Shown: piece after piece, positions 1 through 64,000 of the stretch | Position numbering within the stretch: position 1 is the stretch's first letter | Layout of the letters: each line of letters begins with the position of its first letter | NCBI GenBank assembly: GCA_019232625.1 | Contig: JAFANP010000006.1 | Coordinates: 172,401 to 236,400, forward strand | DNA length: 64,000 nucleotides | Direction of reading: 5' to 3' | Source of the DNA: Alphaproteobacteria bacterium | GTDB taxonomy: Bacteria; Pseudomonadota; Alphaproteobacteria; Sphingomonadales; Sphingomonadaceae | Translations under genes and position numbers: made by a program | The notes under the pieces: model-generated | Database searches by the model: none | The model's input: only the letters and a program-made list of their open reading frames with translations | What the model was told of the DNA's origin: nothing

Positions 1-547
1 GCCAGCCCACGCCGTCGACGAGCCAGCCGCCGAGCAGGGGCGCGCCGGCCGCCGCCATCGCCCCTGAGGCCGCCCAGATGCCGACCGCCCGCCCGCGCCC
101 TTCCCCCGCGAAGGCGTCGCTCAATATCGCAAGGCTGCTCGGCAGCAGCATCGCCGCTCCGAGGCCCTGGAGCACCCGGCCGGCGAGGAACAGGGCGAGG
201 CTCGGCGCCAGCGCGCACAGCAGCGAAGCGGCGGAGAACAGAGCGATCCCCGCCATGAGCAGCCGGCGCCGTCCGTAGAGGTCGCCGGCCGCGCCGCCGG
301 TCAGGAGCAGCGCGCTCAGCGGCAGGAGGAAGGCGTTGACCACCCACTGCACCTCCGCCGCGCCGGCGCCGAAGCTGCGGCCGATGGCGGGAAGGGCGAC
401 GTTGAGCACCGAGCCGTCGATGAACGACAGGCTGGACGCGAGGATGGTGGTGGCGAGGACCAGGCGCGGATGGCGCGGCCCGTTCTCCGCGGACGGAGCG
501 GCGCTGGGCGGGGCGGTATCGCAGCCGGGGGCGAGGGTGGCGTTCAG
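1..547 (-). CDS. MFS transporter, DHA2 (EmrB/QacA) type, C-terminus outside window
   Basis: This is the first ~182 residues of a proton-driven drug-efflux permease of the inner membrane; the gene runs off the left edge. After a ~27-residue polar leader, TM1 carries SFIDGSVLNVALP, the usual DHA2 D-x-[ST]-[IV]-[VL]-N-[VI]-A-L-P signature. The loop 2-3 motif GDLYGRRR and the segment GRVLQGLGAAMLLPSS follow. The frame opens at a TAG and contains no ATG, GTG or TTG before TM1. The best start is a CTG at 545-547 preceded by AGGAG six bases away. Substrate unknown. The family call is firm; the start is inferred. Confidence 0.8.
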   Translation of the reverse strand, partial: MNATLAPGCDTAPPSAAPSAENGPRHPRLVLATTILASSLSFIDGSVLNVALPAIGRSFGAGAAEVQWVVNAFLLPLSALLLTGGAAGDLYGRRRLLMAGIALFSAASLLCALAPSLALFLAGRVLQGLGAAMLLPSSLAILSDAFAGEGRGRAVGIWAASGAMAAAGAPLLGGWLVDGVGW

Positions 548-604
548 CCGCGTCTCCTGACGACGGCCAGGCTAGCCTGCCGGGCGGCGGCGCGCAAATG
601 GCGA

Positions 605-862
605 TCAGGCCGAGGCGCCCTCCGCCTCCAGCGCGGCCAGCACCATCGCCTCCCAGACTGCGGGATCGCCGGCCGCCGCCATGGTGGGATCGGGCTCGCG
701 CAGCGTGCGCAGGATCGAGCGGGCGTCCTCCGCATAGTCGCGCCAGGTCGCGTCGACCCGGTCGCCCGCCGACCGCTCGTCGCCCTCGGCGTTGATGCTG
801 GCGACCCGGCCGGCGATGACTCGGGCGATCCGCTCGACGACGGACGTGTTCGATACGGGCAT
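605..862 (-). CDS. small conserved hypothetical protein, 85 aa
   Basis: An 85-residue acidic, mostly helical protein with no signal peptide or membrane segment. The ATG is preceded by AGGGAGG, a strong ribosome-binding site with normal spacing. It lies between the MFS gene and the lysozyme gene and is divergent from the latter. I do not recognise a domain. Codon use has the GC-rich third-position bias of its neighbours, which supports a real gene. Confidence 0.6.
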   Translation of the reverse strand: MPVSNTSVVERIARVIAGRVASINAEGDERSAGDRVDATWRDYAEDARSILRTLREPDPTMAAAGDPAVWEAMVLAALEAEGASA

Positions 863-981
863 TGGCGCCTCCCTTTCGTTTCGAGAGGATAACGGAGCGG
901 GAGGCTTACGGTTTCGCCGGATTGAGCGGAAGCGGGAAGTGGCGCATCATCGACGCGCGATTCAGGGGGGAGGACCGGCGC

Positions 982-1443
982 ATGAATCCCAGCGAGAGGT
1001 GCATCAAGACCATCCAGCAGTTCGAAGGCTGCGCCAAGAAGCGCTCCGACGGCAGCTTCGAGGCCTATCCCGATCCGGGCACCGGCGGAGACCCCTGGAC
1101 GATCGGCTGGGGAAGCACCGGCGCCGACATCAAGAAGGGCATGGTGTGGACCCAGCAGCAGTGCGACGAGCGGTTCGGCGAGCATGTCGCCCAGTTCGCC
1201 GCGAGCGTCGCCAAGGCGCTCGGCGGCGCGCCCACCACCCAGCCGCAATTCGACGCGATGGTCAGCTTCGCCTACAATGTCGGGGTCGGCAATCTCCAGA
1301 GCAGCACCTTGCTGAAGAAGCACAAGGCGGGCGACTATGCCGGGGCGGCGCTGGAGTTCGCCAAGTGGAACAAGGCGGCCGGCAAGGTCCTCCCGGGCCT
1401 CACCCGGCGCCGGGCGGCGGAGGCGGCGCTCTATTCGAGCTGA
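982..1443 (+). CDS. Lysozyme, glycoside hydrolase family 24 (T4/RrrD-like)
   Basis: A 153-residue muramidase that would cleave the glycan strand of peptidoglycan. The E-8aa-D/T catalytic architecture of GH24 is visible: Glu15 in QQFEG, Asp31 in AYPDPG and Thr40 in PWTIGWG. The C-terminal half has the family segments FAYNVG and LPGLTRRRAAEAAL. The start at 982 is chosen because GGGGGGAGG lies just upstream and the protein then begins at the usual family N-terminus; a longer frame back to 862 has no such support. There is no signal peptide. No holin or other phage genes are nearby, so it may be a domesticated phage-type lysozyme. Confidence 0.85.
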   Translation: MNPSERCIKTIQQFEGCAKKRSDGSFEAYPDPGTGGDPWTIGWGSTGADIKKGMVWTQQQCDERFGEHVAQFAASVAKALGGAPTTQPQFDAMVSFAYNVGVGNLQSSTLLKKHKAGDYAGAALEFAKWNKAAGKVLPGLTRRRAAEAALYSS

Positions 1444-1461
1444 GCGCCGCCCCGCGCCGGC

Positions 1462-2643
1462 TCACAGCACCTCGAACAGCCCGGCGGCGCCCATTCCGCC
1501 GCCGACGCACATCGTCACAACCACCCATTGCACGCCGCGCCTCTTGCCCTCGATCAGGGCGTGGCCGGTCATTCGGGCCCCCGACATGCCATAGGGATGG
1601 CCGATCGAGATCGAGCCGCCGTTGACGTTGAGCCGGTCGTCCGGGATGCCGAGCTGGTCCTGGCAGTAGAGGACCTGCACCGCGAAGGCCTCGTTCAGCT
1701 CCCACAGGCCGATGTCGTCGACGGTGAGGCCGAAGCGCTTCAGCAGCTTGGGCACGGCGAAGACCGGGCCGATCCCCATCTCGTCCGGCTCGGTCCCGGC
1801 CACGGCCATGCCGACGTAGCGGCCGAGCGGCGTCAGCCCGCGCTCGGCGGCGAGGCCGGCCTCCATCAGCACGCAGGCCGAGGCGCCGTCGGAAAGCTGC
1901 GAGGCGTTGCCGGCGGTGATCGCCGCCTCGGGCCCCATCACCGGCTGCAGCCTCGCGAGGTCCTCGTAGGTGGTCGAGGGCCGGTTGCCCTCGTCCTTGG
2001 CGATCGTCACCTCCCGCATCGAGGTCTCGCCCGTCTCCTTGTCCTTGACCATCATCTTGACGGTCGCGGGGACGATCTCGTCGTCGAACTTCCCTTCCGC
2101 CTGGGCCTTGGCGGTGAGCTGCTGGGAGCGCAGGGCATAACGGTCCTGCCGCTCTCGGCTGACGGTGTAGCGCTTGCCGACCACCTCGGCGGTCTGCAGC
2201 ATCGGCATGTAGACTCCGTTGTGCATGGAGAGGAGCTCGGGATCGGGACCGACGCGCATCTCCGCGGTCTGGACCAGCGAGATGCTCTCGACGCCGCCGG
2301 CGACGCAGATCGGCATCCGGTCCACGATGATCTGCTTGGCGGCGGTCGCGATCGCCATCAGCCCCGAGGCGCATTGCCGGTCGACCGACATGCCCGCGAC
2401 GGTGACCGGAAGGCCCGAGCGCAGCGCCGCGGTGCGGCCGATCGTCGTCTGCACCCCCTGCTGGAGGGCGGCGCCGACGACCACGTCGTCCACTTCCGCG
2501 GGGTCGATCTTCGCCCGCTCGACCGCCGCCTTGATCGCGAAGCTGGCGAGGGTGGGGGAGGGGGTGGCGTTGAACGCGCCGCGATAGGCCTTGCCGATGG
2601 CGGTGCGCGCGGTGGAGACGATGACGGCTTCGCGGGTGGGCAT
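1462..2643 (-). CDS. Acetyl-CoA acyltransferase (thiolase)
   Basis: A 393-residue thiolase, the normal family length. It catalyses thiolytic cleavage of 3-ketoacyl-CoA in beta-oxidation, or the reverse condensation. All catalytic positions are present: nucleophile Cys91 in VDRQCASG, His349 in [13 protein letters not shown] and Cys379 in [12 protein letters not shown]. The start at 2643 begins with [14 protein letters not shown], the usual thiolase N-terminus. The MaoC-type hydratase at 3371-3826 is a plausible partner in acyl-CoA metabolism although not adjacent. Sequence alone does not decide between FadA- and AtoB-type chain-length specificity. Confidence 0.92.
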
Positions 2644-2710
2644 GATGCTTCTTTCAGGATGAGGATGGCCTTCCCTAGCGCGGCCTGGCGCGAGGGGGAA
2701 GGCGGGGGCG

Positions 2711-2739
2711 TGGACGCGCGCTCCGCCATCTGTTATAAC
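2711..2739 (+). promoter_or_regulatory. Candidate sigma70-type promoter of the AbrB/Doc toxin-antitoxin operon
   Basis: TGGACG (2711-2716) and TATAAC (2734-2739) are separated by exactly 17 bp; they match the -35 and -10 consensus at 4/6 and 5/6. The antitoxin ATG begins seven bases after the -10, so the predicted start of transcription falls on the start codon and no Shine-Dalgarno fits. This suggests a leaderless mRNA. The AT-rich -10 stands out in its GC-rich surroundings. Confidence 0.55.
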
Positions 2740-2745
2740 GTTTGT

Positions 2746-2973
2746 ATGAACACGCCTCTGAAGATCAAGAAGTTCGGCAATTCCGCGGGAGTCATCCTCC
2801 CCAAGGAGCTGCTTGCCCGGTTGCGCGTCGCACCCGGCGACACCGTCTTCGTCACGGAGGCGCCCGACGGGTTGCGGATTACCGCGAGCGATCCCGATTT
2901 CGCCGAGAAGATGGCCCTGGCCGAGGAGATCATGCGCGAGGACCGCGATATCCTCCGCGTTCTCGCTCAGTGA
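2746..2973 (+). CDS. AbrB/MazE-type antitoxin, SpoVT domain
   Basis: A 75-residue antitoxin. The N-terminal swapped-hairpin DNA-binding domain is recognisable in [18 protein letters not shown] (residues 6-23), and the C-terminal helix [20 protein letters not shown] resembles the toxin-binding tail of AbrB antitoxins paired with Doc. The stop is four bases before the doc start, so the two are cotranscribed. As in related modules, the antitoxin probably represses its own promoter, and the -10 region directly upstream would be the target. Confidence 0.9.
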
Positions 2974-2977
2974 CCGC

Positions 2978-3370
2978 ATGACCACGCAGGCGCGGCAGGA
3001 GCCGGTCTGGATCGAGCGCGACGTTGCGCTCGCCATCCACGACCGTCAGCTCGCCGAGCACGGCGGAGGCGTCGGCGTGCGCGACGAGAACGCCTTCGGA
3101 TCCGCCTTGGCGCGACCGATCAACAAGTGGAGCTATGAGGACGAACTCGTATCCCTCGCGGCCGCTTATGCCTTCGGCGTCGCGCGCAACCATGCTTTCG
3201 TCGATGGCAACAAGCGCACGGCCTGGGTGCTCGCGCGTCTTCTCCTCGCCCTCAACGGCGTCAAGCTTCGCTTCACGGGGTCGGAGGCGATCGAGATCAT
3301 GCTCGCCCTCGCCGCCGGGGAGCTCAGCGAGGAGGAGATGGCGGAGTGGTTCCGGCGGCACCAGGGCTGA
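2978..3370 (+). CDS. doc: Doc-type death-on-curing toxin (Fic fold)
   Basis: A 130-residue Fic/Doc toxin. The active-site motif [11 protein letters not shown] (residues 72-82) matches the H-x-F-x-D-G-N-K-R-T-A of Doc, whose founding member phosphorylates EF-Tu; here that activity is inferred from family membership. The residues needed for catalysis are intact. Preceded by the AbrB-type antitoxin with a 4-bp gap. The stop abuts the convergent MaoC gene without a spacer. Likely a chromosomal type II toxin-antitoxin module. Confidence 0.92.
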
Positions 3371-3826
3371 TCAGACGAAGATCATCCCGATCCAGTCGGC
3401 CACCAGGGCCGGCTTGTCCTCGCCTTCGATCTCGACCGTCACGCCGTGGACGAACTGGTGGCGGCCCGGCCCCTTCTCGTCGAACGCGGCGAGGGTGAAG
3501 CGTCCGCGGACACGCTGGTCGGCGCGCACCGGGGCGAGGAATCGGACCCGCTCGAAACCGTAATTGACGCCCATCTTCGTCGCCTCGGGACGGAGCATCA
3601 CGTCGGCGGCCATTCGGCTGAGCAGCGACAGGGTGAGGAAGCCGTGGGCGACGGTGCCGCCGAACGGAGTCCTCGCCGCCGCCTCCGGATCGACATGGAT
3701 GAACTGATTATCCTCGGTGACCTCGGCGAACGCGTCGATCCGCGCCTGGTCGATCAGGATCCAGTCGGAGACTCCGATCTCCTGACCGAGGCGGGCGCGT
3801 ATATCGTCGAGGCTGGCGATGGGCAT
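3371..3826 (-). CDS. MaoC-family dehydratase ((R)-enoyl-CoA hydratase type)
   Basis: A 151-residue hot-dog-fold hydratase. The hydratase-2 catalytic dyad is present as Asp39 and His44 in TEDNQFIHVDPEAA, followed by FGGTVAHGFL. Such proteins hydrate enoyl-CoAs; NodN and PhaJ are relatives. It sits between the Doc toxin (convergent) and putA (divergent, 25 bp between start codons), so the putA and maoC promoters must overlap the opposing coding ends. The physiological substrate cannot be read from the sequence. Confidence 0.88.
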   Translation of the reverse strand: MPIASLDDIRARLGQEIGVSDWILIDQARIDAFAEVTEDNQFIHVDPEAAARTPFGGTVAHGFLTLSLLSRMAADVMLRPEATKMGVNYGFERVRFLAPVRADQRVRGRFTLAAFDEKGPGRHQFVHGVTVEIEGEDKPALVADWIGMIFV

Positions 3827-3851
3827 CGACCGGGTCTAGAGCGCCCGTCCT

Positions 3852-6800
3852 ATGAGACTCAAGCCCGTTGAAGCCGCCGAGGCGTCCGACGCTACGGCAT
3901 CCGCGCGCGCCGAAATCCGCCGCCTCCACCGCGCGAGCGAGCCCGAGGTGCTGAAGCCCCTCCTTGCCGACGCCGCGCTCGATCCCGATTCGCGGCGGCG
4001 GGTGGAAGGCCGCGCGCTCGGCATGCTCGCCGACCTCAGGGCCGCGCAATCGTCGGGCTGGGTCAACCAGTTCCTGCAGGAATATCGCCTCAACACCTCC
4101 GAAGGAATCGCCCTCCTTTCCCTGGCGGAAGCCTTCCTGCGCGTGCCCGACCCGGAAACGGCCGACCAGCTCATCGCCGACAAGCTCGGCAATGCCGACT
4201 GGCGCGCCCACAAGGGCAAGTCCCATTCGAGCCTGGTCAACTCCGCCACCTGGGGCCTGGTGATCGGCCGGGCGCTGGTCAGCGACAGCGAGCAGGCGAG
4301 CGCGCTCAAGCGGCTCGTCGCGCGGGTCGGCGAGCCGTTCGTCCGCCAGGCGGTGGGCGCGGCGATGCGGCTGATGGGCGAGATCTTCGTCATGGGCCGG
4401 ACCATCGACGAGGCGATCAAGCGGATGGAGCGGCGCGAGAATGCCGGCTTCACCGCCAGCTTCGACATGCTCGGCGAGGCGGCCCGCACCTTCCCCGACG
4501 CGGAGCGCTATTTCCGAAGCTACGAGGAGGCGATCCGCGCCGTCGGCAAGGTGGCGAAGCGCGGCCACTCCATCTCGGTCAAGCTCTCCGCCCTCCACCC
4601 GCGCTACGAGGTGGCGCAATATGAACGCTGCGTGCCCTCCCTGGTCGAGCAGGTCGAGGCCCTGGCCCTGCTCGCCCGCAAGACCGGCATCGGCTTCACC
4701 ATCGACGCGGAGGAGAGCGAGCGGCTGGAGATGAGCCTCGACATCATCGAGACGGTGGCGGGACTGCCGTCGCTCGAGGGATGGGACGGGCTCGGCATGG
4801 CCGTCCAGGCCTATGGCAAGAGGTGCCGGCCGACCATCGCCTGGGCCGACGCAATCGGCGCCGCCACCGGCCGGCGCATCGCCGTCCGCCTCGTCAAGGG
4901 CGCCTATTGGGACAGCGAGGTCAAGCGGACCCAGGAGCAGGGGCTGCCCGATTACCCGCTCTTCACCCGCAAGGCGGCGACCGACGTCTCCTATCTGGCC
5001 TGCGCGCGCGACATGCTGGCGGCGAGGAACATCTATCCCGCCTTCGCCACCCACAATGCGCTCACCGTCGCCACCCTGCTCGAATGGGCAGGGCCGAGCC
5101 GCGACTTCGAGTTCCAGCGCCTCCACGGCATGGGGGAGGGGCTCTACGAGACGCTGGTGCGCGAGCAGGGCTACCAGACCCGCATCTATGCGCCGGTCGG
5201 GGGCCACCGCGACCTCCTCGCCTATCTCGTGCGCCGGCTGCTCGAGAACGGCGCCAATTCGAGCTTCGTCCACCAGCTCGCGGACGAGCGGCTGACCGAT
5301 TCCGACATCCTCGCCGACCCGGTGGCGAAGATCGCGGCGGTGGGCGGCTCGCGCCACTCGGCCATTCCCCTGCCCAAGGACCTGTTCGAGCCGGTACGGG
5401 GGAACAGCCAGGGCCTCGACCTGGCCGACCGGGTGGAGCTGGAGCGGGTGGCGCGCGCCGTGGCGAGCGCTCCCCTCCCGCTCGCGGGAGCGGCCGGGGG
5501 CGGGCAGGCGGAGACCGCGCGCGCCCACCCCCCGGCCCCCTCCCGCGCGCGGGAGGGGGAGAAGCCCGCGGTCACTTCCACCGGCGAGGGTGCCGACCGG
5601 TGCAAGGCCGAAGCCCGCGCGATGGTCTCGCGCGCGCTCGCCGCCTTCCCCGCCTGGGCGTCGCGGCCGGTCGAGCATCGCGCCCGCTGCCTCGAGCGCC
5701 TCGCCGATTTGCTCGAGCAGGAGCGCGACGCGCTGATGCGGATCTGCGTCCAGGAAGCGCGCAAGACCATCCCCGACGCCCTCGCCGAAGTGCGCGAGGC
5801 GGTCGACTTCTGCCGCTATTACGCCAACCAGGCCCGTGCCGGGCTGCAGCCCGTCGAGCTACCCGGGCCGACCGGCGAGCGCAACGTCTTGAGGATGGAG
5901 GGCCGCGGCGTCTGGGTCTGCATCGCGCCCTGGAACTTCCCGCTCGCCATCTTCCTCGGCCAGGTCGCCGCCGCCCTGGTGACCGGCAACGCGGTGGTCG
6001 CCAAGCCGGCCCCGCAGACCCCCGAGATCGCCGCCTACGCCGTCGGCCTCGCCCACGGCGCGGGCATTCCGGAGGACGCGCTCGTCCTCGCGCCGGGCGG
6101 TCCGGACATGGGCGGGGCCCTCGTCGAGGACGGCCGCATCGCCGGCATCGCCTTCACCGGGTCCACCGCCACCGCCAAGCGCATCGCCCGCGAGCTGCTG
6201 AGCGACGACGAGCGGCCGATCATCCCCTTCATCGCGGAGACCGGCGGCATCAACGCGATGATCGTCGATTCCACCGCCCTGCCGGAGCAGGTGGTGATGG
6301 ACGTCGTCACCTCCGCCTTCCGCTCCGCCGGCCAGCGCTGCTCGGCGCTGCGCCTTCTCCTCCTCCAGGAAGAGATAGCGGAGCGCACGCTGGAGATGCT
6401 CGCGGGAGCGATGGACACGCTCGTCGTCGGCGACCCGGCCGACCCCGCCACCGACGTCGGCCCGGTGATCGACGAGGGCGCCTACGACCGGCTGATGCGG
6501 CACCGCGAGGAGACGCGGGCCCGCTGGATCAAGACGGTGGAGGCGCCGGCCGGGGGCCTGTTCGTCCCGCCCACCCTGATCGGCATCGACCGGGTCGAGG
6601 ACCTCGGGAAGGAATGGTTCGGCCCGCTCCTCCACGTCGCCACCTGGAAGGCGGGCCGGCTCGCCGAGACGGTGGAGCGGGTCAATCGCTCGGGCTTCGG
6701 CCTCACCATGGGCCTCCACAGCCGAATCGCCCGCGCCGCCGAGACGGTCGAGGAGGTGGCGACGGTCGGCAATCTCTACGTCAACCGCTCGATGATCGGC

Positions 6801-6971
6801 GCCATCGTCGGCTCGCAGCCGTTCGGCGGCGAGGGCCTCTCCGGAACCGGCCCCAAGGCGGGCGGCCCCCATTACCTCCCCCGCTTCTGCGCCGAGCGGG
6901 TCACCAGCACCGACACGACGAGCGCCGGCGGCAACGCGACCTTGCTCAGCCTGGAGGATGTGGGGCTGTAG
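3852..6971 (+). CDS. putA: Bifunctional proline dehydrogenase / L-glutamate gamma-semialdehyde dehydrogenase
   Basis: A 1039-residue PutA that oxidises proline to glutamate in two steps with substrate channelling. The FAD-binding PRODH barrel spans about residues 90-480 (RLVKGAYWDSEVKRTQEQG near 346) and the aldehyde dehydrogenase domain about 590-1030, with Glu796 in ETGGINAM and nucleophile Cys830 in SAGQRCSALR. There is no N-terminal ribbon-helix-helix domain, so it should not be the autorepressor form. Residues ~541-570, in the inter-domain linker, are encoded by a REP hairpin pair. The last 285 bp recur at 8666-8950 beyond an insertion. The reading frame is complete. Confidence 0.95.
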   Translation: MRLKPVEAAEASDATASARAEIRRLHRASEPEVLKPLLADAALDPDSRRRVEGRALGMLADLRAAQSSGWVNQFLQEYRLNTSEGIALLSLAEAFLRVPDPETADQLIADKLGNADWRAHKGKSHSSLVNSATWGLVIGRALVSDSEQASALKRLVARVGEPFVRQAVGAAMRLMGEIFVMGRTIDEAIKRMERRENAGFTASFDMLGEAARTFPDAERYFRSYEEAIRAVGKVAKRGHSISVKLSALHPRYEVAQYERCVPSLVEQVEALALLARKTGIGFTIDAEESERLEMSLDIIETVAGLPSLEGWDGLGMAVQAYGKRCRPTIAWADAIGAATGRRIAVRLVKGAYWDSEVKRTQEQGLPDYPLFTRKAATDVSYLACARDMLAARNIYPAFATHNALTVATLLEWAGPSRDFEFQRLHGMGEGLYETLVREQGYQTRIYAPVGGHRDLLAYLVRRLLENGANSSFVHQLADERLTDSDILADPVAKIAAVGGSRHSAIPLPKDLFEPVRGNSQGLDLADRVELERVARAVASAPLPLAGAAGGGQAETARAHPPAPSRAREGEKPAVTSTGEGADRCKAEARAMVSRALAAFPAWASRPVEHRARCLERLADLLEQERDALMRICVQEARKTIPDALAEVREAVDFCRYYANQARAGLQPVELPGPTGERNVLRMEGRGVWVCIAPWNFPLAIFLGQVAAALVTGNAVVAKPAPQTPEIAAYAVGLAHGAGIPEDALVLAPGGPDMGGALVEDGRIAGIAFTGSTATAKRIARELLSDDERPIIPFIAETGGINAMIVDSTALPEQVVMDVVTSAFRSAGQRCSALRLLLLQEEIAERTLEMLAGAMDTLVVGDPADPATDVGPVIDEGAYDRLMRHREETRARWIKTVEAPAGGLFVPPTLIGIDRVEDLGKEWFGPLLHVATWKAGRLAETVERVNRSGFGLTMGLHSRIARAAETVEEVATVGNLYVNRSMIGAIVGSQPFGGEGLSGTGPKAGGPHYLPRFCAERVTSTDTTSAGGNATLLSLEDVGL
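5475..5559. repeat. GC-rich REP-type hairpin pair inside the putA coding frame
   Basis: Two palindromes lie within putA: CTCCCG-CTCG-CGGGAG at 5475-5490 and a perfect 24-bp palindrome at 5536-5559 with a CCCGCGCGCGGG core. The same two palindrome types, in opposite order and with similar spacing, form the intergenic element at 48848-48948. The element is read through in frame and codes a Pro/Ala/Gly-rich stretch between the two enzyme domains. Confidence 0.8.
6687..6971 (+). repeat. Left copy of a 285-bp direct repeat (3' end of intact putA)
   Basis: The last 285 bp of putA match 8666-8950 in direct orientation. I count 14 differences (about 95% identity), none of which changes an amino acid; the stop is TAG here and TAA there. 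Eleven of the 14 lie in the last ~110 bp. The two copies bracket the 6972-8665 insertion. Confidence 0.9.
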
Positions 6972-8601
6972 CGTCGGTGGAGGCTGAAGGCTTAAATCCG
7001 AGGGCCCAACCGGGCACAACATCAAAGACTGCGCGGGAAGGCGAGTACAGAACCGCCGAGCCGAGGCTGGACTGTTCATGTGCCGCGGCTGTCGAGAGAT
7101 TGGACAAGCTCTCGCGGGCTTGCCTTACATTTTGAACAACCGACTCGCGGCCCTGCGCTACGACAAAGTAAGTGATCCCTGCGGCGATGAAGCCGAATAT
7201 TATAGGAGTTCCTAAGGTCGATATTAGCTCCTCAAGAATATCTGAACTGCCACTGTTATGGCCGAAGTTCGTGCAGGCATAGAGAAGGGTTAAGGCAGCA
7301 ACGGCAATCCCGACCCCAAACGGTAGGTTTTCAGACGCCGGTGGAGGATCTCTCATTTCACCTGCTGCAGCCCGCCTGTCCTGCAGTAAAGAAGATAAGA
7401 AAACTTTTGCATTCTCGACAAATTTAGCATTCCAATTCCCCAAATCCATCCACAGATTCGGTATCTCCTCCAGCACTATCCGAATATCATCTATGCCGAA
7501 ATCAGCGGATTCTTCGAGCCGCCGAGCCAGGCTCCTTGCCGCGTTGATCGCTGTGGAGTCACTGGAATTTGCACCGTAGGACACATCGAATGTATTGCTG
7601 TAGTAATAAAGAGCAGACATTCGATCTGCCTCCGCTTTGATAAGCGGATGTGCACCGAAAGCAATTTCCTTTATCTCTTGCAGCAATTCCGAAAACACTT
7701 TTTCTACGAAGTCAGTCTGAAGGATAAAAGCGGGATCGCCTGGAGCCTTCGTCAGGAGATTTCTGTCGAGCCGAATGGACCACTTGAGGTGGTACGCTGC
7801 CCCCTCAAGATCGCGTAGCGCGCAGAAGGCCCGTGCAAGCTCGTAATGCAGTCCGGCTGTCTCGTGTAAGGTCAAGCCTTTGCGGGCATATGCTGCTGCT
7901 TCAGTGTATTTGCCTTGGCAGTTTGCCGCGTAAGCCGCATAGAGCTGCCCATTCGCAGACTCTTCCGGAAAGTCATGTGCCGCGTAACGTGATGAAGCCA
8001 GGAATGCTGACTCGGCCGCGCTGAGGTCAATTACGTCCGGCGAATTATTTAAAGAGTCTCCAAGGAGCACGACTCCACGCAGAAAGTGAAAACGGTGCTC
8101 GGTATTTTCACCTAACTCGCTACCGTAACCGTTAATTGCCTTATCGACGGCATCGAGGGCTTCCGCAAAGTGGCCACGCCTAAGTCGGTCGCGCGCCCTG
8201 CTGAACTGCTCGTAAGCCCAAGTCAGCGAAGGGTTTTCAATCAGGTTTTCAATTTTTTCCAGATGATCGTTGGTTCGACCCAGTTCGGCGGCAACGCGTG
8301 CAAATCCCCACTCGAGGACGGAACCTACGCGAGAGAACCCGTCTTCCGTAGCCTTCTTAAGGTCACTGATCGACCATACTATTTCGTGAGTCGCTTCACG
8401 GTGAGCCTCCTCAAGACGCTCGAGCTGTCTGATCTGCGCCCCGGAAGCTTCATTCGTGGTGGTAATCATCGACTTCACCGGTGCACTGACCCACGTAGCG
8501 AGTTCGCGATTAAGCTCCCGCTGTTGAAGGAAGTCCGTGTACGTCATGCTGCTATCGCTCGATCGATAGTATGCCGTTGGCGAACCGAGCCACTGAGCCA
8601 T
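6946..8601 (-). CDS. TPR-containing membrane protein of unknown function (accessory gene in putA)
   Basis: A 551-residue protein of a family I do not recognise. Residues ~50-115 are a charged amphipathic/coiled-coil stretch (QIRQLERLEEAHREATHEI). Residues ~120-290 look like tetratricopeptide repeats (RLRRGHFAEALDAVDKAI; GKYTEAAAYARKGLTLHE). Two hydrophobic segments near the C-terminus (GVGIAVAALTLLYAC; PIIFGFIAAGITYFVVA) would anchor it in the membrane. GGGGGAG precedes the ATG at 8601. Its GC is clearly lower than the rest of the window, with AT-rich third positions, which indicates transfer. The last ~8 codons are read antisense through the putA end, so the native C-terminus may have been lost. 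Confidence 0.8.
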   Translation of the reverse strand: MAQWLGSPTAYYRSSDSSMTYTDFLQQRELNRELATWVSAPVKSMITTTNEASGAQIRQLERLEEAHREATHEIVWSISDLKKATEDGFSRVGSVLEWGFARVAAELGRTNDHLEKIENLIENPSLTWAYEQFSRARDRLRRGHFAEALDAVDKAINGYGSELGENTEHRFHFLRGVVLLGDSLNNSPDVIDLSAAESAFLASSRYAAHDFPEESANGQLYAAYAANCQGKYTEAAAYARKGLTLHETAGLHYELARAFCALRDLEGAAYHLKWSIRLDRNLLTKAPGDPAFILQTDFVEKVFSELLQEIKEIAFGAHPLIKAEADRMSALYYYSNTFDVSYGANSSDSTAINAARSLARRLEESADFGIDDIRIVLEEIPNLWMDLGNWNAKFVENAKVFLSSLLQDRRAAAGEMRDPPPASENLPFGVGIAVAALTLLYACTNFGHNSGSSDILEELISTLGTPIIFGFIAAGITYFVVAQGRESVVQNVRQARESLSNLSTAAAHEQSSLGSAVLYSPSRAVFDVVPGWALGFKPSASTDATAPHPPG

Positions 8602-8665
8602 TTGCTCTCCCCCTCGCACGAGGATGTTATTGGGGTTCCGGGATGTCAACGGTGAAGCGTGTGAC
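6972..8665. mobile_element. 1.7-kb low-GC insertion in the 3' end of putA
   Basis: DNA between the two copies of the putA 3' end. It holds one complete gene (the TPR/membrane protein) and no transposase, integrase or terminal inverted repeats that I can see. Composition falls from ~70% to roughly 50% GC at 6972 and recovers at 8666. The arrangement equals insertion at putA codon ~946 by DNA that brought its own synonymous putA 3' end and so kept the host gene intact. Confidence 0.6.
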
Positions 8666-8950
8666 CGCTCCGGCTTCGGCCTCACCATGGGCCTCCACAG
8701 CCGGATCGCCCGCGCCGCCGAGACGGTCGAGGAGGTGGCGACGGTCGGCAATCTCTACGTCAACCGCTCGATGATCGGCGCCATCGTCGGCTCGCAGCCG
8801 TTCGGCGGCGAGGGCCTCTCCGGAACCGGCCCCAAGGCCGGCGGCCCGCATTATCTGCCGCGCTTCTGCGCCGAGCGGGTCACCAGCACGGACACGACCA
8901 GCGCCGGCGGCAACGCGACCTTGCTCTCCCTGGAGGACGTCGGGCTGTAA
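8666..8950 (+). pseudogene. Displaced putA 3' fragment (95 codons including stop)
   Basis: Encodes the same last residues as PutA (from SGFGLTMGLHSR to SLEDVGL, then TAA) but has no start, no upstream enzyme domains and no ribosome-binding site. It is not a gene on its own. It is either the original end of putA cut off by the insertion or a copy brought with it. Differences from the intact copy are all synonymous. Confidence 0.85.
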
Positions 8951-9084
8951 TTTCCCCGAGTCGCACCCCCGGTCCACGATCGATCCGGGGCATCTTGCCC
9001 CCCTCTCCCCGGCGGGAGAGGGGCTTCGACAAATACGGGGACGCTAGCCCTAGAGCGATGAGGGACCGGATTGAATGGCCGGCA

Positions 9085-9169
9085 CCGTTCGCCCTGAGCC
9101 TGTCGAAGGGCTTTCCTTCCCCTTGCGCAAAGCAGAAGGGAAAGGCTTCGACAGGCTCAGCCCGAACGG
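9085..9169. repeat. Dispersed palindromic element (GTTCGCCCTGAGCC family)
   Basis: CCGTTCGCCCTGAGCCTGTC at 9085 recurs inverted at 9145-9169, with a second nested palindrome (CTTTCCTTCC / GGGAAAG) between them. A half copy sits at 11073-11098. The rest of the 8951-9197 intergenic region holds a GC-rich REP fragment near 9001-9020 and no gene. The hairpin lies between the convergent putA fragment and outer-membrane gene and could terminate transcription. Confidence 0.75.
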
Positions 9170-9197
9170 AGGTGGGTAACGCTCATCGCCGGCCGCT

Positions 9198-9992
9198 CTA
9201 GAACCGCTTCGACACGCCGGCGTAGAGCTGCACGTCCGGTGCCGCTTCGTTGAGGCCGATGTTCGCGCCGACGTCCAGCTGCAGGTCGTCCTTCGCCATC
9301 CACCCGGCGGAGAGCCCCGCCAGAAGCTCGGTCGAGCGGCCCGACGGGTCCTCGTCCCGAACCGCGCTGAGCTCGGCCGTCGCCGACAGCGTCTCGCTCA
9401 ACTCCGCCGACAGGCCGGCGACGCCGCCATAAGCGAGGTGGCGGCCGTGGCGGTCCTCGTCCGCGGCGGCTTCGACCTGCCCCGTGAGGCCGAGCTGCAG
9501 CCCGTGCGGAAGCTCGTAGCTCACCGGGACGAGCAGCCCCGCGCTCCAGTCGCCTGCGCCGATCGCGCCGTTCCCGGTCGGCAGCGTCGCATAGGGCATG
9601 AGCGCCGCCGAGAAGCCCTTGCCGTCCGGATGGGCGAGGTTGGCGCGGAGGGCGAGGGTCACGTCTCCGATGCCGTCCATGCGCGAGCGGCCTGCCGCAT
9701 TCCGCTCCTTCACCCGTCCGTAGGCCGTCCAGCCGAGCTGCGCCTCGATCCGGTCGGAGAGGCCGAGGCGGACGAGGATCTCGCCGAGCTGCAGCGTGTC
9801 GGTGCGCGCCCCGCCGTCCCGCTCCAGCGTCCAGTCGGCGAGCCCCAGCTCGACCGCGGCATGGCCCGCGTCGATCGTGCAGGGCGGCGTGCCCAGCCCC
9901 GGACGGTCCGGGCAGAAGTCGCGGAGACCCTGCGCTCCGGCGGGGGCGGCGGCGGCGAGGAAGAGGGCGGCGAGCCGTGCGAAGCTGATCAT
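9198..9992 (-). CDS. Outer-membrane transporter-like protein (phenol-degradation MetA family)
   Basis: A 264-residue exported beta-barrel protein. Residues 1-20 are a Sec signal ending AAAPAGAQG. The mature part begins with FCPDRPGLGTPPCTIDAGHAAVE and alternates short beta strands throughout. It ends in Phe (GVSKRF), the signature of Bam-inserted outer-membrane proteins. The pattern fits the MetA-pathway/transporter family of small barrels with unproven substrates. It is convergent with the putA fragment and divergent from the deaminase gene. Confidence 0.75.
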   Translation of the reverse strand: MISFARLAALFLAAAAPAGAQGLRDFCPDRPGLGTPPCTIDAGHAAVELGLADWTLERDGGARTDTLQLGEILVRLGLSDRIEAQLGWTAYGRVKERNAAGRSRMDGIGDVTLALRANLAHPDGKGFSAALMPYATLPTGNGAIGAGDWSAGLLVPVSYELPHGLQLGLTGQVEAAADEDRHGRHLAYGGVAGLSAELSETLSATAELSAVRDEDPSGRSTELLAGLSAGWMAKDDLQLDVGANIGLNEAAPDVQLYAGVSKRF

Positions 9993-10054
9993 GCCGCCCT
10001 ATTAGCGGCCCGCCGCCCTTGCCGCGAGCGCCCGACTCGGCGAAGGATGGCGTC

Positions 10055-11062
10055 ATGACCGATCTCGACGCCTTCATCGCCGGCCTGCCCAAGGCCGAGC
10101 TCCATATCCATATCGAGGGCAGCCTCGAGCCGGAGCTGATGTTCGAGCTGGCGAGGCGCAACCGGGTGGCGATCCCCTTCGCGAGCGTCGAGGAGGTGCG
10201 GGCCGCCTACAGCTTCTCGAACCTCCAGGACTTCCTCGACATCTACTATCAGGGCGCCAACGTCCTGCTCCACGAGGAGGATTTCCGCGACCTCGCCGTC
10301 GCCTATTTCGACCGGGCGGCGGCCGACGCCGTGACCCACGCCGAGATATTCTTCGACCCGCAGACCCACACCGACCGCGGCGTCGCCTTCGACACGGTGG
10401 TGCGCGGCCTTCTCGCCGGGATGGACGAGGCGCGCGAGAGGCACGGCCTGACTTCCAAGCTGATCCTCTGCTTCCTCCGCCACCTCGACGAAGACGCGGC
10501 CTTCGCGACGCTTCGCAAGGCCGAGCCGTGGCTGGAACGGATCGAGGCGGTGGGCCTGGACAGCTCGGAAGTGGGCCATCCCCCTTCCAAGTTCGCCCGG
10601 GTGTTCGCCGCCGCCGCCGAGCGGGGCCTGAAACGGGTCGCCCATGCCGGCGAGGAGGGGCCGCCCGAATATGTGCGGGAGGCGCTGGACATCCTCAGGG
10701 TCGACCGGCTCGACCACGGCAATCGCTCGCTGGAGGACCCGGCGCTTGTCGACCGGCTGGCGCGCGAGGGGATGACCCTCACCGTCTGCCCGCTCTCCAA
10801 CCTCAAGCTGTGCGGAGTGAAGGACATGGCCGAGCATCCGCTCGACCGGATGCTCGCCCTTGGGCTTCGGGCGACGGTGAACTCCGACGACCCGGCCTAT
10901 TTCGGCGGCTATGTGAACGACAATTACCGGGCGGTGGCGGCGGCCCGGCGGCTGAGCCGCGACCAGCTCGCGACCCTGGCCCGCAACAGCTTCCTGGGGT
11001 CGTTCCTGGGAGAGTCGGAGAAAGCGGCGCGGATCGCCCGGCTGGACGCCTATCTCGCCTAG
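10055..11062 (+). CDS. Adenosine/adenine deaminase, probably adenine deaminase (Aah1-like)
   Basis: A 335-residue zinc amidohydrolase of purine salvage. Zinc and active-site residues are all present: HIH in LPKAELHIHIEGSLEPE (H17/H19), HAGEEGPPEYV, DHGNRS and SDDPAYFGGYVNDNY. The short N-terminus, the FLDIYYQGANVL segment and the SDDPAYFGGY motif resemble the fungal/bacterial adenine deaminase branch more than true adenosine deaminase, so adenine to hypoxanthine is the better guess. The start is the ATG at 10055; a longer frame lacks a good ribosome-binding site. Confidence 0.88.
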   Translation: MTDLDAFIAGLPKAELHIHIEGSLEPELMFELARRNRVAIPFASVEEVRAAYSFSNLQDFLDIYYQGANVLLHEEDFRDLAVAYFDRAAADAVTHAEIFFDPQTHTDRGVAFDTVVRGLLAGMDEARERHGLTSKLILCFLRHLDEDAAFATLRKAEPWLERIEAVGLDSSEVGHPPSKFARVFAAAAERGLKRVAHAGEEGPPEYVREALDILRVDRLDHGNRSLEDPALVDRLAREGMTLTVCPLSNLKLCGVKDMAEHPLDRMLALGLRATVNSDDPAYFGGYVNDNYRAVAAARRLSRDQLATLARNSFLGSFLGESEKAARIARLDAYLA

Positions 11063-11072
11063 AGCAAGGAAG

Positions 11073-11242
11073 CCCTTTGACAGGCTCAGGGCGAACGGTG
11101 CGGGCGTCAATCCGATCCCTCGTCGCTCTAAGTCCCCTCCCTGCGTGCAGGGGAGAGGCTAGGGGTGGGTGCGTCTCCGGAAGAGGTTTCGCGCTTCATT
11201 GACGGACCCACCCCCGGCCCCTCCCTGCACGCAGGGAGGGGG
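11073..11242. repeat. Cluster of dispersed palindromes between deaminase and mscS genes
   Basis: Begins with a half copy of the GTTCGCCCTGAGCC family (11073-11098). Two REP-type palindromes in opposite orientation follow: CCCTCCCTGCGTGCAGGGG near 11136 and CCCTCCCTGCACGCAGGGAG near 11221, flanked by matching GGGGTGGGT/ACCCACCCC. They lie between convergent genes. No coding sequence is seen in the interval. Confidence 0.7.
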
Positions 11243-11243
11243 G

Positions 11244-12437
11244 TCAGCCCGGGGCCGGCTTGTCCGGCTGCTCCGGCCGATCCGCTCCCTCGTCCTCTTG
11301 CGCCACCAGCCTGACCGGCGGGTAGGGCATGATCAGGCTTCCGTCGGGCGCCGCCGTGAAGGTCGTCTGGCTGGGATAGGCGAGCTGGACGTCCTCGCGG
11401 TTGAAGCGGTCGAGGATGGCGATGCAGACCGCGCTTCGGGTGCGGTAGACCTCCTCATAGTCGGTCGAATGGACGTCGAACTGCAGCTCGAAGTCGAGCG
11501 TCGAGGCGCCGAAGCCGGTCATCCCCGCCCGCACCAGCGACGCCTTGGGCTGCGCCTCGACGATCTCCTTCAGCATCGCCGGCAGGCGCGCGCACACGTC
11601 CGACGGAGTCTGGCAGACGAGGCCGAGCGGCAGCACGATCCGGCGATGCTCGAGATGCGCGAAATTGTGGATCTGTTGCTCGAGCAGCTTCGCGTTGGCG
11701 ACGACGATCTGCTCGCCCGAGAGGGAGCGGATCCGGGTCGTCTTGAGGCCGATATTCTCGACGGTGCCGTTGACCTCGCCGAAGCGTATGCCCTCGCCGC
11801 GCCGGAAGGGCTTGTCGAACAGGATCGACAGCGCGGCGAACAGGTCGGAGAATATGCCTTGCGCGGCGAGGCCGATGGCGATGCCGCCGATGCCGAGGCC
11901 GGCGACGAGGCCGGTGACGTTGACGCCGAGATTGTCGAGGATGAGGATGATCGCGATCGCGAACAAGGCGATGGTGACGAGCAGCCGGATGATCCCGACC
12001 GCCGAGCTCAGGGTGCTGTGCTCGTCGCTGGCGCCGACGCGGTGCTCGACATAGCCGAGCACCAGCTCGCGCGCCCAGATCGCCGCCTGGATGGCGAAGG
12101 CGATGACGAAGGCGGCGTGGATGACGCTCATCAGCGTCGGCGGGGTGAAGGCGTGCTCCGCGACAAGCTCGGCCGCGGCCGCGATCATGAAGTAGAGCTT
12201 CGTCCTCGAAAGGACGCGGGCGAAGATCACCGGCCAGTGCGGGTCGCCGCCCCAGCGCGAGATCAGCCGGCAGCCGAGCGTGCGTATCGCCAGCATGGCG
12301 AGGACGAGGAGGACCCCGAGCGCGGCGGCGATGAGGATGCCGACGAGATTGCCGCTCACCCACTGGGCGGCTTCCGCCGCGAGGCGCTGGCTCTTTTCGG
12401 TGACGTTCGTCGCGACACCGGCAGTGTGGACGTTCAT
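11244..12437 (-). CDS. MscS-family mechanosensitive ion channel
   Basis: A 397-residue inner-membrane channel that would release solutes under hypo-osmotic shock. Hydrophobic segments lie near residues 30-55, 85-125 and 150-175. The pore helix and beta domain show GLGIGGIAIGLAAQ, LFAALSILFDKPFRRGE and RSLSGEQIVVANAKLLEQ. The C-terminal tail is acidic and Pro-rich. The start codon overlaps the topoisomerase stop by one base, so the two genes are translationally coupled. Confidence 0.9.
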   Translation of the reverse strand: MNVHTAGVATNVTEKSQRLAAEAAQWVSGNLVGILIAAALGVLLVLAMLAIRTLGCRLISRWGGDPHWPVIFARVLSRTKLYFMIAAAAELVAEHAFTPPTLMSVIHAAFVIAFAIQAAIWARELVLGYVEHRVGASDEHSTLSSAVGIIRLLVTIALFAIAIILILDNLGVNVTGLVAGLGIGGIAIGLAAQGIFSDLFAALSILFDKPFRRGEGIRFGEVNGTVENIGLKTTRIRSLSGEQIVVANAKLLEQQIHNFAHLEHRRIVLPLGLVCQTPSDVCARLPAMLKEIVEAQPKASLVRAGMTGFGASTLDFELQFDVHSTDYEEVYRTRSAVCIAILDRFNREDVQLAYPSQTTFTAAPDGSLIMPYPPVRLVAQEDEGADRPEQPDKPAPG

Positions 12438-13543
12438 CAGGCCGCTTCCGCCTTCACCTTCGCTTCCGCCTCGGCCGCCATCTCCGCCTCCGCCTGCTTC
12501 TTCGATTTGGCGCCGGCTTGTGCCCGAAGCCGGGCCTTCTCGTCCACCCTCGCGGTCTCCTGCGGCAGGGCGTCGAGGAACTCGATCAGGCCCCGCTCGG
12601 CCGCGGACAAATATTTGGACGGACGCGGCAGACGGCGATCCCCGATCGCGCCGGAATCCTTCGCCGCCTCGATCAGCGCCGGGTGGACGTAGGATTTGCG
12701 GCTGATCGCGGGCGTGTTGCCGAGCGCCTCGGCGACCGGCTCGATGACGCTCTTCAATTTGACGCTGCCATGCTTGCGCAGGCGCTTCTCCATCTCCTCG
12801 AAGGCGATCACGCTCGCCCCCCAGGTGCGGAAGTCCTTGGCGGTGAACTCCTCTCCCATCGCCTCCTTGATGTAGGCGTTGACGTCACCGGAGGTGACCG
12901 GGCAGACGCCGCCCTCCTCGCTCACATATTCGAACAGATTCTGTCCCGGCAGGTCCTGCGTCCGCCGGGCGATCCGGACGAGGTTGCGGTCGGTGATGGT
13001 GACGGTGCGCTTGACGCCGTGCTTGCCGGCATAGCTGATCTTCAGCCGCCCGCGCTCCACCCTGGCATGCCGGTTCCTCAGCGTCGTCGCGCCGAAGCTC
13101 TTGTTCTCCTTGGCATATTCCTCGTTCCCTATCCGCATCCGGGTTTCGTCGATCAGCCTGACGACGGCGGCGAGCACCGTCTCCATCGCCGTCGCCTTGC
13201 CCTTGAGGTCTTCCTCCACCCGCTTCCTGAGCTTGGGCAGGGCCCGCCCGAAGGCGGCCAGCCGCTCATATTTGCGCGCCTCCTGCTGGGCGCGGAAATC
13301 CGGGTGGTAGCGATATTGCTTGCGTCCCTTGGCATCGAAGCCGACCGCCTGGATATGGCCGTTGGGGAAGGGGCAGAACCAGCAGCGCTCATAGGCCGGC
13401 GGCATGCCGACGCCGTTCAGCCGGTCGATCTCCTCGCGATCGGTGATGCGTCCGCCGCCGGCGTCGAAATAGAGCCAGTAGCGCCCCTGCCGCTTGCGGC
13501 TGATGCCCGGGACGCTGTCGTCGACATATCTCAGCCTTGTCAT
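12437..13543 (-). CDS. DNA topoisomerase IB (poxvirus/eukaryotic type)
   Basis: A 368-residue type IB topoisomerase that relaxes supercoils through a 3'-phosphotyrosyl intermediate. The nucleophile is Tyr285 in SRKSYVHP. The catalytic region KDFRTWGASVIAF carries another family Arg. The N-terminal domain has the bacterial TopIB motif KRQGRYWLYFDAGG and RYHPDFRA. The last ~40 residues are a Lys/Glu/Ala-rich tail beyond the usual length. Encoded upstream of mscS with a 1-nt overlap. A DNA-repair or stress role is often proposed for bacterial members; that part is inference. Confidence 0.93.
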   Translation of the reverse strand: MTRLRYVDDSVPGISRKRQGRYWLYFDAGGGRITDREEIDRLNGVGMPPAYERCWFCPFPNGHIQAVGFDAKGRKQYRYHPDFRAQQEARKYERLAAFGRALPKLRKRVEEDLKGKATAMETVLAAVVRLIDETRMRIGNEEYAKENKSFGATTLRNRHARVERGRLKISYAGKHGVKRTVTITDRNLVRIARRTQDLPGQNLFEYVSEEGGVCPVTSGDVNAYIKEAMGEEFTAKDFRTWGASVIAFEEMEKRLRKHGSVKLKSVIEPVAEALGNTPAISRKSYVHPALIEAAKDSGAIGDRRLPRPSKYLSAAERGLIEFLDALPQETARVDEKARLRAQAGAKSKKQAEAEMAAEAEAKVKAEAA

Positions 13544-13579
13544 GCGGACGCATAAGCGCCCGCGCCGCGGCTTCGTTCC

Positions 13580-14941
13580 TCAGGCGGCCGGCGCCGCAGC
13601 CCGGGGCCGCACCGGGGGCGCCCTCTTCCTCGCCGGGTAGCGGCGGGCAACGAACCCGTCGAAGCCGATCTGCACCGCGATCAGCATCCAGACGAACGGC
13701 TGGAAGGCGATTCCGACGAACAGGGATCCCACCAGGTAAATGATCTGCGCCGCCTGAAGGGCGGTGGCGAGCGGCGCGATCCATTCCTGCTCCTGCCCGG
13801 CGGAGCGCCGGAACCGCCGGCGCACGCTCTCCATCCTGAGGAGGCCGATGGCGTGGATGAGGAGGAACAGGAACAGCCCCGGAAAGCCCTGCTCGCCGAG
13901 CATCTCGAAATAGGAGCTGTGATAGGCGCGCGCCCTGTCCTCCTGGACTCGCCAGTCGACTTCCTGCGCCGCTCCCGGCTCGCCCGCCTTGGCGACTGTG
14001 TGCACCTGCAGGTTGTTCTGGCGATAGGCCTCGAAGCCGCCGCCGAGCGGATGCTGCCTCGCATAGCCCCAGGTCCACGCCCAGACGGCGAGCCGCGAGG
14101 CCGCCGAGGTATCGGCCTGGTAGTTCTGGATCGTTCCCATCCGGGTCGAGAAGCTCTGCGGGAGGAAGGGGATCGCGATGGCGACCGACGCGGCGATCAG
14201 CCCGGCGTAGACGAAGCGCCGCTTGACGTCGCGCAAGGTGAGGACGGCGAGCACGCCGATGCAGATGAGGCCTGTGCGCGCCTCCGTCCCCACCGGGATG
14301 AGCAGGCAGGCGAAGACGAGATTGTAGGCGAACAGCCTCACCCGCCAGTCGCGCGGGAAGATCGTGCCGAAGCGTGCAAGCCACAGGATGACGGGGATGA
14401 GGGCGATGGCCACGGTCGAGATGGTGCTGCCCTCGTAGAGCCCGCTGTTGCTCGTCACCATCAGGTTGAGCGCGCCGTAGCCGCCGCCCGACGCCGCCGT
14501 CTTGATCCCGCCGACGATGATGATCGCCGCCGCCGAAAGGGTCATGAAGAGCAGGTAGGCTTCCAGGCGCAGGCGCGTGCGCAGCGCCAGCGGCAGGAAG
14601 ATCGCCCAGACCATCGCCTTCCAGACCCATTCCCATTTGTCGGGCGCGAATTGGGGAAAGTCGGCGTGGAGGGTGGTGAAGCCGGCCCAGAGCAGGAGGA
14701 GCAGCATCAGCCCCTGCCGCGGCGCGAAGGTCGCGCCCTTCCTGGCATCGGCGACGAGCCAGCCGCCGACGGCAAGCACGAAGACGATGGCGGAGAGCTG
14801 GATCGAGTTCAGCAGGAAATAGGAAAGATGCTGCGGCGCGACGATGTCGACATAGGCGTAGGCGAGCACGAACAGGAACGGCCGCCGGAAGCCGAGGCCG
14901 AGCAGGGCGATCAGGAAGCCGACGAAGGCGAGGTCACGCAC
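13580..14941 (-). CDS. Putative O-glycosylation ligase, exosortase A-associated (Wzy/O-antigen ligase superfamily)
   Basis: A 453-residue polytopic membrane protein with ten or more hydrophobic segments, a large periplasmic loop (about residues 270-340) and a basic Pro-rich C-tail. The N-terminal stretch MRDLAFVGFLIALLGLGFRR and the loop motif HPLGGGFEAYRQNN are typical of the ligases found with exosortase A systems. It would transfer glycan to an exported acceptor. The exosortase gene and PEP-CTERM substrates are not in the window. The start overlaps the small upstream gene by 8 nt. Confidence 0.85.
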   Translation of the reverse strand: MRDLAFVGFLIALLGLGFRRPFLFVLAYAYVDIVAPQHLSYFLLNSIQLSAIVFVLAVGGWLVADARKGATFAPRQGLMLLLLLWAGFTTLHADFPQFAPDKWEWVWKAMVWAIFLPLALRTRLRLEAYLLFMTLSAAAIIIVGGIKTAASGGGYGALNLMVTSNSGLYEGSTISTVAIALIPVILWLARFGTIFPRDWRVRLFAYNLVFACLLIPVGTEARTGLICIGVLAVLTLRDVKRRFVYAGLIAASVAIAIPFLPQSFSTRMGTIQNYQADTSAASRLAVWAWTWGYARQHPLGGGFEAYRQNNLQVHTVAKAGEPGAAQEVDWRVQEDRARAYHSSYFEMLGEQGFPGLFLFLLIHAIGLLRMESVRRRFRRSAGQEQEWIAPLATALQAAQIIYLVGSLFVGIAFQPFVWMLIAVQIGFDGFVARRYPARKRAPPVRPRAAAPAA

Positions 14942-15092
14942 CCGGCCCGGCCCTCCTGAAGCCGCGGGCCGGCTTCGCCGCCGGATCGGGCGCCGGCGCC
15001 TCGGGATCGTCGAGGTCGCGCCGCGACACCAGCCGCCATGCCGCGAGCAGCAGCAGGGCGTGGCTCAACCCCAGCGCGAAATTGTCGATCAT
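14934..15092 (-). CDS. Small membrane-associated protein, 52 aa, upstream of the O-glycosylation ligase
   Basis: MIDNFALGLSHALLLLAAWR gives one hydrophobic segment, followed by a charged Pro-rich tail (DPEAPAPDPAAKPARG). It overlaps the ligase start by 8 nt, so it is probably coupled to it. GAAAGGGCTCGCGG precedes the ATG, a modest ribosome-binding site. Longer frames upstream run through REP DNA and are not credible. Function unknown. Confidence 0.6.
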   Translation of the reverse strand: MIDNFALGLSHALLLLAAWRLVSRRDLDDPEAPAPDPAAKPARGFRRAGPGA

Positions 15093-15119
15093 CCGCGAGC
15101 CCTTTCGCTGCCTCTCGTC

Positions 15120-15235
15120 CTCCCCGTCCGCGGAGCGGATGGGGAGGGGGACCGGCTGCAAGCCGGTGGAGGGCCGTCGGCGCGGATAGCCCCTCCACCG
15201 TGCTCGCACGGTCCCCCTCCCCATCGCCTGCAGCG
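15120..15235. repeat. REP-type palindrome pair before the glycosyltransferase gene
   Basis: The interval 15093-15304 contains GGGGAGGGGGACCGGCTGCA and its inverted partner GGTCCCCCTCCCC near 15211-15226, with internal stems (GGCTGCAAGCC; CCGTGCTCGCACGG). No gene is seen. The divergent genes on both sides must take their promoters from the remaining ~100 bp. Confidence 0.6.
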
Positions 15236-15304
15236 ACAGGGAGGATTGTCGATGCTCCCTAGCTCCGCTCCAGTTGACGCGGCGTTAAGCCTCCTTCGCC
15301 ATAG

Positions 15305-16516
15305 ATGCGCGTCATGCGCATTCTCCACGTGCTCGACCACAGCCTGCCGCTGCACAGCGGCTATGCCTTCCGCACGCGGGCGATCGTCACCGCGCAGCAG
15401 GCGCGCGGGCTCGAGGTCCGCTGCCTCACCGGCGGCCGGCAGGGCGCCGCGGGCACGGACCCGGAGACGATCGACGGCATCGTCTTCCACCGCACGCCGC
15501 CGCCGCCGCCGGCGCCCTCGCCGCTGCGCGAGTGGCGGGAGATCAAGGCGCTGGAGGCGCGGCTCGAGCGCCTCGTCGACGAATGGCGGCCGGACCAGCT
15601 CCACGTCCACTCGCCGGTGCTGAACGCCCTCGCCGCGCTTCCCGTCGCCCGCCGCCGCGGCCTCCCGCTGCTCTACGAGATACGCGCCTTCTGGGAGGAC
15701 GCCGCGGTCGGAAACGGCACCGGGCGAGAGGGCTCGCCCCGCTATCGCCTCACCCGCAGCCTGGAGACCTGGGCCGCCCGCCGGGCCGACGCCGTCGCCG
15801 TCATCTGCGAGGGCCTCCGCCGCGACCTCGTCGCCCGCGGCATCGCCGGCGAGAAGGTCCTCGTCGCTCCCAACGGCGTCGACATGAGCCTGTTCGGCAA
15901 CCCGCCGGGCCGCGACCTCGATCTCGCCCGCCGCCTCGGCCTCGCCGGCGCGGACGTCGTCGGCTTCATCGGCTCCTTCTACGATTACGAAGGCCTCGAC
16001 GATCTCATCGCCGCCATGCCCCTCCTCCTCGCCCGCCGTCCGAAGGCGCAGCTGGTGCTGGTCGGCGGCGGGCCGATGGAAGCGGCGCTCAAGGCCCAGG
16101 CCGAAGAATCCCCCGCGCGCGGGCGGATCCATTTCGCCGGAAGGGTCCCGCATCACGAGGTCGAACGCTATTACGGCGTGATCGACATCCTCGCTTATCC
16201 GCGCAAGGCGATGCGGCTGACCGAGCTCGTCACCCCGCTGAAGCCGCTGGAGGCGATGGCCCAGCGCAAGCTGGTCGTGGCGTCCAATGTCGGCGGTCAC
16301 CGCGAGCTGATCGAGGACGGCGTCACCGGAACGCTCTTCACGGCCGGCGATCCCGCCGCCCTGGCCGAGGCGCTCGACAAGCTGTTCGCCAACCGGCCGC
16401 TCTGGGAGGGAAGGCGCGACGTCGCCCGCCGCTTCGTCGAGCGCGATCGTAACTGGTCGTCAAATATTTCCAGCTACATGCCGGCCTATCGAAGACTGAC
16501 GGGCAAGGCAGGGTGA
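15305..16516 (+). CDS. Glycosyltransferase, exosortase A system-associated (GT4 family)
   Basis: A 403-residue GT-B glycosyltransferase. The N-terminal Rossmann half begins ILHVLDHSLPLHSGYAFRTR, a hallmark of the PEP-CTERM/exosortase A-associated subfamily. The C-terminal half has the GT4 features LVLVGGGPMEAALKAQ, FAGRVPHHEVERYY and the nucleotide-sugar E-x7-E region around LTELVTPLKPLEAMAQRKLV. Cytosolic, acting on a lipid-linked glycan; sugar specificity unknown. A second ATG at 15314 is an alternative start. The stop shares one base with the next start. Confidence 0.88.
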   Translation: MRVMRILHVLDHSLPLHSGYAFRTRAIVTAQQARGLEVRCLTGGRQGAAGTDPETIDGIVFHRTPPPPPAPSPLREWREIKALEARLERLVDEWRPDQLHVHSPVLNALAALPVARRRGLPLLYEIRAFWEDAAVGNGTGREGSPRYRLTRSLETWAARRADAVAVICEGLRRDLVARGIAGEKVLVAPNGVDMSLFGNPPGRDLDLARRLGLAGADVVGFIGSFYDYEGLDDLIAAMPLLLARRPKAQLVLVGGGPMEAALKAQAEESPARGRIHFAGRVPHHEVERYYGVIDILAYPRKAMRLTELVTPLKPLEAMAQRKLVVASNVGGHRELIEDGVTGTLFTAGDPAALAEALDKLFANRPLWEGRRDVARRFVERDRNWSSNISSYMPAYRRLTGKAG

Positions 16517-17403
16517 TGGCAAAAAGCAAGCGTGGCAGCCGGCTCTGGTCGGCGCTCGATCCGGCGGTAGCCGCCCTCGCGGCGGCCTCGGCGGCCTTCC
16601 TCGTCTTCGCGATGCCGGAGCCGCTCTTCTCCGGCCTCGTCGTCAGGAGCGGGCTTCCCAACATCCTCGCCGCCGCGCAGCCGCCGCTCGGCGACACGGC
16701 ACGGCTCGCCGTCGTCGCCGCCGCCGCGCTCTTCGTCTTCGCCTTCGTCTGGTCGCTGCTGCGCGCGCTCGGCTCGGCGCCCGCCGCCGCCGCCGCCGCC
16801 GCGGCCGACGCCGCCTCGGAAGCGGAGGACGAGAGCGACGCACAGCCGGGGCTTCTCCGGCTGCGCCGCGCCGACGCCCATCCCGACGCCCCGGCCCGCC
16901 GGCCGATCCTGGCAGGCCGGGAGCTGGGCGAGCCCCTCGACATCCTCGACCTCCCGCCGCCGGAGGCGCCCGCCGCCGAGCCGGCGCCCGCGCCGATCGT
17001 CGAAGTCGCGGACCGGCCGAGCCCCGTCGCCCCCTTCCTCGTCCCGCAGCAGCCGGCGGACGAAGAGCCCGTCGCCGATTCAGCACCGCCCGCCGCGCCT
17101 GCCGGGGAGGACGAGGCCGGCCCCGCGCCGAGCGACGCCGCCCCCGCCCCCGCCCCCGTGCCGTTGCCGGCCGAGGCGGCGGAGGCGCCCGAGCCCGCGG
17201 CCGACCTGTCGGGCCTGATGGAGCGGTTCGAATCCGGCCTCGGCCGCAAGCGCCAGGCGATCGTGCGCCATGCCGCGCCGGCGGCCGAGCCGGCGCGCGT
17301 CGCGCCGTCCGCCCCGGCGCCGGAAGAGGCGAGCGACCGTGTCGGCCATCGCCTGCGCAGCGCCATAGCCGAGCTGCAGAAGGTCGCCGGCCAGCCGGGC
17401 TGA
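16516..17403 (+). CDS. Alanine/proline-rich membrane protein of unknown function
   Basis: A 295-residue protein. Two transmembrane segments near residues 17-35 and 62-85 are followed by a ~200-residue low-complexity Ala/Pro/Glu tail and a short amphipathic C-terminal region (HRLRSAIAELQKVAG). TGATG couples it to the glycosyltransferase by a 1-nt overlap, which argues for a role in the same surface-glycan process. No domain is recognised. The tail looks disordered and cytoplasmic or periplasm-spanning. Confidence 0.65.
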   Translation: MAKSKRGSRLWSALDPAVAALAAASAAFLVFAMPEPLFSGLVVRSGLPNILAAAQPPLGDTARLAVVAAAALFVFAFVWSLLRALGSAPAAAAAAAADAASEAEDESDAQPGLLRLRRADAHPDAPARRPILAGRELGEPLDILDLPPPEAPAAEPAPAPIVEVADRPSPVAPFLVPQQPADEEPVADSAPPAAPAGEDEAGPAPSDAAPAPAPVPLPAEAAEAPEPAADLSGLMERFESGLGRKRQAIVRHAAPAAEPARVAPSAPAPEEASDRVGHRLRSAIAELQKVAGQPG

Positions 17404-17405
17404 CC

Positions 17406-17732
17406 CTAGCCGTCCTCGACCGTCAGCGCTTCCAGCGCGAGCCGCGCCGTCCCCTCCTTGTGCTCCTCGGACGTCAACGCGATGTCGGCGAGGATGTGGC
17501 CGCGCAGCCTGAACTCGGCGGCGTTGAGCCCTCGCACCAGCGCCGCAGCAGCGGCCCCGGCCTCCGCTCCGCCCAGCCGGAAGGCGAGCTCGTGGCGGGC
17601 CCCGGCGAAGGTCACGCTAGCCCAGCTCCGGCTCCTCAGCTCCTCCAGCTGGAAATCGACCCGGAAGCCGGCAACCGCCTGCCGGATGGCCCGCAGCAGG
17701 GCGCCCGAGGCGTCCGGCCTCGCCCGGCTCAT
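17406..17732 (-). CDS. Conserved hypothetical protein, 108 aa
   Basis: A compact alpha/beta protein of 108 residues with no signal or membrane segment. The start at 17732 gives an ATGA 4-nt overlap with the upstream 65-aa gene, a usual coupling arrangement; a longer frame starting at 17762 would overlap that gene more deeply. Convergent with the preceding gene, 2 bp apart. No family recognised. If the LexA-type box upstream is functional, this gene is probably part of that transcript. Confidence 0.6.
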   Translation of the reverse strand: MSRARPDASGALLRAIRQAVAGFRVDFQLEELRSRSWASVTFAGARHELAFRLGGAEAGAAAAALVRGLNAAEFRLRGHILADIALTSEEHKEGTARLALEALTVEDG

Positions 17733-17926
17733 GGCCGCTCCTCGTCGCGGTCGTCCAGCCACGCGCGAAGCCGCTGCTGGATCCGCGGACCGAGCGACCG
17801 CCCGGCCCTCATATCGAAGACGAGCTTCGGATCGTTCACCGCATGCCGGCCCAGCCGGGAGGCCGGTATCCCGGTCCGTCTCAGATATTTGTTGATGCGC
17901 ATGAGCAACTCACCCTCGATCGACAC
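17729..17926 (-). CDS. Small basic protein, possible HTH DNA-binding, 65 aa
   Basis: A 65-residue basic protein. The segment RINKYLRRTGIPASRLGRHA followed by DPKLVFDMRAGRSLGPRIQQRLRAWL resembles a minimal lambda-repressor-type helix-turn-helix. The GTG start at 17926 has AAGGGA at good spacing; an ATG at 17902 is an alternative. It is divergent from the S24 regulator across a 95-bp region with a LexA-type box and overlaps the next gene by 4 nt. Confidence 0.6.
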   Translation of the reverse strand: MSIEGELLMRINKYLRRTGIPASRLGRHAVNDPKLVFDMRAGRSLGPRIQQRLRAWLDDRDEERP

Positions 17927-17949
17927 CGCCTCGTCCCTTCCGAATCACT

Positions 17950-17964
17950 GTTCCACTTATGTTC
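17950..17964. promoter_or_regulatory. LexA-type SOS box, GTTC-N7-GTTC
   Basis: GTTCCACTTATGTTC matches the direct-repeat LexA box known from alphaproteobacteria. It lies in the 95-bp divergent region between the 65-aa gene and the S24 regulator. The same region also has CCTATGATAGG, a short imperfect palindrome near 18004-18014 that could be the operator of the S24 regulator itself. Confidence 0.55.
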
Positions 17965-18021
17965 TCATCTTGCGGACAGTTTCCTATTTGTCTAGGGCGA
18001 TTCCTATGATAGGGAAGGAAT

Positions 18022-18666
18022 ATGGAAACGCCACGAGAGGTGCTGGATCGCCTGATCCACGAGCGGGGGGACGATTATGTCGGCCTCTCGCGCATGCTCG
18101 GCCGCAACGCGGCCTACATTCAGCAATTCATCAAGCGGGGCACGCCCAAGCGCCTGGCTGAGGAGGACCGGCGGCGGCTCGCCCGCTATTTCGGAATCGA
18201 CGAGCGTCTCCTCGGCGCGCCGGCGGCGCCTCCGCCGGAGCTTTCCGAGCTGATCGCGGTGCCGCGGCTCGAGGTCGGCGCGTCGGCCGGCGCGGGGAGC
18301 CTGGATTCGGACGCTCGGCCGCTCGGCCGCATGGCGTTCGATCCGCTCTGGCTGCGCCGCCTCGGGATCGGCGATCCTTCGCGCCTCTCGATGATCCGCG
18401 TCGAGGGCGATTCGATGACGGCGACCCTCTCGGACGGCGACGAGATACTCGTCGACGCGGGCGACGGCGCGGACCGCCTGCGCGACGGCATCTACGTGCT
18501 GCGCATCGAGGAGGCGCTGGTCGTGAAGAGGGTGGCGCTCTCGCCCGAGGGCGGCCGTATCTCGGTGCTCAGCGACAATCCGGCCTATCCGAGCTGGCCG
18601 GGCTGCGACCCCGCGGGCCTAAGCGTCATCGGCCGAGTCGTGTGGATGGGCCGCCAGCTTCGCTGA
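18022..18666 (+). CDS. HTH / S24-family autoproteolytic repressor (LexA/CI-like)
   Basis: A 214-residue regulator. The N-terminal ~65 residues hold a helix-turn-helix-like segment (VGLSRMLGRNAAYIQQFIKRG). The C-terminal ~130 residues are an S24 latent peptidase with nucleophile Ser131 in RVEGDSM and general-base Lys169 in LVVKRV. ASAGAG near residues 87-92 is a plausible self-cleavage region. It is not canonical LexA, because the N-terminal DNA-binding region differs. Such proteins are normally inactivated by RecA filaments. A LexA-type box lies 58 bp upstream. Confidence 0.88.
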   Translation: METPREVLDRLIHERGDDYVGLSRMLGRNAAYIQQFIKRGTPKRLAEEDRRRLARYFGIDERLLGAPAAPPPELSELIAVPRLEVGASAGAGSLDSDARPLGRMAFDPLWLRRLGIGDPSRLSMIRVEGDSMTATLSDGDEILVDAGDGADRLRDGIYVLRIEEALVVKRVALSPEGGRISVLSDNPAYPSWPGCDPAGLSVIGRVVWMGRQLR

Positions 18667-18675
18667 GGCCGGTCC

Positions 18676-18852
18676 TCAGCCGCGCCGGCGGTCGATCAGC
18701 CAGATCAGAAGGGCGAGCAATATCCCCGCCGCGGCGCCGGCCAGGAAGCCCGCGCTCGACTGGCCGACGATCGCCCCGCCGACCGTCCCGGCGATGATGC
18801 TCGCCGCGAGGATGAAGCCCCCCGCCTGGCTGTAGCGACGCCGCCGGTCCAT
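18676..18852 (-). CDS. Small membrane protein, 58 aa
   Basis: A 58-residue protein with a basic N-terminus (MDRRRRYSQAGG) and two hydrophobic segments separated by a Gly-rich turn (TVGGAIVGQSSAGFLAGAAAG), ending in DRRRG. It resembles small glycine-zipper inner-membrane proteins. Start 18852 puts the basic cluster at the membrane boundary. Convergent with the S24 gene (9 bp apart). Function unknown. Confidence 0.6.
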   Translation of the reverse strand: MDRRRRYSQAGGFILAASIIAGTVGGAIVGQSSAGFLAGAAAGILLALLIWLIDRRRG

Positions 18853-18983
18853 GGTCGCGCCTTTGGCAGAGCCGGGCGCGCGGGGCAATCGCGAGGCGCG
18901 TTAACCCTGTCGCTTGGGCAGTTTCGAAACCTCCGCCTGCTAGCTCCGCGGGCACGGGGAAAGCCGATGCGCGGGGAGGGAAT

Positions 18984-19196
18984 TTGCGCCACGACGTCCA
19001 TATTGCGGGCCGGCAGGTGCTGGCCGACGCCGGCGAGCTGATCGAGCGTTTCGGCGAATATGCCGCCTCCGAGGCCGTGCGCCGCGCCGGCGAGAGCCGG
19101 GACGTCGGCAATCTCGTCCATTTCTGCCGCTGGCGGCAGGCGGCGCGAATGATCGCCCTGCTGCGCGACGACGAGGTGACCGGCGCTCTTCACTGA
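18984..19196 (+). CDS. Small conserved protein, 70 aa, unknown function
   Basis: A 70-residue soluble protein (RHDVHIAGRQVLADAGELIE...NLVHFCRWRQAARMIALLRD). The start is TTG at 18984 with GGGGAGGG upstream; no ATG is available in frame. I recall very similar proteins in other sphingomonads but no defined function. It stands alone between a divergent membrane gene and tamA. Confidence 0.65.
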   Translation: MRHDVHIAGRQVLADAGELIERFGEYAASEAVRRAGESRDVGNLVHFCRWRQAARMIALLRDDEVTGALH

Positions 19197-19301
19197 CGGC
19201 GGCGGCCGGGGGACCCTCGCTTCCCGGCACCTTTGCGCGCCGCCGAACGCCCCGGCGCGATTTGGCTGGCGGGGGGAGGCGGCGCCCGCTAGTTTCCGCC
19301 G

Positions 19302-21293
19302 ATGTTCCAAGTCGTTGCGGGGCGGCTTCTCGCGGCATCCTGTTCTGCCGCCGCCCTTCTCTGCTGGCCGGGCGTCGCGCTCGCGCAGCCGGAGCCTTCC
19401 CCGGCGCCGCCCGCGCCGGCGCCCATTCCCGTTCCCGACCTGCCGGATCCCGCCGCGCCGCTCGATCCGATGCCCGACATCGGCGTCGACTGGCCCGATC
19501 TCCAGCAGGAAGCGCCCGAGGCGATCGCCACCGCGCCCCGCGCCGGCCTCGCCGACACGGAGGCGGAGCGGGCCTATGCCGTCCAGATCACCGGCCTCGA
19601 CCCCGAGACGGAGGCGGCGGTGCGGACCCAGTTCGACCAGCTCTCGACGCTCCAGGCCACGCGCAAGGACCCCGCCAACGCCGCCCAGATCGACCGCCGC
19701 GCGCGCGAGGATGCGGATCTGCTCGCCGAGCTTCTGCGCGGCCACGGCCATTACGACGCCACCGTCTACACCCGCGTCGAGGCGGCGCCGGACGGCGGCC
19801 GGGTGACGGTGACCCTCGAGGCGGAGCCGGGACCGCTCTACCGCTTCGCCGAGGTGCGCCTGCCGGGCCTCGACTCGGCCGGGGCGGACGCCGCAGCGCT
19901 GCGCGCCGCCTTCGCGGTCAAGCCCAACGACCCGGTCGACGCCAACCAGGTCCAGGCGGGCGAGGCGGCGCTTAGGGCGGAGCTGGGCCGGCGCGGCTAC
20001 GCCTTCGCCGACGTCGGCGAGCTCGACGTCGCGGTCGACCACGAGACTCGCACCGCCGCACTCACCCTGCCCGTCACCCCCAATGGCGAGCGCCGCTTCG
20101 GGCGCATCCTCGTCGAGGGGAGGCCGCTGTTCAGCGCCGCCCATATCCAGACCATCGCCCGCTTCAGGCCGGGCCAGCGCTACGAGGCGGACAAGGTCGA
20201 CGATCTGCGACGAGCGCTGGTCGCCACCGGGCTCGTCTCCACCGTCGCCGTCCGGGCGGTGCCGACCGGAGATCCGAAGAGCGTCGACATCGCCGTGGCG
20301 CTCGAACCGGCGCCGATGCGCACAATCGCCGGCCAGGCGGGCTACGGCACCGGCGAGGGCATCAGGATCGAGGCGAGCTGGCAGCATCGCAACCTCGTCT
20401 CGCCGGAAGGAGCGGTCACCGTCCGCGGCGTCGCCGGCACCCAGGAGCAGCTGCTCGGCGGCACGCTGCGCATGAACAACTTCCGCCGCCGCGACCAGGT
20501 GCTCACCGCCCAGGCCGTCGCCAGTCACGAGAACCGCCCGGGCTACGACGCCCGCTCCTTCAACCTCGCGGCCGGCATCGAGCGGCAGACGAACATCATC
20601 TGGCAGAAGCGCTGGACCTGGTCGCTTGGCGGGGAGCTTATCGCCACCGACGAGCGCGACGTCGATCTCGCCAGCGGCACCACCCGCCGCCGCACCTTCC
20701 TCATCGGCGCGCTGCCCGCCACCCTGTCCTACGACGGCTCGGACGACCTGCTCGATCCCACCCGCGGCTATCGCCTGTCCGCGCGATTCTCGCCGGAGCT
20801 GTCGCTCCACGCCGGCGCCTTCGGCTATTCGCGCGTCCAATTCGACGGCAGCTTCTATCATCCGGTCTCGCCGAAAGTGGTCCTCGCCGGCCGAACCCGG
20901 CTCGCCACCATCGTCGGCGCGAGCCGCGACCAGATCGCGCCTTCGCGGCGCTTCTATGCCGGCGGCGGCGGCTCGGTGCGCGGCTACGGCTACCAGCGGC
21001 TGGGGCCCCGCGACCCGGTGTTCAACGATCCGATCGGCGGCCGCAGCCTCGCCGAGTTCGCGATCGAAGCGCGAGTCCGGCTCGGGAATTGGGGGATCGT
21101 GCCGTTCCTCGACGCGGGCAACATCTACACCTCGCCGCTGCCCCGCCTCGGCACCTTGCGCGCCGGCGCCGGCATCGGCGTGCGCTACCACACACGCTTC
21201 GGGCCGATCCGGGTCGACGTCGGCACGCCGCTCAACCCGCAGGCGGGCGACAGCCGCATCGCCGTCTACGTCTCGCTCGGCCAGGCCTTCTAG
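19302..21293 (+). CDS. tamA: TamA-type outer-membrane assembly factor (Omp85/BamA superfamily)
   Basis: A 663-residue Omp85 protein. Signal peptide ~1-28 ends VALAQ. A Pro-rich spacer is followed by POTRA-like domains (about 110-330) and a C-terminal 16-strand barrel (about 340-663). The lid-loop region SRRFYAGGGGSVRGYGYQ is the Omp85 V-R-G-[YF] motif, and the protein ends in Phe (YVSLGQAF). With TamB it forms the translocation and assembly module that inserts outer-membrane proteins or moves lipids. The stop overlaps the tamB GTG by one base. Confidence 0.92.
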   Translation: MFQVVAGRLLAASCSAAALLCWPGVALAQPEPSPAPPAPAPIPVPDLPDPAAPLDPMPDIGVDWPDLQQEAPEAIATAPRAGLADTEAERAYAVQITGLDPETEAAVRTQFDQLSTLQATRKDPANAAQIDRRAREDADLLAELLRGHGHYDATVYTRVEAAPDGGRVTVTLEAEPGPLYRFAEVRLPGLDSAGADAAALRAAFAVKPNDPVDANQVQAGEAALRAELGRRGYAFADVGELDVAVDHETRTAALTLPVTPNGERRFGRILVEGRPLFSAAHIQTIARFRPGQRYEADKVDDLRRALVATGLVSTVAVRAVPTGDPKSVDIAVALEPAPMRTIAGQAGYGTGEGIRIEASWQHRNLVSPEGAVTVRGVAGTQEQLLGGTLRMNNFRRRDQVLTAQAVASHENRPGYDARSFNLAAGIERQTNIIWQKRWTWSLGGELIATDERDVDLASGTTRRRTFLIGALPATLSYDGSDDLLDPTRGYRLSARFSPELSLHAGAFGYSRVQFDGSFYHPVSPKVVLAGRTRLATIVGASRDQIAPSRRFYAGGGGSVRGYGYQRLGPRDPVFNDPIGGRSLAEFAIEARVRLGNWGIVPFLDAGNIYTSPLPRLGTLRAGAGIGVRYHTRFGPIRVDVGTPLNPQAGDSRIAVYVSLGQAF

Positions 21294-24200
21294 TGGCCGA
21301 GCAGGAAGACCCGCTCGAAGAGGCGCCGCCCGGGGCGAGGAGGCGCCGCTTCCGGCTGCTGTCGCGGCTCGCCAAGCTGGTCGTCGGCCTCGCCCTCGGC
21401 CTCAGCCTGCTCCTCGCCGCCGGCGCGGCGCTGCTCGACACCGGGCCCGGCCATCGCTTCCTCGCCGATCGCATCGCCCGCATGGCGCCCCATTCGGGCC
21501 TGCGGATCCGCATCGGCCGGATCGAAGGCTCGATCTGGGGCGGGACCCGGCTTCGCGACGTCCGCTTCTACGACACCAAGGGCCTGTTCGCCGAAAGCGC
21601 CCTCGTCCGGGTGGACTGGCAGCCGCTCGGATGGATCACCAACCGCCTGATCATCCACGATTTCGACGCGGACCTTGCCGCCCTCCACCGCCTCCCCAGG
21701 CTCAACCCCTCCGAAAGGCCCGGGCCGATCCTTCCCGGCTTCGACATCCATGTCGGCCGGCTGAGGATCGGCCAGTTGCGCATCGGCCCCGCCATCGCCG
21801 GCGAGCCTCGCGTCGCGGCCTTGCGGGGGGAGGCGGACATACGCGCCGGCCGCGCCCTGCTGCGCCTGGAGGCGGCGGTGAAGGGCGGCGGCGATCGCCT
21901 CTCGCTCAGCCTCGACGCCGAGCCGGACCGCAATCGCTTCGATCTCGACGCGCGAGTCGCCGCGCCGGCCCGCAGCGTCGTCGGCCGCCTGCTTGGGACG
22001 GACCGCCCGATCGTCCTCGTCATCGCCGGCGACGGGAGCTGGAAGCAGTGGAAGGGCGACGCCCGTCTCGATCTTTCCGGCCGCCGCACCGCCCGGCTGG
22101 CGCTGCGCGCCGACAGCGGCCGCTACAGCGTCTCGGGGCGTGCCGCGCCGGCCCAGTTCTGGACGGGCAAGAAGCAGCGCCTCACCGCCCCGGTCGTCGA
22201 GATCGCCGGGGTCGCGACACTCGCCGATCGCCAGCTCGACGGCCGCCTCTCGCTTCGCTCGCCCTCGCTGAAGCTTGAGGGCGCCGGCCGCGTCGACCTC
22301 GCGCAGAGCCGCTTCCGCACCCTTCGCATCGGTGCCGACCTCCTGCGGCCGTCCGCCCTGTTCCCGAACATGACGGGCCAGAAGGTGCGGCTCACCGCCA
22401 CGCTCGACGGCCCGTTCGCCCGCGCCGCCTTCGCCTATCGGATCTCGTCGCCGCGCATCGCCTTCGACAATACCGGCTTCGAGGACGTGAAGGCGGAAGG
22501 GCGAGGAAGGCTGTCGCGGGCGCCCGTCACCGTGCCGGTGCTGATGACGGCCCGGCGGGTGACCGGCGTGGGCGACGTCGCCGGCGGCATCCTTGCCAAC
22601 CTGCGGGTCCGGGGCGATCTCAAGGTCACCGCCAGGCAACTGACGGGGGAGGGGCTCGACCTCACCTCCGACAAGCTCAAGAGCAAGGTCTCGCTGCTCG
22701 TCGACCTCGCCACCGGCAAGTATAACGTGGTCCTCACCGGCGGCCTCACCCGCTACTTCATCCCCGGGCTCGGAATCGTCGACGTGACGAGCGAGCTCAG
22801 GGTCGTGCCCCATCCCAGCGGCCACGGCACCCTCGTCACCGGCCGCGGCCATGCCTGGGTACGGCGCTTCGACAACCGCTTCCTTGCCGGGCTCGCCGGG
22901 GGCCTTCCCGAGATAGAGACCGACCTCGTCCGGGGGCCGGACCTCATCATCCATTTCGTCAACCTTCGCCTCAAGGGTCCGGCGATCGCGATCCAGGGCA
23001 GCGGCTACCGGCGCAAGGACGGCACCTTCTTCTTCGAGGGCAAGGGCAATCAGGCGACCTACGGTCCCTTCGCGATGACGCTCGACGGCCGGATCGACCG
23101 GCCGAAGCTGGTGATCCGCCTCGCCCGGCCCAACCAGGCGATGGGGCTGAAGGACGTGCTCCTCAACCTCGACCCGACCGCCTCCGGCTTCGCCTATCGC
23201 GCCGCCGGCGGCTCGGCGCTCGGGCCGTTCACCTCCACCGGCAACATCCTCCTGCCGCAGGGCCAGGCGGCGCTGATCCAGATCGCCGCCCTCAACGTCT
23301 CGAACACCCGCGCCTCCGGGACGCTGCGCTCCGACCCCGGCGGCTTCACCGGCGTGCTGAACGTCGCCGGCGGCGGGCTCGACGGCAAGCTGACGTTCGA
23401 TCCGGTGGGGACGGTGCAGCGGGTCCGCATCGACCTAGCCGCCCACGACGCCCGCTTCGCCGGTCCGCCGCCGGTGACGATCCGAAGCGGGCGCCTTGAG
23501 GGCGTCGCACTGCTAGACCCGGCGGGCACCTCCCTGCGCGGCACCCTCAACGCCCGGGGCCTGAGCCGCGGCGCCCTTTCCGTCGCGACCGTCTCCGCTT
23601 CGGGCGAGATGCGCGGGGGCTCCGGGCGCATCTCCGCCCGGATCGCCGGCACGCGCGGCCGAAGCTTCGCGTTCGAGACGGTGACCGACATCGCGCCCGG
23701 GCGGCTTCGGGTGACGGGCCGGGGCACCGTGGATCGAAAGCCTATCCAGCTTACCGAGCCCGCCGTTCTGACCCGCGAGGGAGACGGCTGGCGGCTCTCG
23801 CCCACCGCGCTCGCCTTTGCCGGGGGCAGCGCCCGCGTCTCGGGGCTGTTCGGCGGCGCCACCACCGAGCTCGGCGCCCGGATGGACGCGATGCCGCTTT
23901 CCGTCCTCGACATAGGCTGGCCCGAGCTCGGCCTCGGCGGGAGCGCGTCGGGGACTCTCAACTACCGGTTCGGCGCGGCGGGAGACCCCTCCGGCGACAT
24001 GAACCTGACGGTGCGCGGCCTCACCCGCTCCGGCCTCGTCCTCTCCTCCCGCCCGGTCGACATAGGGGTCGCCGCCCGTCTCGTCGGCCGCAACGCCGGC
24101 ATCCGCGCCGTCGCCGTCAGCGAAGGTCGCACCATCGGCCGCGCCCAGGCCCGGCTGGCGCCGATCGGCACGTCGGGCAATATCGGCGAGCGCCTCGCCG

Positions 24201-25489
24201 CCGCGCCGCTCTTCGCGCAGATACGCTATAACGGCCCGGCCGACACGCTGTGGCGGCTGACCGGGGTGGAATTGCTCGACGTCAGCGGCCCGGTCGCGGT
24301 CGGCGCCGACGCCACGGGCACGCTCAACAACCCGCAGATCCGAGGCTCGCTGCGCACCGACAAGGCGCGGATCGAAAGCGCGGTCACCGGCATGGTGATC
24401 GACAATGTCCGCGCCTCGGGCCGCTTCGGAGGCTCGCAGCTCGTCCTCGACAGCTTTGCAGGCACCACCAAGCGGGGCGGGACGGTCACCGGCTCCGGCC
24501 GCTTCGACCTCGGCGCAGCGGAAGGCTTCGGCATGAACGTGTCGCTCGACGCGCAGGCGGCGCAGCTGCTCGACCGGGACGACATCAAGGCGCAGGTGAC
24601 GGGGCCGATCGCCATCCGCTCGGAGCGGGGTTCGGGCAGCATCTCGGGACGGGTGCGGCTGGTCACCGGGGCTTTCCGGCTCGGCGCCGCCACCGCCGCG
24701 GCCCAGGTCGCCAGGCTCAACGTCCGCGAGGTCAACCTGCCGCCCGACGAGCGGCCCGAGCCCAAACGCCTGACTCCGTGGAAGCTCGACCTTCAGGTCG
24801 ACGCGCCGAACCGGCTGATGGTGACGGGCCTCGGCATCAATTCCGAATGGTCCGCCAATCTGGACATCGCCGGGACCGTCACCGAGCCGAGGATCAAGGG
24901 CCGCGCCGACCTCGTCCGCGGCAGCTACGATTTCGCCGGGCGGCGGTTCGATCTGGAGCGGGGCGTCATCCGCTTCCTCGGCGAATCGCCGGTCAACCCG
25001 GTGCTCGACATCACCGCGGAAGGCGGCGTGCAGGGGCTCAACGCCGTCATCCGGGTCACCGGCCGCGGCATGCGCCCGGAGATCGCCTTCACCTCCACGC
25101 CCGCTTTGCCCCAGGACGAGCTGTTGAGCCGCCTTCTGTTCGGGACGTCGATCACCAATCTCTCGGCCCCCGAGGCGCTTCAGCTCGCCGCGGCGGTCGC
25201 CTCGCTCAACAGCAGCGGCGGCATGCTCGATCCGATCAATGCGGTTCGCGCCGCCACCGGCCTCGATCGGCTTCGTATCGTTCCGGCCGACATCACGACG
25301 GGGCAAGGCACCGCCATTGCCGCCGGCAAGTATCTCGGCCGGCGCGTCTACGTGGAAGTGGTCACCGACGCCCGCGGATACTCGGCGACGACGGTCGAAT
25401 ACCGCATCACACGCTGGCTCGCCTTGTTGTCCAGCATCTCGACGATCGGCCGCGACAGCGTCAACGTCCGGGTGTCCAAGGATTATTGA
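21293..25489 (+). CDS. tamB: TamB-type translocation/assembly protein (AsmA-like, DUF490 C-terminus)
   Basis: A 1398-residue inner-membrane-anchored periplasmic protein. Residues ~25-50 form the single N-terminal transmembrane helix (LVVGLALGLSLLLAAGAALL). The body is a long run of beta-strand repeats forming a lipid-conducting groove. The last ~350 residues are the TamB_C/DUF490 domain that contacts TamA, ending WLALLSSISTIGRDSVNVRVSKDY-type sequence. The GTG start gives a TAGTG overlap with tamA, so the pair is translationally coupled. Confidence 0.92.
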   Translation: MAEQEDPLEEAPPGARRRRFRLLSRLAKLVVGLALGLSLLLAAGAALLDTGPGHRFLADRIARMAPHSGLRIRIGRIEGSIWGGTRLRDVRFYDTKGLFAESALVRVDWQPLGWITNRLIIHDFDADLAALHRLPRLNPSERPGPILPGFDIHVGRLRIGQLRIGPAIAGEPRVAALRGEADIRAGRALLRLEAAVKGGGDRLSLSLDAEPDRNRFDLDARVAAPARSVVGRLLGTDRPIVLVIAGDGSWKQWKGDARLDLSGRRTARLALRADSGRYSVSGRAAPAQFWTGKKQRLTAPVVEIAGVATLADRQLDGRLSLRSPSLKLEGAGRVDLAQSRFRTLRIGADLLRPSALFPNMTGQKVRLTATLDGPFARAAFAYRISSPRIAFDNTGFEDVKAEGRGRLSRAPVTVPVLMTARRVTGVGDVAGGILANLRVRGDLKVTARQLTGEGLDLTSDKLKSKVSLLVDLATGKYNVVLTGGLTRYFIPGLGIVDVTSELRVVPHPSGHGTLVTGRGHAWVRRFDNRFLAGLAGGLPEIETDLVRGPDLIIHFVNLRLKGPAIAIQGSGYRRKDGTFFFEGKGNQATYGPFAMTLDGRIDRPKLVIRLARPNQAMGLKDVLLNLDPTASGFAYRAAGGSALGPFTSTGNILLPQGQAALIQIAALNVSNTRASGTLRSDPGGFTGVLNVAGGGLDGKLTFDPVGTVQRVRIDLAAHDARFAGPPPVTIRSGRLEGVALLDPAGTSLRGTLNARGLSRGALSVATVSASGEMRGGSGRISARIAGTRGRSFAFETVTDIAPGRLRVTGRGTVDRKPIQLTEPAVLTREGDGWRLSPTALAFAGGSARVSGLFGGATTELGARMDAMPLSVLDIGWPELGLGGSASGTLNYRFGAAGDPSGDMNLTVRGLTRSGLVLSSRPVDIGVAARLVGRNAGIRAVAVSEGRTIGRAQARLAPIGTSGNIGERLAAAPLFAQIRYNGPADTLWRLTGVELLDVSGPVAVGADATGTLNNPQIRGSLRTDKARIESAVTGMVIDNVRASGRFGGSQLVLDSFAGTTKRGGTVTGSGRFDLGAAEGFGMNVSLDAQAAQLLDRDDIKAQVTGPIAIRSERGSGSISGRVRLVTGAFRLGAATAAAQVARLNVREVNLPPDERPEPKRLTPWKLDLQVDAPNRLMVTGLGINSEWSANLDIAGTVTEPRIKGRADLVRGSYDFAGRRFDLERGVIRFLGESPVNPVLDITAEGGVQGLNAVIRVTGRGMRPEIAFTSTPALPQDELLSRLLFGTSITNLSAPEALQLAAAVASLNSSGGMLDPINAVRAATGLDRLRIVPADITTGQGTAIAAGKYLGRRVYVEVVTDARGYSATTVEYRITRWLALLSSISTIGRDSVNVRVSKDY

Positions 25490-25561
25490 CCCGGTCAGCA
25501 CTTCGTTAACCCCGCGCGTCTACTCTTCGGCACCGATCGAACGAGAGTTGAAGGGCGGGCG

Positions 25562-25999
25562 ATGGGATCGAAGCCGATCCGGATCGAGGATGCAGGAAGG
25601 CGCGCCGAGCGGCTTGCGCTGGACGAGGCGGCGCGGCTCAGGCCGAACAGCTGGAGCAGCGTCGAGATCCGGATGATCGATCTCTCCGAGTTCGGCTTCC
25701 GCGCCGCCTGCGAGGCGCGCGTCCGCCCGGGCGGAAGCGTCTCGCTGGAGATACCCGGCCTCGGCCCCGTCGAGGCGCAGGTGGAGTGGCAGCGCGAGGG
25801 CGAGTTCGGCGCGCGCTTCTTCCAGTCGATAAACCTAGACGCCTGCGAATGGAGCGTCGGCGAGGGGCAGCAGGCGCTCGCCCAATTGCTGGTGCAGCGG
25901 GCGGCGGCGAAGCGGGCCGGGCGCAGCGCGGTCGATCGCCAGCTCCGCACCCGGATCCTCGCCGCCCTGCCGATGTACAAAGGCGGCGCCTCGCGCTGA
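25562..25999 (+). CDS. PilZ-domain protein
   Basis: A 145-residue cytosolic protein with one PilZ domain (about residues 10-100). Its c-di-GMP signature is RRAER near residue 14 plus MIDLSEFGFRA (D-x-S-x-x-G) near residue 40. PilZ domains bind cyclic di-GMP and alter a partner. A 95-bp gap separates it from the PAS-GGDEF-EAL-PilZ gene, which suggests both act in one signalling unit. The output target is not visible. Confidence 0.85.
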   Translation: MGSKPIRIEDAGRRAERLALDEAARLRPNSWSSVEIRMIDLSEFGFRAACEARVRPGGSVSLEIPGLGPVEAQVEWQREGEFGARFFQSINLDACEWSVGEGQQALAQLLVQRAAAKRAGRSAVDRQLRTRILAALPMYKGGASR

Positions 26000-26093
26000 C
26001 CGCCGTTCGCCGCATTAACCCTCGGTGGAGGGTCAATCTTAACCTGCATCAGGCAAGACTTGGCGCGCTCGCGCGCGTCGCGCGAGGGCTGCC

Positions 26094-28829
26094 GTGGGAG
26101 GTGTTGCAGACAGCATGCGCAGGGGCCGCTTCTCCGGGCTGATCGAGGATTCGGGCGAAGCCGCGCCGCTGTCGCTCGCGCACCTCTTGAGCTTCGACCT
26201 TTGCGCCGCCCGCGACGAGGAGATGGCGGGCGTCGCCGCCGAGCGGGCGCGCTCGCTCGCCGTCGCCGTGCCGCTGCTCGCCGCCTGCCACCTGCTCTGG
26301 GCGTCCGTGCTGGTCCACGGCCTGTGGAGCGCCGGCCTGTCTCCGCCGCGCGCGACCGCCTCCTGGCTGGCGGCCGCGGTGCTGCTCGCCGACCTCGGGC
26401 TGTGGCGGTCGCTGCGCGGGGCGATGGCGCCGCGCGGCCTCGTCCGTCTCCTCGCCGCCCATTCGCTCGTCACCGGGGCGCTATGGGTGGCGGCCGCCGC
26501 CGCGATCGCCTCGGGTCCCGCCGCCTCCTCGCTGGCCATACGCGGCTCGCTGATCGTCGGCGTCGGCTCGAGCCTCCCACTCTTCTTCCTCGTCCCGGCG
26601 CTGGCGGCTTCGAGCTGCGCCGCGATCTGGGCGACCAGCGCCGCCGCCGGGGTGGACCGCGATCTTCTCGGCGTCGGCGGGGCGATGGCGATCGTGCTCG
26701 TCGTGCTCAGCCTGTTCCGCGCCCGCGACCAGGTGCTGGTCGTGCGCCGCCGCCTGCGCCTCGAGGCCGAGGCGGAGAAGGCGGAGCGCTTCGTCGACGA
26801 TTACGAAGCGTCGGGCCGCGGCTGGTTCTGGGAGACCAATGCCCGCGGCGCCCTCACCTACGTCTCGGAGCAGCTCGCCGCCCGGCTCGGCACCAGCCGG
26901 GGCGAGCTGCTCGGCCGGCCGCTCCAGGATGTGCTCTTCGCCGAGGGGGCGGACGAGACCCTCTCCTTCCACTTCGCCAGCCGCTTCCCCTTCGCCGAAG
27001 CGACCGTGCGCGCACCCGGCGCCGGCGCCGGCGACGTCCGGTGGTCGCTTTCCGGCAGCCCCAATTTCGATTCCTTCGGCCGCTTCCTCGGCTTCCGCGG
27101 CCTCGGGGCCAATCTCAGCGAGCAGCAGCGCGGAGAGGCGGAGACCAAGAAGCTCGCGCGCTACGACAGCCTCACCGGCCTTCCGAACCGCGCGACGATG
27201 CGCGGAATGCTCGACGAGGCGCTCGCCAACGCGGCGGAACGGCGCCAGGGCTGCGGCCTGTTCATGATCGATCTCGACCGCTTCAAGCAGGTCAACGACA
27301 CGCTCGGCCACCCTGTCGGCGACAAGCTGCTGAGGAAGGTGGCGGAGCGGCTCACCGGCGTGCTCGGCCGCCACGGCGTCGTCGGCCGCCTGGGCGGCGA
27401 CGAGTTCGAGGCGATCCTCCCCGGCTGCGACGGCGAGGGAGATCTCGGCGAGCTCGCCGGCGCCCTCATCGCCGAGGTTTCGAGGCCCTATCAGGTCGAC
27501 GGCCACCGGATCGAGATCGGCACGTCGGTCGGCATCGCCGTCGGCCGCCCGGGCAGGGCCTATGCCGCGGAACTGGTGCGCGACGCCGACCTCGCCCTCT
27601 ACGCCGCCAAGGCCGCCGGCCGGGGCGCCTTCCGTCTGTTCGACCCGGGCCTGCGCGCCGAAGCGGCGGACCGTCAGCTCCTCGAGAACGACCTGCGCGA
27701 GGCGCTCGGCCGCGACCAGTTGCGGCTGCTCTACCAGCCCATCGTCGATTCGGTGACCGAGGACATCGTCGCCTTCGAGGCGCTGCTTCGCTGGCACCAC
27801 CCGACCCGCGGCATCGTCATGCCCGCCGATCTCATCCCTATCGCCGAGGAAGCGGGGCTGATGCCGCGAATCGGCGACTGGGTGCTGCGCACCGCCTGCC
27901 GCGAGGCGGGGCGCTGGCCGGCGCACATCCGCATCGCCGTCGACCTGTCGCCCGCCCAGCTCGCCGACCCGGCGCTGCCGGCGACTTTGGCCGGCACGCT
28001 CGCCCATGTCGGGCTCGATCCGGAGCGGCTGGAGCTCGAGGTCGGCGAGGCGGTCTTCCTCGACGGGCCGCGGACAGCCGAGCGGCTGGAGCGGCTGAAG
28101 CGGATCGGTGTGCGCCTGGCGCTCGACAATTTCGGCACCGGCCAGTCGGGGCTGGGCCAGCTGCGCACCGCGCCGCTCGACAAGATCAAGATCGATCGCA
28201 GCTTCGTCCAGGGCGCCGCGGCCGCCGGCAGCCGCAACGCCGCCATCGTCCGAGCCATCGTCGTCCTCGCCGAGAGCCTCGGCATGGACACCACCGCCGA
28301 GGGCGCCGAGTCGCCGGAGGCGGTGGCGCTGATCCGGCGCCTCGGCTGCAGCCAGGTGCAGGGCTTCCAGTTCGGCCGCCCCGCGCCCGCGGAGGACGCG
28401 CTGAAGCTCGCCACCGACAGCCGTCCGAGCGCGGAGGTGATCGGCTTCAGCCGGCCGCCGCGCCACCGCCTGATCCGCAACGGCCGGCTGAAGTGGGACG
28501 GCGGCGAGGCGCCGGTTCGGCTGCGCAACATTTCGGAAGGGGGCGCGATGATCGAAGCCGAGGCGACGGTCGCGCCCGGCGAGCGCGCCGTCCTCGACCT
28601 CGACCTCGACGAGGACGGCCGCGTCGAGGTTCAGGTGCGCTGGCGGCAGCGCGGGCAGATCGGCCTCATGTTCGCTCGGCCGTTCAACCTCGCCCGCCTC
28701 GCCCGCGCCCGCCGCGCGCCCGCCGATCCGCACAGGCCGCTGACGCCGCGCTACCTCGATCCCGGCCACGCGCCGGAAACCGCCGCCGCTCCGTCGCCTC
28801 TGGCGACGAAACGGCGCCGCTCCGGCTGA
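26094..28829 (+). CDS. Membrane PAS-GGDEF-EAL-PilZ cyclic di-GMP signalling protein
   Basis: A 911-residue multi-domain protein. Five or six hydrophobic segments (about 50-215) precede a PAS domain (about 240-340) and a GGDEF cyclase domain with an intact GGDEF near residue 433. An EAL domain follows (FEALLRWHHPTRG near 560), then a C-terminal PilZ domain (about 785-870, NISEGGAMIE). In the EAL domain several metal-site positions deviate: VDLSPAQL instead of V-N-x-S, LEVGEA instead of E-x-T-E and DNFGTG instead of DDFGTG. Phosphodiesterase activity may therefore be weak or lost. GTG 26094 is used; ATG 26115 is possible. Confidence 0.9.
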   Translation: MGGVADSMRRGRFSGLIEDSGEAAPLSLAHLLSFDLCAARDEEMAGVAAERARSLAVAVPLLAACHLLWASVLVHGLWSAGLSPPRATASWLAAAVLLADLGLWRSLRGAMAPRGLVRLLAAHSLVTGALWVAAAAAIASGPAASSLAIRGSLIVGVGSSLPLFFLVPALAASSCAAIWATSAAAGVDRDLLGVGGAMAIVLVVLSLFRARDQVLVVRRRLRLEAEAEKAERFVDDYEASGRGWFWETNARGALTYVSEQLAARLGTSRGELLGRPLQDVLFAEGADETLSFHFASRFPFAEATVRAPGAGAGDVRWSLSGSPNFDSFGRFLGFRGLGANLSEQQRGEAETKKLARYDSLTGLPNRATMRGMLDEALANAAERRQGCGLFMIDLDRFKQVNDTLGHPVGDKLLRKVAERLTGVLGRHGVVGRLGGDEFEAILPGCDGEGDLGELAGALIAEVSRPYQVDGHRIEIGTSVGIAVGRPGRAYAAELVRDADLALYAAKAAGRGAFRLFDPGLRAEAADRQLLENDLREALGRDQLRLLYQPIVDSVTEDIVAFEALLRWHHPTRGIVMPADLIPIAEEAGLMPRIGDWVLRTACREAGRWPAHIRIAVDLSPAQLADPALPATLAGTLAHVGLDPERLELEVGEAVFLDGPRTAERLERLKRIGVRLALDNFGTGQSGLGQLRTAPLDKIKIDRSFVQGAAAAGSRNAAIVRAIVVLAESLGMDTTAEGAESPEAVALIRRLGCSQVQGFQFGRPAPAEDALKLATDSRPSAEVIGFSRPPRHRLIRNGRLKWDGGEAPVRLRNISEGGAMIEAEATVAPGERAVLDLDLDEDGRVEVQVRWRQRGQIGLMFARPFNLARLARARRAPADPHRPLTPRYLDPGHAPETAAAPSPLATKRRRSG

Positions 28830-28847
28830 CCCGCCCCGCGGCCGACC

Positions 28848-30260
28848 TCAGCTCGAATAATACATGTCGTATTCGACCGGGCTCGGAGTCGTCTCCCAGC
28901 GCATCTGCTCTTCCCACTTGAGCTCGACATAGGCGTCGATCTGGTCGTCCGAGAAGACGTCCCCCCTGGTCAGGAATGCCCGGTCGTTCTGGAGGGCGAT
29001 CAGCGCCTCGCGCAGCGAGCCGCACACCGTCGGCACGTTGACCAGCTCCTGCGGCGGCAGGTCGTAGAGGTTCTTGTCCATCGGGTCGCCCGGATGGATG
29101 CGGTTCTGGATGCCGTCCAGCCCCGCCATCAGCAGCGCCGAATAAGCGAGATAGGGGTTCGCGAGCGCGTCGGGGAAGCGGAACTCGACCCTCTTCGCCT
29201 TCTCGCCCGCGCCGTAGGGGATCCGGCAGGAAGCGGAGCGGTTGCGGCTCGAATAAGCGAGCAGCACCGGCGCCTCGAAGCCCGGCACCAGCCTCTTGTA
29301 GCTGTTGGTCGTCGGGTTGGTGAAGGCGTTGAGGGCGCGGGCATGCTTGATCACCCCGCCGATGAAATAGAGCGCCGTCTCGGAAAGGCCGGCATAGCCG
29401 TTGCCGGCGAAGAGCGGCTTGCCGCCGTTCCAGATCGAGATGTGGGTGTGCATGCCCGAGCCGTTGTCCTTGGCAATGGGCTTGGGCATGAAGGTCGCGG
29501 TCTTGCCGTAGGCGTGGGCGACCATGTGGACGACATATTTGTAGATCTGCATTCGGTCCGCCGTCTCGGTCAGCGTGCCGTAGGTGAGGCCGAGCTCGTG
29601 CTGCGCCGCCGCCACCTCGTGATGGTGCTTGTCCATCGGCAGGCCCATCTCCAGCATGGTGGAGACCATCTCGGCGCGGATGTCGGTGGCGCTGTCGACC
29701 GGCGCCACCGGGAAATAGCCGCCCTTGGCGCGCGGCCGGTGGGCCAGGTTGCCCCCTTCATATTCGCGGCCGCTATTGGTCGGCAGCTCGATGTCGTCGA
29801 TGCGGAAATAGGAGGCGTTGTAGCCGTCCTCGAAGCGGACGTCGTCGAACATGAAGAACTCGGCCTCGGGGCCGACATAGACGGTGTCGCCGATCCCGGT
29901 GCCCTTGAGATAGGTCTCGGCGCGCTTCGCCGTCGAGCGCGGGTCCCGCGAGTAGAGCTCGCCGGTGCCCGGGTCGACGACGTCGCAGAACAGCACCAGC
30001 ATCGGCGTCGCGCTGAACGGGTCGACATAGACGGCGTCCAGATCCGGCTTCAGGATCATGTCGCTCTCGTTGATCGCCTTCCATCCGGAGATGGAGGAGC
30101 CGTCGAACATGAAGCCGTCGACGAGCTGGTCCTCGTCGACGATCGACGAGACCATCGAGAGGTGCTGCCACTTGCCGCGCGGATCGGTGAAGCGGAGGTC
30201 GACCCACTCGATCTCCTCGTCCTTGATCCGGCTCAGGATCTTGCCCGCGTCGCTTGCCAT
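28848..30260 (-). CDS. glnA: Glutamine synthetase, type I
   Basis: A 470-residue GSI, the standard length, making glutamine from glutamate, ammonia and ATP. The adenylylation site is Tyr399 in NLYDLPPQE, so GlnE-type control is expected. The metal and ATP signatures [34 protein letters not shown] and [20 protein letters not shown] are present. The start at 30260 gives the usual N-terminus [16 protein letters not shown]. glnB lies upstream on the same strand, separated by a small HTH gene and a 68-bp repeat. Confidence 0.97.
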
Positions 30261-30394
30261 GTCACGTTCCTCGTCAAACAGGGGGGGCGCCGCGCGTCCT
30301 CGAATCCGTGCGGCGGCGTGCCCCACCCTTTCCGGGCGGCCGGAGCGCCGTCCACCCCGCTCGGGCGGACGGTGAACATTTCACGTGGAGAAGC

Positions 30395-30604
30395 TCAATA
30401 GGCGCGGCGGCGGGCCGCGACGAGCATCCTCAGAAGCATTCCGACCGGGCGCGGGACGCCCACCTTCCCCTCCAGCCACAGGCTCACCGCCGACCGGCTG
30501 ACTCCGATCGCGCCGGCAAGGTCGTTCTGCGTGCGGTAGCCGAGCACCCGCATCGCCGAGCGAAGCTCGTCGGGGGACATGGAGGCGAGGAGAGGTTCGT
30601 CCAT
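30395..30604 (-). CDS. Small XRE-type helix-turn-helix protein between glnB and glnA
   Basis: A 69-residue protein made almost entirely of one lambda-repressor-type HTH (YRTQNDLAGAIGVSRSAVSLWLEGK, described here in two parts: helix 2 QNDLAGAIG, recognition helix RSAVSLWLEGK). A basic tail ends VAARRRAY. There is no partner domain. It lies on the glnBA strand, 134 bp upstream of glnA, where most relatives have no gene. It could be a local regulator of glnA; that is inference. Confidence 0.7.
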   Translation of the reverse strand: MDEPLLASMSPDELRSAMRVLGYRTQNDLAGAIGVSRSAVSLWLEGKVGVPRPVGMLLRMLVAARRRAY

Positions 30605-30677
30605 CAGGCACTCGTCATTCGCAGCGGGGGCCGCTGCCGCCTTGTCACGGCATGGGGACAGTTGCCGGCCTTGTCAT

Positions 30678-30745
30678 GGGGACAGTTACCGGCCCCCGCC
30701 GCCTCTGCAATTCCGCGCGGGCCCGCGAGGCCGGTAACTGTCCCC
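30678..30745. repeat. 68-bp hairpin repeat unit, copy A (between glnB and the HTH gene)
   Basis: GGGGACAGTTACCGGCC at 30678-30694 is answered by its exact complement GGCCGGTAACTGTCCCC at 30729-30745, giving a 17-bp stem and a 34-nt GC-rich centre, 68 bp in all. A half arm with one change (GGGGACAGTTGCCGGCC) precedes it at 30654, and a decayed arm follows near 30770-30784. The 30605-30792 interval holds nothing else. Confidence 0.9.
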
Positions 30746-30792
30746 GAGCCCCCGCGCACTCGCGGCCGCGCCGTACCCGTCCCCACGCGCCC

Positions 30793-31149
<357 letters not shown>

Positions 31150-31341
31150 CTATCGTCCGGCGCCGGGCCCCGCCCTTTAGCCCAGGCACCGGCGCGATCT
31201 CCAAGGTTGAGACTTCGCTGCGCTGCAAAATAGCCGCGCCGCCCGCCCACGCAACCCTTCCCGCGCCGGCCGTGCACGCCTGCCATTGTCGCGGCACGGG
31301 ACGAGCGGTGCCGGCCACCGCAGTCGCGACCGCCGGCTCGG

Positions 31342-32592
31342 TCACTTGCCGCCGAGGAGAATGTCCCAGACGGCCCGGTTCCCGAGATGCCCCGCATGGG
31401 CCTTCACGGGATCCTCGAACAGGCCGAGGGGCGCCGCCGCGTTGCGCACGTAGAGGTTGACCACCTTCGCGCCCTGCAGCGCCGGGACGCGGTAGGTGAG
31501 CAGGTCGCCCGGGTCGCTGAACGCGATCACCTGGCGCGGGCGGAGCGACCCCTCCAGCGCCTTCTCCCCGGCCGCCGCCGGGGGCATCGCGGCCCATTGC
31601 CGCAGCATCTCGACCGGGGAGAGGGGCGGGGCGGCAGGCGCGGGCGCGAACGGCGCCTCGTCGCCGGAACCGGGCCGGACGTCCACCCGCGCCAGCTCCA
31701 GCAAGGCGAACTGGTTGGCGAGGAAATAGAGGTTGTCGGTGCGCGCGAGATACGCCTTCGCCGCGCCGCCCTCCCGCGCCGAGTCCAGCACCGCGAAGCT
31801 GCCGAGGCTGGCGGAGACGATCACCCGCTCCCCGGCTCCGGCCGCGCCTTCCTCCGCCATCGCGAAGGCGGCGTTGAGGGCGGCCGAGATGTAGCGGCGC
31901 ATCGGCCCGAGGGCGACGACGGCGTCCGCGAGGCCCCAGTTCATTATCTCCTGCTTGAGCCGCCGGTTGGCCAGCGGCCCGCCGCCCGACCGCGGCCGCC
32001 GCTCGAGCGCGTCCCGTACCTCCTCCGCCGAGAGCCACGGATGATAAGGCGGGTCGCTACGGGCGCAGAGCCGCAGGTGGGCGCGGTCGGCGCCGGACAG
32101 GTCGTGCTCCGGCAGCACCAGGACACGGCACTTGAGCGGGAAGAGCAGCGGCCACCAATTCACCTCGTCGACGATCAGTTCGGAACCGTTCGAAAGGGCG
32201 ATCGGGTAGCGGTCGACGAACGGCCGGCTCGCCTGCCATTCCCGCTCGCCGCGCCACGCCTCGACCCCGGCGACCGTGCCGGGCCGCGGCCGCTCGCCCA
32301 CATCGAGATAGCGGCGCTCGGCCGGGCTCGCCTCGCGGCCCCGGAGCCGGCGCGCCAGACCGGCGCGCAGGGCGGCCGATTCGCCGGGCCCATCGGCGCG
32401 CATGCCGTGGACGACGGTGATGTGCACCCGGCCCGAGGCGGACGCGATCACCTCGCCCAGCGAGCGCGTTTCCCCAAGCGCGTCCGGGCCGCCTTCGATC
32501 GCCCGCCCTCGCGCGAGCGCCGGACCGGCGATGGCGGCCGCGACGAAGGCGAGGATCGCCAGGCCCGCCAGCCGCGGCGAGCGGAGCGGCAC
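31342..32592 (-). CDS. Exported protein with alpha/beta-hydrolase-like features
   Basis: A 416-residue protein. Residues ~1-28 form a signal peptide (LAILAFVAAAIAGPALA). An oxyanion-type VVHGMRADG and a nucleophile-elbow-like VSASLGSFAVLDSA near the middle suggest a serine hydrolase, but the elbow is S-x-S-x-G rather than G-x-S-x-G. The predicted product is periplasmic. The GTG start at 32592 is the only codon that leaves a clean signal peptide; it lies 5 bp past the stop of the repeat protein, so the two form an operon. Substrate unknown. Confidence 0.65.
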   Translation of the reverse strand: MPLRSPRLAGLAILAFVAAAIAGPALARGRAIEGGPDALGETRSLGEVIASASGRVHITVVHGMRADGPGESAALRAGLARRLRGREASPAERRYLDVGERPRPGTVAGVEAWRGEREWQASRPFVDRYPIALSNGSELIVDEVNWWPLLFPLKCRVLVLPEHDLSGADRAHLRLCARSDPPYHPWLSAEEVRDALERRPRSGGGPLANRRLKQEIMNWGLADAVVALGPMRRYISAALNAAFAMAEEGAAGAGERVIVSASLGSFAVLDSAREGGAAKAYLARTDNLYFLANQFALLELARVDVRPGSGDEAPFAPAPAAPPLSPVEMLRQWAAMPPAAAGEKALEGSLRPRQVIAFSDPGDLLTYRVPALQGAKVVNLYVRNAAAPLGLFEDPVKAHAGHLGNRAVWDILLGGK

Positions 32593-32597
32593 GGGCT

Positions 32598-32996
32598 TCA
32601 GCGCGCCGGGCAGGCGTCGAGGCGGAGCGAGGAGGAGGGCGGCGGCGAAGGATCGTCCTGCTTGGGGCCGATGGCGAGCATGCCATGGCCGCCGCTGGCG
32701 GGATCGTCCTGCTTGGGGCCGATGGCGACCATTCCGTGGCCGCCGCTGGCGGGGTCGTCCTGCTTGGGGCCGATGGCGCGCGGATCGTCCTGCTTGGGGC
32801 CGATCGCGACGGCGCCGGTGCCGGCCTGCGGGTCGTTCTCCGGGTGGATCGCCGCGACTCCGCCCTGGACGATGATCCTGTTCGAGGGACGGGTGCGGCA
32901 GCCCGCCGGGTCCACGTGCGGAAGGCGCGGCGGCGGAGTCGCGGCGCCCGCGCCGGCAGGGGCTTGAAAGGCGATGAGCAGCAGGGGGAGGATCAT
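32598..32996 (-). CDS. Secreted GPKQDDP-repeat protein, 132 aa
   Basis: Signal peptide LPLLLIAFQAPAGAGA (about residues 2-18), then a Cys-containing linker and four exact AIGPKQDDP repeats (a diverged AIHPENDP precedes them), separated in part by ASGGHGM. The C-terminal tail is Pro/Ser-rich with a second Cys (SSSLRLDACPAR). The repeats are Pro-, Asp- and Gly-rich and should be extended. GGGGGAGG precedes the ATG. The gene is divergent from a prolyl-hydroxylase-like gene 120 bp away and followed after 5 bp by the hydrolase-like gene. Function unknown. Confidence 0.7.
   Translation of the reverse strand: MILPLLLIAFQAPAGAGAATPPPRLPHVDPAGCRTRPSNRIIVQGGVAAIHPENDPQAGTGAVAIGPKQDDPRAIGPKQDDPASGGHGMVAIGPKQDDPASGGHGMLAIGPKQDDPSPPPSSSLRLDACPAR
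32651..32812. repeat. Tandem repeat array coding the GPKQDDP units
   Basis: Four near-identical copies of GATCGTCCTGCTTGGGGCCG start at 32651, 32702, 32753 and 32783, so the periods are 51, 51 and 30 bp (17, 17 and 10 codons). All periods keep the reading frame. The shorter last period lacks the ASGGHGM spacer. This pattern fits expansion by slippage or unequal crossover within the gene. Confidence 0.85.
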
Positions 32997-33116
32997 CCGG
33001 CCGTCCTTTCCGGGGTGGAGAAAATCGCCTCGTCCCATAGCATGGCGCGGCGGCCTGCGCACGGCGTCTTGCGCGGGCTGGATGCGCGCCGGGCGCAATG
33101 GCATGGACGCCGGGCG

Positions 33117-34085
33117 ATGGACGCCGCATCCGCCCTCATGGCCCAGGCCGCCGCCTTGCTCGAGGCGGGGCGGCGCGCCGAGGCCGTGCTGCTCGTCAAC
33201 CGGCTCGCCGCGGACGGCGAGGCGGAGGCCCTGTTCACCCTCGCCGAGTGGCGCCTGCGCGGCGACGTGCTGCCCCAGGACCTCGGCCTCGCCCGCGCGC
33301 TTTACGGCCGGGCGGGGGACGCGGGGCACGCGCGCGGCGCGGCCTTCCACACCAACCTCCTCGCCCTCGGCCTGGGCGGGGCGCGCAACTGGCCCCAGGC
33401 GCTGAAGCGGCTGCGGATCGAGGCGCGCGGCGACCGCCGCCGCCGGGAGGCCGCTGCGCTGGTCGACAGGATGACTCTGACGGGGCAGGGCGACCCCGTC
33501 GCCGTGCCGGCGGCGCGCCCGCTCAGCGCCTCGCCCGACGTCAGGCTGGTCCCAGGCCTGCTCTCGCCGGCCGAATGCGACTATCTCGCCCGGGTAGCGG
33601 AGCCGGGCTACGGCCCCTCCATCGTCGTCGACCCGAGCACCGGCCGCGATTATCGCGATCCGGTGCGGACCTCGGACGGCTCCACCCTTCACTGGCTGAT
33701 CGAGGATCCCGCCGTCCACGCGCTCAACCGGCGGCTCGCCGCCGCCACCGGAACCGCGGCGGAGCAGGGCGAGCCGATGCAGATCCTGCGCTACCGCCCG
33801 GGCCAGCAATATCGCCGCCACCTCGACCACATACCGGGCGAGGCGAACCAGCGGCTCGCGACCGCGCTCGTCTATCTCAACGAGGGATATGAGGGCGGGG
33901 AGACTCTGTTCACCGCCTCCGGCCTCAAGGTGAAGGGCCGCAAGGGCGACGCCCTCCTGTTCCGAAACATGCTCGAGGACGGGCGTCCCGATCCGGCGGC
34001 CGAACATGCCGGCCTGCCCGTGACCCGAGGGGTCAAGCTCCTCGCCAGCCGCTGGATCCGCCAGGCGCGGCACCTCCCGGGCTGA
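33117..34085 (+). CDS. 2OG-Fe(II) oxygenase, prolyl 4-hydroxylase-like, with N-terminal TPR/Sel1-like region
   Basis: A 322-residue enzyme. Residues ~1-110 are helical TPR/Sel1-like repeats (ALFTLAEWRLRGDVLPQDLGLARALYGRAG, shown as ALFTLAEWRLRG and LGLARALYGRAG). The C-terminal double-stranded beta-helix has the iron ligands HLD in YRRHLDHIPG and a distal His in EHAGLPVTRG, plus a Lys (GVKLLASRW) for 2-oxoglutarate. Bacterial relatives hydroxylate proline in proteins or peptides. The ATG at 33117 is chosen at the start of the helical domain; upstream ATGs near 33042 are possible. Divergent from the GPKQDDP-repeat gene. Confidence 0.85.
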   Translation: MDAASALMAQAAALLEAGRRAEAVLLVNRLAADGEAEALFTLAEWRLRGDVLPQDLGLARALYGRAGDAGHARGAAFHTNLLALGLGGARNWPQALKRLRIEARGDRRRREAAALVDRMTLTGQGDPVAVPAARPLSASPDVRLVPGLLSPAECDYLARVAEPGYGPSIVVDPSTGRDYRDPVRTSDGSTLHWLIEDPAVHALNRRLAAATGTAAEQGEPMQILRYRPGQQYRRHLDHIPGEANQRLATALVYLNEGYEGGETLFTASGLKVKGRKGDALLFRNMLEDGRPDPAAEHAGLPVTRGVKLLASRWIRQARHLPG

Positions 34086-34116
34086 CGCCGGGGAGGCGAT
34101 CGGATAGGGTGGGGCG

Positions 34117-34461
34117 ATGGACGGCGAGATCCTTGCGCGGGCGCGGCGGCTGGCCGCGCACCTCCCCGGCGTGGCGGTGTCGCCGCATTACGGCCGGCCG
34201 TGGCTGAAGGTCGGCGGCAAGACTCTCGCCGGCCCCTGCCGCGAACCGGGCGCGCTCGCCGTCCACTGCCCGCTCGAGCTCAAGCAGGCGCTGATCGAGG
34301 CGCGGCCGGACCTTTATTACGACACCGACCATTTCCGCGGCTGGCCGGCCGTGCTGGTCCGGATGGCGGCGATCGACGATGCGACGCTCCAGGACCGGCT
34401 GGAGGCGGCGTGGGAGGCGAGAGCCCCCCGCGCCGTGCGCCGCGCCGCGGGTCAGGCGTAA
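34117..34461 (+). CDS. MmcQ/YjbR family protein
   Basis: A 114-residue protein of the YjbR fold (cyaY-like alpha/beta). Typical features are LPGVAVSPHYGRPWLKVGGK and the late segment YYDTDHFRGWPAVLVRM. Members are annotated as DNA-binding on structural grounds, with no firm function. It follows the oxygenase gene by 31 bp on the same strand. Its 3' end overlaps the end of map on the other strand by 10 bp. Confidence 0.85.
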   Translation: MDGEILARARRLAAHLPGVAVSPHYGRPWLKVGGKTLAGPCREPGALAVHCPLELKQALIEARPDLYYDTDHFRGWPAVLVRMAAIDDATLQDRLEAAWEARAPRAVRRAAGQA

Positions 34462-35282
34462 GGCGGCTTGTCGAGCCCCGCCGGGCTCTTGGTGAAGATC
34501 TCGCAGCCCTCCTCGGTTATCCCGACGGCATGCTCGAACTGGGCGGAGAGGGTGCGGTCGCGGGTGACGGCGGTCCAGCCGTCCTCGAGCACCTTCACGC
34601 CGGGCTTGCCGATGTTGATCATCGGCTCGATGGTGAAGAACATGCCCGGCTTCAGCTCGGGCCCGGTGCCCGGGCGGCCGGCGTGGACGACCTCGGGCGC
34701 GTCGTGGAAGACCCGGCCGAGGCCGTGGCCGCAAAAGTCGCGCACCACCCCGTAGCGGTGCCGCTCGGCATGGGTCTGGATCGCGTGGCCGATGTCGCCG
34801 AGATGGTTGCCGGGCCGCGCCTGGGCGATTCCGAGCATCATGCATTCGTAGGTGATGTCGACGAGGCGGCGGGCGCGGATCGGCACGTCGCCGACCAGGA
34901 ACATGCGGCTGGTGTCGCCGTGCCAGCCGTCGAGGATGATGGTGACGTCGATGTTGACGATGTCGCCGTCCTTCAGCACCCGCTCGCCGGGTATGCCGTG
35001 GCAGACGACATGGTTGATCGAGGTGCAGCAGCTGCCGGTGAAGCCGCGATAGCCCAAGGTGGCGGGAAGGCCGCCGCGCGCCTTCATCTCGGCGTGGACG
35101 ACGTCGTCGATCTGCTGGGTGGTGACGCCGGGGACGACGTGGGGGACGAGCGCGTCGAGCACTTCGGCGGCGGCGCGGCCGGCGCGGCGCATCCCCTCGA
35201 AGGCGCCCGGCCCGTGGAGCTTGATCGCGCCCGAGCGGCTCGCCACCGGCTCGGCATCGGATATGGCGACATATTGGATCAT
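34452..35282 (-). CDS. map: Methionine aminopeptidase, type I
   Basis: A 276-residue enzyme that removes the initiator Met from nascent proteins. Metal ligands are all recognisable: Asp in NIDVTIILDG, Asp in HGDTSRMF, His in CGHGLGRVFH, Glu in TIEPMI and Glu in GITEEG. A ~20-residue N-terminal extension (MIQYVAISDAEPVASRSGAI) precedes the catalytic domain. Start 35282. The divergent cinA-like gene begins 140 bp away. Confidence 0.95.
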   Translation of the reverse strand: MIQYVAISDAEPVASRSGAIKLHGPGAFEGMRRAGRAAAEVLDALVPHVVPGVTTQQIDDVVHAEMKARGGLPATLGYRGFTGSCCTSINHVVCHGIPGERVLKDGDIVNIDVTIILDGWHGDTSRMFLVGDVPIRARRLVDITYECMMLGIAQARPGNHLGDIGHAIQTHAERHRYGVVRDFCGHGLGRVFHDAPEVVHAGRPGTGPELKPGMFFTIEPMINIGKPGVKVLEDGWTAVTRDRTLSAQFEHAVGITEEGCEIFTKSPAGLDKPPYA

Positions 35283-35422
35283 CGCCGGAATATAACCCCC
35301 CACCCCCCGCTTGGCGAGCCCCGCATCCTTCGATAGGCCGCTTCGGCAGGGCATCGCGCCGGGAGGCGGGGGTGGAACCGATCGTCGCCCCACCCGCTCA
35401 TCCGGCCGGTCGAAGGAGGCAC

Positions 35423-36181
35423 GTGACCGACGAACGCATCTGGACCGCCGGGCTGCTCGTCATCGGCGACGAGATATTGTCCGGCCGAACGCAGGACCGC
35501 AACGTCGCCCAGGTGGCGCGCTGGCTCAACCTGCAGGGCATCCGCCTCAACGAGGTGCGGGTGGTCCCGGACGCGATCGGGCGGATCGCCGACGCGGTGA
35601 ACGCGCTCCGGGCGGCCAACGACTATCTCTTCACCACCGGCGGCATCGGCCCGACCCACGACGACATGACGGTGGAGGCGATCGCCCATGCGCTCGGCGT
35701 GCCGGTCGTCGTCCACCCTCGCGCGCGCGCCGCGCTGGAGGCTTATTACGCGACGCGCGGCGGAGTCACCGAGGCGCGGCTCAGGATGGCGCGGGTGCCG
35801 GAGGGCGCCGAGCTGATCGAGAACCCGACGTCCGGCGCCCCCGGCATCCGCGTCGGCAACATCTTCATCCTCGCCGGCGTGCCGCACATCGCGACGGTGA
35901 TGCTCGAGGCGCTGTCGGGAAAGCTCGAGGGCGGCCGGCCGGTGCTCTCGCAGACGATCGGCTGCTGGGTCGCGGAAAGCGAGGTCGCCGATCTCCTGCG
36001 CCAGGTGGAGGCGGCCCATCCCGGCGCCCAGATCGGCTCCTACCCCTTCTTCAGGGAAGGGCGGGTCGGCGCCAACTTCGTCGTCCGCTCGACCGACGAG
36101 GCGGAGCTCGAGGCCTGCCGGGCCGACCTCGTCCGAGCGCTGGAGCAAGCCGGGCACGAGGCGGTGCGCGAGGTCGCCTGA
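35423..36181 (+). CDS. CinA-like molybdopterin-binding domain protein (MoCF), short form
   Basis: A 252-residue protein with an N-terminal MoCF/MoaB-Mog domain: GLLVIGDEILSGRTQDRN, then FTTGGIGPTHDDMT. It lacks the C-terminal deamidase (PncC) domain of full CinA. The GTG start at 35423 has a near-perfect AAGGAGG. Such short homologues are often labelled competence/damage-inducible protein A; the actual substrate is probably a nucleotide or pterin and is not shown here. Confidence 0.88.
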   Translation: MTDERIWTAGLLVIGDEILSGRTQDRNVAQVARWLNLQGIRLNEVRVVPDAIGRIADAVNALRAANDYLFTTGGIGPTHDDMTVEAIAHALGVPVVVHPRARAALEAYYATRGGVTEARLRMARVPEGAELIENPTSGAPGIRVGNIFILAGVPHIATVMLEALSGKLEGGRPVLSQTIGCWVAESEVADLLRQVEAAHPGAQIGSYPFFREGRVGANFVVRSTDEAELEACRADLVRALEQAGHEAVREVA

Positions 36182-36278
36182 CCCGCCGGGTTGTCCCGCA
36201 TCGGCCCTATCCCCGATCCAAGTGCTTGTAAGCGCATAATTCTCTCGGCATGAAGGGCGAGAGAGAGGGAAAATCGAC

Positions 36279-38858
36279 ATGACGACCTACGATCTGGGGA
36301 GCCCGGTCCTTTCCGGCGCCACCTTCTACGGCCCGCAATATTACACCCAGCTCGGCCGCGATCTGTCCGCGCTCGGCGACGTCAACGGCGACGGCATCAA
36401 CGATTTCGCCCTCCAGGTCACCTATACCCAGAACGGCTATGCGCCGGGCGGCGCCTACGTCCTGTTCGGGAAGGTCGGCGGCCTCGGCGCGGTCGACCTC
36501 GCCAACCTCACCGCCGCCCAGGGTTTCTACCTTCAGGCGCCGGGAACCTATCCGGCGATCGTCGAGCATGTCGCCGCCGCCGGCGACGTCAACGGCGACG
36601 GCTTCGCCGACTTCCTGATCTCCGATCCGCGCTACAACGATTTTACCGGCCGCGCCTATCTGGTCTACGGCAAGGCCTCCTTCGCCGGTCCGATCGACCT
36701 CGCCAACCTGCAGCCCGCCGACGGGCGCATCTTCAACGGCCTCGTCTCCAGCTACAGCAACGGCGACTGGCTGGGCTCTTCGATCGCCGGCATCGGCGAC
36801 CTCAACGGCGACGGGCTGGACGACTTCTTCATCGGCGCCGACACCTCGTCCGCCTACGGCACGAACAGCGGCCGCGGCTGGGTCATCTACGGCAAGGTGG
36901 GCGGGATCGGCGCCGTCAACCTCGCCGCCATCGCCCCCGCGGACGGCTTCGCGATCAAGGGCGCCGCCGGCATGTTCGCCGGCACCAGCGCCTCGGCGCT
37001 CGGCGACGTCAACGGCGACGGCCGCGACGACTTCATCGTCAGCGGCGTGTTCAAGACCTATGTCATCTACGGCAAGGCGGGCGGCTACTCGCAGCTCGAC
37101 TTCGCCAGCTTCCCGGCCGATGCCGGCTTCGCGATCGTCGGCAACGGGGTGACCTACCCGGCGGCCGCGGCCGGCGACGTCAACGGCGACGGCTATGGCG
37201 ACATCGTCCTCAAGCACGGCTCCGGCGCGGCCGTCGTCTTCGGCCGGGCCGGCGGCTATGTCGAGGTACAGCTCCAGTCGCTGGCGGCGAGCGACGGCTT
37301 CGCCGTCTCGGCCTTCAACGATATCGGCGACGTCGCTGCCGCCGGGGACGTCAACGGCGACGGGTTCGACGACCTCCTCTTCGGGTCGATCGCCTACAAC
37401 AATTATGCCGGCAAGGCCTTCGTCCTCTACGGAAAGGCGCAGCTTCAGGGCCCGGTGAACCTCGACACGCTGGCGGACGATGCCGGCGTCGGGTTCGCCG
37501 GCACGATCGCAAACGGCTATGCCGGCCTCGCCGTCGCGGCCGCGGGGGACGTGAACGCCGACCGGATCGGCGACATCCTGATCGGCGCCCCCAGCACCGG
37601 CCCCCTCTACAACGGCACCGACTATCTCATCTACGGCGGCCTGCCGTCGGGATCCCTGACCCGGGTGGGGGCGGCTGGCGGGCAGCTCATCGTCGGCGGG
37701 GAAAGCGGAGACCTGCTCGACGGCCGCGGCGGCGACGACGAGCTCGTCGGCAATGGCGGCGCCGACCAGCTGCTCGGCGGCGAGGGCAATGACCGGCTCG
37801 ACGGCGGCGCCGGCGCGGACGCGTTGGTCGGCGGCGTGGGCAACGATACCTATGTGGTCGACCAGGCCGGCGACGTCGTGACGGAGCTCGCCGGCGAGGG
37901 CACCGACACGGTCGAGACCAGCCTCGGCAGCCGAAGCGACTTCGCCGCGCTTTATTATCTCCCGGACAATGTCGAATACCTCACCGGCACCTCCGGCACC
38001 GGCCAGGGCGTCTGGGGGAGCGGGGCGGACAATGTGGTGAGGATGGGCGACGGCGGCGACCTCGTCGTCCTCGCCGACCGCAGCGACTATTATGCCGCGG
38101 CGGCCGGGAACGACGACGTCGACGGCGGGGGCGGCAACGACTTCCTGTTCTTCGGCGGCAGCTTCTCGAACGGCGACAAGGTGAACGGCGGGGCGGGGTT
38201 CGACACCCTGGGCCTGCTCGGGACGTACAGCGTCACCTTCGATGCCGACGATCTCGTCGGCATCGAGAAGCTCGCCGGCTACGGATCGGGTAACGCGGCG
38301 GCGCCGAACAATTACGCCTTCACCACCATCGACGCCAACGTCGCCTCGGGCCAGACGCTGATGGTGATCGGCCTTTCGCTTCGCGCCGGCGAGCATCTCG
38401 TCTTCGACGGCTCGGCCGAGAATGACGGGCGCTTCAACCTTCGCGGCGGGTGGGACAGCGACACGCTCACCGGCGGCCATGGCAACGACCAGATCTACGG
38501 CAATCTCGGCGCCGATATGCTGAAGGGCGGCGGCGGCAACGACAGCTTCGAATATTATGCCGTCGCCGAATCCACCGCCGCGGCGAGGGACTCGATCCTC
38601 GACTTCAGTAGCGGCGACCGGATCAACCTCGCCGCCCTCGACGCCGACGGCAACGGGGCGAACGGCGACACCGCCTTCACCTTCATCGGCTCGGCCGCCT
38701 TCACCGCCGCCGGCCAGGTCCGTGCGGTGGAGGACAATTCCAATCCCGGCCACTGGACGGTGGAAGCCGACCTGAACGGCGACGGCAATGCCGACCTCTC
38801 GATCGCCGTCACCGTCGTCGACGGCCACGCCTTCGCCTATACGGACTTCTACCTCTGA
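36279..38858 (+). CDS. Large secreted FG-GAP (integrin-like) and RTX calcium-binding repeat protein
   Basis: An 859-residue protein. Residues ~1-460 hold seven integrin-type FG-GAP repeats, each with a calcium loop such as LGDVNGDGINDF or AGDVNGDGFADF. Residues ~465-530 are RTX nonapeptides (GGDDELVGNGGADQLLGGEG). A later RTX block follows near 720-760, and the end has ADLNGDGNADLSIAVTVVDG. There is no N-terminal signal peptide, so type I secretion by a C-terminal signal is expected; no such exporter is in the window. The last 80 residues are nearly identical to the C-terminus of the protein encoded at 63757-64000. GAGAGAGGG is the ribosome-binding site. Confidence 0.9.
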   Translation: MTTYDLGSPVLSGATFYGPQYYTQLGRDLSALGDVNGDGINDFALQVTYTQNGYAPGGAYVLFGKVGGLGAVDLANLTAAQGFYLQAPGTYPAIVEHVAAAGDVNGDGFADFLISDPRYNDFTGRAYLVYGKASFAGPIDLANLQPADGRIFNGLVSSYSNGDWLGSSIAGIGDLNGDGLDDFFIGADTSSAYGTNSGRGWVIYGKVGGIGAVNLAAIAPADGFAIKGAAGMFAGTSASALGDVNGDGRDDFIVSGVFKTYVIYGKAGGYSQLDFASFPADAGFAIVGNGVTYPAAAAGDVNGDGYGDIVLKHGSGAAVVFGRAGGYVEVQLQSLAASDGFAVSAFNDIGDVAAAGDVNGDGFDDLLFGSIAYNNYAGKAFVLYGKAQLQGPVNLDTLADDAGVGFAGTIANGYAGLAVAAAGDVNADRIGDILIGAPSTGPLYNGTDYLIYGGLPSGSLTRVGAAGGQLIVGGESGDLLDGRGGDDELVGNGGADQLLGGEGNDRLDGGAGADALVGGVGNDTYVVDQAGDVVTELAGEGTDTVETSLGSRSDFAALYYLPDNVEYLTGTSGTGQGVWGSGADNVVRMGDGGDLVVLADRSDYYAAAAGNDDVDGGGGNDFLFFGGSFSNGDKVNGGAGFDTLGLLGTYSVTFDADDLVGIEKLAGYGSGNAAAPNNYAFTTIDANVASGQTLMVIGLSLRAGEHLVFDGSAENDGRFNLRGGWDSDTLTGGHGNDQIYGNLGADMLKGGGGNDSFEYYAVAESTAAARDSILDFSSGDRINLAALDADGNGANGDTAFTFIGSAAFTAAGQVRAVEDNSNPGHWTVEADLNGDGNADLSIAVTVVDGHAFAYTDFYL

Positions 38859-38867
38859 GAAGGGAAT

Positions 38868-39060
38868 GGGGACAGTTACCGGCCGCCAAGGCCGCCGCGA
38901 GCCTGCACAGGCCGGGGGGGCCGGTAACTGTCCCCGGGGCGGTGAATGGGGACAGTTACCGGCCGCCCAGGCCGCCGCGGACCCGCACAGGCCGGCGGGG
39001 CCGGTAACTGTCCCCCGCGCCTGCCGGTAACTGTCCCCAGCGCTTGCCGGTAACTGTCTC
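38868..39060. repeat. Two 68-bp hairpin units (copies B1, B2) plus two single arms
   Basis: B1 spans 38868-38935 and B2 38948-39015; each starts GGGGACAGTTACCGGCC and ends with the exact complement, 68 bp in all. Two further lone arms (CCGGTAACTGTCCCC near 39024-39038, and one ending in TCTC at 39060) follow. The array starts 9 bp after the RTX stop codon and may end its transcript. The interval to 39120 holds no gene. Confidence 0.92.
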
Positions 39061-39120
39061 CCGCGCCCGCGTGGAAGGGGGAGGCCGGAGCGGGTCCGGC
39101 ATGACGCGGCGGGCAGGGGG

Positions 39121-39489
39121 CTATGCCGGGGGAGGCGGGAGGTCGACGCGCGCGAAGGTGGCGCAGAGCGTCTCGCGGTCGATCTGGCAGCCTATGCCCT
39201 CGAAACGGACCGGGACGCCGGCCGGGAGATAGTCCCCGCGCCAGGTCAGCTTCAGGCATTGGCCGAACGTCTCGAGGTCAAGCGCGCCGTCGAAGATCCT
39301 GCGTCCCGACGAATCCGAGATATGGACCGGCCAGGTGCCCGTGAGCGCCCCGGCGGGGATGGGGCCGACCACCTCGTCGCAGAGGAGGCCCTTCTCGTTG
39401 ACGTGCGACCATTTGCCGGCGAGCCGGTTGCCGCTCCGCCGATAGAAGACGATGCCGGCCTGCTCGTTGGCCGGGCCCGACCGCGCCAC
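39121..39489 (-). CDS. Conserved hypothetical protein, 122 aa
   Basis: A 122-residue soluble protein rich in beta strand, with SGNRLAGKWSHVNEKGLLC and LTWRGDYLPAGVPVRFEGIG. There is no signal peptide or membrane segment. It follows the Zur-like gene by 3 bp, so it is the last gene of the merC operon. I do not recognise the family. Confidence 0.6.
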   Translation of the reverse strand: MARSGPANEQAGIVFYRRSGNRLAGKWSHVNEKGLLCDEVVGPIPAGALTGTWPVHISDSSGRRIFDGALDLETFGQCLKLTWRGDYLPAGVPVRFEGIGCQIDRETLCATFARVDLPPPPA

Positions 39490-39492
39490 GCC

Positions 39493-39963
39493 TCAGCCCT
39501 CGCGGCAGTCGGAGCAGGTGCCGCGGACCTCGATCACCGGCCGCTGCGGCGAGAAGCCGGCATCCTTGGCCGCCTCCCGTACGCCGCCGGAAAGGCGGTC
39601 GTCGTCGAGGTGAGTGGTCTGCCCGCACGTGTCGCAGATCAGGAAGATGCAGTCGTGCAGGCAATCGGGATGGTCGTTGGCGATATAGGCGTTGGCGCTC
39701 TCGACGCGCCGGGCGAGGTTCGCCCCGACGAACAGGTCGAGGATTCGGTAGACGCTGTTGGCGGCGACCCGGCGGCCCTGCGTCTTCGAGACCTTGTCCG
39801 CGATGTCGTAGGCGGAAGCGGGCCGGTCGAAGCTGGCGAGCGCCTCGAACACGGCGGAGCGCATCTGAGTCCACTGCTCTCCCGAGCGCTCCATCGTCTC
39901 CTGCGCCGCGGAGACGAGCGAGGCGCCCTCATGGCTCTCATGGTGGTGATGACGGTCCGCCAT
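39493..39963 (-). CDS. Fur-family metal regulator, probably Zur
   Basis: A 156-residue repressor. A His-rich N-terminus (MADRHHHHESHE) is followed by a winged helix (AYDIADKVSKTQGRRVAANS, VYRILDLFVGANL). The C-terminal domain has two CxxC zinc knuckles (CDTCGQ and CSDCRE) and DHPDCLHDCIFLICD. The His-rich leader and two-CxxC layout favour Zur over Fur. In operon with the MerC-like protein, which suggests control of metal uptake. The start ATG at 39963 is used because the upstream frame lacks support. Confidence 0.85.
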   Translation of the reverse strand: MADRHHHHESHEGASLVSAAQETMERSGEQWTQMRSAVFEALASFDRPASAYDIADKVSKTQGRRVAANSVYRILDLFVGANLARRVESANAYIANDHPDCLHDCIFLICDTCGQTTHLDDDRLSGGVREAAKDAGFSPQRPVIEVRGTCSDCREG

Positions 39964-40010
39964 GTCCTCCGAAATAAGCCTTCGGGGCGGCCCGCACAAG
40001 CGGCAGGCCG

Positions 40011-40697
40011 TCAGGCGGCGAAGCGGGTGAAGGCGAGCTCGAAATAGGGCCGGCCGTCCTGCTCGATGGCGAAGCGGCGCGGCCAGCGGGGATCGGTGGA
40101 GACCGGCTCGGCGGAGAAGCGGAAGACCTGTCCGACCGGCGCCCCGCCTTGGGGGTTCGGCACCTGGTTGCGGGCCTCGCGGAGCCGGCCCGCGGCGTCG
40201 AACCAAAGCTCGGTCGGCGGCGCCCCCTCATGGGCGACGGCAAGGCCGCCGAGGCCGTCCCGCGCGCCGAGCGGCCGCACCGTCGTCCCGCGGTCGGTGA
40301 GCGGATGGATCAGCATCAGCCCGTATATCGCGTATTGCGCGCGCTCGTGCGCCGTCGCCGGGCCGGGGAGCGCCGCCCAGCGGCCGTCCCGCTCGGCCCA
40401 GCCGCCCTCCGGCGTGATCAGCATCGTTCGGGCCGGGGCCATGCCCTCAGTCCGAAGCCAGCTTCGCGACCGCGCCCAGGAGAAGGGCACGACCTCGGTC
40501 TCGACGCCCAGCTCGATCCTGCGCGCGCCGTCGAGGACGACCGCCTCTCCCTCCCAGCGAAGCCGTCGCGGCCTGCGGCGGCCGGCTTGGCGCAACGCGG
40601 CGCGCAGCAGGGGGTCGGTGCCGGCGGCACCCGCAGGGAAGGGACGAAAGGCCGCGGCGGCGGCGGCGGCGAGCAGGAAGAAGCGCCGTCCGTTCAG
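40011..40697 (-). CDS. Exported protein of unknown function, 228 aa
   Basis: A protein with a twin-arginine-like leader (NGRRFFLLAAAAAAAFRPF, then PAGAAG) and a soluble domain containing WARSRSWLRTEGMAPARTML and ELWFDAAGRLREARNQVP. The frame has no ATG/GTG/TTG before the leader; the only start that keeps it is CTG at 40695-40697, which overlaps the merC stop as CTGA. A TTG at 40593-40595 would delete the leader. I do not recognise the family. Position in the merC-zur operon hints at a metal-related role. Confidence 0.65.
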   Translation of the reverse strand: MNGRRFFLLAAAAAAAFRPFPAGAAGTDPLLRAALRQAGRRRPRRLRWEGEAVVLDGARRIELGVETEVVPFSWARSRSWLRTEGMAPARTMLITPEGGWAERDGRWAALPGPATAHERAQYAIYGLMLIHPLTDRGTTVRPLGARDGLGGLAVAHEGAPPTELWFDAAGRLREARNQVPNPQGGAPVGQVFRFSAEPVSTDPRWPRRFAIEQDGRPYFELAFTRFAA

Positions 40698-41062
40698 ACG
40701 ACCGCGCGCCGGTTGAGGTCGTGGCCCAAGGCGAGGATGGCGACGCCGATGATCGTGTAGACGGTGCCGACGCCGCCTTCGGGCAGGCCGAGCGAGCCGG
40801 CCATGACGCCGAGCCCCAGCCCGCCGACCGCGGAGGGCATCATGAAGCCGTGGTGGAGGATGCCGCGGCCGAGCGCCGCGACGCCGAGGCCGATCGCGAA
40901 GACGAGACCCACTTCATGGATCGCCGGATGGAGCAGCAGCCCGCCGGCCGAGGCGAGCATGGCGACGAAGATCGCGCTGGCGAGGCAGTGGACGAGACAC
41001 AGGCCCGACAGGCCTATGGCCAGCCGGTCGATGCCCCCACTCCGCGCCGAATCCACGAACAT
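40694..41062 (-). CDS. MerC-domain membrane protein
   Basis: A 122-residue inner-membrane protein with four hydrophobic segments. The first helix contains CLVHC, the paired-cysteine motif that MerC uses to bind the metal ion. There is no mer operon here; instead it is the first gene of a four-gene operon with a Zur-like repressor, so zinc or another thiophilic metal is the likelier substrate. GTTGT and ACAAC arms near 41095-41120 upstream could be part of an operator, at low confidence. Confidence 0.85.
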   Translation of the reverse strand: MFVDSARSGGIDRLAIGLSGLCLVHCLASAIFVAMLASAGGLLLHPAIHEVGLVFAIGLGVAALGRGILHHGFMMPSAVGGLGLGVMAGSLGLPEGGVGTVYTIIGVAILALGHDLNRRAVV

Positions 41063-41187
41063 TCCCGGGCCACGCCTCCTTCGCCGGACTCTATAGTTGT
41101 TCAGGCGTTTCGATACAACATCACATATAAGGAAAAGTTTCCACGCGCTTGCTTGCGGCCGGGGGCGGCGCCCCCCAAGTCGTCGGA

Positions 41188-41373
41188 GTGGACAGATCGG
41201 ATCCTTGGCAAAGATTGCTGGCCCGGCTCGCGAGGCGGCTCGACTGGCCGATGGGCCAGAAATCCGGCCGTCGCCGCGGCGAGGAAGGGGAGCCCGTCCC
41301 GGTCGAGCCGAACCGTCCGAAGCCGACGCTGGAGGGCGGCGCCGCCGCCCCGCTCGAGGAAGACGGCGTCTAG
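41188..41373 (+). CDS. Small conserved hydrophilic protein, 61 aa
   Basis: A 61-residue protein with a basic helix (WQRLLARLARRLDWPMGQK) and an acidic tail containing EPVPVEPNRPKPTLEGGAAA. I recall similar short proteins with an EPVPVDPNRP core in sphingomonads, without a function. GTG at 41188 is chosen; a TTG at 41149 would extend it through poorly conserved sequence. It precedes ctaA by 75 bp and may share its transcript. Confidence 0.55.
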   Translation: MDRSDPWQRLLARLARRLDWPMGQKSGRRRGEEGEPVPVEPNRPKPTLEGGAAAPLEEDGV

Positions 41374-41448
41374 CGCCCGGTTTCCCGGACGGCGAGGGCC
41401 GAGCGCCGCGGCTTCACATTTGCCGGCCTTCCGGCCATAGCGCCCGCC

Positions 41449-42495
41449 ATGGCCACCGCCGCCGCCGACCCTTCCTCCCTCCATGCCGCCCGGCCGCGCG
41501 CGCTCTCCGCCTGGCTGCTCCTCGTGGCGGCGATGGTGTTCGCGATGGTGGTCGTCGGCGGGATCACCCGGCTGACCGAGTCGGGCCTCTCCATCGTCCG
41601 CTGGGAGCCGATCTCCGGCGCGCTGCCGCCCTTGAGCGCGGCGCAGTGGCAGGCAGAGTTCGCCGCCTATCGCCAAAGCCCCCAATATCAGCTGGTCAAT
41701 GCCGGCATGACCCTCGCCGACTTCAAGACCATCTTCTTCTGGGAATATGTCCACCGCCTGCTCGGGCGGGTGATCGGGCTCGTCTTCGCGCTTCCCCTCC
41801 TGTGGTTCGCGTGGAAGCGGGCCATTCCCCGCGGCTACGGCTGGAAGCTCGGCGCCATCCTCGCGCTCGGCGGCCTGCAGGGGGCGATCGGCTGGTGGAT
41901 GGTGGCGTCCGGCCTCGTCGACCGGCCCGACGTCAGCCATATCCGCCTCGCCATCCACCTCCTCACCGCCTTGACCATCTTCGCCGCCTGCCTGTGGGTC
42001 GCGCTCGACCTGCGGGCGCTGGCGAGGGACCCCTCGGCCCGGCCCGCCCATATGCCGACGGCCGGGATCTGGGCGCTGTCGGCGCTCGTCCTCCAGCTGA
42101 TGTTCGGCGCCTACGTCGCCGGCCTGGACGCCGGCTTCGCCTACAATAGCTGGCCGAAGATGGGCGACGAATGGTTCCCCGCGGCGACCCCGATGCTGAA
42201 GCCGGCGCTGAGGAACCTCGTCGACAATCCGATCGTCGTCCAGTTCGTCCATCGCTGGCTGGCCTGGGCGGTGGCGGGCCTCGTCGCCTTCCTCGCCGCT
42301 CTCGCCTGGGAAAAGGGGCATCGCGCTCATGCCATCGCGGTCGCCCTTGCGGCCGCCGCGCAAATCGCCTTGGGCGTGGCGACCCTGCTCAGCGGCGTCG
42401 ACATTCCGATCGCCGTCGGCCACCAGGCGATGGCCGTGCTCCTCCTCGCGGCGATCCTCGCCGCCGCGCACCGGCTCGGAGAGGCCCGGGCGTGA
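41449..42495 (+). CDS. ctaA: Heme A synthase (COX15/CtaA)
   Basis: A 348-residue eight-helix membrane enzyme converting heme O to heme A for cytochrome aa3 oxidase. The heme-ligand region WEYVHRLLGRVIGL and the second VQFVHRWLAWAVAGLV are present, and the N-terminus has VVVGGITRLTESGLSIVRW. This length and layout match the alphaproteobacterial (type 2, COX15) group. The stop overlaps the cutA start by 4 nt (GTGA). Confidence 0.94.
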   Translation: MATAAADPSSLHAARPRALSAWLLLVAAMVFAMVVVGGITRLTESGLSIVRWEPISGALPPLSAAQWQAEFAAYRQSPQYQLVNAGMTLADFKTIFFWEYVHRLLGRVIGLVFALPLLWFAWKRAIPRGYGWKLGAILALGGLQGAIGWWMVASGLVDRPDVSHIRLAIHLLTALTIFAACLWVALDLRALARDPSARPAHMPTAGIWALSALVLQLMFGAYVAGLDAGFAYNSWPKMGDEWFPAATPMLKPALRNLVDNPIVVQFVHRWLAWAVAGLVAFLAALAWEKGHRAHAIAVALAAAAQIALGVATLLSGVDIPIAVGHQAMAVLLLAAILAAAHRLGEARA

Positions 42496-42812
42496 CGGGC
42501 ATCGTCACGGTCTACGCGACCTTCTCGGACGAAGCGGAAGCGGCGCGCATCGCCCGGATCCTCGTCGAGGAGCGGCTCGCCGCCTGCGCCAACATCCTGG
42601 GCGCCTGCCGCTCCATCTACAGGTGGCAGGGGCGAATGGAGGATTCGGCGGAAGCCGCGGCGCTGTTCAAGGCGCGGGCGGCGGACGCGGGGCGGCTGAT
42701 CGAGCGCCTCGCCGAGCTGCACGGCTACGAGGTGCCGGCGGCGGTGGTCTGGCCGATCGCGGACGCGCTCCCCGCTTATGCCGATTGGGTGGTCGCCGAA
42801 ACCCAACGGTAG
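42492..42812 (+). CDS. cutA: Divalent-cation tolerance protein CutA
   Basis: A 106-residue CutA with the family segments ILVEERLAACANI, YRWQGRMEDSAE and HGYEVPAAVVWPI. Forms trimers resembling PII; linked to copper tolerance in E. coli though the mechanism is unsettled. GTG start overlapping ctaA by 4 nt. The following 123 bp carry a promoter for rplM. Confidence 0.92.
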   Translation: MTGIVTVYATFSDEAEAARIARILVEERLAACANILGACRSIYRWQGRMEDSAEAAALFKARAADAGRLIERLAELHGYEVPAAVVWPIADALPAYADWVVAETQR

Positions 42813-42844
42813 CATTTTACCTTCCTGCAAACACCCGCTTTTGC

Positions 42845-42873
42845 TTGACTTCCGGCACCTCCGCTGCCATTTG
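42845..42873 (+). promoter_or_regulatory. Candidate promoter of rplM-rpsI
   Basis: TTGACT (42845-42850) matches the -35 at 5/6 and is followed after 17 bp by CATTTG (42868-42873), a weak -10. It is the best-placed pair in the 123-bp gap before rplM. The leader would be about 55 nt. No L13-binding structure is obvious. Confidence 0.4.
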
Positions 42874-42935
42874 CCCGCTCGCAGCCGCCGCCCCCGGGCA
42901 GGCGGCGTCATTCGTTTTACGAGAAGGTCTCAGCC

Positions 42936-43415
42936 ATGAAGGCGCTGATGAAGACCACCAAGTCGGCCAAGCCGGCCGAGGTGGAGAAGAAATGGCATCT
43001 GATCGATGCCGACGGGCTGGTGGTCGGCCGTCTCGCCACGATCATCGCCAACATCCTGCGCGGCAAGCACAAGCCGAGCTTCACCCCGCACGTCGATTGC
43101 GGCGACCATGTCGTCGTCATCAACGCCGACAAGGTCCGCTTCACCGGCAAGAAGCTGGCGGACAAGATCTACTGGCGCCACACCGGCTATGCCGGCGGCA
43201 TCAAGGGCGTCACCGCGGGCAAGGTGCTCGAGGGCCGCTTCCCGGAGCGGGTGCTCGAGAAGGCCGTGGAGCGGATGATCCCGCGCGGGCCGCTCGGCCG
43301 CGACCAGATGCGCGCGCTTCATCTCTACGCCGGCACCGAGCATCCGCACGGCGGCCAGAGCCCTGAGCTTCTCGACGTGGCGGGCATGAACCGCAAGAAC
43401 AAGGTGGGTGCGTAA
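42936..43415 (+). CDS. rplM: Ribosomal protein L13 (uL13)
   Basis: A 159-residue large-subunit protein. It has the diagnostic [39 protein letters not shown] and [17 protein letters not shown]. Slightly longer than the 142-residue E. coli protein through a C-terminal extension, as is usual in alphaproteobacteria. The stop TAA shares one base with the rpsI ATG (TAATG). Confidence 0.98.
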
Positions 43416-43984
43416 TGTCCGACAATCGCCAGTCCCTTTCCGATCTCGCCGCGCTGACCGGCGCGGCGCCGGCCGCTCCGCCGCCGGCCGCCGAGGCGCC
43501 TGCCGCCGAGGCCGCGCCCGAAGGCGGCGACGAGCAGGGCGTCTCCACCCAGGGCCCGCAGATCCAGGCGGTGCTTCGCGAGCAGCAGCTCGACAAGCAG
43601 GGCCGCGCCTACGCCACCGGCCGCCGCAAGGACGCGGTCGCGCGGGTGTGGCTGAAGCCCGGCACCGGCCAGATCATCGTCAACGGCCGCGACCAGTCGG
43701 TCTATTTCGCCCGGCCGACGCTGCGGCTCATCATCAACCAGGTGTTCGACGTGACCGAGCGCCGCGGCCAGTATGACGTGGTGGCGACGGTGAAGGGCGG
43801 CGGCCTCTCGGGCCAGGCCGGCGCCGTCCGCCACGGCATCTCGACGGCGCTGACCCGCTACGAGCCGGCGCTGCGCACCGCGGTGAAGCGCGAGGGCTTC
43901 CTCACCCGCGATCCGCGCGTCGTCGAGCGCAAGAAGTACGGCAAGGCGAAGGCCCGCCGCAGCTTCCAGTTCTCGAAGCGCTAA
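43415..43984 (+). CDS. rpsI: Ribosomal protein S9 (uS9) with N-terminal extension
   Basis: A 189-residue S9. The conserved domain occupies about residues 60-189: [20 protein letters not shown] and the C-terminal RSFQFSKR tail that reaches the P-site tRNA. The first ~58 residues are an Ala/Pro/Glu-rich extension not found in E. coli S9 (130 aa) but common in sphingomonads. Coupled to rplM by a 1-nt overlap. A rho-independent terminator follows. Confidence 0.97.
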
Positions 43985-44004
43985 GGGCTCCTGCCTTCAC
44001 GCAT

Positions 44005-44484
44005 TCAAGGGCGGCCCGGCAACGGGCCGCCCTTTTTCATGGCCAGCACCGCCCAGAACGCGATCCCTGCCATCGCGCCGATCAGGCCGGTCGACCCCGC
44101 CTGCCCGAGGAGCGACAGATAGCCTGCCATTGTGTAGCGGCCATCCTCGATCAGCATCACCTGCCCTTGCCGATATGTCTCGAAGCCCGGGCTTGCCAGC
44201 GAAAGCAGGGGCATCGGAATGGCGGCAACGGCAAACCCGCCGGCCGCCGCCGCCCACGCGGTGAGCGGCCAGCGCCGGCTCAGCACCGCATAGGCCGGCA
44301 GCCCCAGCAGGACGAAATGCAGGAAAGAGATCGGGAGCCCGAACAGCGCGACCAGAATGGCCGCATTCAGTCGCGCATCCGCATCCACGCTCGGGACTAC
44401 GAGCATGGCGGCAATGGCCACCGGGACCGTCACCGCCGCGGCAGAGGCCACCGTCAGGCGAGCGAGCGAGTGACCTTCACGCAT
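44005..44484 (-). CDS. Four-helix membrane protein, last gene of the DUF4166 operon
   Basis: A 159-residue protein with four hydrophobic segments (about 12-32, 40-65, 75-95, 125-150) and a basic end (AMKKGGPLPGRP). Start 44484 lies 8 bp inside the end of the upstream gene, so it is coupled to it. The stop lies within the rpsI terminator region. Family not recognised; it may supply a membrane site for the operon. Confidence 0.65.
   Translation of the reverse strand: MREGHSLARLTVASAAAVTVPVAIAAMLVVPSVDADARLNAAILVALFGLPISFLHFVLLGLPAYAVLSRRWPLTAWAAAAGGFAVAAIPMPLLSLASPGFETYRQGQVMLIEDGRYTMAGYLSLLGQAGSTGLIGAMAGIAFWAVLAMKKGGPLPGRP
44009..44037 (+). terminator. Rho-independent terminator after rplM-rpsI
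   Basis: GGGCGGCCCG, a GCAA tetraloop, CGGGCCGCCC and five T residues. A perfect 10-bp GC-rich stem followed directly by a T run, 25 bp past the rpsI stop. The same DNA codes the last residues of the convergent 159-aa gene. Confidence 0.92.
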
Positions 44485-46144
44485 GTTCCTCGGTCCCTTC
44501 CGATCCTGGACGGTCCGGCTCCGGCACCAGCCAGCCGCTATAGGCAACGACGTCCCCCACCAACGGCAAGGCCACCGCGACGTCCAAGCGGAAGCGGCCT
44601 TGCTCGTCCTCCCGTTCGCGCGCGACGATGCGCGGAGCGAGGAAGCGCGGCATCGGGATCCGGAAGGCGCTCCAGCGCCGCAGGCGCATGTCCAGGCCGT
44701 GCGGCCCCGCGAGCAGGGCGAAGTCGAAGCGCAGCGGCCCGAAACGCTCGGTGACTCCGGTGCCGGCCTGGCTGAGCTCGCTGGAGAAGAGCTGGCCGCC
44801 GAAATCGCGGGTCCAGCGCTCGACCCCGTCACGCTCGGAGAAGCGGACGTGGAGCGGCCAAATGCCTTCGGAAGGAAAGCCCATCGCGGCGCCGATCGCG
44901 CGTGCCAGGCCGCGGCCGCGCGACACCTTGCCCTCGCCGCGCGCGCCGAAGTCCCCGCGGAGATCGTGCATCCGGCGCACCGCGGGCGGGAGCGTGTCGA
45001 AGGCCGCCCCCATCGCACGCGCGTAGAGCGGCGGCGGCGGGGTCCGTTCGCGGATCTCCGTGCGGACCGGCAGTCGCGCGAGCAACGGCTCGAACGAATC
45101 GAGCGACAGCAGGCGGGTGGATGGGTAGGCGCCGGCCGGCAGGCGCCCGGCGAGAAGCTCGCCGGCGAAAAGCTCCGCCGTCAGCGTCGGCACTTCGAGC
45201 CCCTCGCCCTGTTCCGCGACAATCGTCCATCGCCGCTCGACATGCGCGCCGCCGCGCCTGCCGGTGAGCGTGACGCTCATCGCCGAGCGCTTGCCGCCGA
45301 GGCGGCCGGTCAGCCGGTAGAGCGGCATGATCCAAGGCCGCGCGCCGGCCAGCGACCTCACCCATCCCCAGCGGACCGGCCAGGTGAGGGCCCATAGTGC
45401 CCGCATCTGGAACCCGAGCTCGGTGCCGGCGCGGAAGCTGAGGGCGGGCCGGCCGGGCAGCGAAGCGGGGAGGAGCTCGCAATCGGGAAGATCGGCGATG
45501 CCGACGAGCCGTCCCTCGAGGCCGCTCCCGTCGGCGAACAGGAAATCCTCGCGCCGCATCTCCTGGCAGCCCGGAACGGGCGTCCAGCGCCCGCCTCGCC
45601 ACAGCCGGACGGGGCGGCCGGCATAGGACAGGATGGCGGCTATCACCGAGTCGCCGCCGCTCGTCCGGTTGGCGGCGCTCAGCGCAATGTCGACCTGGCG
45701 GACCTCCTCCAGGCCGTCGGCAAGCCGTCTCGCGATCGCGCCGGTCAGCGCCGGCGCGGTCGACGCGCCGCAGACGATGGCGACGCCGGCGGCGCGTGCC
45801 TCCCCGTCGAGCGTGCCGATCCCGCAGACGAACCGGCGGGCGTCGGCCAGGTCGAGATAGGGAACGCCGGCGCGCAGGCAGGCGCGAGGCACATGATAGT
45901 CGTTGCCCTGGAAGGGGCCCGCCGCATCGATGACGAGGTCCGGCCGCTCGCGCCGGATCAGCGGGCCGAGATCCTCGCGGCGATCGAGGACGAGCGGGCG
46001 CGCGCCGTCCAGGCGGGATGCCAGCCTCGCCGCTTTTTCCGCGCTTCTTCCGCCGATCAGCAGGCGATGGCCGGCCGCGGCGAGGCGGCGGCTCAGCCTT
46101 TCGCCGAAGCCGCCATAGCCGCCGATGACGAGGATGGTGCTCAC
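44477..46144 (-). CDS. Saccharopine-reductase-like NAD(P)-binding protein fused to DUF4166
   Basis: A 555-residue two-domain protein. The N-terminal Rossmann fold begins TILVIGGYGGFGERLSRRL and continues with LVIDAAGPFQGNDYHVPRAC and GVPYLDLAD, as in saccharopine dehydrogenase-like reductases. The C-terminal ~190 residues are a DUF4166 domain (ERFGPLRFDFALLAGPHGL). The GTG start overlaps the upstream stop by 4 nt. The same DUF occurs alone two genes upstream. Likely an oxidoreductase on an unknown substrate. Confidence 0.8.
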   Translation of the reverse strand: MSTILVIGGYGGFGERLSRRLAAAGHRLLIGGRSAEKAARLASRLDGARPLVLDRREDLGPLIRRERPDLVIDAAGPFQGNDYHVPRACLRAGVPYLDLADARRFVCGIGTLDGEARAAGVAIVCGASTAPALTGAIARRLADGLEEVRQVDIALSAANRTSGGDSVIAAILSYAGRPVRLWRGGRWTPVPGCQEMRREDFLFADGSGLEGRLVGIADLPDCELLPASLPGRPALSFRAGTELGFQMRALWALTWPVRWGWVRSLAGARPWIMPLYRLTGRLGGKRSAMSVTLTGRRGGAHVERRWTIVAEQGEGLEVPTLTAELFAGELLAGRLPAGAYPSTRLLSLDSFEPLLARLPVRTEIRERTPPPPLYARAMGAAFDTLPPAVRRMHDLRGDFGARGEGKVSRGRGLARAIGAAMGFPSEGIWPLHVRFSERDGVERWTRDFGGQLFSSELSQAGTGVTERFGPLRFDFALLAGPHGLDMRLRRWSAFRIPMPRFLAPRIVAREREDEQGRFRLDVAVALPLVGDVVAYSGWLVPEPDRPGSEGTEEHA

Positions 46145-46545
46145 AGCAGGCGGTCCCGCAGCTCGGGCGTCGGAAGCCAGCAGGTCTCGCGGCGGCCGAA
46201 CAGGCGGTAGCGGCGGCGCGCCACCCATCGGTAGACCGGGTCGCGCAGGAAGCGGGGCACGACCCGCGCCGCCGCGGCGGCGCGCCAGGGCCAGCCGAGG
46301 CCGCTCCAGATCGCCAGCACGGCATCGCTGTCGCGCCGCGCCCGTCCGTCCTCGACGAGGATCAAAGTGTCCGGGTCGGCGGGGTCGATGCCGAAGCGGC
46401 GATAGAGCGCCGCCCCGGCCTCGCTCTGCATCGAAGCGAGGCGGAAGCGGGCGCGGCGGTCATGGCGGAGGATGAAGCGCGCCTGGGTCGAGCAGAGCGG
46501 GCAAAGCGCGTCGAAGACGACGACCGGGGCGTCCGGGCCGCTCAT
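46141..46545 (-). CDS. DCC-family thiol-disulfide oxidoreductase-like protein (DUF393)
   Basis: A 134-residue protein with the DCC-type motif VVVFDALCPLCSTQARFILR near the N-terminus (Asp and C-x-x-C), then ALYRRFGIDPADPDTLILVE and YRWVARRRYRLFGR. Family members are predicted thiol-disulfide or redox proteins. Start 46545 gives ATGA overlap with the upstream gene; 46554 is possible. The stop overlaps the next gene by 4 nt. Confidence 0.82.
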   Translation of the reverse strand: MSGPDAPVVVFDALCPLCSTQARFILRHDRRARFRLASMQSEAGAALYRRFGIDPADPDTLILVEDGRARRDSDAVLAIWSGLGWPWRAAAAARVVPRFLRDPVYRWVARRRYRLFGRRETCWLPTPELRDRLL

Positions 46546-47240
46546 CCCCGGCACCCACGGTCGGCCAAAGGCTCGTCGGCGAACAGGATCGTCTGACGGA
46601 TCAGCTCGCCCAGCATCGGGTGCTCCAGCGCCGGGACGAAGGCGAATCGGCCCTCGCCCCTATCGACATGGCTGACCCGCATCCGGCCCGGCGCCAGCCA
46701 GGCCGGCAGCCGCATCCGAATGCCGCGGAGCTTGAGGAAATAATGGTCGCTGAGGAAATGCAGCGCCTCCCCTTCCACCTGGAGCCTGAGGGCGATGCCC
46801 ACGCCGCAGCCGACATATTCCTCGAGCCCGGTCGCGCCGGCGAACCGCTTGGCGCTGTGGATGACCTGGGGGAAGCCCCGGCGGCGGCCGTAGAGTCGGG
46901 TCCAGAGCTGGCCGCCGCCCCTCGCATCCTCGGTGACGCTGACGGCGGCCGGGACGCCCGTGTCGCGCGACAGGGGGAGCGGCGCGCCGATCAGGCGGGC
47001 GAGCTGCGAGAGGAGGCGGCCGGCGCGGCTCATCCGGCACTCGACCACCTCGCCGGCATAGAGGATCGTCGCCCCGGGCCCGACATGGCGCTCGAAGCGC
47101 GCGCGCACCGCGGCGGGAAGGCTTTCCCAGGCGGCCGCGCCGGCCAGGGCCCGGAAGCGGAGGTCGGCGACCGCAGCGGCGGCGGGCGCGGCGCGAGCGG
47201 GGAAGGGGAGCGACCCTGCAGCGTTGCGCCTTCCTTCCAT
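46542..47240 (-). CDS. Stand-alone DUF4166 protein
   Basis: A 232-residue protein consisting mainly of one DUF4166 domain: FERHVGPGATILYAGEVVEC, LWTRLYGRRRGFPQVIHSAK and HFLSDHYFLKLRGIRMRLP. The domain is related to the C-terminal half of the 555-aa protein in the same operon. No membrane segment or signal. The fold and activity are not known to me. It begins 40 bp after the regulator gene. Confidence 0.78.
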   Translation of the reverse strand: MEGRRNAAGSLPFPARAAPAAAAVADLRFRALAGAAAWESLPAAVRARFERHVGPGATILYAGEVVECRMSRAGRLLSQLARLIGAPLPLSRDTGVPAAVSVTEDARGGGQLWTRLYGRRRGFPQVIHSAKRFAGATGLEEYVGCGVGIALRLQVEGEALHFLSDHYFLKLRGIRMRLPAWLAPGRMRVSHVDRGEGRFAFVPALEHPMLGELIRQTILFADEPLADRGCRG

Positions 47241-47279
47241 GGCCTCCCCCTCCTGCCGCCGGCGTCCGGCCGCGGCGCC

Positions 47280-47849
47280 TTATTCCCTCGCCGCCTTGCC
47301 GCGGCCGAAGCCGACGAGGCTCGCCACCTTCGACCCCATGCGGATGAGCGCCATGAGCTTCGGGGCCGGAACCGAGAGCATCTGGTCGTACCAGCGGCCG
47401 AGCGTGCCGACGAACTCGTCCATCTCGGCGAGCCGCTTGCGCGCCAGCGCGCTCACCTTCGGGTCGCGCTCGGCCTCGGCCCGGCAGGCGCGCAGCGCCG
47501 CGGCGGCGGGATCGATCTCGCGTTCCTTGCGGCCCTGGGCGATGCGGGTCACCATCTCCCACAGATCGGTCTCGGCCTCGAAATGGTCGCGCCGGTCGGC
47601 GAAGACGGGGACCCGGCGGATCAGCTTCCAGCCCGCCAGCTCCCTCAGGCTGTTCGACACGTTGGAGCGCGCCATGCCCAGCGTCTCGGCGATCTCCTCG
47701 GCGGTCAGCGGCCGCTCCGACAGATAGAGGAGCGCGTGGATCTGCGCGACCGAGCGGTTGACGCCCCACTGCCCCCCCATGTCGCCCCAGTAGAGGACGA
47801 AGCGCTCCACCGCCGCCGGCAATTTCGAGTCGATTGTTATTTCTGTCAT
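47280..47849 (-). CDS. GbsR/MarR-family transcriptional regulator
   Basis: A 189-residue winged-helix regulator. The HTH is ERPLTAEEIAETLGMARSNV followed by SNSLRELAGWKLIRRVPVF; the ~100-residue C-terminal helical part (DHFEAETDLWEMVTRIAQGR) is typical of GbsR-like proteins. It heads a five-gene minus-strand operon (DUF4166, DCC, SDH-DUF4166, membrane protein). Start 47849 lies at the centre of a perfect 22-bp palindrome, which strongly suggests autorepression. An alternative ATG at 47867 would place the palindrome inside the gene. Confidence 0.85.
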   Translation of the reverse strand: MTEITIDSKLPAAVERFVLYWGDMGGQWGVNRSVAQIHALLYLSERPLTAEEIAETLGMARSNVSNSLRELAGWKLIRRVPVFADRRDHFEAETDLWEMVTRIAQGRKEREIDPAAAALRACRAEAERDPKVSALARKRLAEMDEFVGTLGRWYDQMLSVPAPKLMALIRMGSKVASLVGFGRGKAARE

Positions 47850-47859
47850 GACAGAAATA
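47838..47859. promoter_or_regulatory. Perfect 22-bp palindrome over the regulator start codon (operator)
   Basis: The left half is TATTTCTGTCA and the right half its exact complement TGACAGAAATA, with no spacer. The centre falls inside the ATG of the GbsR-like gene at 47847-47849. It is AT-rich in a GC-rich region. The divergent methyltransferase gene starts 86 bp away and could be controlled by the same site. Confidence 0.75.
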
Positions 47860-47944
47860 TCTGCCAAACGAGGAAAGCTGTCAACTCGGATTCGACGGCA
47901 AGTTTCGGATAGCCGCGCCCGTGCCGGGGTGCGACAGGCGCGCC

Positions 47945-48760
47945 ATGGACGATCGCGATTACGTGCTCGGCACGCAGGACGAGGAAATCGAGCGGCTGGG
48001 GCTCCAGCACCGGGTGTGGAGGGATCGGATGCTGGGTGCCTGGGCGCGCGCCGGCCTCGCGCCCGGGATGACGGTGCTCGACATCGGCGCGGGTCCCGGC
48101 TTCGCCGCCGTCGACCTGGCGGAAGCGGTGGGGCCGCAGGGCCGGGTCCTGGCGCTGGAACGCTCCCGGCGCTTCCTCGATTCGCTGGAGGCGCGCGCCG
48201 CCCGGCTGGGGCTCGGCAACGTCGAGGCGCGTGAATGCGACGTCTCGGACGGCCCTTTCGGCGAGTCCGTCGCCGACGCGGCCTGGTGCCGCTGGGTGCT
48301 TTCCTTCGTCGCCGATCCGGCGGCCACGGTGCGCAACCTCGCCGCCGCGCTGAAGCCCGGCGGCGTCGCCATCTTCCACGAATATGCCGATTACGGCGCG
48401 TGGCGGACGATGCCTCCCGATCCCGACGTCGAGCGGTTCCGCACGCTGGTGATGCAGAGCTGGCGCGACGAGGGCGGCGAGCCCGACATCGCGCTCCAGC
48501 TGCCGTCCATGCTCGCCGCGGCCGGTCTCGAGACGGTGGAGGCGCGGCCGCTGATCGACATCGTCCGCCCGGGCGACTTCGCGTGGCGCTGGCCGGCCGC
48601 CTTCATGGCCGTCAACGCCCGCCGCCTGCGCGACCTCGGCTATGCGACTGCCGACGAGGCCGAGCGCTTCGCCACCGCGCTCGACCGGGCGGGCGACGGC
48701 GCGATGATGATCACCCCGCTGGTCGCGGAGCTGATCGTGCGCAAGCCGGCTGGGCGGTAA
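47945..48760 (+). CDS. Class I SAM-dependent methyltransferase
   Basis: A 271-residue methyltransferase. Motif I is TVLDIGAGPGFAAVDLAE (about residue 50), followed by an acidic strand end (VLALERSRRFLDSLE) and WCRWVLSFVADP (motif IV region). It resembles UbiE/Methyltransf_11 enzymes acting on small molecules. Substrate not determinable. Divergent from the GbsR-like gene across the palindromic operator, so possibly part of the same regulon. Confidence 0.85.
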   Translation: MDDRDYVLGTQDEEIERLGLQHRVWRDRMLGAWARAGLAPGMTVLDIGAGPGFAAVDLAEAVGPQGRVLALERSRRFLDSLEARAARLGLGNVEARECDVSDGPFGESVADAAWCRWVLSFVADPAATVRNLAAALKPGGVAIFHEYADYGAWRTMPPDPDVERFRTLVMQSWRDEGGEPDIALQLPSMLAAAGLETVEARPLIDIVRPGDFAWRWPAAFMAVNARRLRDLGYATADEAERFATALDRAGDGAMMITPLVAELIVRKPAGR

Positions 48761-48847
48761 GTCGAGCGAGGGAAGGCCGGGTCCACCCGGTCGTTCCCGT
48801 CCGCTGCGCAAGGGCGGAAAAAGGGGAGAAGAAAACCCTCATCCCAA

Positions 48848-49052
48848 CCTTCTCCCGCGCGCGGGAGAAGGGGCAGGCCGGCGAGTCCCCTCCCTCCCCG
48901 GCTTGCGGAGTACGCCCCCGCTTCCCCTCTCCCGCTCGCGGGAGAGGGCAGGGTGAGGGTCTTCTTACTGCTTCTCGTCCGGCGGGCGGGCGGCGGGGCC
49001 CCTCCACCATGCTGCGCATGGTTCCCCTCCCTGCGAAGGCAGGGGAGGAATG
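48848..49052. repeat. REP-type palindromes between methyltransferase and aldo-keto reductase genes
   Basis: A perfect 24-bp palindrome with the CCCGCGCGCGGG core at 48848-48871 and CCCTCTCCCG-CTCG-CGGGAGAGGG at 48925-48948 form the same pair found inside putA, here inverted. Further GC-rich stems (CACCATGCTGCGCATGGT; CCCTCCCTGCGAAGGCAGGG) follow near 49005-49048. The interval 48761-49128 contains no gene. Confidence 0.75.
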
Positions 49053-49128
49053 AGGCTCGGCCGGCGAGCGGGTGCCGTGGCGGGGGCTCCCTCCAGGAGG
49101 TCCTTGCGCTCTCGAGCCGGCGTTCGCG

Positions 49129-50118
49129 TCAGCGGTCGATCGTCGCCATGCCGCGCTCGTGGTAGCGGGATCCGGCGGCCGCTCCGGCGGGGAAGATGGC
49201 GTCGATCCGGGCGAGGTCGCTTTCGCTCAACTCGATCTCGAGCGCGCCGATATTCTGCTCGAGATAGGTCCGGCGCTTGGTGCCCGGGATCGGCACGATG
49301 TCCTCGCCTTGCGCCAGCACCCAGGCGAGGGCGAGCTGCGCCGCGGTGCAGCCCTTCTCGTCGGCCATTCGGCCGATCTCGCGGACGAGGTCGAGGTTCC
49401 TCTGGAAATTCTCGCCGGTGAAGCGGGGGTGGAAGCGGCGGAAATCGTCGTCCGGAAAGTCCTCGGGCCGCTTGAACTGCCCGGCGAGGAAGCCGCGCCC
49501 CAGCGGCGAGTAAGCGACGAAGCCGATGCCGAGCTCGCGCACGGTCGGCAGCACCTCCGCCTCGACGTCGCGGCTCCACAGCGAATATTCGGTCTGGAGG
49601 GCGGCGATGGGATGGGTCGCATGGGCGCGGCGGATGGTCGCCGGCGCGGCTTCGCTGAGCCCGAGGAAGCGCACCTTTCCCTCGGCGACGAGGCCGGCCA
49701 TTGCGCCGACCGTCTCCTCGATCGGCACGTCGGGATCGACGCGGTGCTGGTAATAGAGGTCGATCGTCTCGACGCCGAGGCGCTTCAGGCTCGCCTCGCA
49801 GGCCGACCGGACATAGTCCGGGCGGCCGCACACGCCGCCGAAGCTGCCGTCCGCGCCGCGCACGTTCCCGAACTTGGTCGCCAGGAACACCTCCTCGCGC
49901 CGTCCGCCTATCGCCCGACCGACCAGCTCCTCGTTGCGGCCGACGCCGTACATGTCGGCCGTGTCGAGGAAGTCGATGCCGGCATCCAAAGCGGCGTGGA
50001 TCGTCGCGATCGATTCCGCATCGTCGGTCGCCCCGTAGAATTCGGACATACCCATGCAGCCGAGGCCGATCGCCGAAACCTCGGGGCCGCCCGCGCCAAG
50101 CCGTCTCTTCCCGATCAT
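49129..50118 (-). CDS. Aldo/keto reductase (AKR13/YhdN-like)
   Basis: A 329-residue NADPH-dependent reductase with a TIM barrel. The catalytic tetrad region is present: [15 protein letters not shown] (Asp, Tyr), FLATKFGNV (Lys) and LYYQHRVDP (His). The cofactor region is [20 protein letters not shown]. Start 50118 ([15 protein letters not shown]). Substrate unknown. A second, distinct aldo/keto reductase lies at 55660. Confidence 0.92.
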
Positions 50119-50302
50119 CCTCTTCACTCCTGCAGTCGCGAAAGCCCTTAGCCCCGGCGCCCCGCGCTCCTCAAGCGCCGCGGGCATCGCCGCTTCCTTT
50201 CCCGCAATGTCGAGTGGCAGACAGACAGGCACTTCCGGCTTTGTTACTATCATCCCCGGGGACCCGCTCCGGCAGAGAGCGGGACAGTAGCGGGGTGACA
50301 GC

Positions 50303-51091
50303 GTGCCGACGATTGTGGAGGAAGCCGACAGCGCCGGCTCGTCCCGCTTTCCGCTGCATTTTTGCAGCAACCGGCTGCTTTGCACCTTTTCGCCCGCCGA
50401 CCGGCAATTGGTCGAAGCGGCGGCCACCGCCGTCCAGCTGCAACGCGGCGACGTGCTGTTCGATGCCGGCCGCGACGTGCCGGCGACCTTCTTCCCGGCG
50501 GCTGGGACGGTCGTCGCCATCCTCGTCAGCCTCCTCGACGGGCGCACCGTCGAGGTGGCGACGATCGGCAAGGAAGGGGCGGTCGGCGGGATCGTCAGCG
50601 GCGGCAAGGCGCCCGCCTTCGCCCGCGCCGTGGTCCAGATCCCGGGCGCGGCGCTCAAGGTCGATCTCAAGGCGCTGGAGGATGCGAAGGCGCGCTCGCC
50701 GCATGTCCGCGACCTCTTCTGCCGCTACGCCGACGCGCTGCTCGCACAGGTCATGCAGTCGGTCGCCTGCAACGCCTTCCACGCCTTGGAAGCGCGCTGC
50801 TGCCGCTGGCTGCTGACCGCCCAGGACCGGGCGGGCGCCGAGGACATCCCGCTCACCCAGGAATATCTCGCCGAGATGCTCGGCGTGCAGCGCACGACGG
50901 TCAGCGCCGTCGCCCGGACGCTGCAGGAGCAGGGGCTGATCGGCTACCGCCGCGGCACCATCCGCATCCTCGACCGCCAGGCCGCCGAGGCGCGCGCCTG
51001 CGAATGCTATCAGGCGGTGGAGCGGCACTTCCGCGAGGTGCTGCCCGAGGTGAAGCCGCAGAAGATCGCGGATTCCGGCGACGTGCGGTGA
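50303..51091 (+). CDS. Crp/Fnr-family transcriptional regulator
   Basis: A 262-residue regulator. The N-terminal cyclic-nucleotide-binding-type jelly roll (about residues 25-150; [39 protein letters not shown]) lacks the cAMP-pocket consensus. The C-terminal winged helix is [20 protein letters not shown]. Cysteines in [10 protein letters not shown] are not arranged like the FNR iron-sulfur set. GTG start. The stop overlaps the HWE kinase start (GTGA), so the two are made together. Ligand unknown. Confidence 0.88.
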
Positions 51092-51732
51092 AGGGGGACG
51101 CCGTCGCGGCGGAGCCCATGCGCAGCGAGGACGATGATCTCGACGTCTCGTCGATCCGCCTGCTCGAGCTTCGCCATCGCATCAAGAACCTTCTCGGCAT
51201 CACCCAGGCGGTGGCGAACCAGACGCTGAGGAGCGGGCGCTCCGTCGACGAGGCGAGGGTGGCGCTGGACGGGCGCTTGGCGGCGATGGGAGAGGCGGTC
51301 GACATGCTGCTCCAGACCGGCTGGACGGCGGGAGACCTCGGCGCGCTGGTGCGCCGCGCCTTGCTCGAGAAGGAGCCGCGCGTTTCCCTGGCCGGGCCGC
51401 ACGTGCGGCTGGGCCCGGACGCCGTCATGGCGCTCACCCTCGTCGTCCACGAGCTCGAGAGCAATGCGGTGAAATACGGCGCGCTCGCCAGTCCCGAGGG
51501 CCGGGTGGCGGTCGCCTGGTCGATCGAGCCGCGCGACGGCGCCGACTGGCTCCGGCTGGAGTGGGCGGAGCATGACGGCCCGCCTTGCGAGATACCGAGC
51601 CGGAAGGGCTTCGGCTCGCGGATGATGGCCAAGCTGATCGGCGGCCGCCTGCGCGGCGCGATCGAGACGGACTATAGTCCCGACGGCCTGCGCTGGAGGC
51701 TCACCGCCCCTCTCGCCAGCCTCGCGCCCTGA
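51088..51732 (+). CDS. HWE/HisKA_2-family histidine kinase, minimal form
   Basis: A 214-residue kinase core without a sensor or membrane region. The phospho-acceptor His is in ELRHRIKNLLGITQAVANQT; the ATP-binding part has LVVHELESNAVKYGALASPE (N box) and GFGSRMMAKLIGG (G box). Such kinases feed response regulators, including the general stress PhyR pathway of alphaproteobacteria, but the partner is not here. Coupled by 4 nt to a Crp/Fnr-type gene. It may take its input from a protein partner. Confidence 0.88.
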   Translation: MKGDAVAAEPMRSEDDDLDVSSIRLLELRHRIKNLLGITQAVANQTLRSGRSVDEARVALDGRLAAMGEAVDMLLQTGWTAGDLGALVRRALLEKEPRVSLAGPHVRLGPDAVMALTLVVHELESNAVKYGALASPEGRVAVAWSIEPRDGADWLRLEWAEHDGPPCEIPSRKGFGSRMMAKLIGGRLRGAIETDYSPDGLRWRLTAPLASLAP

Positions 51733-51765
51733 CGGGGGAGGGGGAGAGTTACCCGACGGCAGGAG

Positions 51766-51833
51766 GGGGACAGTTACTTCGCCCGTGGGCGGCGACCGTC
51801 CGTGGACGCCGTCGCGGCGAAGTAACCGTCCCC
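51766..51833. repeat. 68-bp hairpin repeat unit, copy C (variant arms)
   Basis: GGGGACAGTTACTTCGCC at 51766-51783 pairs with GGCGAAGTAACCGTCCCC at 51816-51833; total length is 68 bp, as in the other copies. The inner arm changed from CCGGCC to TTCGCC on both sides, preserving the pairing, with one mismatch (A/C) in the outer arm. Partial arms flank it (GGGGGAGAGTTACCCG near 51740; CGTCCCCATTTCC near 51842). The interval holds no gene. Confidence 0.88.
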
Positions 51834-51863
51834 ATTTCCGCCCGTCCCCATTTCCGCCGCCGG

Positions 51864-53180
51864 CTATTTGCCCAGCACGCCGAGCGCGGCGGTGACCATC
51901 GCCTCCGTCGCCGTCTCGATGGTCGGCGCGGCGTCGGGCGCCCAGAAGGGGCTGTGCAGCGAGGGCAGCTTGGTCGGATCGCCGCCCGCCGCATCCCATT
52001 TCGCCTGCGGCACCCCGCCGACCCAGAAGATGAAGCTCTGTACGGACTTGTCGGCGAGCCAGAAGCGGCTGAAATCCTCGCCCGCCATGGTCGCCGGCAT
52101 CCGCTTCACCCGGTCGGCGCCGAAGCGGCGGGTGAGGAGGGCGACGCTGCTGTCGGTCAGCGGACCGGTGTTGAAGGTCGCGGGCGTGTAGACGTTCTCG
52201 ACGTTGAGCCTGACCTCAGGCATGCGATCGTCCGGTATGCCGGCGGCGATCGCCTCGCCGCGGACGATGCGGGCGATGCCGTCGAGCAGGAGCTTGCGGG
52301 TCTCGTCGCTGTAGCTGCGCACCGTCAGCAGCAATTTCGCCTCGTCGGAGATGACGTTGTGCTTGGCGCCGGCGTGGAAGCTGCCGACGGTGACGACGGC
52401 CGGCTGCTGCGGGTCGTTCTCGCGGCTGACCAGCGTCTGCAGCGCCATGACGATGCGGCTGGCGAGGACGATGGGGTCCTTGGTCGCCTGGGGATAGGCG
52501 CCGTGGCCGCCGATGCCGTGGACGACGATGTCGACGCTGTCGACGTTCGCCAGCGCGTAGCCCGGCGTGTAGCCGACCATGCCCGCCGGAAGCGCCGCGC
52601 TGTCGTGGAAGGCGATGACGTGGGTCGGCTTGGGGAAGCGGCTGTAGAGCCCGTCCTCCAGCATCGCCTTGGCGCCCGCGCCGATCTCCTCGCCGGGCTG
52701 GCCGATCATGATCAGCGTGCCCCGCCACTGTCCCTTCATCGCCGCGAGCCGCCGGGCGGTGCCGATCCAGCCCGTCATGTGGGTGTCGTGGCCGCAGGCG
52801 TGCATGATGCCGCTCTCGACGCCGGCGAGGCTGGTGCCCCGCTTGGTGCTGGCGAAGGGCAGGCCGGTCTGCTCGACCACCGGCAGCGCGTCCATGTCGG
52901 CGCGCAGCAGCAGGACGGGGCCGGGCCCGTTGCGCATCACCGCGACGACGCCGGTCTTGCCGACGCCTTCCGTCACCGTGAAGCCGAGCTTGCGCGCCTC
53001 GGCGGCGAGGATTCCGGCGGAGCGAGTCTCCTGCATGCTGAGCTCGGGATTGGCGTGGAAGTCGCGGTAGAGGGCGATCAGCGAGGGCATGTCGGCCCGG
53101 ACCGCGTCGGCGAGCGGATCGGCGGCGGCGGGCGCGGCGGCGACGGCGGCGGCCAAGGCGAGCGGGAGGAGGCGGCGCAT
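51864..53180 (-). CDS. M20-family amidohydrolase/peptidase, exported
   Basis: A 438-residue zinc enzyme. Signal peptide about 1-21 (LLPLALAAAVAAAPAAA). Metal ligands: HACGHDTHMTGW, GQPGEEIGAGAK, AFHDSAA and the late His in LHSPFW; the small lid domain lies in the middle. It resembles amidohydrolases that hydrolyse N-acyl-amino acids or hippurate, here in the periplasm. The start at 53180 keeps the signal peptide. The lipoprotein gene 11 bp upstream on the same strand forms an operon with it. Confidence 0.9.
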   Translation of the reverse strand: MRRLLPLALAAAVAAAPAAADPLADAVRADMPSLIALYRDFHANPELSMQETRSAGILAAEARKLGFTVTEGVGKTGVVAVMRNGPGPVLLLRADMDALPVVEQTGLPFASTKRGTSLAGVESGIMHACGHDTHMTGWIGTARRLAAMKGQWRGTLIMIGQPGEEIGAGAKAMLEDGLYSRFPKPTHVIAFHDSAALPAGMVGYTPGYALANVDSVDIVVHGIGGHGAYPQATKDPIVLASRIVMALQTLVSRENDPQQPAVVTVGSFHAGAKHNVISDEAKLLLTVRSYSDETRKLLLDGIARIVRGEAIAAGIPDDRMPEVRLNVENVYTPATFNTGPLTDSSVALLTRRFGADRVKRMPATMAGEDFSRFWLADKSVQSFIFWVGGVPQAKWDAAGGDPTKLPSLHSPFWAPDAAPTIETATEAMVTAALGVLGK

Positions 53181-53191
53181 GCGGTGCCCTT

Positions 53192-53812
53192 TCAGCTGGC
53201 GGGGACGAGCTCGATCACGTCGGTGAGCGATTCGAAGTGCGGCGAGGGGAAGGCGATGCGCCAGCGCCGAGCGCCGACGCGCTCGACGAGGCCGATCATG
53301 TCGCGCTCGCGGTCGTGGCCGTAGCGCAGGGTTCCGCGCTCGTCGCCGAGTTGGAGCGTGCCAAGGAACACCATCCGCCGCGCCGCGTCGGGGAATATCC
53401 GCCCGACCGGGCGCTGCGAGCCGGTGGACTTCTCGAACGCGAAGACGCCGCCCTCCGCCGCGCCGATACGGCAACGGAAGGCGGGATAGGCGACGTAGGG
53501 AAGCAGCCCGCCCGGCGAGCCGAGCTTGATCGTCCGGCAGCGATAGTCGCCCGGCTCGAGGCGGACGGAGTCCAGCCCGGCGTCGGGATCCAGCAAGGCG
53601 CCTTCCGCGGCGATCGCGGGCCCGTTGCCGGCGGCGCGCGCCTGGGCCAGTCCCTTCACCCAGGCCTCGCGCCATCCGCGCAGCCGGCCGCGATCGTGCG
53701 CCGAGGCCGTGCCGCGCCAGCCGGCCGCCTGCGGAACCGCCGCGGAGGGGCCCACCGGCTGGGCCGCGCAGCCCGCGGCGGCGACGGCGAGAGGGAATGC
53801 AAGCCACTTCAT
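53192..53812 (-). CDS. DUF4893 lipoprotein
   Basis: A 206-residue lipoprotein. MKWLAFPLAVAAAGCAAQPV gives a type II signal with the lipidated Cys at 15. The rest (SAHDRGRLRGWREAWVKGL, DPDAGLDSVRLEPGDYRCRTIKLG, FLGTLQLGDERGTLRYG) matches the DUF4893 family of sphingomonads. Periplasmic, membrane-anchored; function unknown. Upstream of the M20 gene with an 11-bp gap. Confidence 0.82.
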   Translation of the reverse strand: MKWLAFPLAVAAAGCAAQPVGPSAAVPQAAGWRGTASAHDRGRLRGWREAWVKGLAQARAAGNGPAIAAEGALLDPDAGLDSVRLEPGDYRCRTIKLGSPGGLLPYVAYPAFRCRIGAAEGGVFAFEKSTGSQRPVGRIFPDAARRMVFLGTLQLGDERGTLRYGHDRERDMIGLVERVGARRWRIAFPSPHFESLTDVIELVPAS

Positions 53813-53911
53813 CGCGCTTTCCCATAAGCAAGGATCGGCGCTTCGCCAACGGGCTGGCCATGGCCGCGCGCCGCTCCTAAGCTCGGCCCCGGTCCGTGGG
53901 GGGGGGAGGGC

Positions 53912-54460
53912 ATGGGACAGAGCGACATGCAGCCGGGAGCCGCCGCTCCCACCGACGCCGCGGCGCCGCACCCCCACAAGCTCGGCGAGGAAGAACGCCA
54001 GCTCCTGCGCGACCTGCGCGCAAAGAGGCGCCGCGAACGCAAGCGGGGACCCGGTCAGGCGGAGCCGCCGCTCACCCCGGGGCAGCGCATCGCCGACGGC
54101 GTCGCCGCGACGATGGGGTCGTGGCGGTTCATCATCGTCCAGACCACCATCCTCGCCTTCTGGATCGGCCTCAACATCACCGCCTGGGTCCGCCACTGGG
54201 ATCCCTATCCGTTCATTCTCCTGAACCTCGCCCTGTCCTTCCAGGCGGCCTATGCGGCGCCGTTCATCATGATGAGCCAGAACCGCCAGGCCGACGTCGA
54301 CCGGCTGAAGGCGGAGGACGATTACCGCATCAACGTCAAGGCGGAGCTCGAGATCGAGCTGCTCCACCAGAAGCTCGACGAGCTGAGGGAGCGCGAGATG
54401 CTGACGCTGGCGCGGTCGGTCGAGCGCCTGACGGCGCTGCTGGAGAGCAAGAGAGGGTGA
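53912..54460 (+). CDS. DUF1003 inner-membrane protein
   Basis: A 182-residue protein. A charged N-terminus is followed by GQRIADGVAATMGSWRFIIV and two membrane helices (about 78-97 and 105-128) typical of DUF1003 (ALSFQAAYAAPFIMMSQNRQ). A coiled-coil tail (ELEIELLHQKLDELREREML) follows. Members are predicted transporters or envelope proteins without a proven role. GGGGGGGAGG is the ribosome-binding site. Confidence 0.9.
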   Translation: MGQSDMQPGAAAPTDAAAPHPHKLGEEERQLLRDLRAKRRRERKRGPGQAEPPLTPGQRIADGVAATMGSWRFIIVQTTILAFWIGLNITAWVRHWDPYPFILLNLALSFQAAYAAPFIMMSQNRQADVDRLKAEDDYRINVKAELEIELLHQKLDELREREMLTLARSVERLTALLESKRG

Positions 54461-54540
54461 GCCGGTCGTTCGGGGAGCGGTAGGGAAGGGTGCGCGCAAG
54501 GCACACTGGCGCCGCCCGGGGGCTCTGCTAAACCCGGCCG

Positions 54541-55599
54541 ATGTCCTCAGGCACGCGCATCAGGCCCGTCATCCTCTCCGGCGGGGCCGGCACGAGGCTG
54601 TGGCCGCTGTCGCGGCTCGGCCGGCCCAAGCAGCTCGTGTCGCTGACCGGCGACTCGACCATGCTCCAGCAAACCGCCGCCCGCGTCGCCGACTCCGAGT
54701 TGTTCGCGCCGCCGCTGGTCGTCGCCGGCGAGGCCCATGCCGACGAGATAGAGGCGCAGCTCGGCGCGATCGGCCTCCCCCCGGCGCGCCTGATCCTCGA
54801 GCCGGCCGCGCGCAGCACCGCCGCCGCCGCCGCGCTGGCGGCGCTGGCCGCGCCGGACGAGCTGCTCCTCGTCCTCCCCAGCGACCATGCGGTCGGCGAC
54901 GAGGCCGCCTTCCTCGCGGCGGTGGCGGCGGGACGCGAGGCGGCGGAGCAGGGCTGGCTGGTGACCTTCGGCGCCGCGGCGGACCGGCCGGAGACCGGCT
55001 ACGGTTATGTGCGGCGCGGCGAGGCGCTGACGGCCGGCGCGTTCCGGGCCGACGCCTTCGCCGAGAAACCGGACGCCGCGACCGCGGCCCGCTATCTCGC
55101 CGACGGGGGGTGGCTGTGGAACACCGGCCTCTTCCTGTTCAAGGCGAATGCCTTTCTCGACGCGCTCGGGGCGCACGCCCCCGAGGTCCTCGCCGCGGCC
55201 CGCGCCTCGCTGCCGAATGCGGGGGACGGGCCGCGCCTCACCCCCGACTCCGAGGCCTTCGCCGCCTCCCCCTCCGCCTCGATCGACCGCGCGGTCATGG
55301 AGAGGAGCGAGCGGGTCGCGGTGGTGCCGGTGGAAATGGACTGGTCCGACATCGGCAGCTGGGATGCCGTCCACGCCCGCGGTCCGCGCGATCCCAACGG
55401 CAATCTCCTCTCCGGCGACGTGGTGGCGCCGCGAAGCGCCAACTGCCTCATCCGCAGCGACGGGCCGACGGTGGTGGCGCTCGGCGTCTCGGACCTCGTC
55501 ATCGTCGCGACCGAGCGGGCGGTGCTGGTCGTGCCGCGCGGCGACACCCAGCGCGTCCAGGAGGCGATCGACGCCCTTATCGAGCGGCGCGGCGAGTAG
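54541..55599 (+). CDS. Mannose-1-phosphate guanylyltransferase
   Basis: A 352-residue nucleotidyltransferase making GDP-mannose for glycans. The signature SGGAGTRLWPLSRLGRPKQL is at the N-terminus; LVLPSDHAVGDEAAF and AFAEKPDAATAARYLADGGW follow. It lacks the C-terminal phosphomannose isomerase domain of the longer AlgA/ManC type. A link with the exosortase-associated glycan genes at 13.6-17.4 kb is possible but they are 37 kb away. Confidence 0.92.
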   Translation: MSSGTRIRPVILSGGAGTRLWPLSRLGRPKQLVSLTGDSTMLQQTAARVADSELFAPPLVVAGEAHADEIEAQLGAIGLPPARLILEPAARSTAAAAALAALAAPDELLLVLPSDHAVGDEAAFLAAVAAGREAAEQGWLVTFGAAADRPETGYGYVRRGEALTAGAFRADAFAEKPDAATAARYLADGGWLWNTGLFLFKANAFLDALGAHAPEVLAAARASLPNAGDGPRLTPDSEAFAASPSASIDRAVMERSERVAVVPVEMDWSDIGSWDAVHARGPRDPNGNLLSGDVVAPRSANCLIRSDGPTVVALGVSDLVIVATERAVLVVPRGDTQRVQEAIDALIERRGE

Positions 55600-55659
55600 C
55601 GCTCGACGGCGGGGCGGCGGGGCGGCAGAAGGCGCGCTCGCAACAAGGAGCCGCGAATC

Positions 55660-56619
55660 GTGCCGGAGATGAGGGAAATCGGGCGGACGGGGCTTTTCAC
55701 CCCACGCCTCGTGCTGGGCGGAAACGTGTTCGGCTGGACGGCGTCCGGCGAAGCGGCGTTCCGCATTCTCGACCGGTTCGCGGAGGCGGGCGGCCGAATG
55801 ATCGACACTGCCGACGTTTATTCCGCCTGGGCGCCGGGCCATCGCGGCGGCGAATCCGAGAGCCTGATCGGCGAATGGCTGCGCCGGCGCGGCGGCAAGG
55901 GCGAGATGCTCATCGCCACCAAGGTGGGCATGCTTCCCGGCGAGGGCGGCGAGAAGCTGGAGCCGGCCCGGATCGCGGCCGCGGCCGAGGCGTCGCTCAA
56001 CCGCCTCGGGGTGGAGACGATCGACCTCTATTACGCCCACCAGGACGATCCGGCGACGCCGATGGAGGCGAGCCTCGCCGCCTTCGATCGTCTGGTCCGC
56101 GACGGAAAGGTGCGCGCGCTCGGCGCCTCCAACTTCACGGCCGAGCGTCTGTCGAAAGCGCTGGCGGTTTCGGAGAAGGAGGGCTACGCCGCCTACGGCG
56201 CGCTCCAGAACGAATATCATCTGATGGCGCGCGGCGGATATGACGGAGCGCTCCAGCGCCTTTGCATGGAGCGCGGCCTCGGAGTCCTGCCTTATTACGG
56301 CCTCGCCTCAGGCTTCCTCACCGGCAAGTATCGCTCCGCCGCCGACCAGGGGCAGAGCATCCGCGGCGACCGAATGGGCAAGTATCTCAACCGTCGGGGC
56401 TTCGCCGTCCTCGATACGCTCGATGCCGTCGCCGCCGAGGCTGGCGCGACGCCGGCGCAGGTCGCCCTCGCCTGGGTCGCCGCCCAGCCCGGAATCACCG
56501 CGCCCATCTCCAGCGCCCGCACCCCGGAGCAGCTGGAGGAGCTGATCGGCGCGATGACGCTCGACCTCTCGCCGGACCAGCTCGCCCGTCTCGACGCCGC
56601 CTCGCGCACGGAACCCTGA
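55660..56619 (+). CDS. Aldo/keto reductase
   Basis: A 319-residue AKR. Active-site tetrad: Asp and Tyr in MIDTADVYSAWAPGHRGGES, Lys in LIATKVGMLPG, His in LYYAHQDDPATP. The cofactor loop is APISSARTPEQLEELIGAM. GTG start with AAGGAG upstream. It is only weakly like the AKR at 49129; substrate unknown. It follows the guanylyltransferase by 60 bp and may be cotranscribed. Confidence 0.92.
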   Translation: MPEMREIGRTGLFTPRLVLGGNVFGWTASGEAAFRILDRFAEAGGRMIDTADVYSAWAPGHRGGESESLIGEWLRRRGGKGEMLIATKVGMLPGEGGEKLEPARIAAAAEASLNRLGVETIDLYYAHQDDPATPMEASLAAFDRLVRDGKVRALGASNFTAERLSKALAVSEKEGYAAYGALQNEYHLMARGGYDGALQRLCMERGLGVLPYYGLASGFLTGKYRSAADQGQSIRGDRMGKYLNRRGFAVLDTLDAVAAEAGATPAQVALAWVAAQPGITAPISSARTPEQLEELIGAMTLDLSPDQLARLDAASRTEP

Positions 56620-56639
56620 CGCAACGCCCGGCCGCCCTG

Positions 56640-56775
56640 AACTCCTCTCCTGCATTTGCAGGGGAGTGGGAACATGCGAAGCTTGGTGGAGGGGCTTGCC
56701 GGGCCCGAGAAACCCCTCCCCCGCGCTTCGCGCGGTCCCCCTCCCCCGGAAAATCCCGGGGGAGGATGGGGAGGG
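56640..56775. repeat. REP-type palindromes between convergent genes
   Basis: CTCCTCTCCTGCATTTGCAG with GGGGAG (56641-56666), and further down CCCCCGCGCTTCGCGCGGT and CCTCCCCCGGAAAATCCCGG with GGGAGG (about 56717-56775), are successive GC-rich stems. They lie between the aldo/keto reductase and the AI-2E-type permease, which converge. No gene is seen in 56620-56844. Confidence 0.65.
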
Positions 56776-56844
56776 AGCGACCTGCGGGTTGATGTCGATC
56801 CGCCCCAGGGGCTCCAGCCAGCTTCGCTCCGGCGGTGAGAGCGC

Positions 56845-57963
56845 TCAGCCCGCGCGGCGGCGGAGTCGACCGCGGGGACGCTTGGGCGGCGCCTCCTCTC
56901 CCAGCCATTCACGCCAGACGAGGAACAAGGCCGCCATCACCGCCGGGCCGATGAAGAGGCCGACCAGGCCGAACGTCTCGAGGCCGCCGAAGGTGGCGAT
57001 GAAGGTCCACAGGAAGGGGAGCTCGACCGCCCCGCCGACCAGTGCGGGCTGAACGAGATTGTCGCCGATCAGCATCACCGCCGCGCCGAAAGCGAAGAGG
57101 GCGATCGCGGCCGCGACATGACCCTGGACGAGCAGGATGAGCGAGGCGAGCGAGAAGGCCGCCCAGGCGCCGAACGGCAGCATGGCGAACGCGATCGTCG
57201 CCAGCGCGAACAGCACCGGCCGCGGCACGCCGGCCAGGGCATAGCCGAAGCCGATGATCGTCCCCTCGCCGATGGCGACGAAGACCGTGCCGTTGACCGC
57301 GCCGCGCACCGCCTCGGCCAGCCGCAGGAGGAAGCGCTCGCCGAAATCGCCGTAGAAATGGCGCGCCGTCCGGATCGAGGTCGCGGCCAGGCGGCTGCCG
57401 TCCCGCAGGATGATGAACAGCGCCAGCAGGGTGAGGAGGAAGAAGGCCGATCGCGACGCCACCTGCGCGGCGATGGCGCCGGTCCAGCGCGCCAGCGCGC
57501 CCGCATCGGTTTCGCCGAGCAGCTCCGCCGCCGCGCGCGGGTTCGAGAGGTGCGCCTGCCACCACATGACGAGGCGCGGCCCGACATAGGGAAAGGCGCC
57601 GAGCCAGCCCGGTGCTCGGACCCCGCTCTTCTGCGCCTCGGCCACCCAGCCCAGCGCCGCCTGGCTGTCGCGGGCCGCCTCGACGGCGACGAGCGCCAGC
57701 GGCAGCATGAGCAGCAGTCCGAGGGCGAGCGTGAAGCCGAGCGGGGCGAGGATAGGCGGGCGCCCGCCCGGCCCGGCCCGGGCATGGCGGCTGTAGAGCG
57801 GCCACAGCGCCACCGCCATCACCGCGGCCCAGGCGAGCTCCAGAAGGAAGGAGCGCGCGATCCACAGTCCGAGCAAGGTGAGCAGCAGGACGAGCAGGCG
57901 CATCGGCAGCCGCCCGGCCGGCGCCGAAGCCGGGGGCGCGTCAGGGTCGGCCGGTTCGCTCAT
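56845..57963 (-). CDS. AI-2E family transporter (PerM/YdiK type)
   Basis: A 372-residue permease with seven or eight hydrophobic segments. The N-terminal pair of helices (LLVLLLTLLGLWIARSFLLE), the central domain, and the C-terminal signature FIATFGGLETFGLVGLFIGP with PAVMAALFLVWREW are characteristic. Some members export autoinducer-2, others are antiporters; the substrate is not evident. The start at 57963 (MSEPADPDAPP) is used; 57969 is two codons longer. Confidence 0.9.
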   Translation of the reverse strand: MSEPADPDAPPASAPAGRLPMRLLVLLLTLLGLWIARSFLLELAWAAVMAVALWPLYSRHARAGPGGRPPILAPLGFTLALGLLLMLPLALVAVEAARDSQAALGWVAEAQKSGVRAPGWLGAFPYVGPRLVMWWQAHLSNPRAAAELLGETDAGALARWTGAIAAQVASRSAFFLLTLLALFIILRDGSRLAATSIRTARHFYGDFGERFLLRLAEAVRGAVNGTVFVAIGEGTIIGFGYALAGVPRPVLFALATIAFAMLPFGAWAAFSLASLILLVQGHVAAAIALFAFGAAVMLIGDNLVQPALVGGAVELPFLWTFIATFGGLETFGLVGLFIGPAVMAALFLVWREWLGEEAPPKRPRGRLRRRAG

Positions 57964-58070
57964 CGGCACGGCTCCTTTCGTCTCGAACCATGCACCTTCG
58001 GATCGGATAAGTCACTCCGATCGACATGCGCGCCGCTTGCGCTTTGCCGCCGGGCTTGTGAAGGGTCGGC

Positions 58071-58682
58071 ATGCGCAATTGGCTGCTCCCGATCCTCGCC
58101 TTCCCCGCCGCCGCGACGGCGCAGCCCGCTCCGGACGCCCGGCCGCCCGCCGTCTTCCTCAGCCCCATGGGCGAGCCGTTCCGCGCCTCGGCCGCCGGCG
58201 CCGACCTGGTGGGCGCCTGGTTCCGGGCGGCCGATGCCGACGGCGACGGCGCGCTCACCCTCGGCGAGGTCAAGGCCGACGCCGCGCGCTTCTTCGCGGC
58301 CCTCGACACCGACGGCGATGGCGAGATCGGGCCGGCCGAGCTCTCCCGTTACGAGAACGAGGTGGCCCGGGAGGTGCAGCTTGGGCTTCAGATGCGCGGG
58401 TGGGACGACGGCCGCCGCCGTCATCGCCGCCGCGAGCCTCCGCCGGGCGGGGGCTATGACGAAGGGCTGGAGGGGGCGGGCCGCTATTCCTTCCTCAACA
58501 TACCCGAGCCCGTCATCGCCGCCGACCAGGACCTCAACCGCGGCGTGTCGCGAGAGGAGTTCGCACGCGCCGCAGGCGAGCGCTTCCTCCTGCTCGACCG
58601 CGACGGCGACGGCCGCCTGACCCGAGCCGAGCTTCCGCCCCTGCCGCAGCCCCGCGCGGACAAGCCGAAGCGCCGCGGCTGA
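58071..58682 (+). CDS. Exported EF-hand protein
   Basis: A 203-residue secreted or periplasmic protein. A short signal peptide (NWLLPILAFPAAATAQ) precedes EF-hand calcium loops: DADGDGALTLGE (about 62), DTDGDGEIGPAE (about 85), a degenerate DQDLNRGVSREE (about 150) and DRDGDGRLTRAE (about 175). An Arg-rich linker (RRRHRRREPP) separates the pairs. Calcium binding is expected for at least three loops. Partners unknown. Confidence 0.82.
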   Translation: MRNWLLPILAFPAAATAQPAPDARPPAVFLSPMGEPFRASAAGADLVGAWFRAADADGDGALTLGEVKADAARFFAALDTDGDGEIGPAELSRYENEVAREVQLGLQMRGWDDGRRRHRRREPPPGGGYDEGLEGAGRYSFLNIPEPVIAADQDLNRGVSREEFARAAGERFLLLDRDGDGRLTRAELPPLPQPRADKPKRRG

Positions 58683-58718
58683 AGAAAGGGGGCGGCACCA
58701 GCTTGCTCGCGCGGCCGG

Positions 58719-60272
58719 TCAGTCCGCCATCACCGGCGGCCCGGCGCCTTGCTGACGCGCCTTGCGCAGCAGGAAGACGAGCGGAAGCGAGCCCAGCGTG
58801 ACCAGCATCATCAGGTGGAAGTCGTCCAGATAGGCGATCATCAGAGCCTGCCGATTGATCTCCGCATTGAGCATCGCCAACGCCGTGTCGCCCATCCCGC
58901 CGAGCTGGTTGACCAACGAGGGCGATGCCACCGGCACGGTATAGGGGGTCACCGCCGCGGCGAGGTCGGAGTGGCTCACCTGGACGTTCCGGGCGAGCAG
59001 GGCGGTGACCACCGAGATCCCGACGGAGCCGCCGATGTTGCGCGACAGGTTGAGCAGCGACGCGCCGGTCGTGCGGTAGCTGGGCGGCAGCGAGGCGAAG
59101 GCCAGCGACTGCAGCGGCACGAAGATGAAGCCGAGGCCCAGGCCCTGGACCACGCCGGAGATGATGATCGGTCGCGAGCCCATGACCAGGGTGAAGCCGG
59201 ACATCTGCCACAGCGACAGGCCGAGGAAGCTGATTCCGGCGAAGATCAGGATGCGGGCGTCGACCTTTCCGGTCAGCCGCCCCGCCAGCATCATCGAGAT
59301 GAGCGTGCCGATGCCGCGCGGGGCGGTGAGGAAGCCCGAATCCAGCACCGAATAGCCGTAGAGGCGCTGGAGCAGAGGCGGCAGCAGTGCGAGGCCGGCG
59401 AGGAGGAGCACCCCCGTCACCACCATGAAGACCAAGGCGAAGCTGAAGTTGCGGTCGGCGAACATCTTGGGGTCGAACAGCGGCTGCCGGCCCATCGCCA
59501 GGTGGACGAAGAACATCCAGGCGCAGGACGCGGCAAGCGCCGCTTCGAGCCACACTTCCCAACTTTGGAACCAGTCGAGCTGCTCCCCGCGGTCGAGCAT
59601 TATCTGGAAGCTGCCCAGCGCCAAGGCGAGGAGGGCGAAGCCGAACAGGTCGAACCGCCGCCTGGTGACGGCGCTCGACGGCATGAAGCGCAGCAGCAGC
59701 AGGGTGCAGACGATGCCGACCGGGAGGTTGACGAGGAACACCCAGCGCCAGCTGAAATTCTCGGTCAGCCAGCCGCCGAGCACCGGGCCGAGGATCGGCC
59801 CGATCATCACCCCCATGCCGAACATCCCCATGGCGCGGGCGTGCTTGGAGGGCGGGTTGATGTCGAACATCACCGCCTGGGCGATCGGCACGAGGAACGC
59901 GCCCGACACCCCCTGGAGGGCGCGGAAGACCACCATCTCGGGGAGGTTCTGAGCCATCGCGCACATCACCGACGCCGCGGTGAAGGCGATCACGGACCAG
60001 ATGAACAGCCGCCGCCGCCCGACCCGGTCGGCGAGCCATCCGGTGATCGGGATGGCGATGGCCGATGCGACGATATAGGAGGTGAGGACCCAGTTGATCG
60101 TCTCCTGGGTCGCGGACATCGACGCCATCATGTGCGGCAGCGCGACGTTGGCGATCGTCGTGTCCAGAACCTGCAGAAGCACCGCCATCATGATGGCGAC
60201 GGTGAGGATGCCGTGCTCGACCCGGTCGAGCTTCAGCGTCGGCTGGTGGGGGTTGAGCGCGGCCGTCGCCAT
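58719..60272 (-). CDS. emrB: EmrB-type DHA2 MFS multidrug efflux permease
   Basis: A 517-residue inner-membrane pump with 14 predicted helices. TM1 has LQVLDTTIANVALPHM, loop 2-3 GWLADRVGRRRLF, and TM5 VLGGWLTENFSWRWVFLVN is the DHA2 signature. It is the last gene of a marR-emrA-emrB operon, 3 bp after emrA. With an HlyD adaptor and TolC it would expel drugs across both membranes. The substrate range is not predictable. Confidence 0.93.
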   Translation of the reverse strand: MATAALNPHQPTLKLDRVEHGILTVAIMMAVLLQVLDTTIANVALPHMMASMSATQETINWVLTSYIVASAIAIPITGWLADRVGRRRLFIWSVIAFTAASVMCAMAQNLPEMVVFRALQGVSGAFLVPIAQAVMFDINPPSKHARAMGMFGMGVMIGPILGPVLGGWLTENFSWRWVFLVNLPVGIVCTLLLLRFMPSSAVTRRRFDLFGFALLALALGSFQIMLDRGEQLDWFQSWEVWLEAALAASCAWMFFVHLAMGRQPLFDPKMFADRNFSFALVFMVVTGVLLLAGLALLPPLLQRLYGYSVLDSGFLTAPRGIGTLISMMLAGRLTGKVDARILIFAGISFLGLSLWQMSGFTLVMGSRPIIISGVVQGLGLGFIFVPLQSLAFASLPPSYRTTGASLLNLSRNIGGSVGISVVTALLARNVQVSHSDLAAAVTPYTVPVASPSLVNQLGGMGDTALAMLNAEINRQALMIAYLDDFHLMMLVTLGSLPLVFLLRKARQQGAGPPVMAD

Positions 60273-60275
60273 GGC

Positions 60276-61382
60276 TCAGCGGCTGGCGGTCCGCTGCGCC
60301 GCCGCCGGCCGCGCGCCTGGCAACGGCTGCTCCTTGGTGTCCACCGTCACCTCGGCGGAGAGGCCGGCGAGGAGCGGCCGCCCCGGCGTCTCGTCGATGG
60401 CGATCCGGACCGGCACGCGCTGGGTCACCTTGACCCAGTTGCCGGTGGCGTTCTGGGCCGGGAGAACCGAGAATTCGGAGCCCGTGCCGCGGCCGATCGA
60501 GGCGACGTGGCCCTTGAGCTTGTGCGAGGGATAGGCGTCGAGCTTGACCTCGGCCGGCTGGCCCGGGGCCATGTTGCGCAGGTCCGTCTCCTTGTAATTG
60601 GCCTCGATCCAGGTGTCGCCGCTGCGCACCACCGTGACCATGCCGAGGCCCTGCACCGCCATGTTGCCGAGCTGCAGCCGCTCCGTCTGGCTGACATAGC
60701 CGTCGATCGGCGCCCGCACCTCGGTGCGCTGGAGGTCGAGGAGCGCCTTGTGGCGCGCCGCGACCGCCGCCGCGACGGCCGGCTGGGAGTCGGCGGGGCC
60801 GGCGGCGAGTGCCGCCTGCTTGACCTCGGCATTGGCGCGGGCGCCCGCGACGCGCTCCTTGGCCTGCTGGACCGCGTTCAGCGCCTCGTCGTAACGGGCG
60901 CGGGTGGTGAAGCCGCGGCGCAGCAGCTCCGCCTGGCGGCCGAAGGCGGTCTGCGCGAAGGCGAGGTTGGCCTGGGCGGCGCTGATGTCCTCGCGCGTGC
61001 CCAGCGTCTCCGCCTGCGCCTTGTGGACGGAAACGTTCGCCGCGGCGATCTGCGCCTCCGCCTGCTCGAGCGCGATCCGATAGGGGCGGGGGTCGATGCG
61101 GAACAGGAGGTCGCCCTTCCTGACCCGCTGGTTCTCCTTCACCGCCACCTCGACGATCGGCCCGGTCACCTCGGCCGACACCGAGACCTTGTCCTGCTGG
61201 ACGTAGGCGTTGTCGGTCGCGACGTAGCGGCCCGAGGTCAGGTAGAAATAGGCGCCCACCGCGAGGATGATGAGCGGGACCGACAGCATGAGGATCAGCC
61301 TCAGCCGCTTCTTCTTCGCCGGCGCTTCCGTCTCGGGTGTGACGGCTTCGTTGTCGGCGGCCTTGATGGCGCCTTCCTTCAT
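60276..61382 (-). CDS. emrA: EmrA-type HlyD membrane-fusion adaptor
   Basis: A 368-residue adaptor. One N-terminal membrane helix (LILMLSVPLIILAVGAYFYL), then a lipoyl/biotinyl half (VATDNAYVQQDKVSVSAEVT), an alpha-helical hairpin (about 100-205) and a beta-barrel domain (EVRAPIDGYVSQTERLQLG). It bridges EmrB to the outer-membrane TolC channel. The start overlaps the MarR stop by 4 nt. Confidence 0.93.
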   Translation of the reverse strand: MKEGAIKAADNEAVTPETEAPAKKKRLRLILMLSVPLIILAVGAYFYLTSGRYVATDNAYVQQDKVSVSAEVTGPIVEVAVKENQRVRKGDLLFRIDPRPYRIALEQAEAQIAAANVSVHKAQAETLGTREDISAAQANLAFAQTAFGRQAELLRRGFTTRARYDEALNAVQQAKERVAGARANAEVKQAALAAGPADSQPAVAAAVAARHKALLDLQRTEVRAPIDGYVSQTERLQLGNMAVQGLGMVTVVRSGDTWIEANYKETDLRNMAPGQPAEVKLDAYPSHKLKGHVASIGRGTGSEFSVLPAQNATGNWVKVTQRVPVRIAIDETPGRPLLAGLSAEVTVDTKEQPLPGARPAAAQRTASR

Positions 61383-61822
61383 GATGCTCTCCGTGCGATT
61401 GCGGCGCCGGGGGCGACGTTCGCCCGCACCCGCGCCAGAACGTCCCGCACGGCCGCCTGCTCCACCTCGGTGACGCCGGCGAGCGCGTCTTCGAGGAATT
61501 CCTCGGCGATCTGCCGCAGATCCTCGATGATCGGGCCCGATTTTGGGGTGAGACGGATGCGCCAGGCGCGGCGGTCCGCCTCGTCGGGCCGCCGCTCGAC
61601 CAGCCCCGCTTCCTCGAGCCGGTCGATCATCCGGCACAAGGTGATCGGCTCGACGTCGAGCCGGTCGGCGAGTTCGACCTGCCGCAGGCCGTCCTGCCTC
61701 TTGAGGTGCGACAAGACCCGCCATTGTGCACGGGTCACGCCATGATCCGCGGCGCGATGCTCGAAGGCGCGGCGCAGGGCGCGGGCCGTCTCATTCACGT
61801 CGAAGGCGAAGTTGGTGTCCAT
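61379..61822 (-). CDS. emrR: MarR-family regulator of the emrAB operon
   Basis: A 147-residue MarR protein. The winged helix is QVELADRLDVEPITLCRMID with wing RRPDEADRRAWRIRLTPKS. It is the first gene of the efflux operon and most likely represses it until a drug binds. An inverted repeat directly before the start codon (61835-61848) fits autorepression. The gene symbol follows the operon layout rather than proof of function. Confidence 0.88.
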   Translation of the reverse strand: MDTNFAFDVNETARALRRAFEHRAADHGVTRAQWRVLSHLKRQDGLRQVELADRLDVEPITLCRMIDRLEEAGLVERRPDEADRRAWRIRLTPKSGPIIEDLRQIAEEFLEDALAGVTEVEQAAVRDVLARVRANVAPGAAIARRAS

Positions 61823-61834
61823 GGCACATATATA

Positions 61835-61848
61835 ATAAGGATGCTTAT
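61835..61848. promoter_or_regulatory. Inverted repeat upstream of the MarR-family gene (operator)
   Basis: ATAAG-GATG-CTTAT, a perfect 5-bp inverted repeat with a 4-bp spacer, lies 13 bp before the marR start within an AT-rich patch (CATATATAATAAGG). The patch also offers a -10-like TATAAT on the plus strand and TTATAT on the minus strand. Placement fits a MarR operator over the promoter. Confidence 0.5.
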
Positions 61849-62036
61849 GAGTTGCAACGCGAAACTATTGTCGCCGCTCGAGGTTGCGTGGTTCAACCCC
61901 CGGAGGCCCGGCGGGGTCCACGACCGGCAACCTGCCGATTGACCGCCGCCGCCTGAGCCCGTAAATCCGCTCTCGTTCGAGACCGGTCGAAACGCGGGCC
62001 GGGGAAGCGCCTGGAATGGCGGTTTCCCGCGGTTCA

Positions 62037-62110
62037 GCGGGTGTAGCTCAATGGCAGAGCAGAAGCTTCCCAAGCTTACGACGAGGGTTCGATTCCCTTC
62101 ACCCGCTCCA
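62037..62110 (+). tRNA. tRNA-Gly (anticodon CCC)
   Basis: A 74-nt tRNA with encoded CCA. Acceptor GCGGGTG pairs with CACCCGC, discriminator U; D arm GCTC/GAGC; anticodon loop TTCCCAA gives CCC; T arm GAGGG-TTCGATT-CCCTT. The anticodon stem has a 27-43 G-A mismatch; the rest pairs well. It reads GGG. The 3' end borders a recombinase remnant, as expected for an attachment site. Confidence 0.93.
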
Positions 62111-62621
62111 GCGTTAACCCACCTTGGTCCCAGCGGGCCGGCCGGTCGATCATCGTGGCAAGCCTTCCGCCGATTTCGATGTCGACGCTTCGGCCAGTGG
62201 CCGCTGGCGTAAGGACGATCGACTCTATGAGAGCACGAATTCGGGGGATCGCGTCCTCTCGCGCCTCGTAACGTTCGTCGCTGATGATTCTGGTGTTGGA
62301 GCATCCGTGACCGTTCTTGGCTCCGGCGCATCCCCAGAATTCGTTTCGGATCTTGATCCATCCGGAACCGCAGAGACCGCACGGTCCCAGCCCGGAGAGT
62401 AGATGCTTCGGCCTTCGCTGATACTGCGGCTGCGTCGTGCCACGGACATCCAGCTGCAGCTGCACCTGCTCCCATAGCCGTTGGGGGCCGAGGCAAGCGC
62501 CTGGCCGGAGCCACTCGTCTACCGGAGCCGGGCCGCCGGTGATCAGCACCCCCTGCACCGCGTCGCGCAGGGTGAAAGCATCGCGCCGGTAAAGTCTCGG
62601 CACCGGAGCACCGAGATCCAC
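62076..62621 (-). pseudogene. C-terminal remnant of a large serine recombinase at tRNA-Gly
   Basis: A ~180-codon open frame. RLWEQVQLQLD, then RRPKHLLSGLGPCGLCGSGW and a Cys knuckle (CAGAKNGHGCSN) match the recombinase and zinc-ribbon domains of large serine recombinases; VDIEIGGRLATMID fits their C-terminus. The N-terminal catalytic resolvase domain with its Ser is absent, and a stop lies just upstream near 62668. The last residues (VKGIEPSS) are only antisense tRNA. It is the trace of an integrated element that used this tRNA. Confidence 0.75.
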
Positions 62622-62982
62622 CGAAACGGAGATAATCCGAGTCCGCCATCCCCCCGTTCCTGCGATAGGCTAAGTCAAGGTGAGTCGCTTGAGCGCTTTC
62701 ACTGATCTCGCCGGCGACGTGATTGGTGACGTTCGCCATAAGGTGGTGGAGCAAGCCTGGTTCGGCCGCCAAGTGACGGACACTCGTGCTGCGTCCATTC
62801 CATCCGTCGATCAATTCAGCGATGGATGACTTTGCCACACCCATGGGGCACCTTGAAAGAAGCCCATGGATGGAGGTGCCCCGCGCTGCGCAAGAGCGGG
62901 GCGATCACGCGTCAGACCCGGTCGTGCCTTCGCCGCCGGAGCAAGACCACGGTTTCGAGTTCTAGCGAGCGGGAGGAATGTC

Positions 62983-63489
62983 GTGGCAGGGTGGACCAGA
63001 ACGCTTCTGACGGCCGCAGCAGTCGCGACTCTGCATGGCTGCGCGCTTTCCAGTAGGGTCGGACCTTCCAGCCCTGCTGTCGCGAATGGGGTTTGGCCCG
63101 GAACATGGCCGCCGCCGCCCGGGACAAATTGTCCGCGCTATAACGGGGTTTCATGGTCGAATCTGGGCCAGGATCTCACCAGTCTGCACGAATCGCCTGG
63201 TTGCGTTCCCCAACCGGCCTGCGCACGGCAGCGAGCGCCGCAGCAAGTCTACATCGGCCCGGTAACGATGAATGGAAACACCCACCTGTTCACGATCGCC
63301 GAGCAGGACAACATCATGATTAACGCGCGCAGCGCCGCCTTCGCTCAGTCTCCGGGAGGAAAACAAGTCTATCGCCTGACCTTCGCGAGACAGGTCGCCA
63401 GCCCCAATAGCGTTCTGATCCTGACCGCCTACTACGGGTACTGCGTCACCATACGGCGTGTCGACGGCGACCCGACGAGTCCGCAGTAG
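62983..63489 (+). CDS. Putative lipoprotein of unknown function, 168 aa
   Basis: GTG start with GGGAGGA six bases upstream. The leader WTRTLLTAAAVATLHGCALS has a plausible lipobox (L-H-G-C, unusual His at -2). The mature region has several cysteines, a Pro-rich stretch (GTWPPPPGTNCPRYNG) and a beta-rich end (QVYRLTFARQVASPNSVLIL, then TAYYGYCVTI). Family not recognised. Composition is less GC-rich than most genes here, and it lies in the region beside the recombinase remnant, so it may be acquired. 62622-62982 holds only remnants. Confidence 0.6.
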   Translation: MAGWTRTLLTAAAVATLHGCALSSRVGPSSPAVANGVWPGTWPPPPGTNCPRYNGVSWSNLGQDLTSLHESPGCVPQPACARQRAPQQVYIGPVTMNGNTHLFTIAEQDNIMINARSAAFAQSPGGKQVYRLTFARQVASPNSVLILTAYYGYCVTIRRVDGDPTSPQ

Positions 63490-63569
63490 GCGGGCGCGAG
63501 AATGGGCGTCCGCGCCCTCACCTGAGATCGACGAGAGAAGGGGAGATCGCGCGACGAACGAGCGGGTGG

Positions 63570-63744
63570 GGGGACAGTTGCCGCGGGGCGCGGGGGACAG
63601 TTACCGGCCCCACCGGCCTGTGCGGGTCCGCGACAGCCTGGGCGGCCGGTAACTGTCCCCATTCACCTCCGCGCCGGGGGACAGTTACCGGCCCCACCGG
63701 CCTGTGCAGGCTCGCGACGGCCTGGGCGGCCGGTAACTGTCCCC
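63570..63744. repeat. Two 68-bp hairpin units (copies D1, D2) plus a single arm
   Basis: D1 spans 63593-63660 and D2 63677-63744, each 68 bp with exact GGGGACAGTTACCGGCC / GGCCGGTAACTGTCCCC arms. A lone arm GGGGACAGTTGCC is at 63570. The doublet lies 12 bp from the stop codon of the RTX gene on the minus strand, mirroring the B1-B2 doublet behind the first RTX gene. Confidence 0.92.
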
Positions 63745-63756
63745 ATTCCCCCCCCG

Positions 63757-64000
63757 TCAGAGGTAGAAGTCCGTATGGGCGAAGCTGTGGCCGTCGACGA
63801 CGGTGACGGCGATCGAGAGGTCGGCGTTGCCGTCGCCGTTCAGGTCGGCTTCGACCGTCCAGTGGCCGGGATTGGAATTGTCCTCCACCGCGCGGACCTG
63901 GCCGGCGGCGGTGAAGGCGGCCGAGCCGATGAAGGTGAAGGCGGTGTCGCCGTTCGCCGCATTGCCGTCGGCGTCGAGCGCGGCGAGGTTGATCCGGTCG
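63757..64000 (-). CDS. C-terminus of a second RTX-type protein (runs off right edge)
   Basis: The last 80 residues of a paralogue of the 36279-38858 protein: DRINLAALDADGNAANGDTA to DGHSFAHTDFYL. I count 77 of 80 residues identical, with changes G to A, A to S and Y to H. This end probably contains the type I secretion signal. The start and most of the gene lie beyond base 64000. The 68-bp doublet follows its stop as in the first gene. Confidence 0.9.
   Translation of the reverse strand, partial: DRINLAALDADGNAANGDTAFTFIGSAAFTAAGQVRAVEDNSNPGHWTVEADLNGDGNADLSIAVTVVDGHSFAHTDFYL

Follow-up and report, generated by a model that had tools for sequence, protein, structure and literature searches.

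How did a low-GC segment carrying a single gene come to be flanked by two putA 3′ ends, in a locus where the enzyme itself is still intact? We addressed this question in a window of 64,000 nucleotides (the whole stretch of DNA analysed; positions 172,401–236,400 of contig JAFANP010000006.1, assembly GCA_019232625.1, Sphingomonadaceae), numbered from its first letter, in which the relevant features are:

3852–6971, plus strand: putA, intact, 1,039 residues, its last 285 bp being copy A (open reading frame and Pfam)
6687–6971, plus strand: copy A, 285 bp, the putA 3′ end that completes the 1,039-residue PutA
6687–6725, plus strand: segment L of copy A, 2/39 differences from copy B (copy comparison)
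6726–6859, plus strand: segment M of copy A, 134 bp identical to copy B, the likely crossover site (no difference, whereas 299 other pairs have 8 to 32)
6860–6971, plus strand: segment R of copy A, 12/112 differences from copy B, likely a foreign putA end completing the host enzyme (pair comparison, nearest relatives)
6946–8601, minus strand: cargo gene, 551 residues, with N-terminal helices, a TPR domain and two hydrophobic C-terminal stretches, its stop codon within copy A (open reading frame, structure model)
8602–8665, no strand: short non-coding border of 64 bp from the cargo start to copy B (coordinates)
8649–8665, plus strand: 17 nt with one 1-nt deletion that may extend copy B in diverged form, weak (shuffle tests)
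8666–8950, plus strand: copy B, 285 bp, the loose second putA 3′ end, interpreted as native and displaced (downstream genes)
8705–8838 and 8839–8950, plus strand: counterparts in copy B of segments M and R (alignment)
9198–13543, both strands: Phenol_MetA_deg-type protein (minus), adenosine deaminase (plus), MscS channel (minus) and topoisomerase IB (minus) (Pfam; downstream genes)

An earlier, sequence-only reading had described two 285-bp putA ends with 14 differences, all synonymous, and a low-GC TPR gene between them, a description borne out by alignment, codon comparison and base composition (GC 0.535 for 6972–8665 vs 0.705 for the window). The two ends are spaced 1,979 bp apart and are the only full copies found in a search of the draft genome, a third match row being just 29 nt. 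PutA has the Aldedh, Pro_dh and Pro_dh-DNA_bdg domains above the Pfam cut-offs, with the PRODH N-terminal domain under its cut-off. As in insertions of the e14/icd type, the target gene is intact and completed by the end adjoining the insert, and the displaced end lies at the insert's far side, followed by DNA that linkage identifies as native.

The 14 differences in 285 nt affect 12 sense codons and the stop codon (TAG/TAA), 13 codons in all; the computed chance that 13 of 13 would be synonymous under random mutation is about 3 × 10^−8 to 2 × 10^−7. Another species of the genus (G252) encodes the same putA-end residues at a DNA identity of 91–92%, so that divergence confined to synonymous sites is what separately maintained orthologues ordinarily show. 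The differences are clustered (2/39 in L, 0/134 in M and 12/112 in R; Fisher 6 × 10^−5 for M vs R). Across 299 interspecies pairs (23 congeners plus copies A and B, with the A/B pair itself left out), segment M differs at 8 to 32 sites and segment R at 8 to 33, with at most 12 in 19 pairs, such that the 12 differences between our copies sit at the low end of the between-species range. Clustering this strong has p = 0.0014 when judged by the pooled share and p = 0.07 when judged by the most extreme species pair. The last ~110 bp of the two copies thus differ as close species do, and the middle is shared; the claim that both copies were once part of functional genes in different genomes holds for this last stretch, perhaps also for the first few tens of base pairs, and fails for the identical 134 bp between them. 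Divergence at the left flank is weakly indicated, by two sites and the 17-nt extension: a diverged stretch of 17–18 bp ahead of copy B may also belong to it, its score against the host being reached by 29/3000 shuffles and 148/3000 genomic pieces, and that against the best relative by 1/400 shuffles.

Segment R of copy A is closest to one congener (G261, 91%) and that of copy B to another (G254, 93%). In the best tree of these 112 bp the copies are not sisters, as the sequence-only reading would have it, and sisterhood is not rejected by the same data (ΔlnL 7.7, p-AU 0.214).

Comparison with the genus indicates which copy is native. Of the 25 congeners, 17 have MscS and topoisomerase IB downstream of putA, one has adenosine deaminase there and two have the Phenol_MetA_deg-type protein; since the genes behind copy B are those found downstream of congener putA, copy B is by linkage the native end. 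All 25 congener genomes have a single putA end and none has a second end (in three, G256, G261 and G264, the sequence near this end diverges or the contig breaks off), and the cargo is absent from all 25; the expectation of empty sites in relatives was thereby confirmed, with uninserted putA present in other species of the genus. We fetched the 25 congener loci, 23 of them with at least 4.7 kb of downstream sequence (34 bp for G261, 445 bp for G256), and in these 23 no second end occurs among the matches listed. Three short downstream matches were taken as chance or repeat: in G257, 31 nt at 97% that fall outside the query's final 285 bp; in G229, 43 nt at 84%, 7.3 kb past putA; and in G265, 38 nt at 82%, which had been counted as a second row. 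Neither a donor nor an uninserted strain of the same species was found among the genomes searched. The proposal that the insert brought in a related strain's putA end therefore gains from the linkage of copy B and from the 25 congeners without second end or cargo, and must be amended in that the divergence is not uniform.

Further afield, the putA end matched in 228 of 249 genomes of the family, twice in eight (G000, G007, G032, G127, G203, G211, G236 and G241), and in 134 of 260 genomes of the class, where G000 was the sole double match. The second family match could be placed for G000 and G241 only, and the latter is a 1,050-residue frame; a 90-residue frame in G583 sits where its contig stops. 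Across the genus, family and class searches, the only doubled putA end that could be placed is that of this genome (the second match being unplaced in six family genomes: G007, G032, G127, G203, G211 and G236), which lends no support to putA as a recurring integration site. Among mobile elements, the 14 IMG/VR matches comprise 11 frames of 949–972 residues and three that run off the locus end; 253 plasmid records match, 13 covering 80% of the query, and most of the 20 listed are annotated as putA or as a proline/glutamate-semialdehyde enzyme; six phage records match, none covering 80%.

The cargo gene runs from 8601 to 6946, with a Shine-Dalgarno-like GGGGGAGAG ahead of its ATG (by eye) and a GC3 of 0.547 vs 0.934 for putA. 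Its product is a predicted membrane protein; the structure model (pLDDT 73.6) finds TPR proteins as its top matches among 1,038, and our guess would be a TPR protein of the membrane that acts as a sensor or in defence. Neither Pfam nor NCBIfam has a model scoring over cut-off, and there is no match in PADLOC or PHROGs. The cargo is absent from the genome contig collection, plasmids, IMG/VR and phages (the last searched as DNA), and an identical protein occurs on three contigs in the protein collection, the largest of 260,105 bp (vs 236,400 bp here). Metagenomic contigs carry an 82% identical cargo (P0002), and others carry P0011, P0018, P0021 and P0023. A relative exists in Novosphingobium album; used as query, it matched the N. 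album genome alone among genome contigs and, as protein, found no cargo among phages. Besides the cargo, the insert's frames of at least 80 residues comprise one antisense frame (8170–8655), the other listed frames entering from putA or the copies.

A diverged last ~110 bp next to a shared middle points to an insertion that replaces the end of its target gene, like that of e14 in icd. It is likely that the copy completing PutA came with the segment from another species, and the enzyme would stay unchanged. As to how, we tentatively favor, at a little less than even confidence, entry of a 1,979-bp unit (cargo gene plus putA 3′ end) within the 3′ end of putA by homologous recombination via the shared putA end. 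The unit's own putA end would now complete the enzyme, the native end having been pushed downstream; of the two R segments, the one in copy A would derive from the donor and the one in copy B from the host, with the crossover or crossovers falling within segment M and RecA-type recombination as the probable agent. Either a circle of putA end and cargo could have entered by a single crossover, with M made uniform by gene conversion, or a donor already holding the cargo between two putA ends of its own could have contributed it by a double crossover. Homologous recombination appears most likely because the contig encodes no tyrosine integrase, the insert has no terminal repeats (no inverted or shared repeat of at least 9 nt between its end stretches 6972–7171 and 8566–8665) and there is almost no non-coding border. 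Within the insert we find neither terminal inverted repeats nor a transposase, and its frames and Pfam matches include no integrase, recombination or transfer gene.

The alternative that survives best, doubtful though we consider it, is site-specific integration by a tyrosine integrase at the putA 3′ end with restoration of the gene end, the integrase having since been lost or acting in trans and the insert being a CIME-like remnant. Its layout would be that of e14 in icd, and published CIMEs of 1.2–13 kb occupy the 3′ ends of protein-coding genes (excerpt of PMC7563491). The N. album relative, the sole one with readable context, speaks for an integrase origin: it is the final gene in an element of 9.3 kb, inserted in tRNA-Thr, that encodes a tyrosine integrase (PF00589, 104 bits) and terminates in 45 nt copied from the 3′ end of that tRNA gene. 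Our genome encodes five PF00589 proteins, all on other contigs; three match the N. album integrase locally (31% over 155 residues, 39% over 49 and 41% over 46), and no tRNA lies in the two stretches read around two of them. Against this, the insert has no integrase, and with the cargo coding region entering copy A and just 64 bp separating it from copy B there is little space for arm sites. Moreover, an integrase crossover alone would keep all differences between element and host, leaving 134 identical bp beside 12/112 unexplained; neither the genomes searched, with no other doubled putA end placed, nor the long or truncated IMG/VR frames lend it support.

We regard as improbable a route by homology-facilitated illegitimate recombination, a process reportedly described in E. 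coli, in which a putA crossover near 6860 would join donor R and cargo, and an illegitimate joint at 6687 on a sister copy would duplicate host L and M. The identity of M would be directly accounted for, and microhomology at the second joint would account for the weak 17-nt similarity there, the junction expected to be non-homologous. However, such recombination normally deletes rather than duplicates recipient DNA, a second chromosome copy is required, and the two differences in L and M, both confined to the initial 39 bp of a 173-bp stretch, must be later mutations. A mechanism of this kind, with displaced gene ends, has been proposed for Vibrio (excerpt of PMC5361080).

It is more improbable still that the arrangement is an artefact of assembly or population, in which an uninserted chromosome (putA body–L(A)–M–R(B)) and a separate 1,979-bp circle or variant (L(B)–M–R(A)–cargo) were joined via the identical M. 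A 134-bp repeat can mislead short-read assembly, the path through M being ambiguous if reads span less than 134 bp, and we read one draft assembly (66 contigs, estimated contamination 3.89%); but 150-bp reads, if used, would cover M, and at least one other assembly, possibly from reads that are not independent, has the cargo on the 260,105-bp contig. A purely local origin, with the putA end duplicated and the cargo inserted afterwards, for which the identity of M and the confinement of the arrangement to one genome in the genus comparison could be cited, is scarcely credible, as already suspected in the sequence-only reading, given 12 synonymous and no non-synonymous differences at close-species level in the 112 bp of R, one copy of which is free of selection.

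Returning to homologous recombination, we note that the two ends are alike in the residues they encode, so that putA would also stay intact if recombination between them removed the insert. An integrase-free 2-kb cassette with a synonymous end of its target gene might then pass between species by the host's own homologous recombination and restore the enzyme at each entry and exit, with the gene end itself as its mobility device; we consider this extension unlikely as it stands. If RecA-type recombination does move small cargo via a duplicated gene end, it would offer a simple route, open to any conserved gene end, for integrase-free single-gene islands that are otherwise hard to explain. The expected mark, diverged/identical/diverged, can be searched for across genomes and is unlike the spread differences of integrase-made e14.

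The closest layout among known systems is that of the e14 prophage in icd of E. coli K-12 (excerpt of PMC6379469), where, as here, an element-borne 3′ end completes the gene of a metabolic enzyme and the displaced end (icdC, 165 bp) is found beyond the element, as copy B is beyond the insert. Used as a control, e14/icd gave 12/165 differences (10/12 synonymous), spread and with a longest identical run of 29, in contrast to the 134 identical bp followed by 12/112 in putA; e14 is also 15 kb long with integrase and excisionase genes, whereas the putA insert has one cargo gene and no integrase. The CIMEs of Streptococcus salivarius islands at the 3′ ends of rpmG, rpsI, fda and rplL (excerpt of PMC7563491) are likewise small (1.2–13 kb) and devoid of recombination genes, but occur in tandem with ICEs or IMEs, none of which we see beside this putA. 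Genomic islands in tRNA and tmRNA genes (Islander; excerpt of PMC4383910) are, like ours, delimited by a restored gene and a displaced fragment, and differ in that our target is a protein gene, with no integrase and a repeated end of 285 bp. Displacement of T6SS effectors in Vibrio cholerae, proposed to proceed by homology-facilitated illegitimate recombination, shares with putA a homologous anchor, an old 3′ part moved downstream and the lack of a known integrase (excerpt of PMC5361080); there the end of a toxin gene is swapped for a different one, whereas the new and old ends of putA encode the same residues.

The two 285-bp putA 3' ends and their 14 differences, all synonymous, as described in the sequence-only reading, were recovered on pairwise comparison; the differences fall over 13 codons and the stop codons differ (TAG versus TAA). 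Copy A completes a full PutA (by Pfam) while copy B is loose, and the GC-poor DNA between them (0.535 versus 0.705) holds a single gene of 551 aa, referred to hereafter as the cargo, whose stop codon lies inside copy A. No third copy of the putA end was found in the draft genome; this anatomy is known from one draft assembly, and the 25 congeners compared are other species of the genus.

862–1443: protein with a Phage_lysozyme domain (Pfam)
2813–3370: Fic/DOC family protein (Pfam), with a short AbrB-like frame immediately upstream (by eye); possibly a toxin–antitoxin pair
6687–6971: copy A, in segments L (6687–6725), M (6726–6859) and R (6860–6971)
6946–8601, minus strand: cargo gene
8666–8950: copy B
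9078–9169: hairpin repeat with GTTCGCCCTGAGCCTGTCGAAGGGC-like arms; inverted counterpart 2 kb away at 11070–11105
30676, 38866, 38946, 63591, 63675: 80-nt palindromic repeat, GGGGACAGTTACCGGCC...GGCCGGTAACTGTCCCC, present five times, with two pairs in tandem
32650–32832: tandem repeat, 51-nt unit, 3–4 copies
36363–38146: eight 47-nt repeats, mostly encoding GDVNGDG-like motifs (FG-GAP/VCBS-like, by eye)

Counted from 6687, the differences are unevenly spread, with 2/39 bp in L, 0/134 in M and 12/112 in R. The reference set comprised copies A and B and the corresponding 285-bp putA ends of 23 congeners; the truncated G264 and the overly diverged G256 were excluded. This gave 299 pairs other than A/B, every one between species. 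These pairs show 8 to 32 differences in M and 8 to 33 in R (12 or fewer in 19 pairs). By this measure A and B would pass for sequences of a single species in M, and in R they are as far apart as two close species, with a value near the bottom of the between-species range. The proposal that the synonymous divergence came from different genomes is therefore supported for R, at close-species level, and perhaps for L, but not for M. When the relatives are compared only with one another (253 pairs), L and M carry 57% of differences; against this share the 2 of 14 for A/B has p = 0.0014, and with the most extreme pair as the yardstick p rises to 0.07. Similarity of copy B perhaps continues 17–18 bp further upstream, weakly (four mismatches and a 1-nt gap; score reached by 29/3000 shuffles and 148/3000 genomic pieces, and for the best relative by 1/400 shuffles); if this extension holds, the left side of the copies may also have diverged.

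Behind copy B lie genes for a Phenol_MetA_deg-type protein, adenosine deaminase, MscS and topoisomerase IB (Pfam). In the congener stretches read, the latter two follow putA in 17/25, adenosine deaminase in one (G263) and the Phenol_MetA_deg-type gene in two (G257, G262). MscS is found 37–40 kb downstream of putA, within one contig, in G249 and G254; in G250 it is distant but still on the putA contig, and in G252, G261, G263 and G265 it is on a different one. The putA-to-MscS stretch varies widely among congener loci (L060–L084), its length ranging between less than 100 bp and roughly 40 kb. As these congener-type genes stand behind copy B, copy B is by linkage the native putA end, and R of copy A is linked to the cargo. 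R of copy A is closest to G261 (91% identity), that of copy B to G254 (93%). On the gene-end replacement idea the copies should not be sisters: the best tree of R does place them apart, but a sister grouping is not rejected (p-AU 0.214).

All 25 congeners have a single putA end and no cargo, providing the empty sites that had been sought; none lacks the insert while having both ends. Counting the window's own genome, the cargo occurs in 1/249 family genomes (single-protein query), 2/396 of the order, 1/385 of the class and, using a wider profile, 2/397 of the family. The family is probably Sphingomonadaceae, as the N. album genome shares its family code. Its close family has seven members, itself included, among the 7,998 candidates with most words in common that were scored from 5.8 billion proteins. 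The AlphaFold model (mean pLDDT 73.6) combines N-terminal helices with a TPR domain, and its C-terminus is again helical; TPR proteins are the best PDB profile matches and top fold matches, and two high-hydropathy stretches occur at 426 and 463.

Our tentative preference is for insertion by homologous recombination through the shared putA end, which would have brought in the cargo and R of copy A. It is favored because the contig has no PF00589 integrase (the search agreeing with the sequence-only reading), repeats of 9 nt or more common to the insert's two ends were not found, and its non-coding border is almost nil. A tyrosine integrase that was later lost or that acts in trans is the main rival, though a less likely one; the element of a cargo relative and published CIMEs speak for it. 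The only cargo relative with readable context (Novosphingobium album B2580, 30% identity over 294 residues; the family around this protein has 18 members in the protein collection) stands last among the genes of a 9.3-kb element that also encodes an AAA_25 protein and a tyrosine integrase. The element is bounded by two 45-nt copies of the tRNA-Thr(CGT) 3' end, with an intact gene copy upstream; the cargo family is carried in this one case by a gene-end-targeting integrase element. Two tandem elements stand behind this tRNA gene (L101:2139–11670, L107:15039–15114), their ends alike over 231 nt (84%), the second holding all three genes. CIMEs of 1.2–13 kb also occur at protein-gene 3' ends (PMC7563491). 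An integrase crossover alone keeps differences, however, so the 134-bp identical run calls for an additional cause; candidates are a conversion tract, duplication of host DNA, or a donor in which two similar ends were already present. One-sided illegitimate recombination would account for the identical M yet not for L, and we consider it improbable. Transforming pneumococci are documented to form duplications through inter-chromatid pairing (PMC3784515).

Restoration of the invaded gene is described for many islands (PMC12884075); among the titles and abstract openings listed by a literature search, none reported putA as an integration site, and we do not claim that earlier reports are absent. 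As a control we took prophage e14, whose insertion into icd of E. coli MG1655 is laid out like the putA insert (PMC6379469); on sequence comparison its 165-bp ends carry 12 differences, 10 synonymous and two Asp/Glu. These are spread, with a longest identical run of 29, whereas the putA ends share a run of 134 bp.
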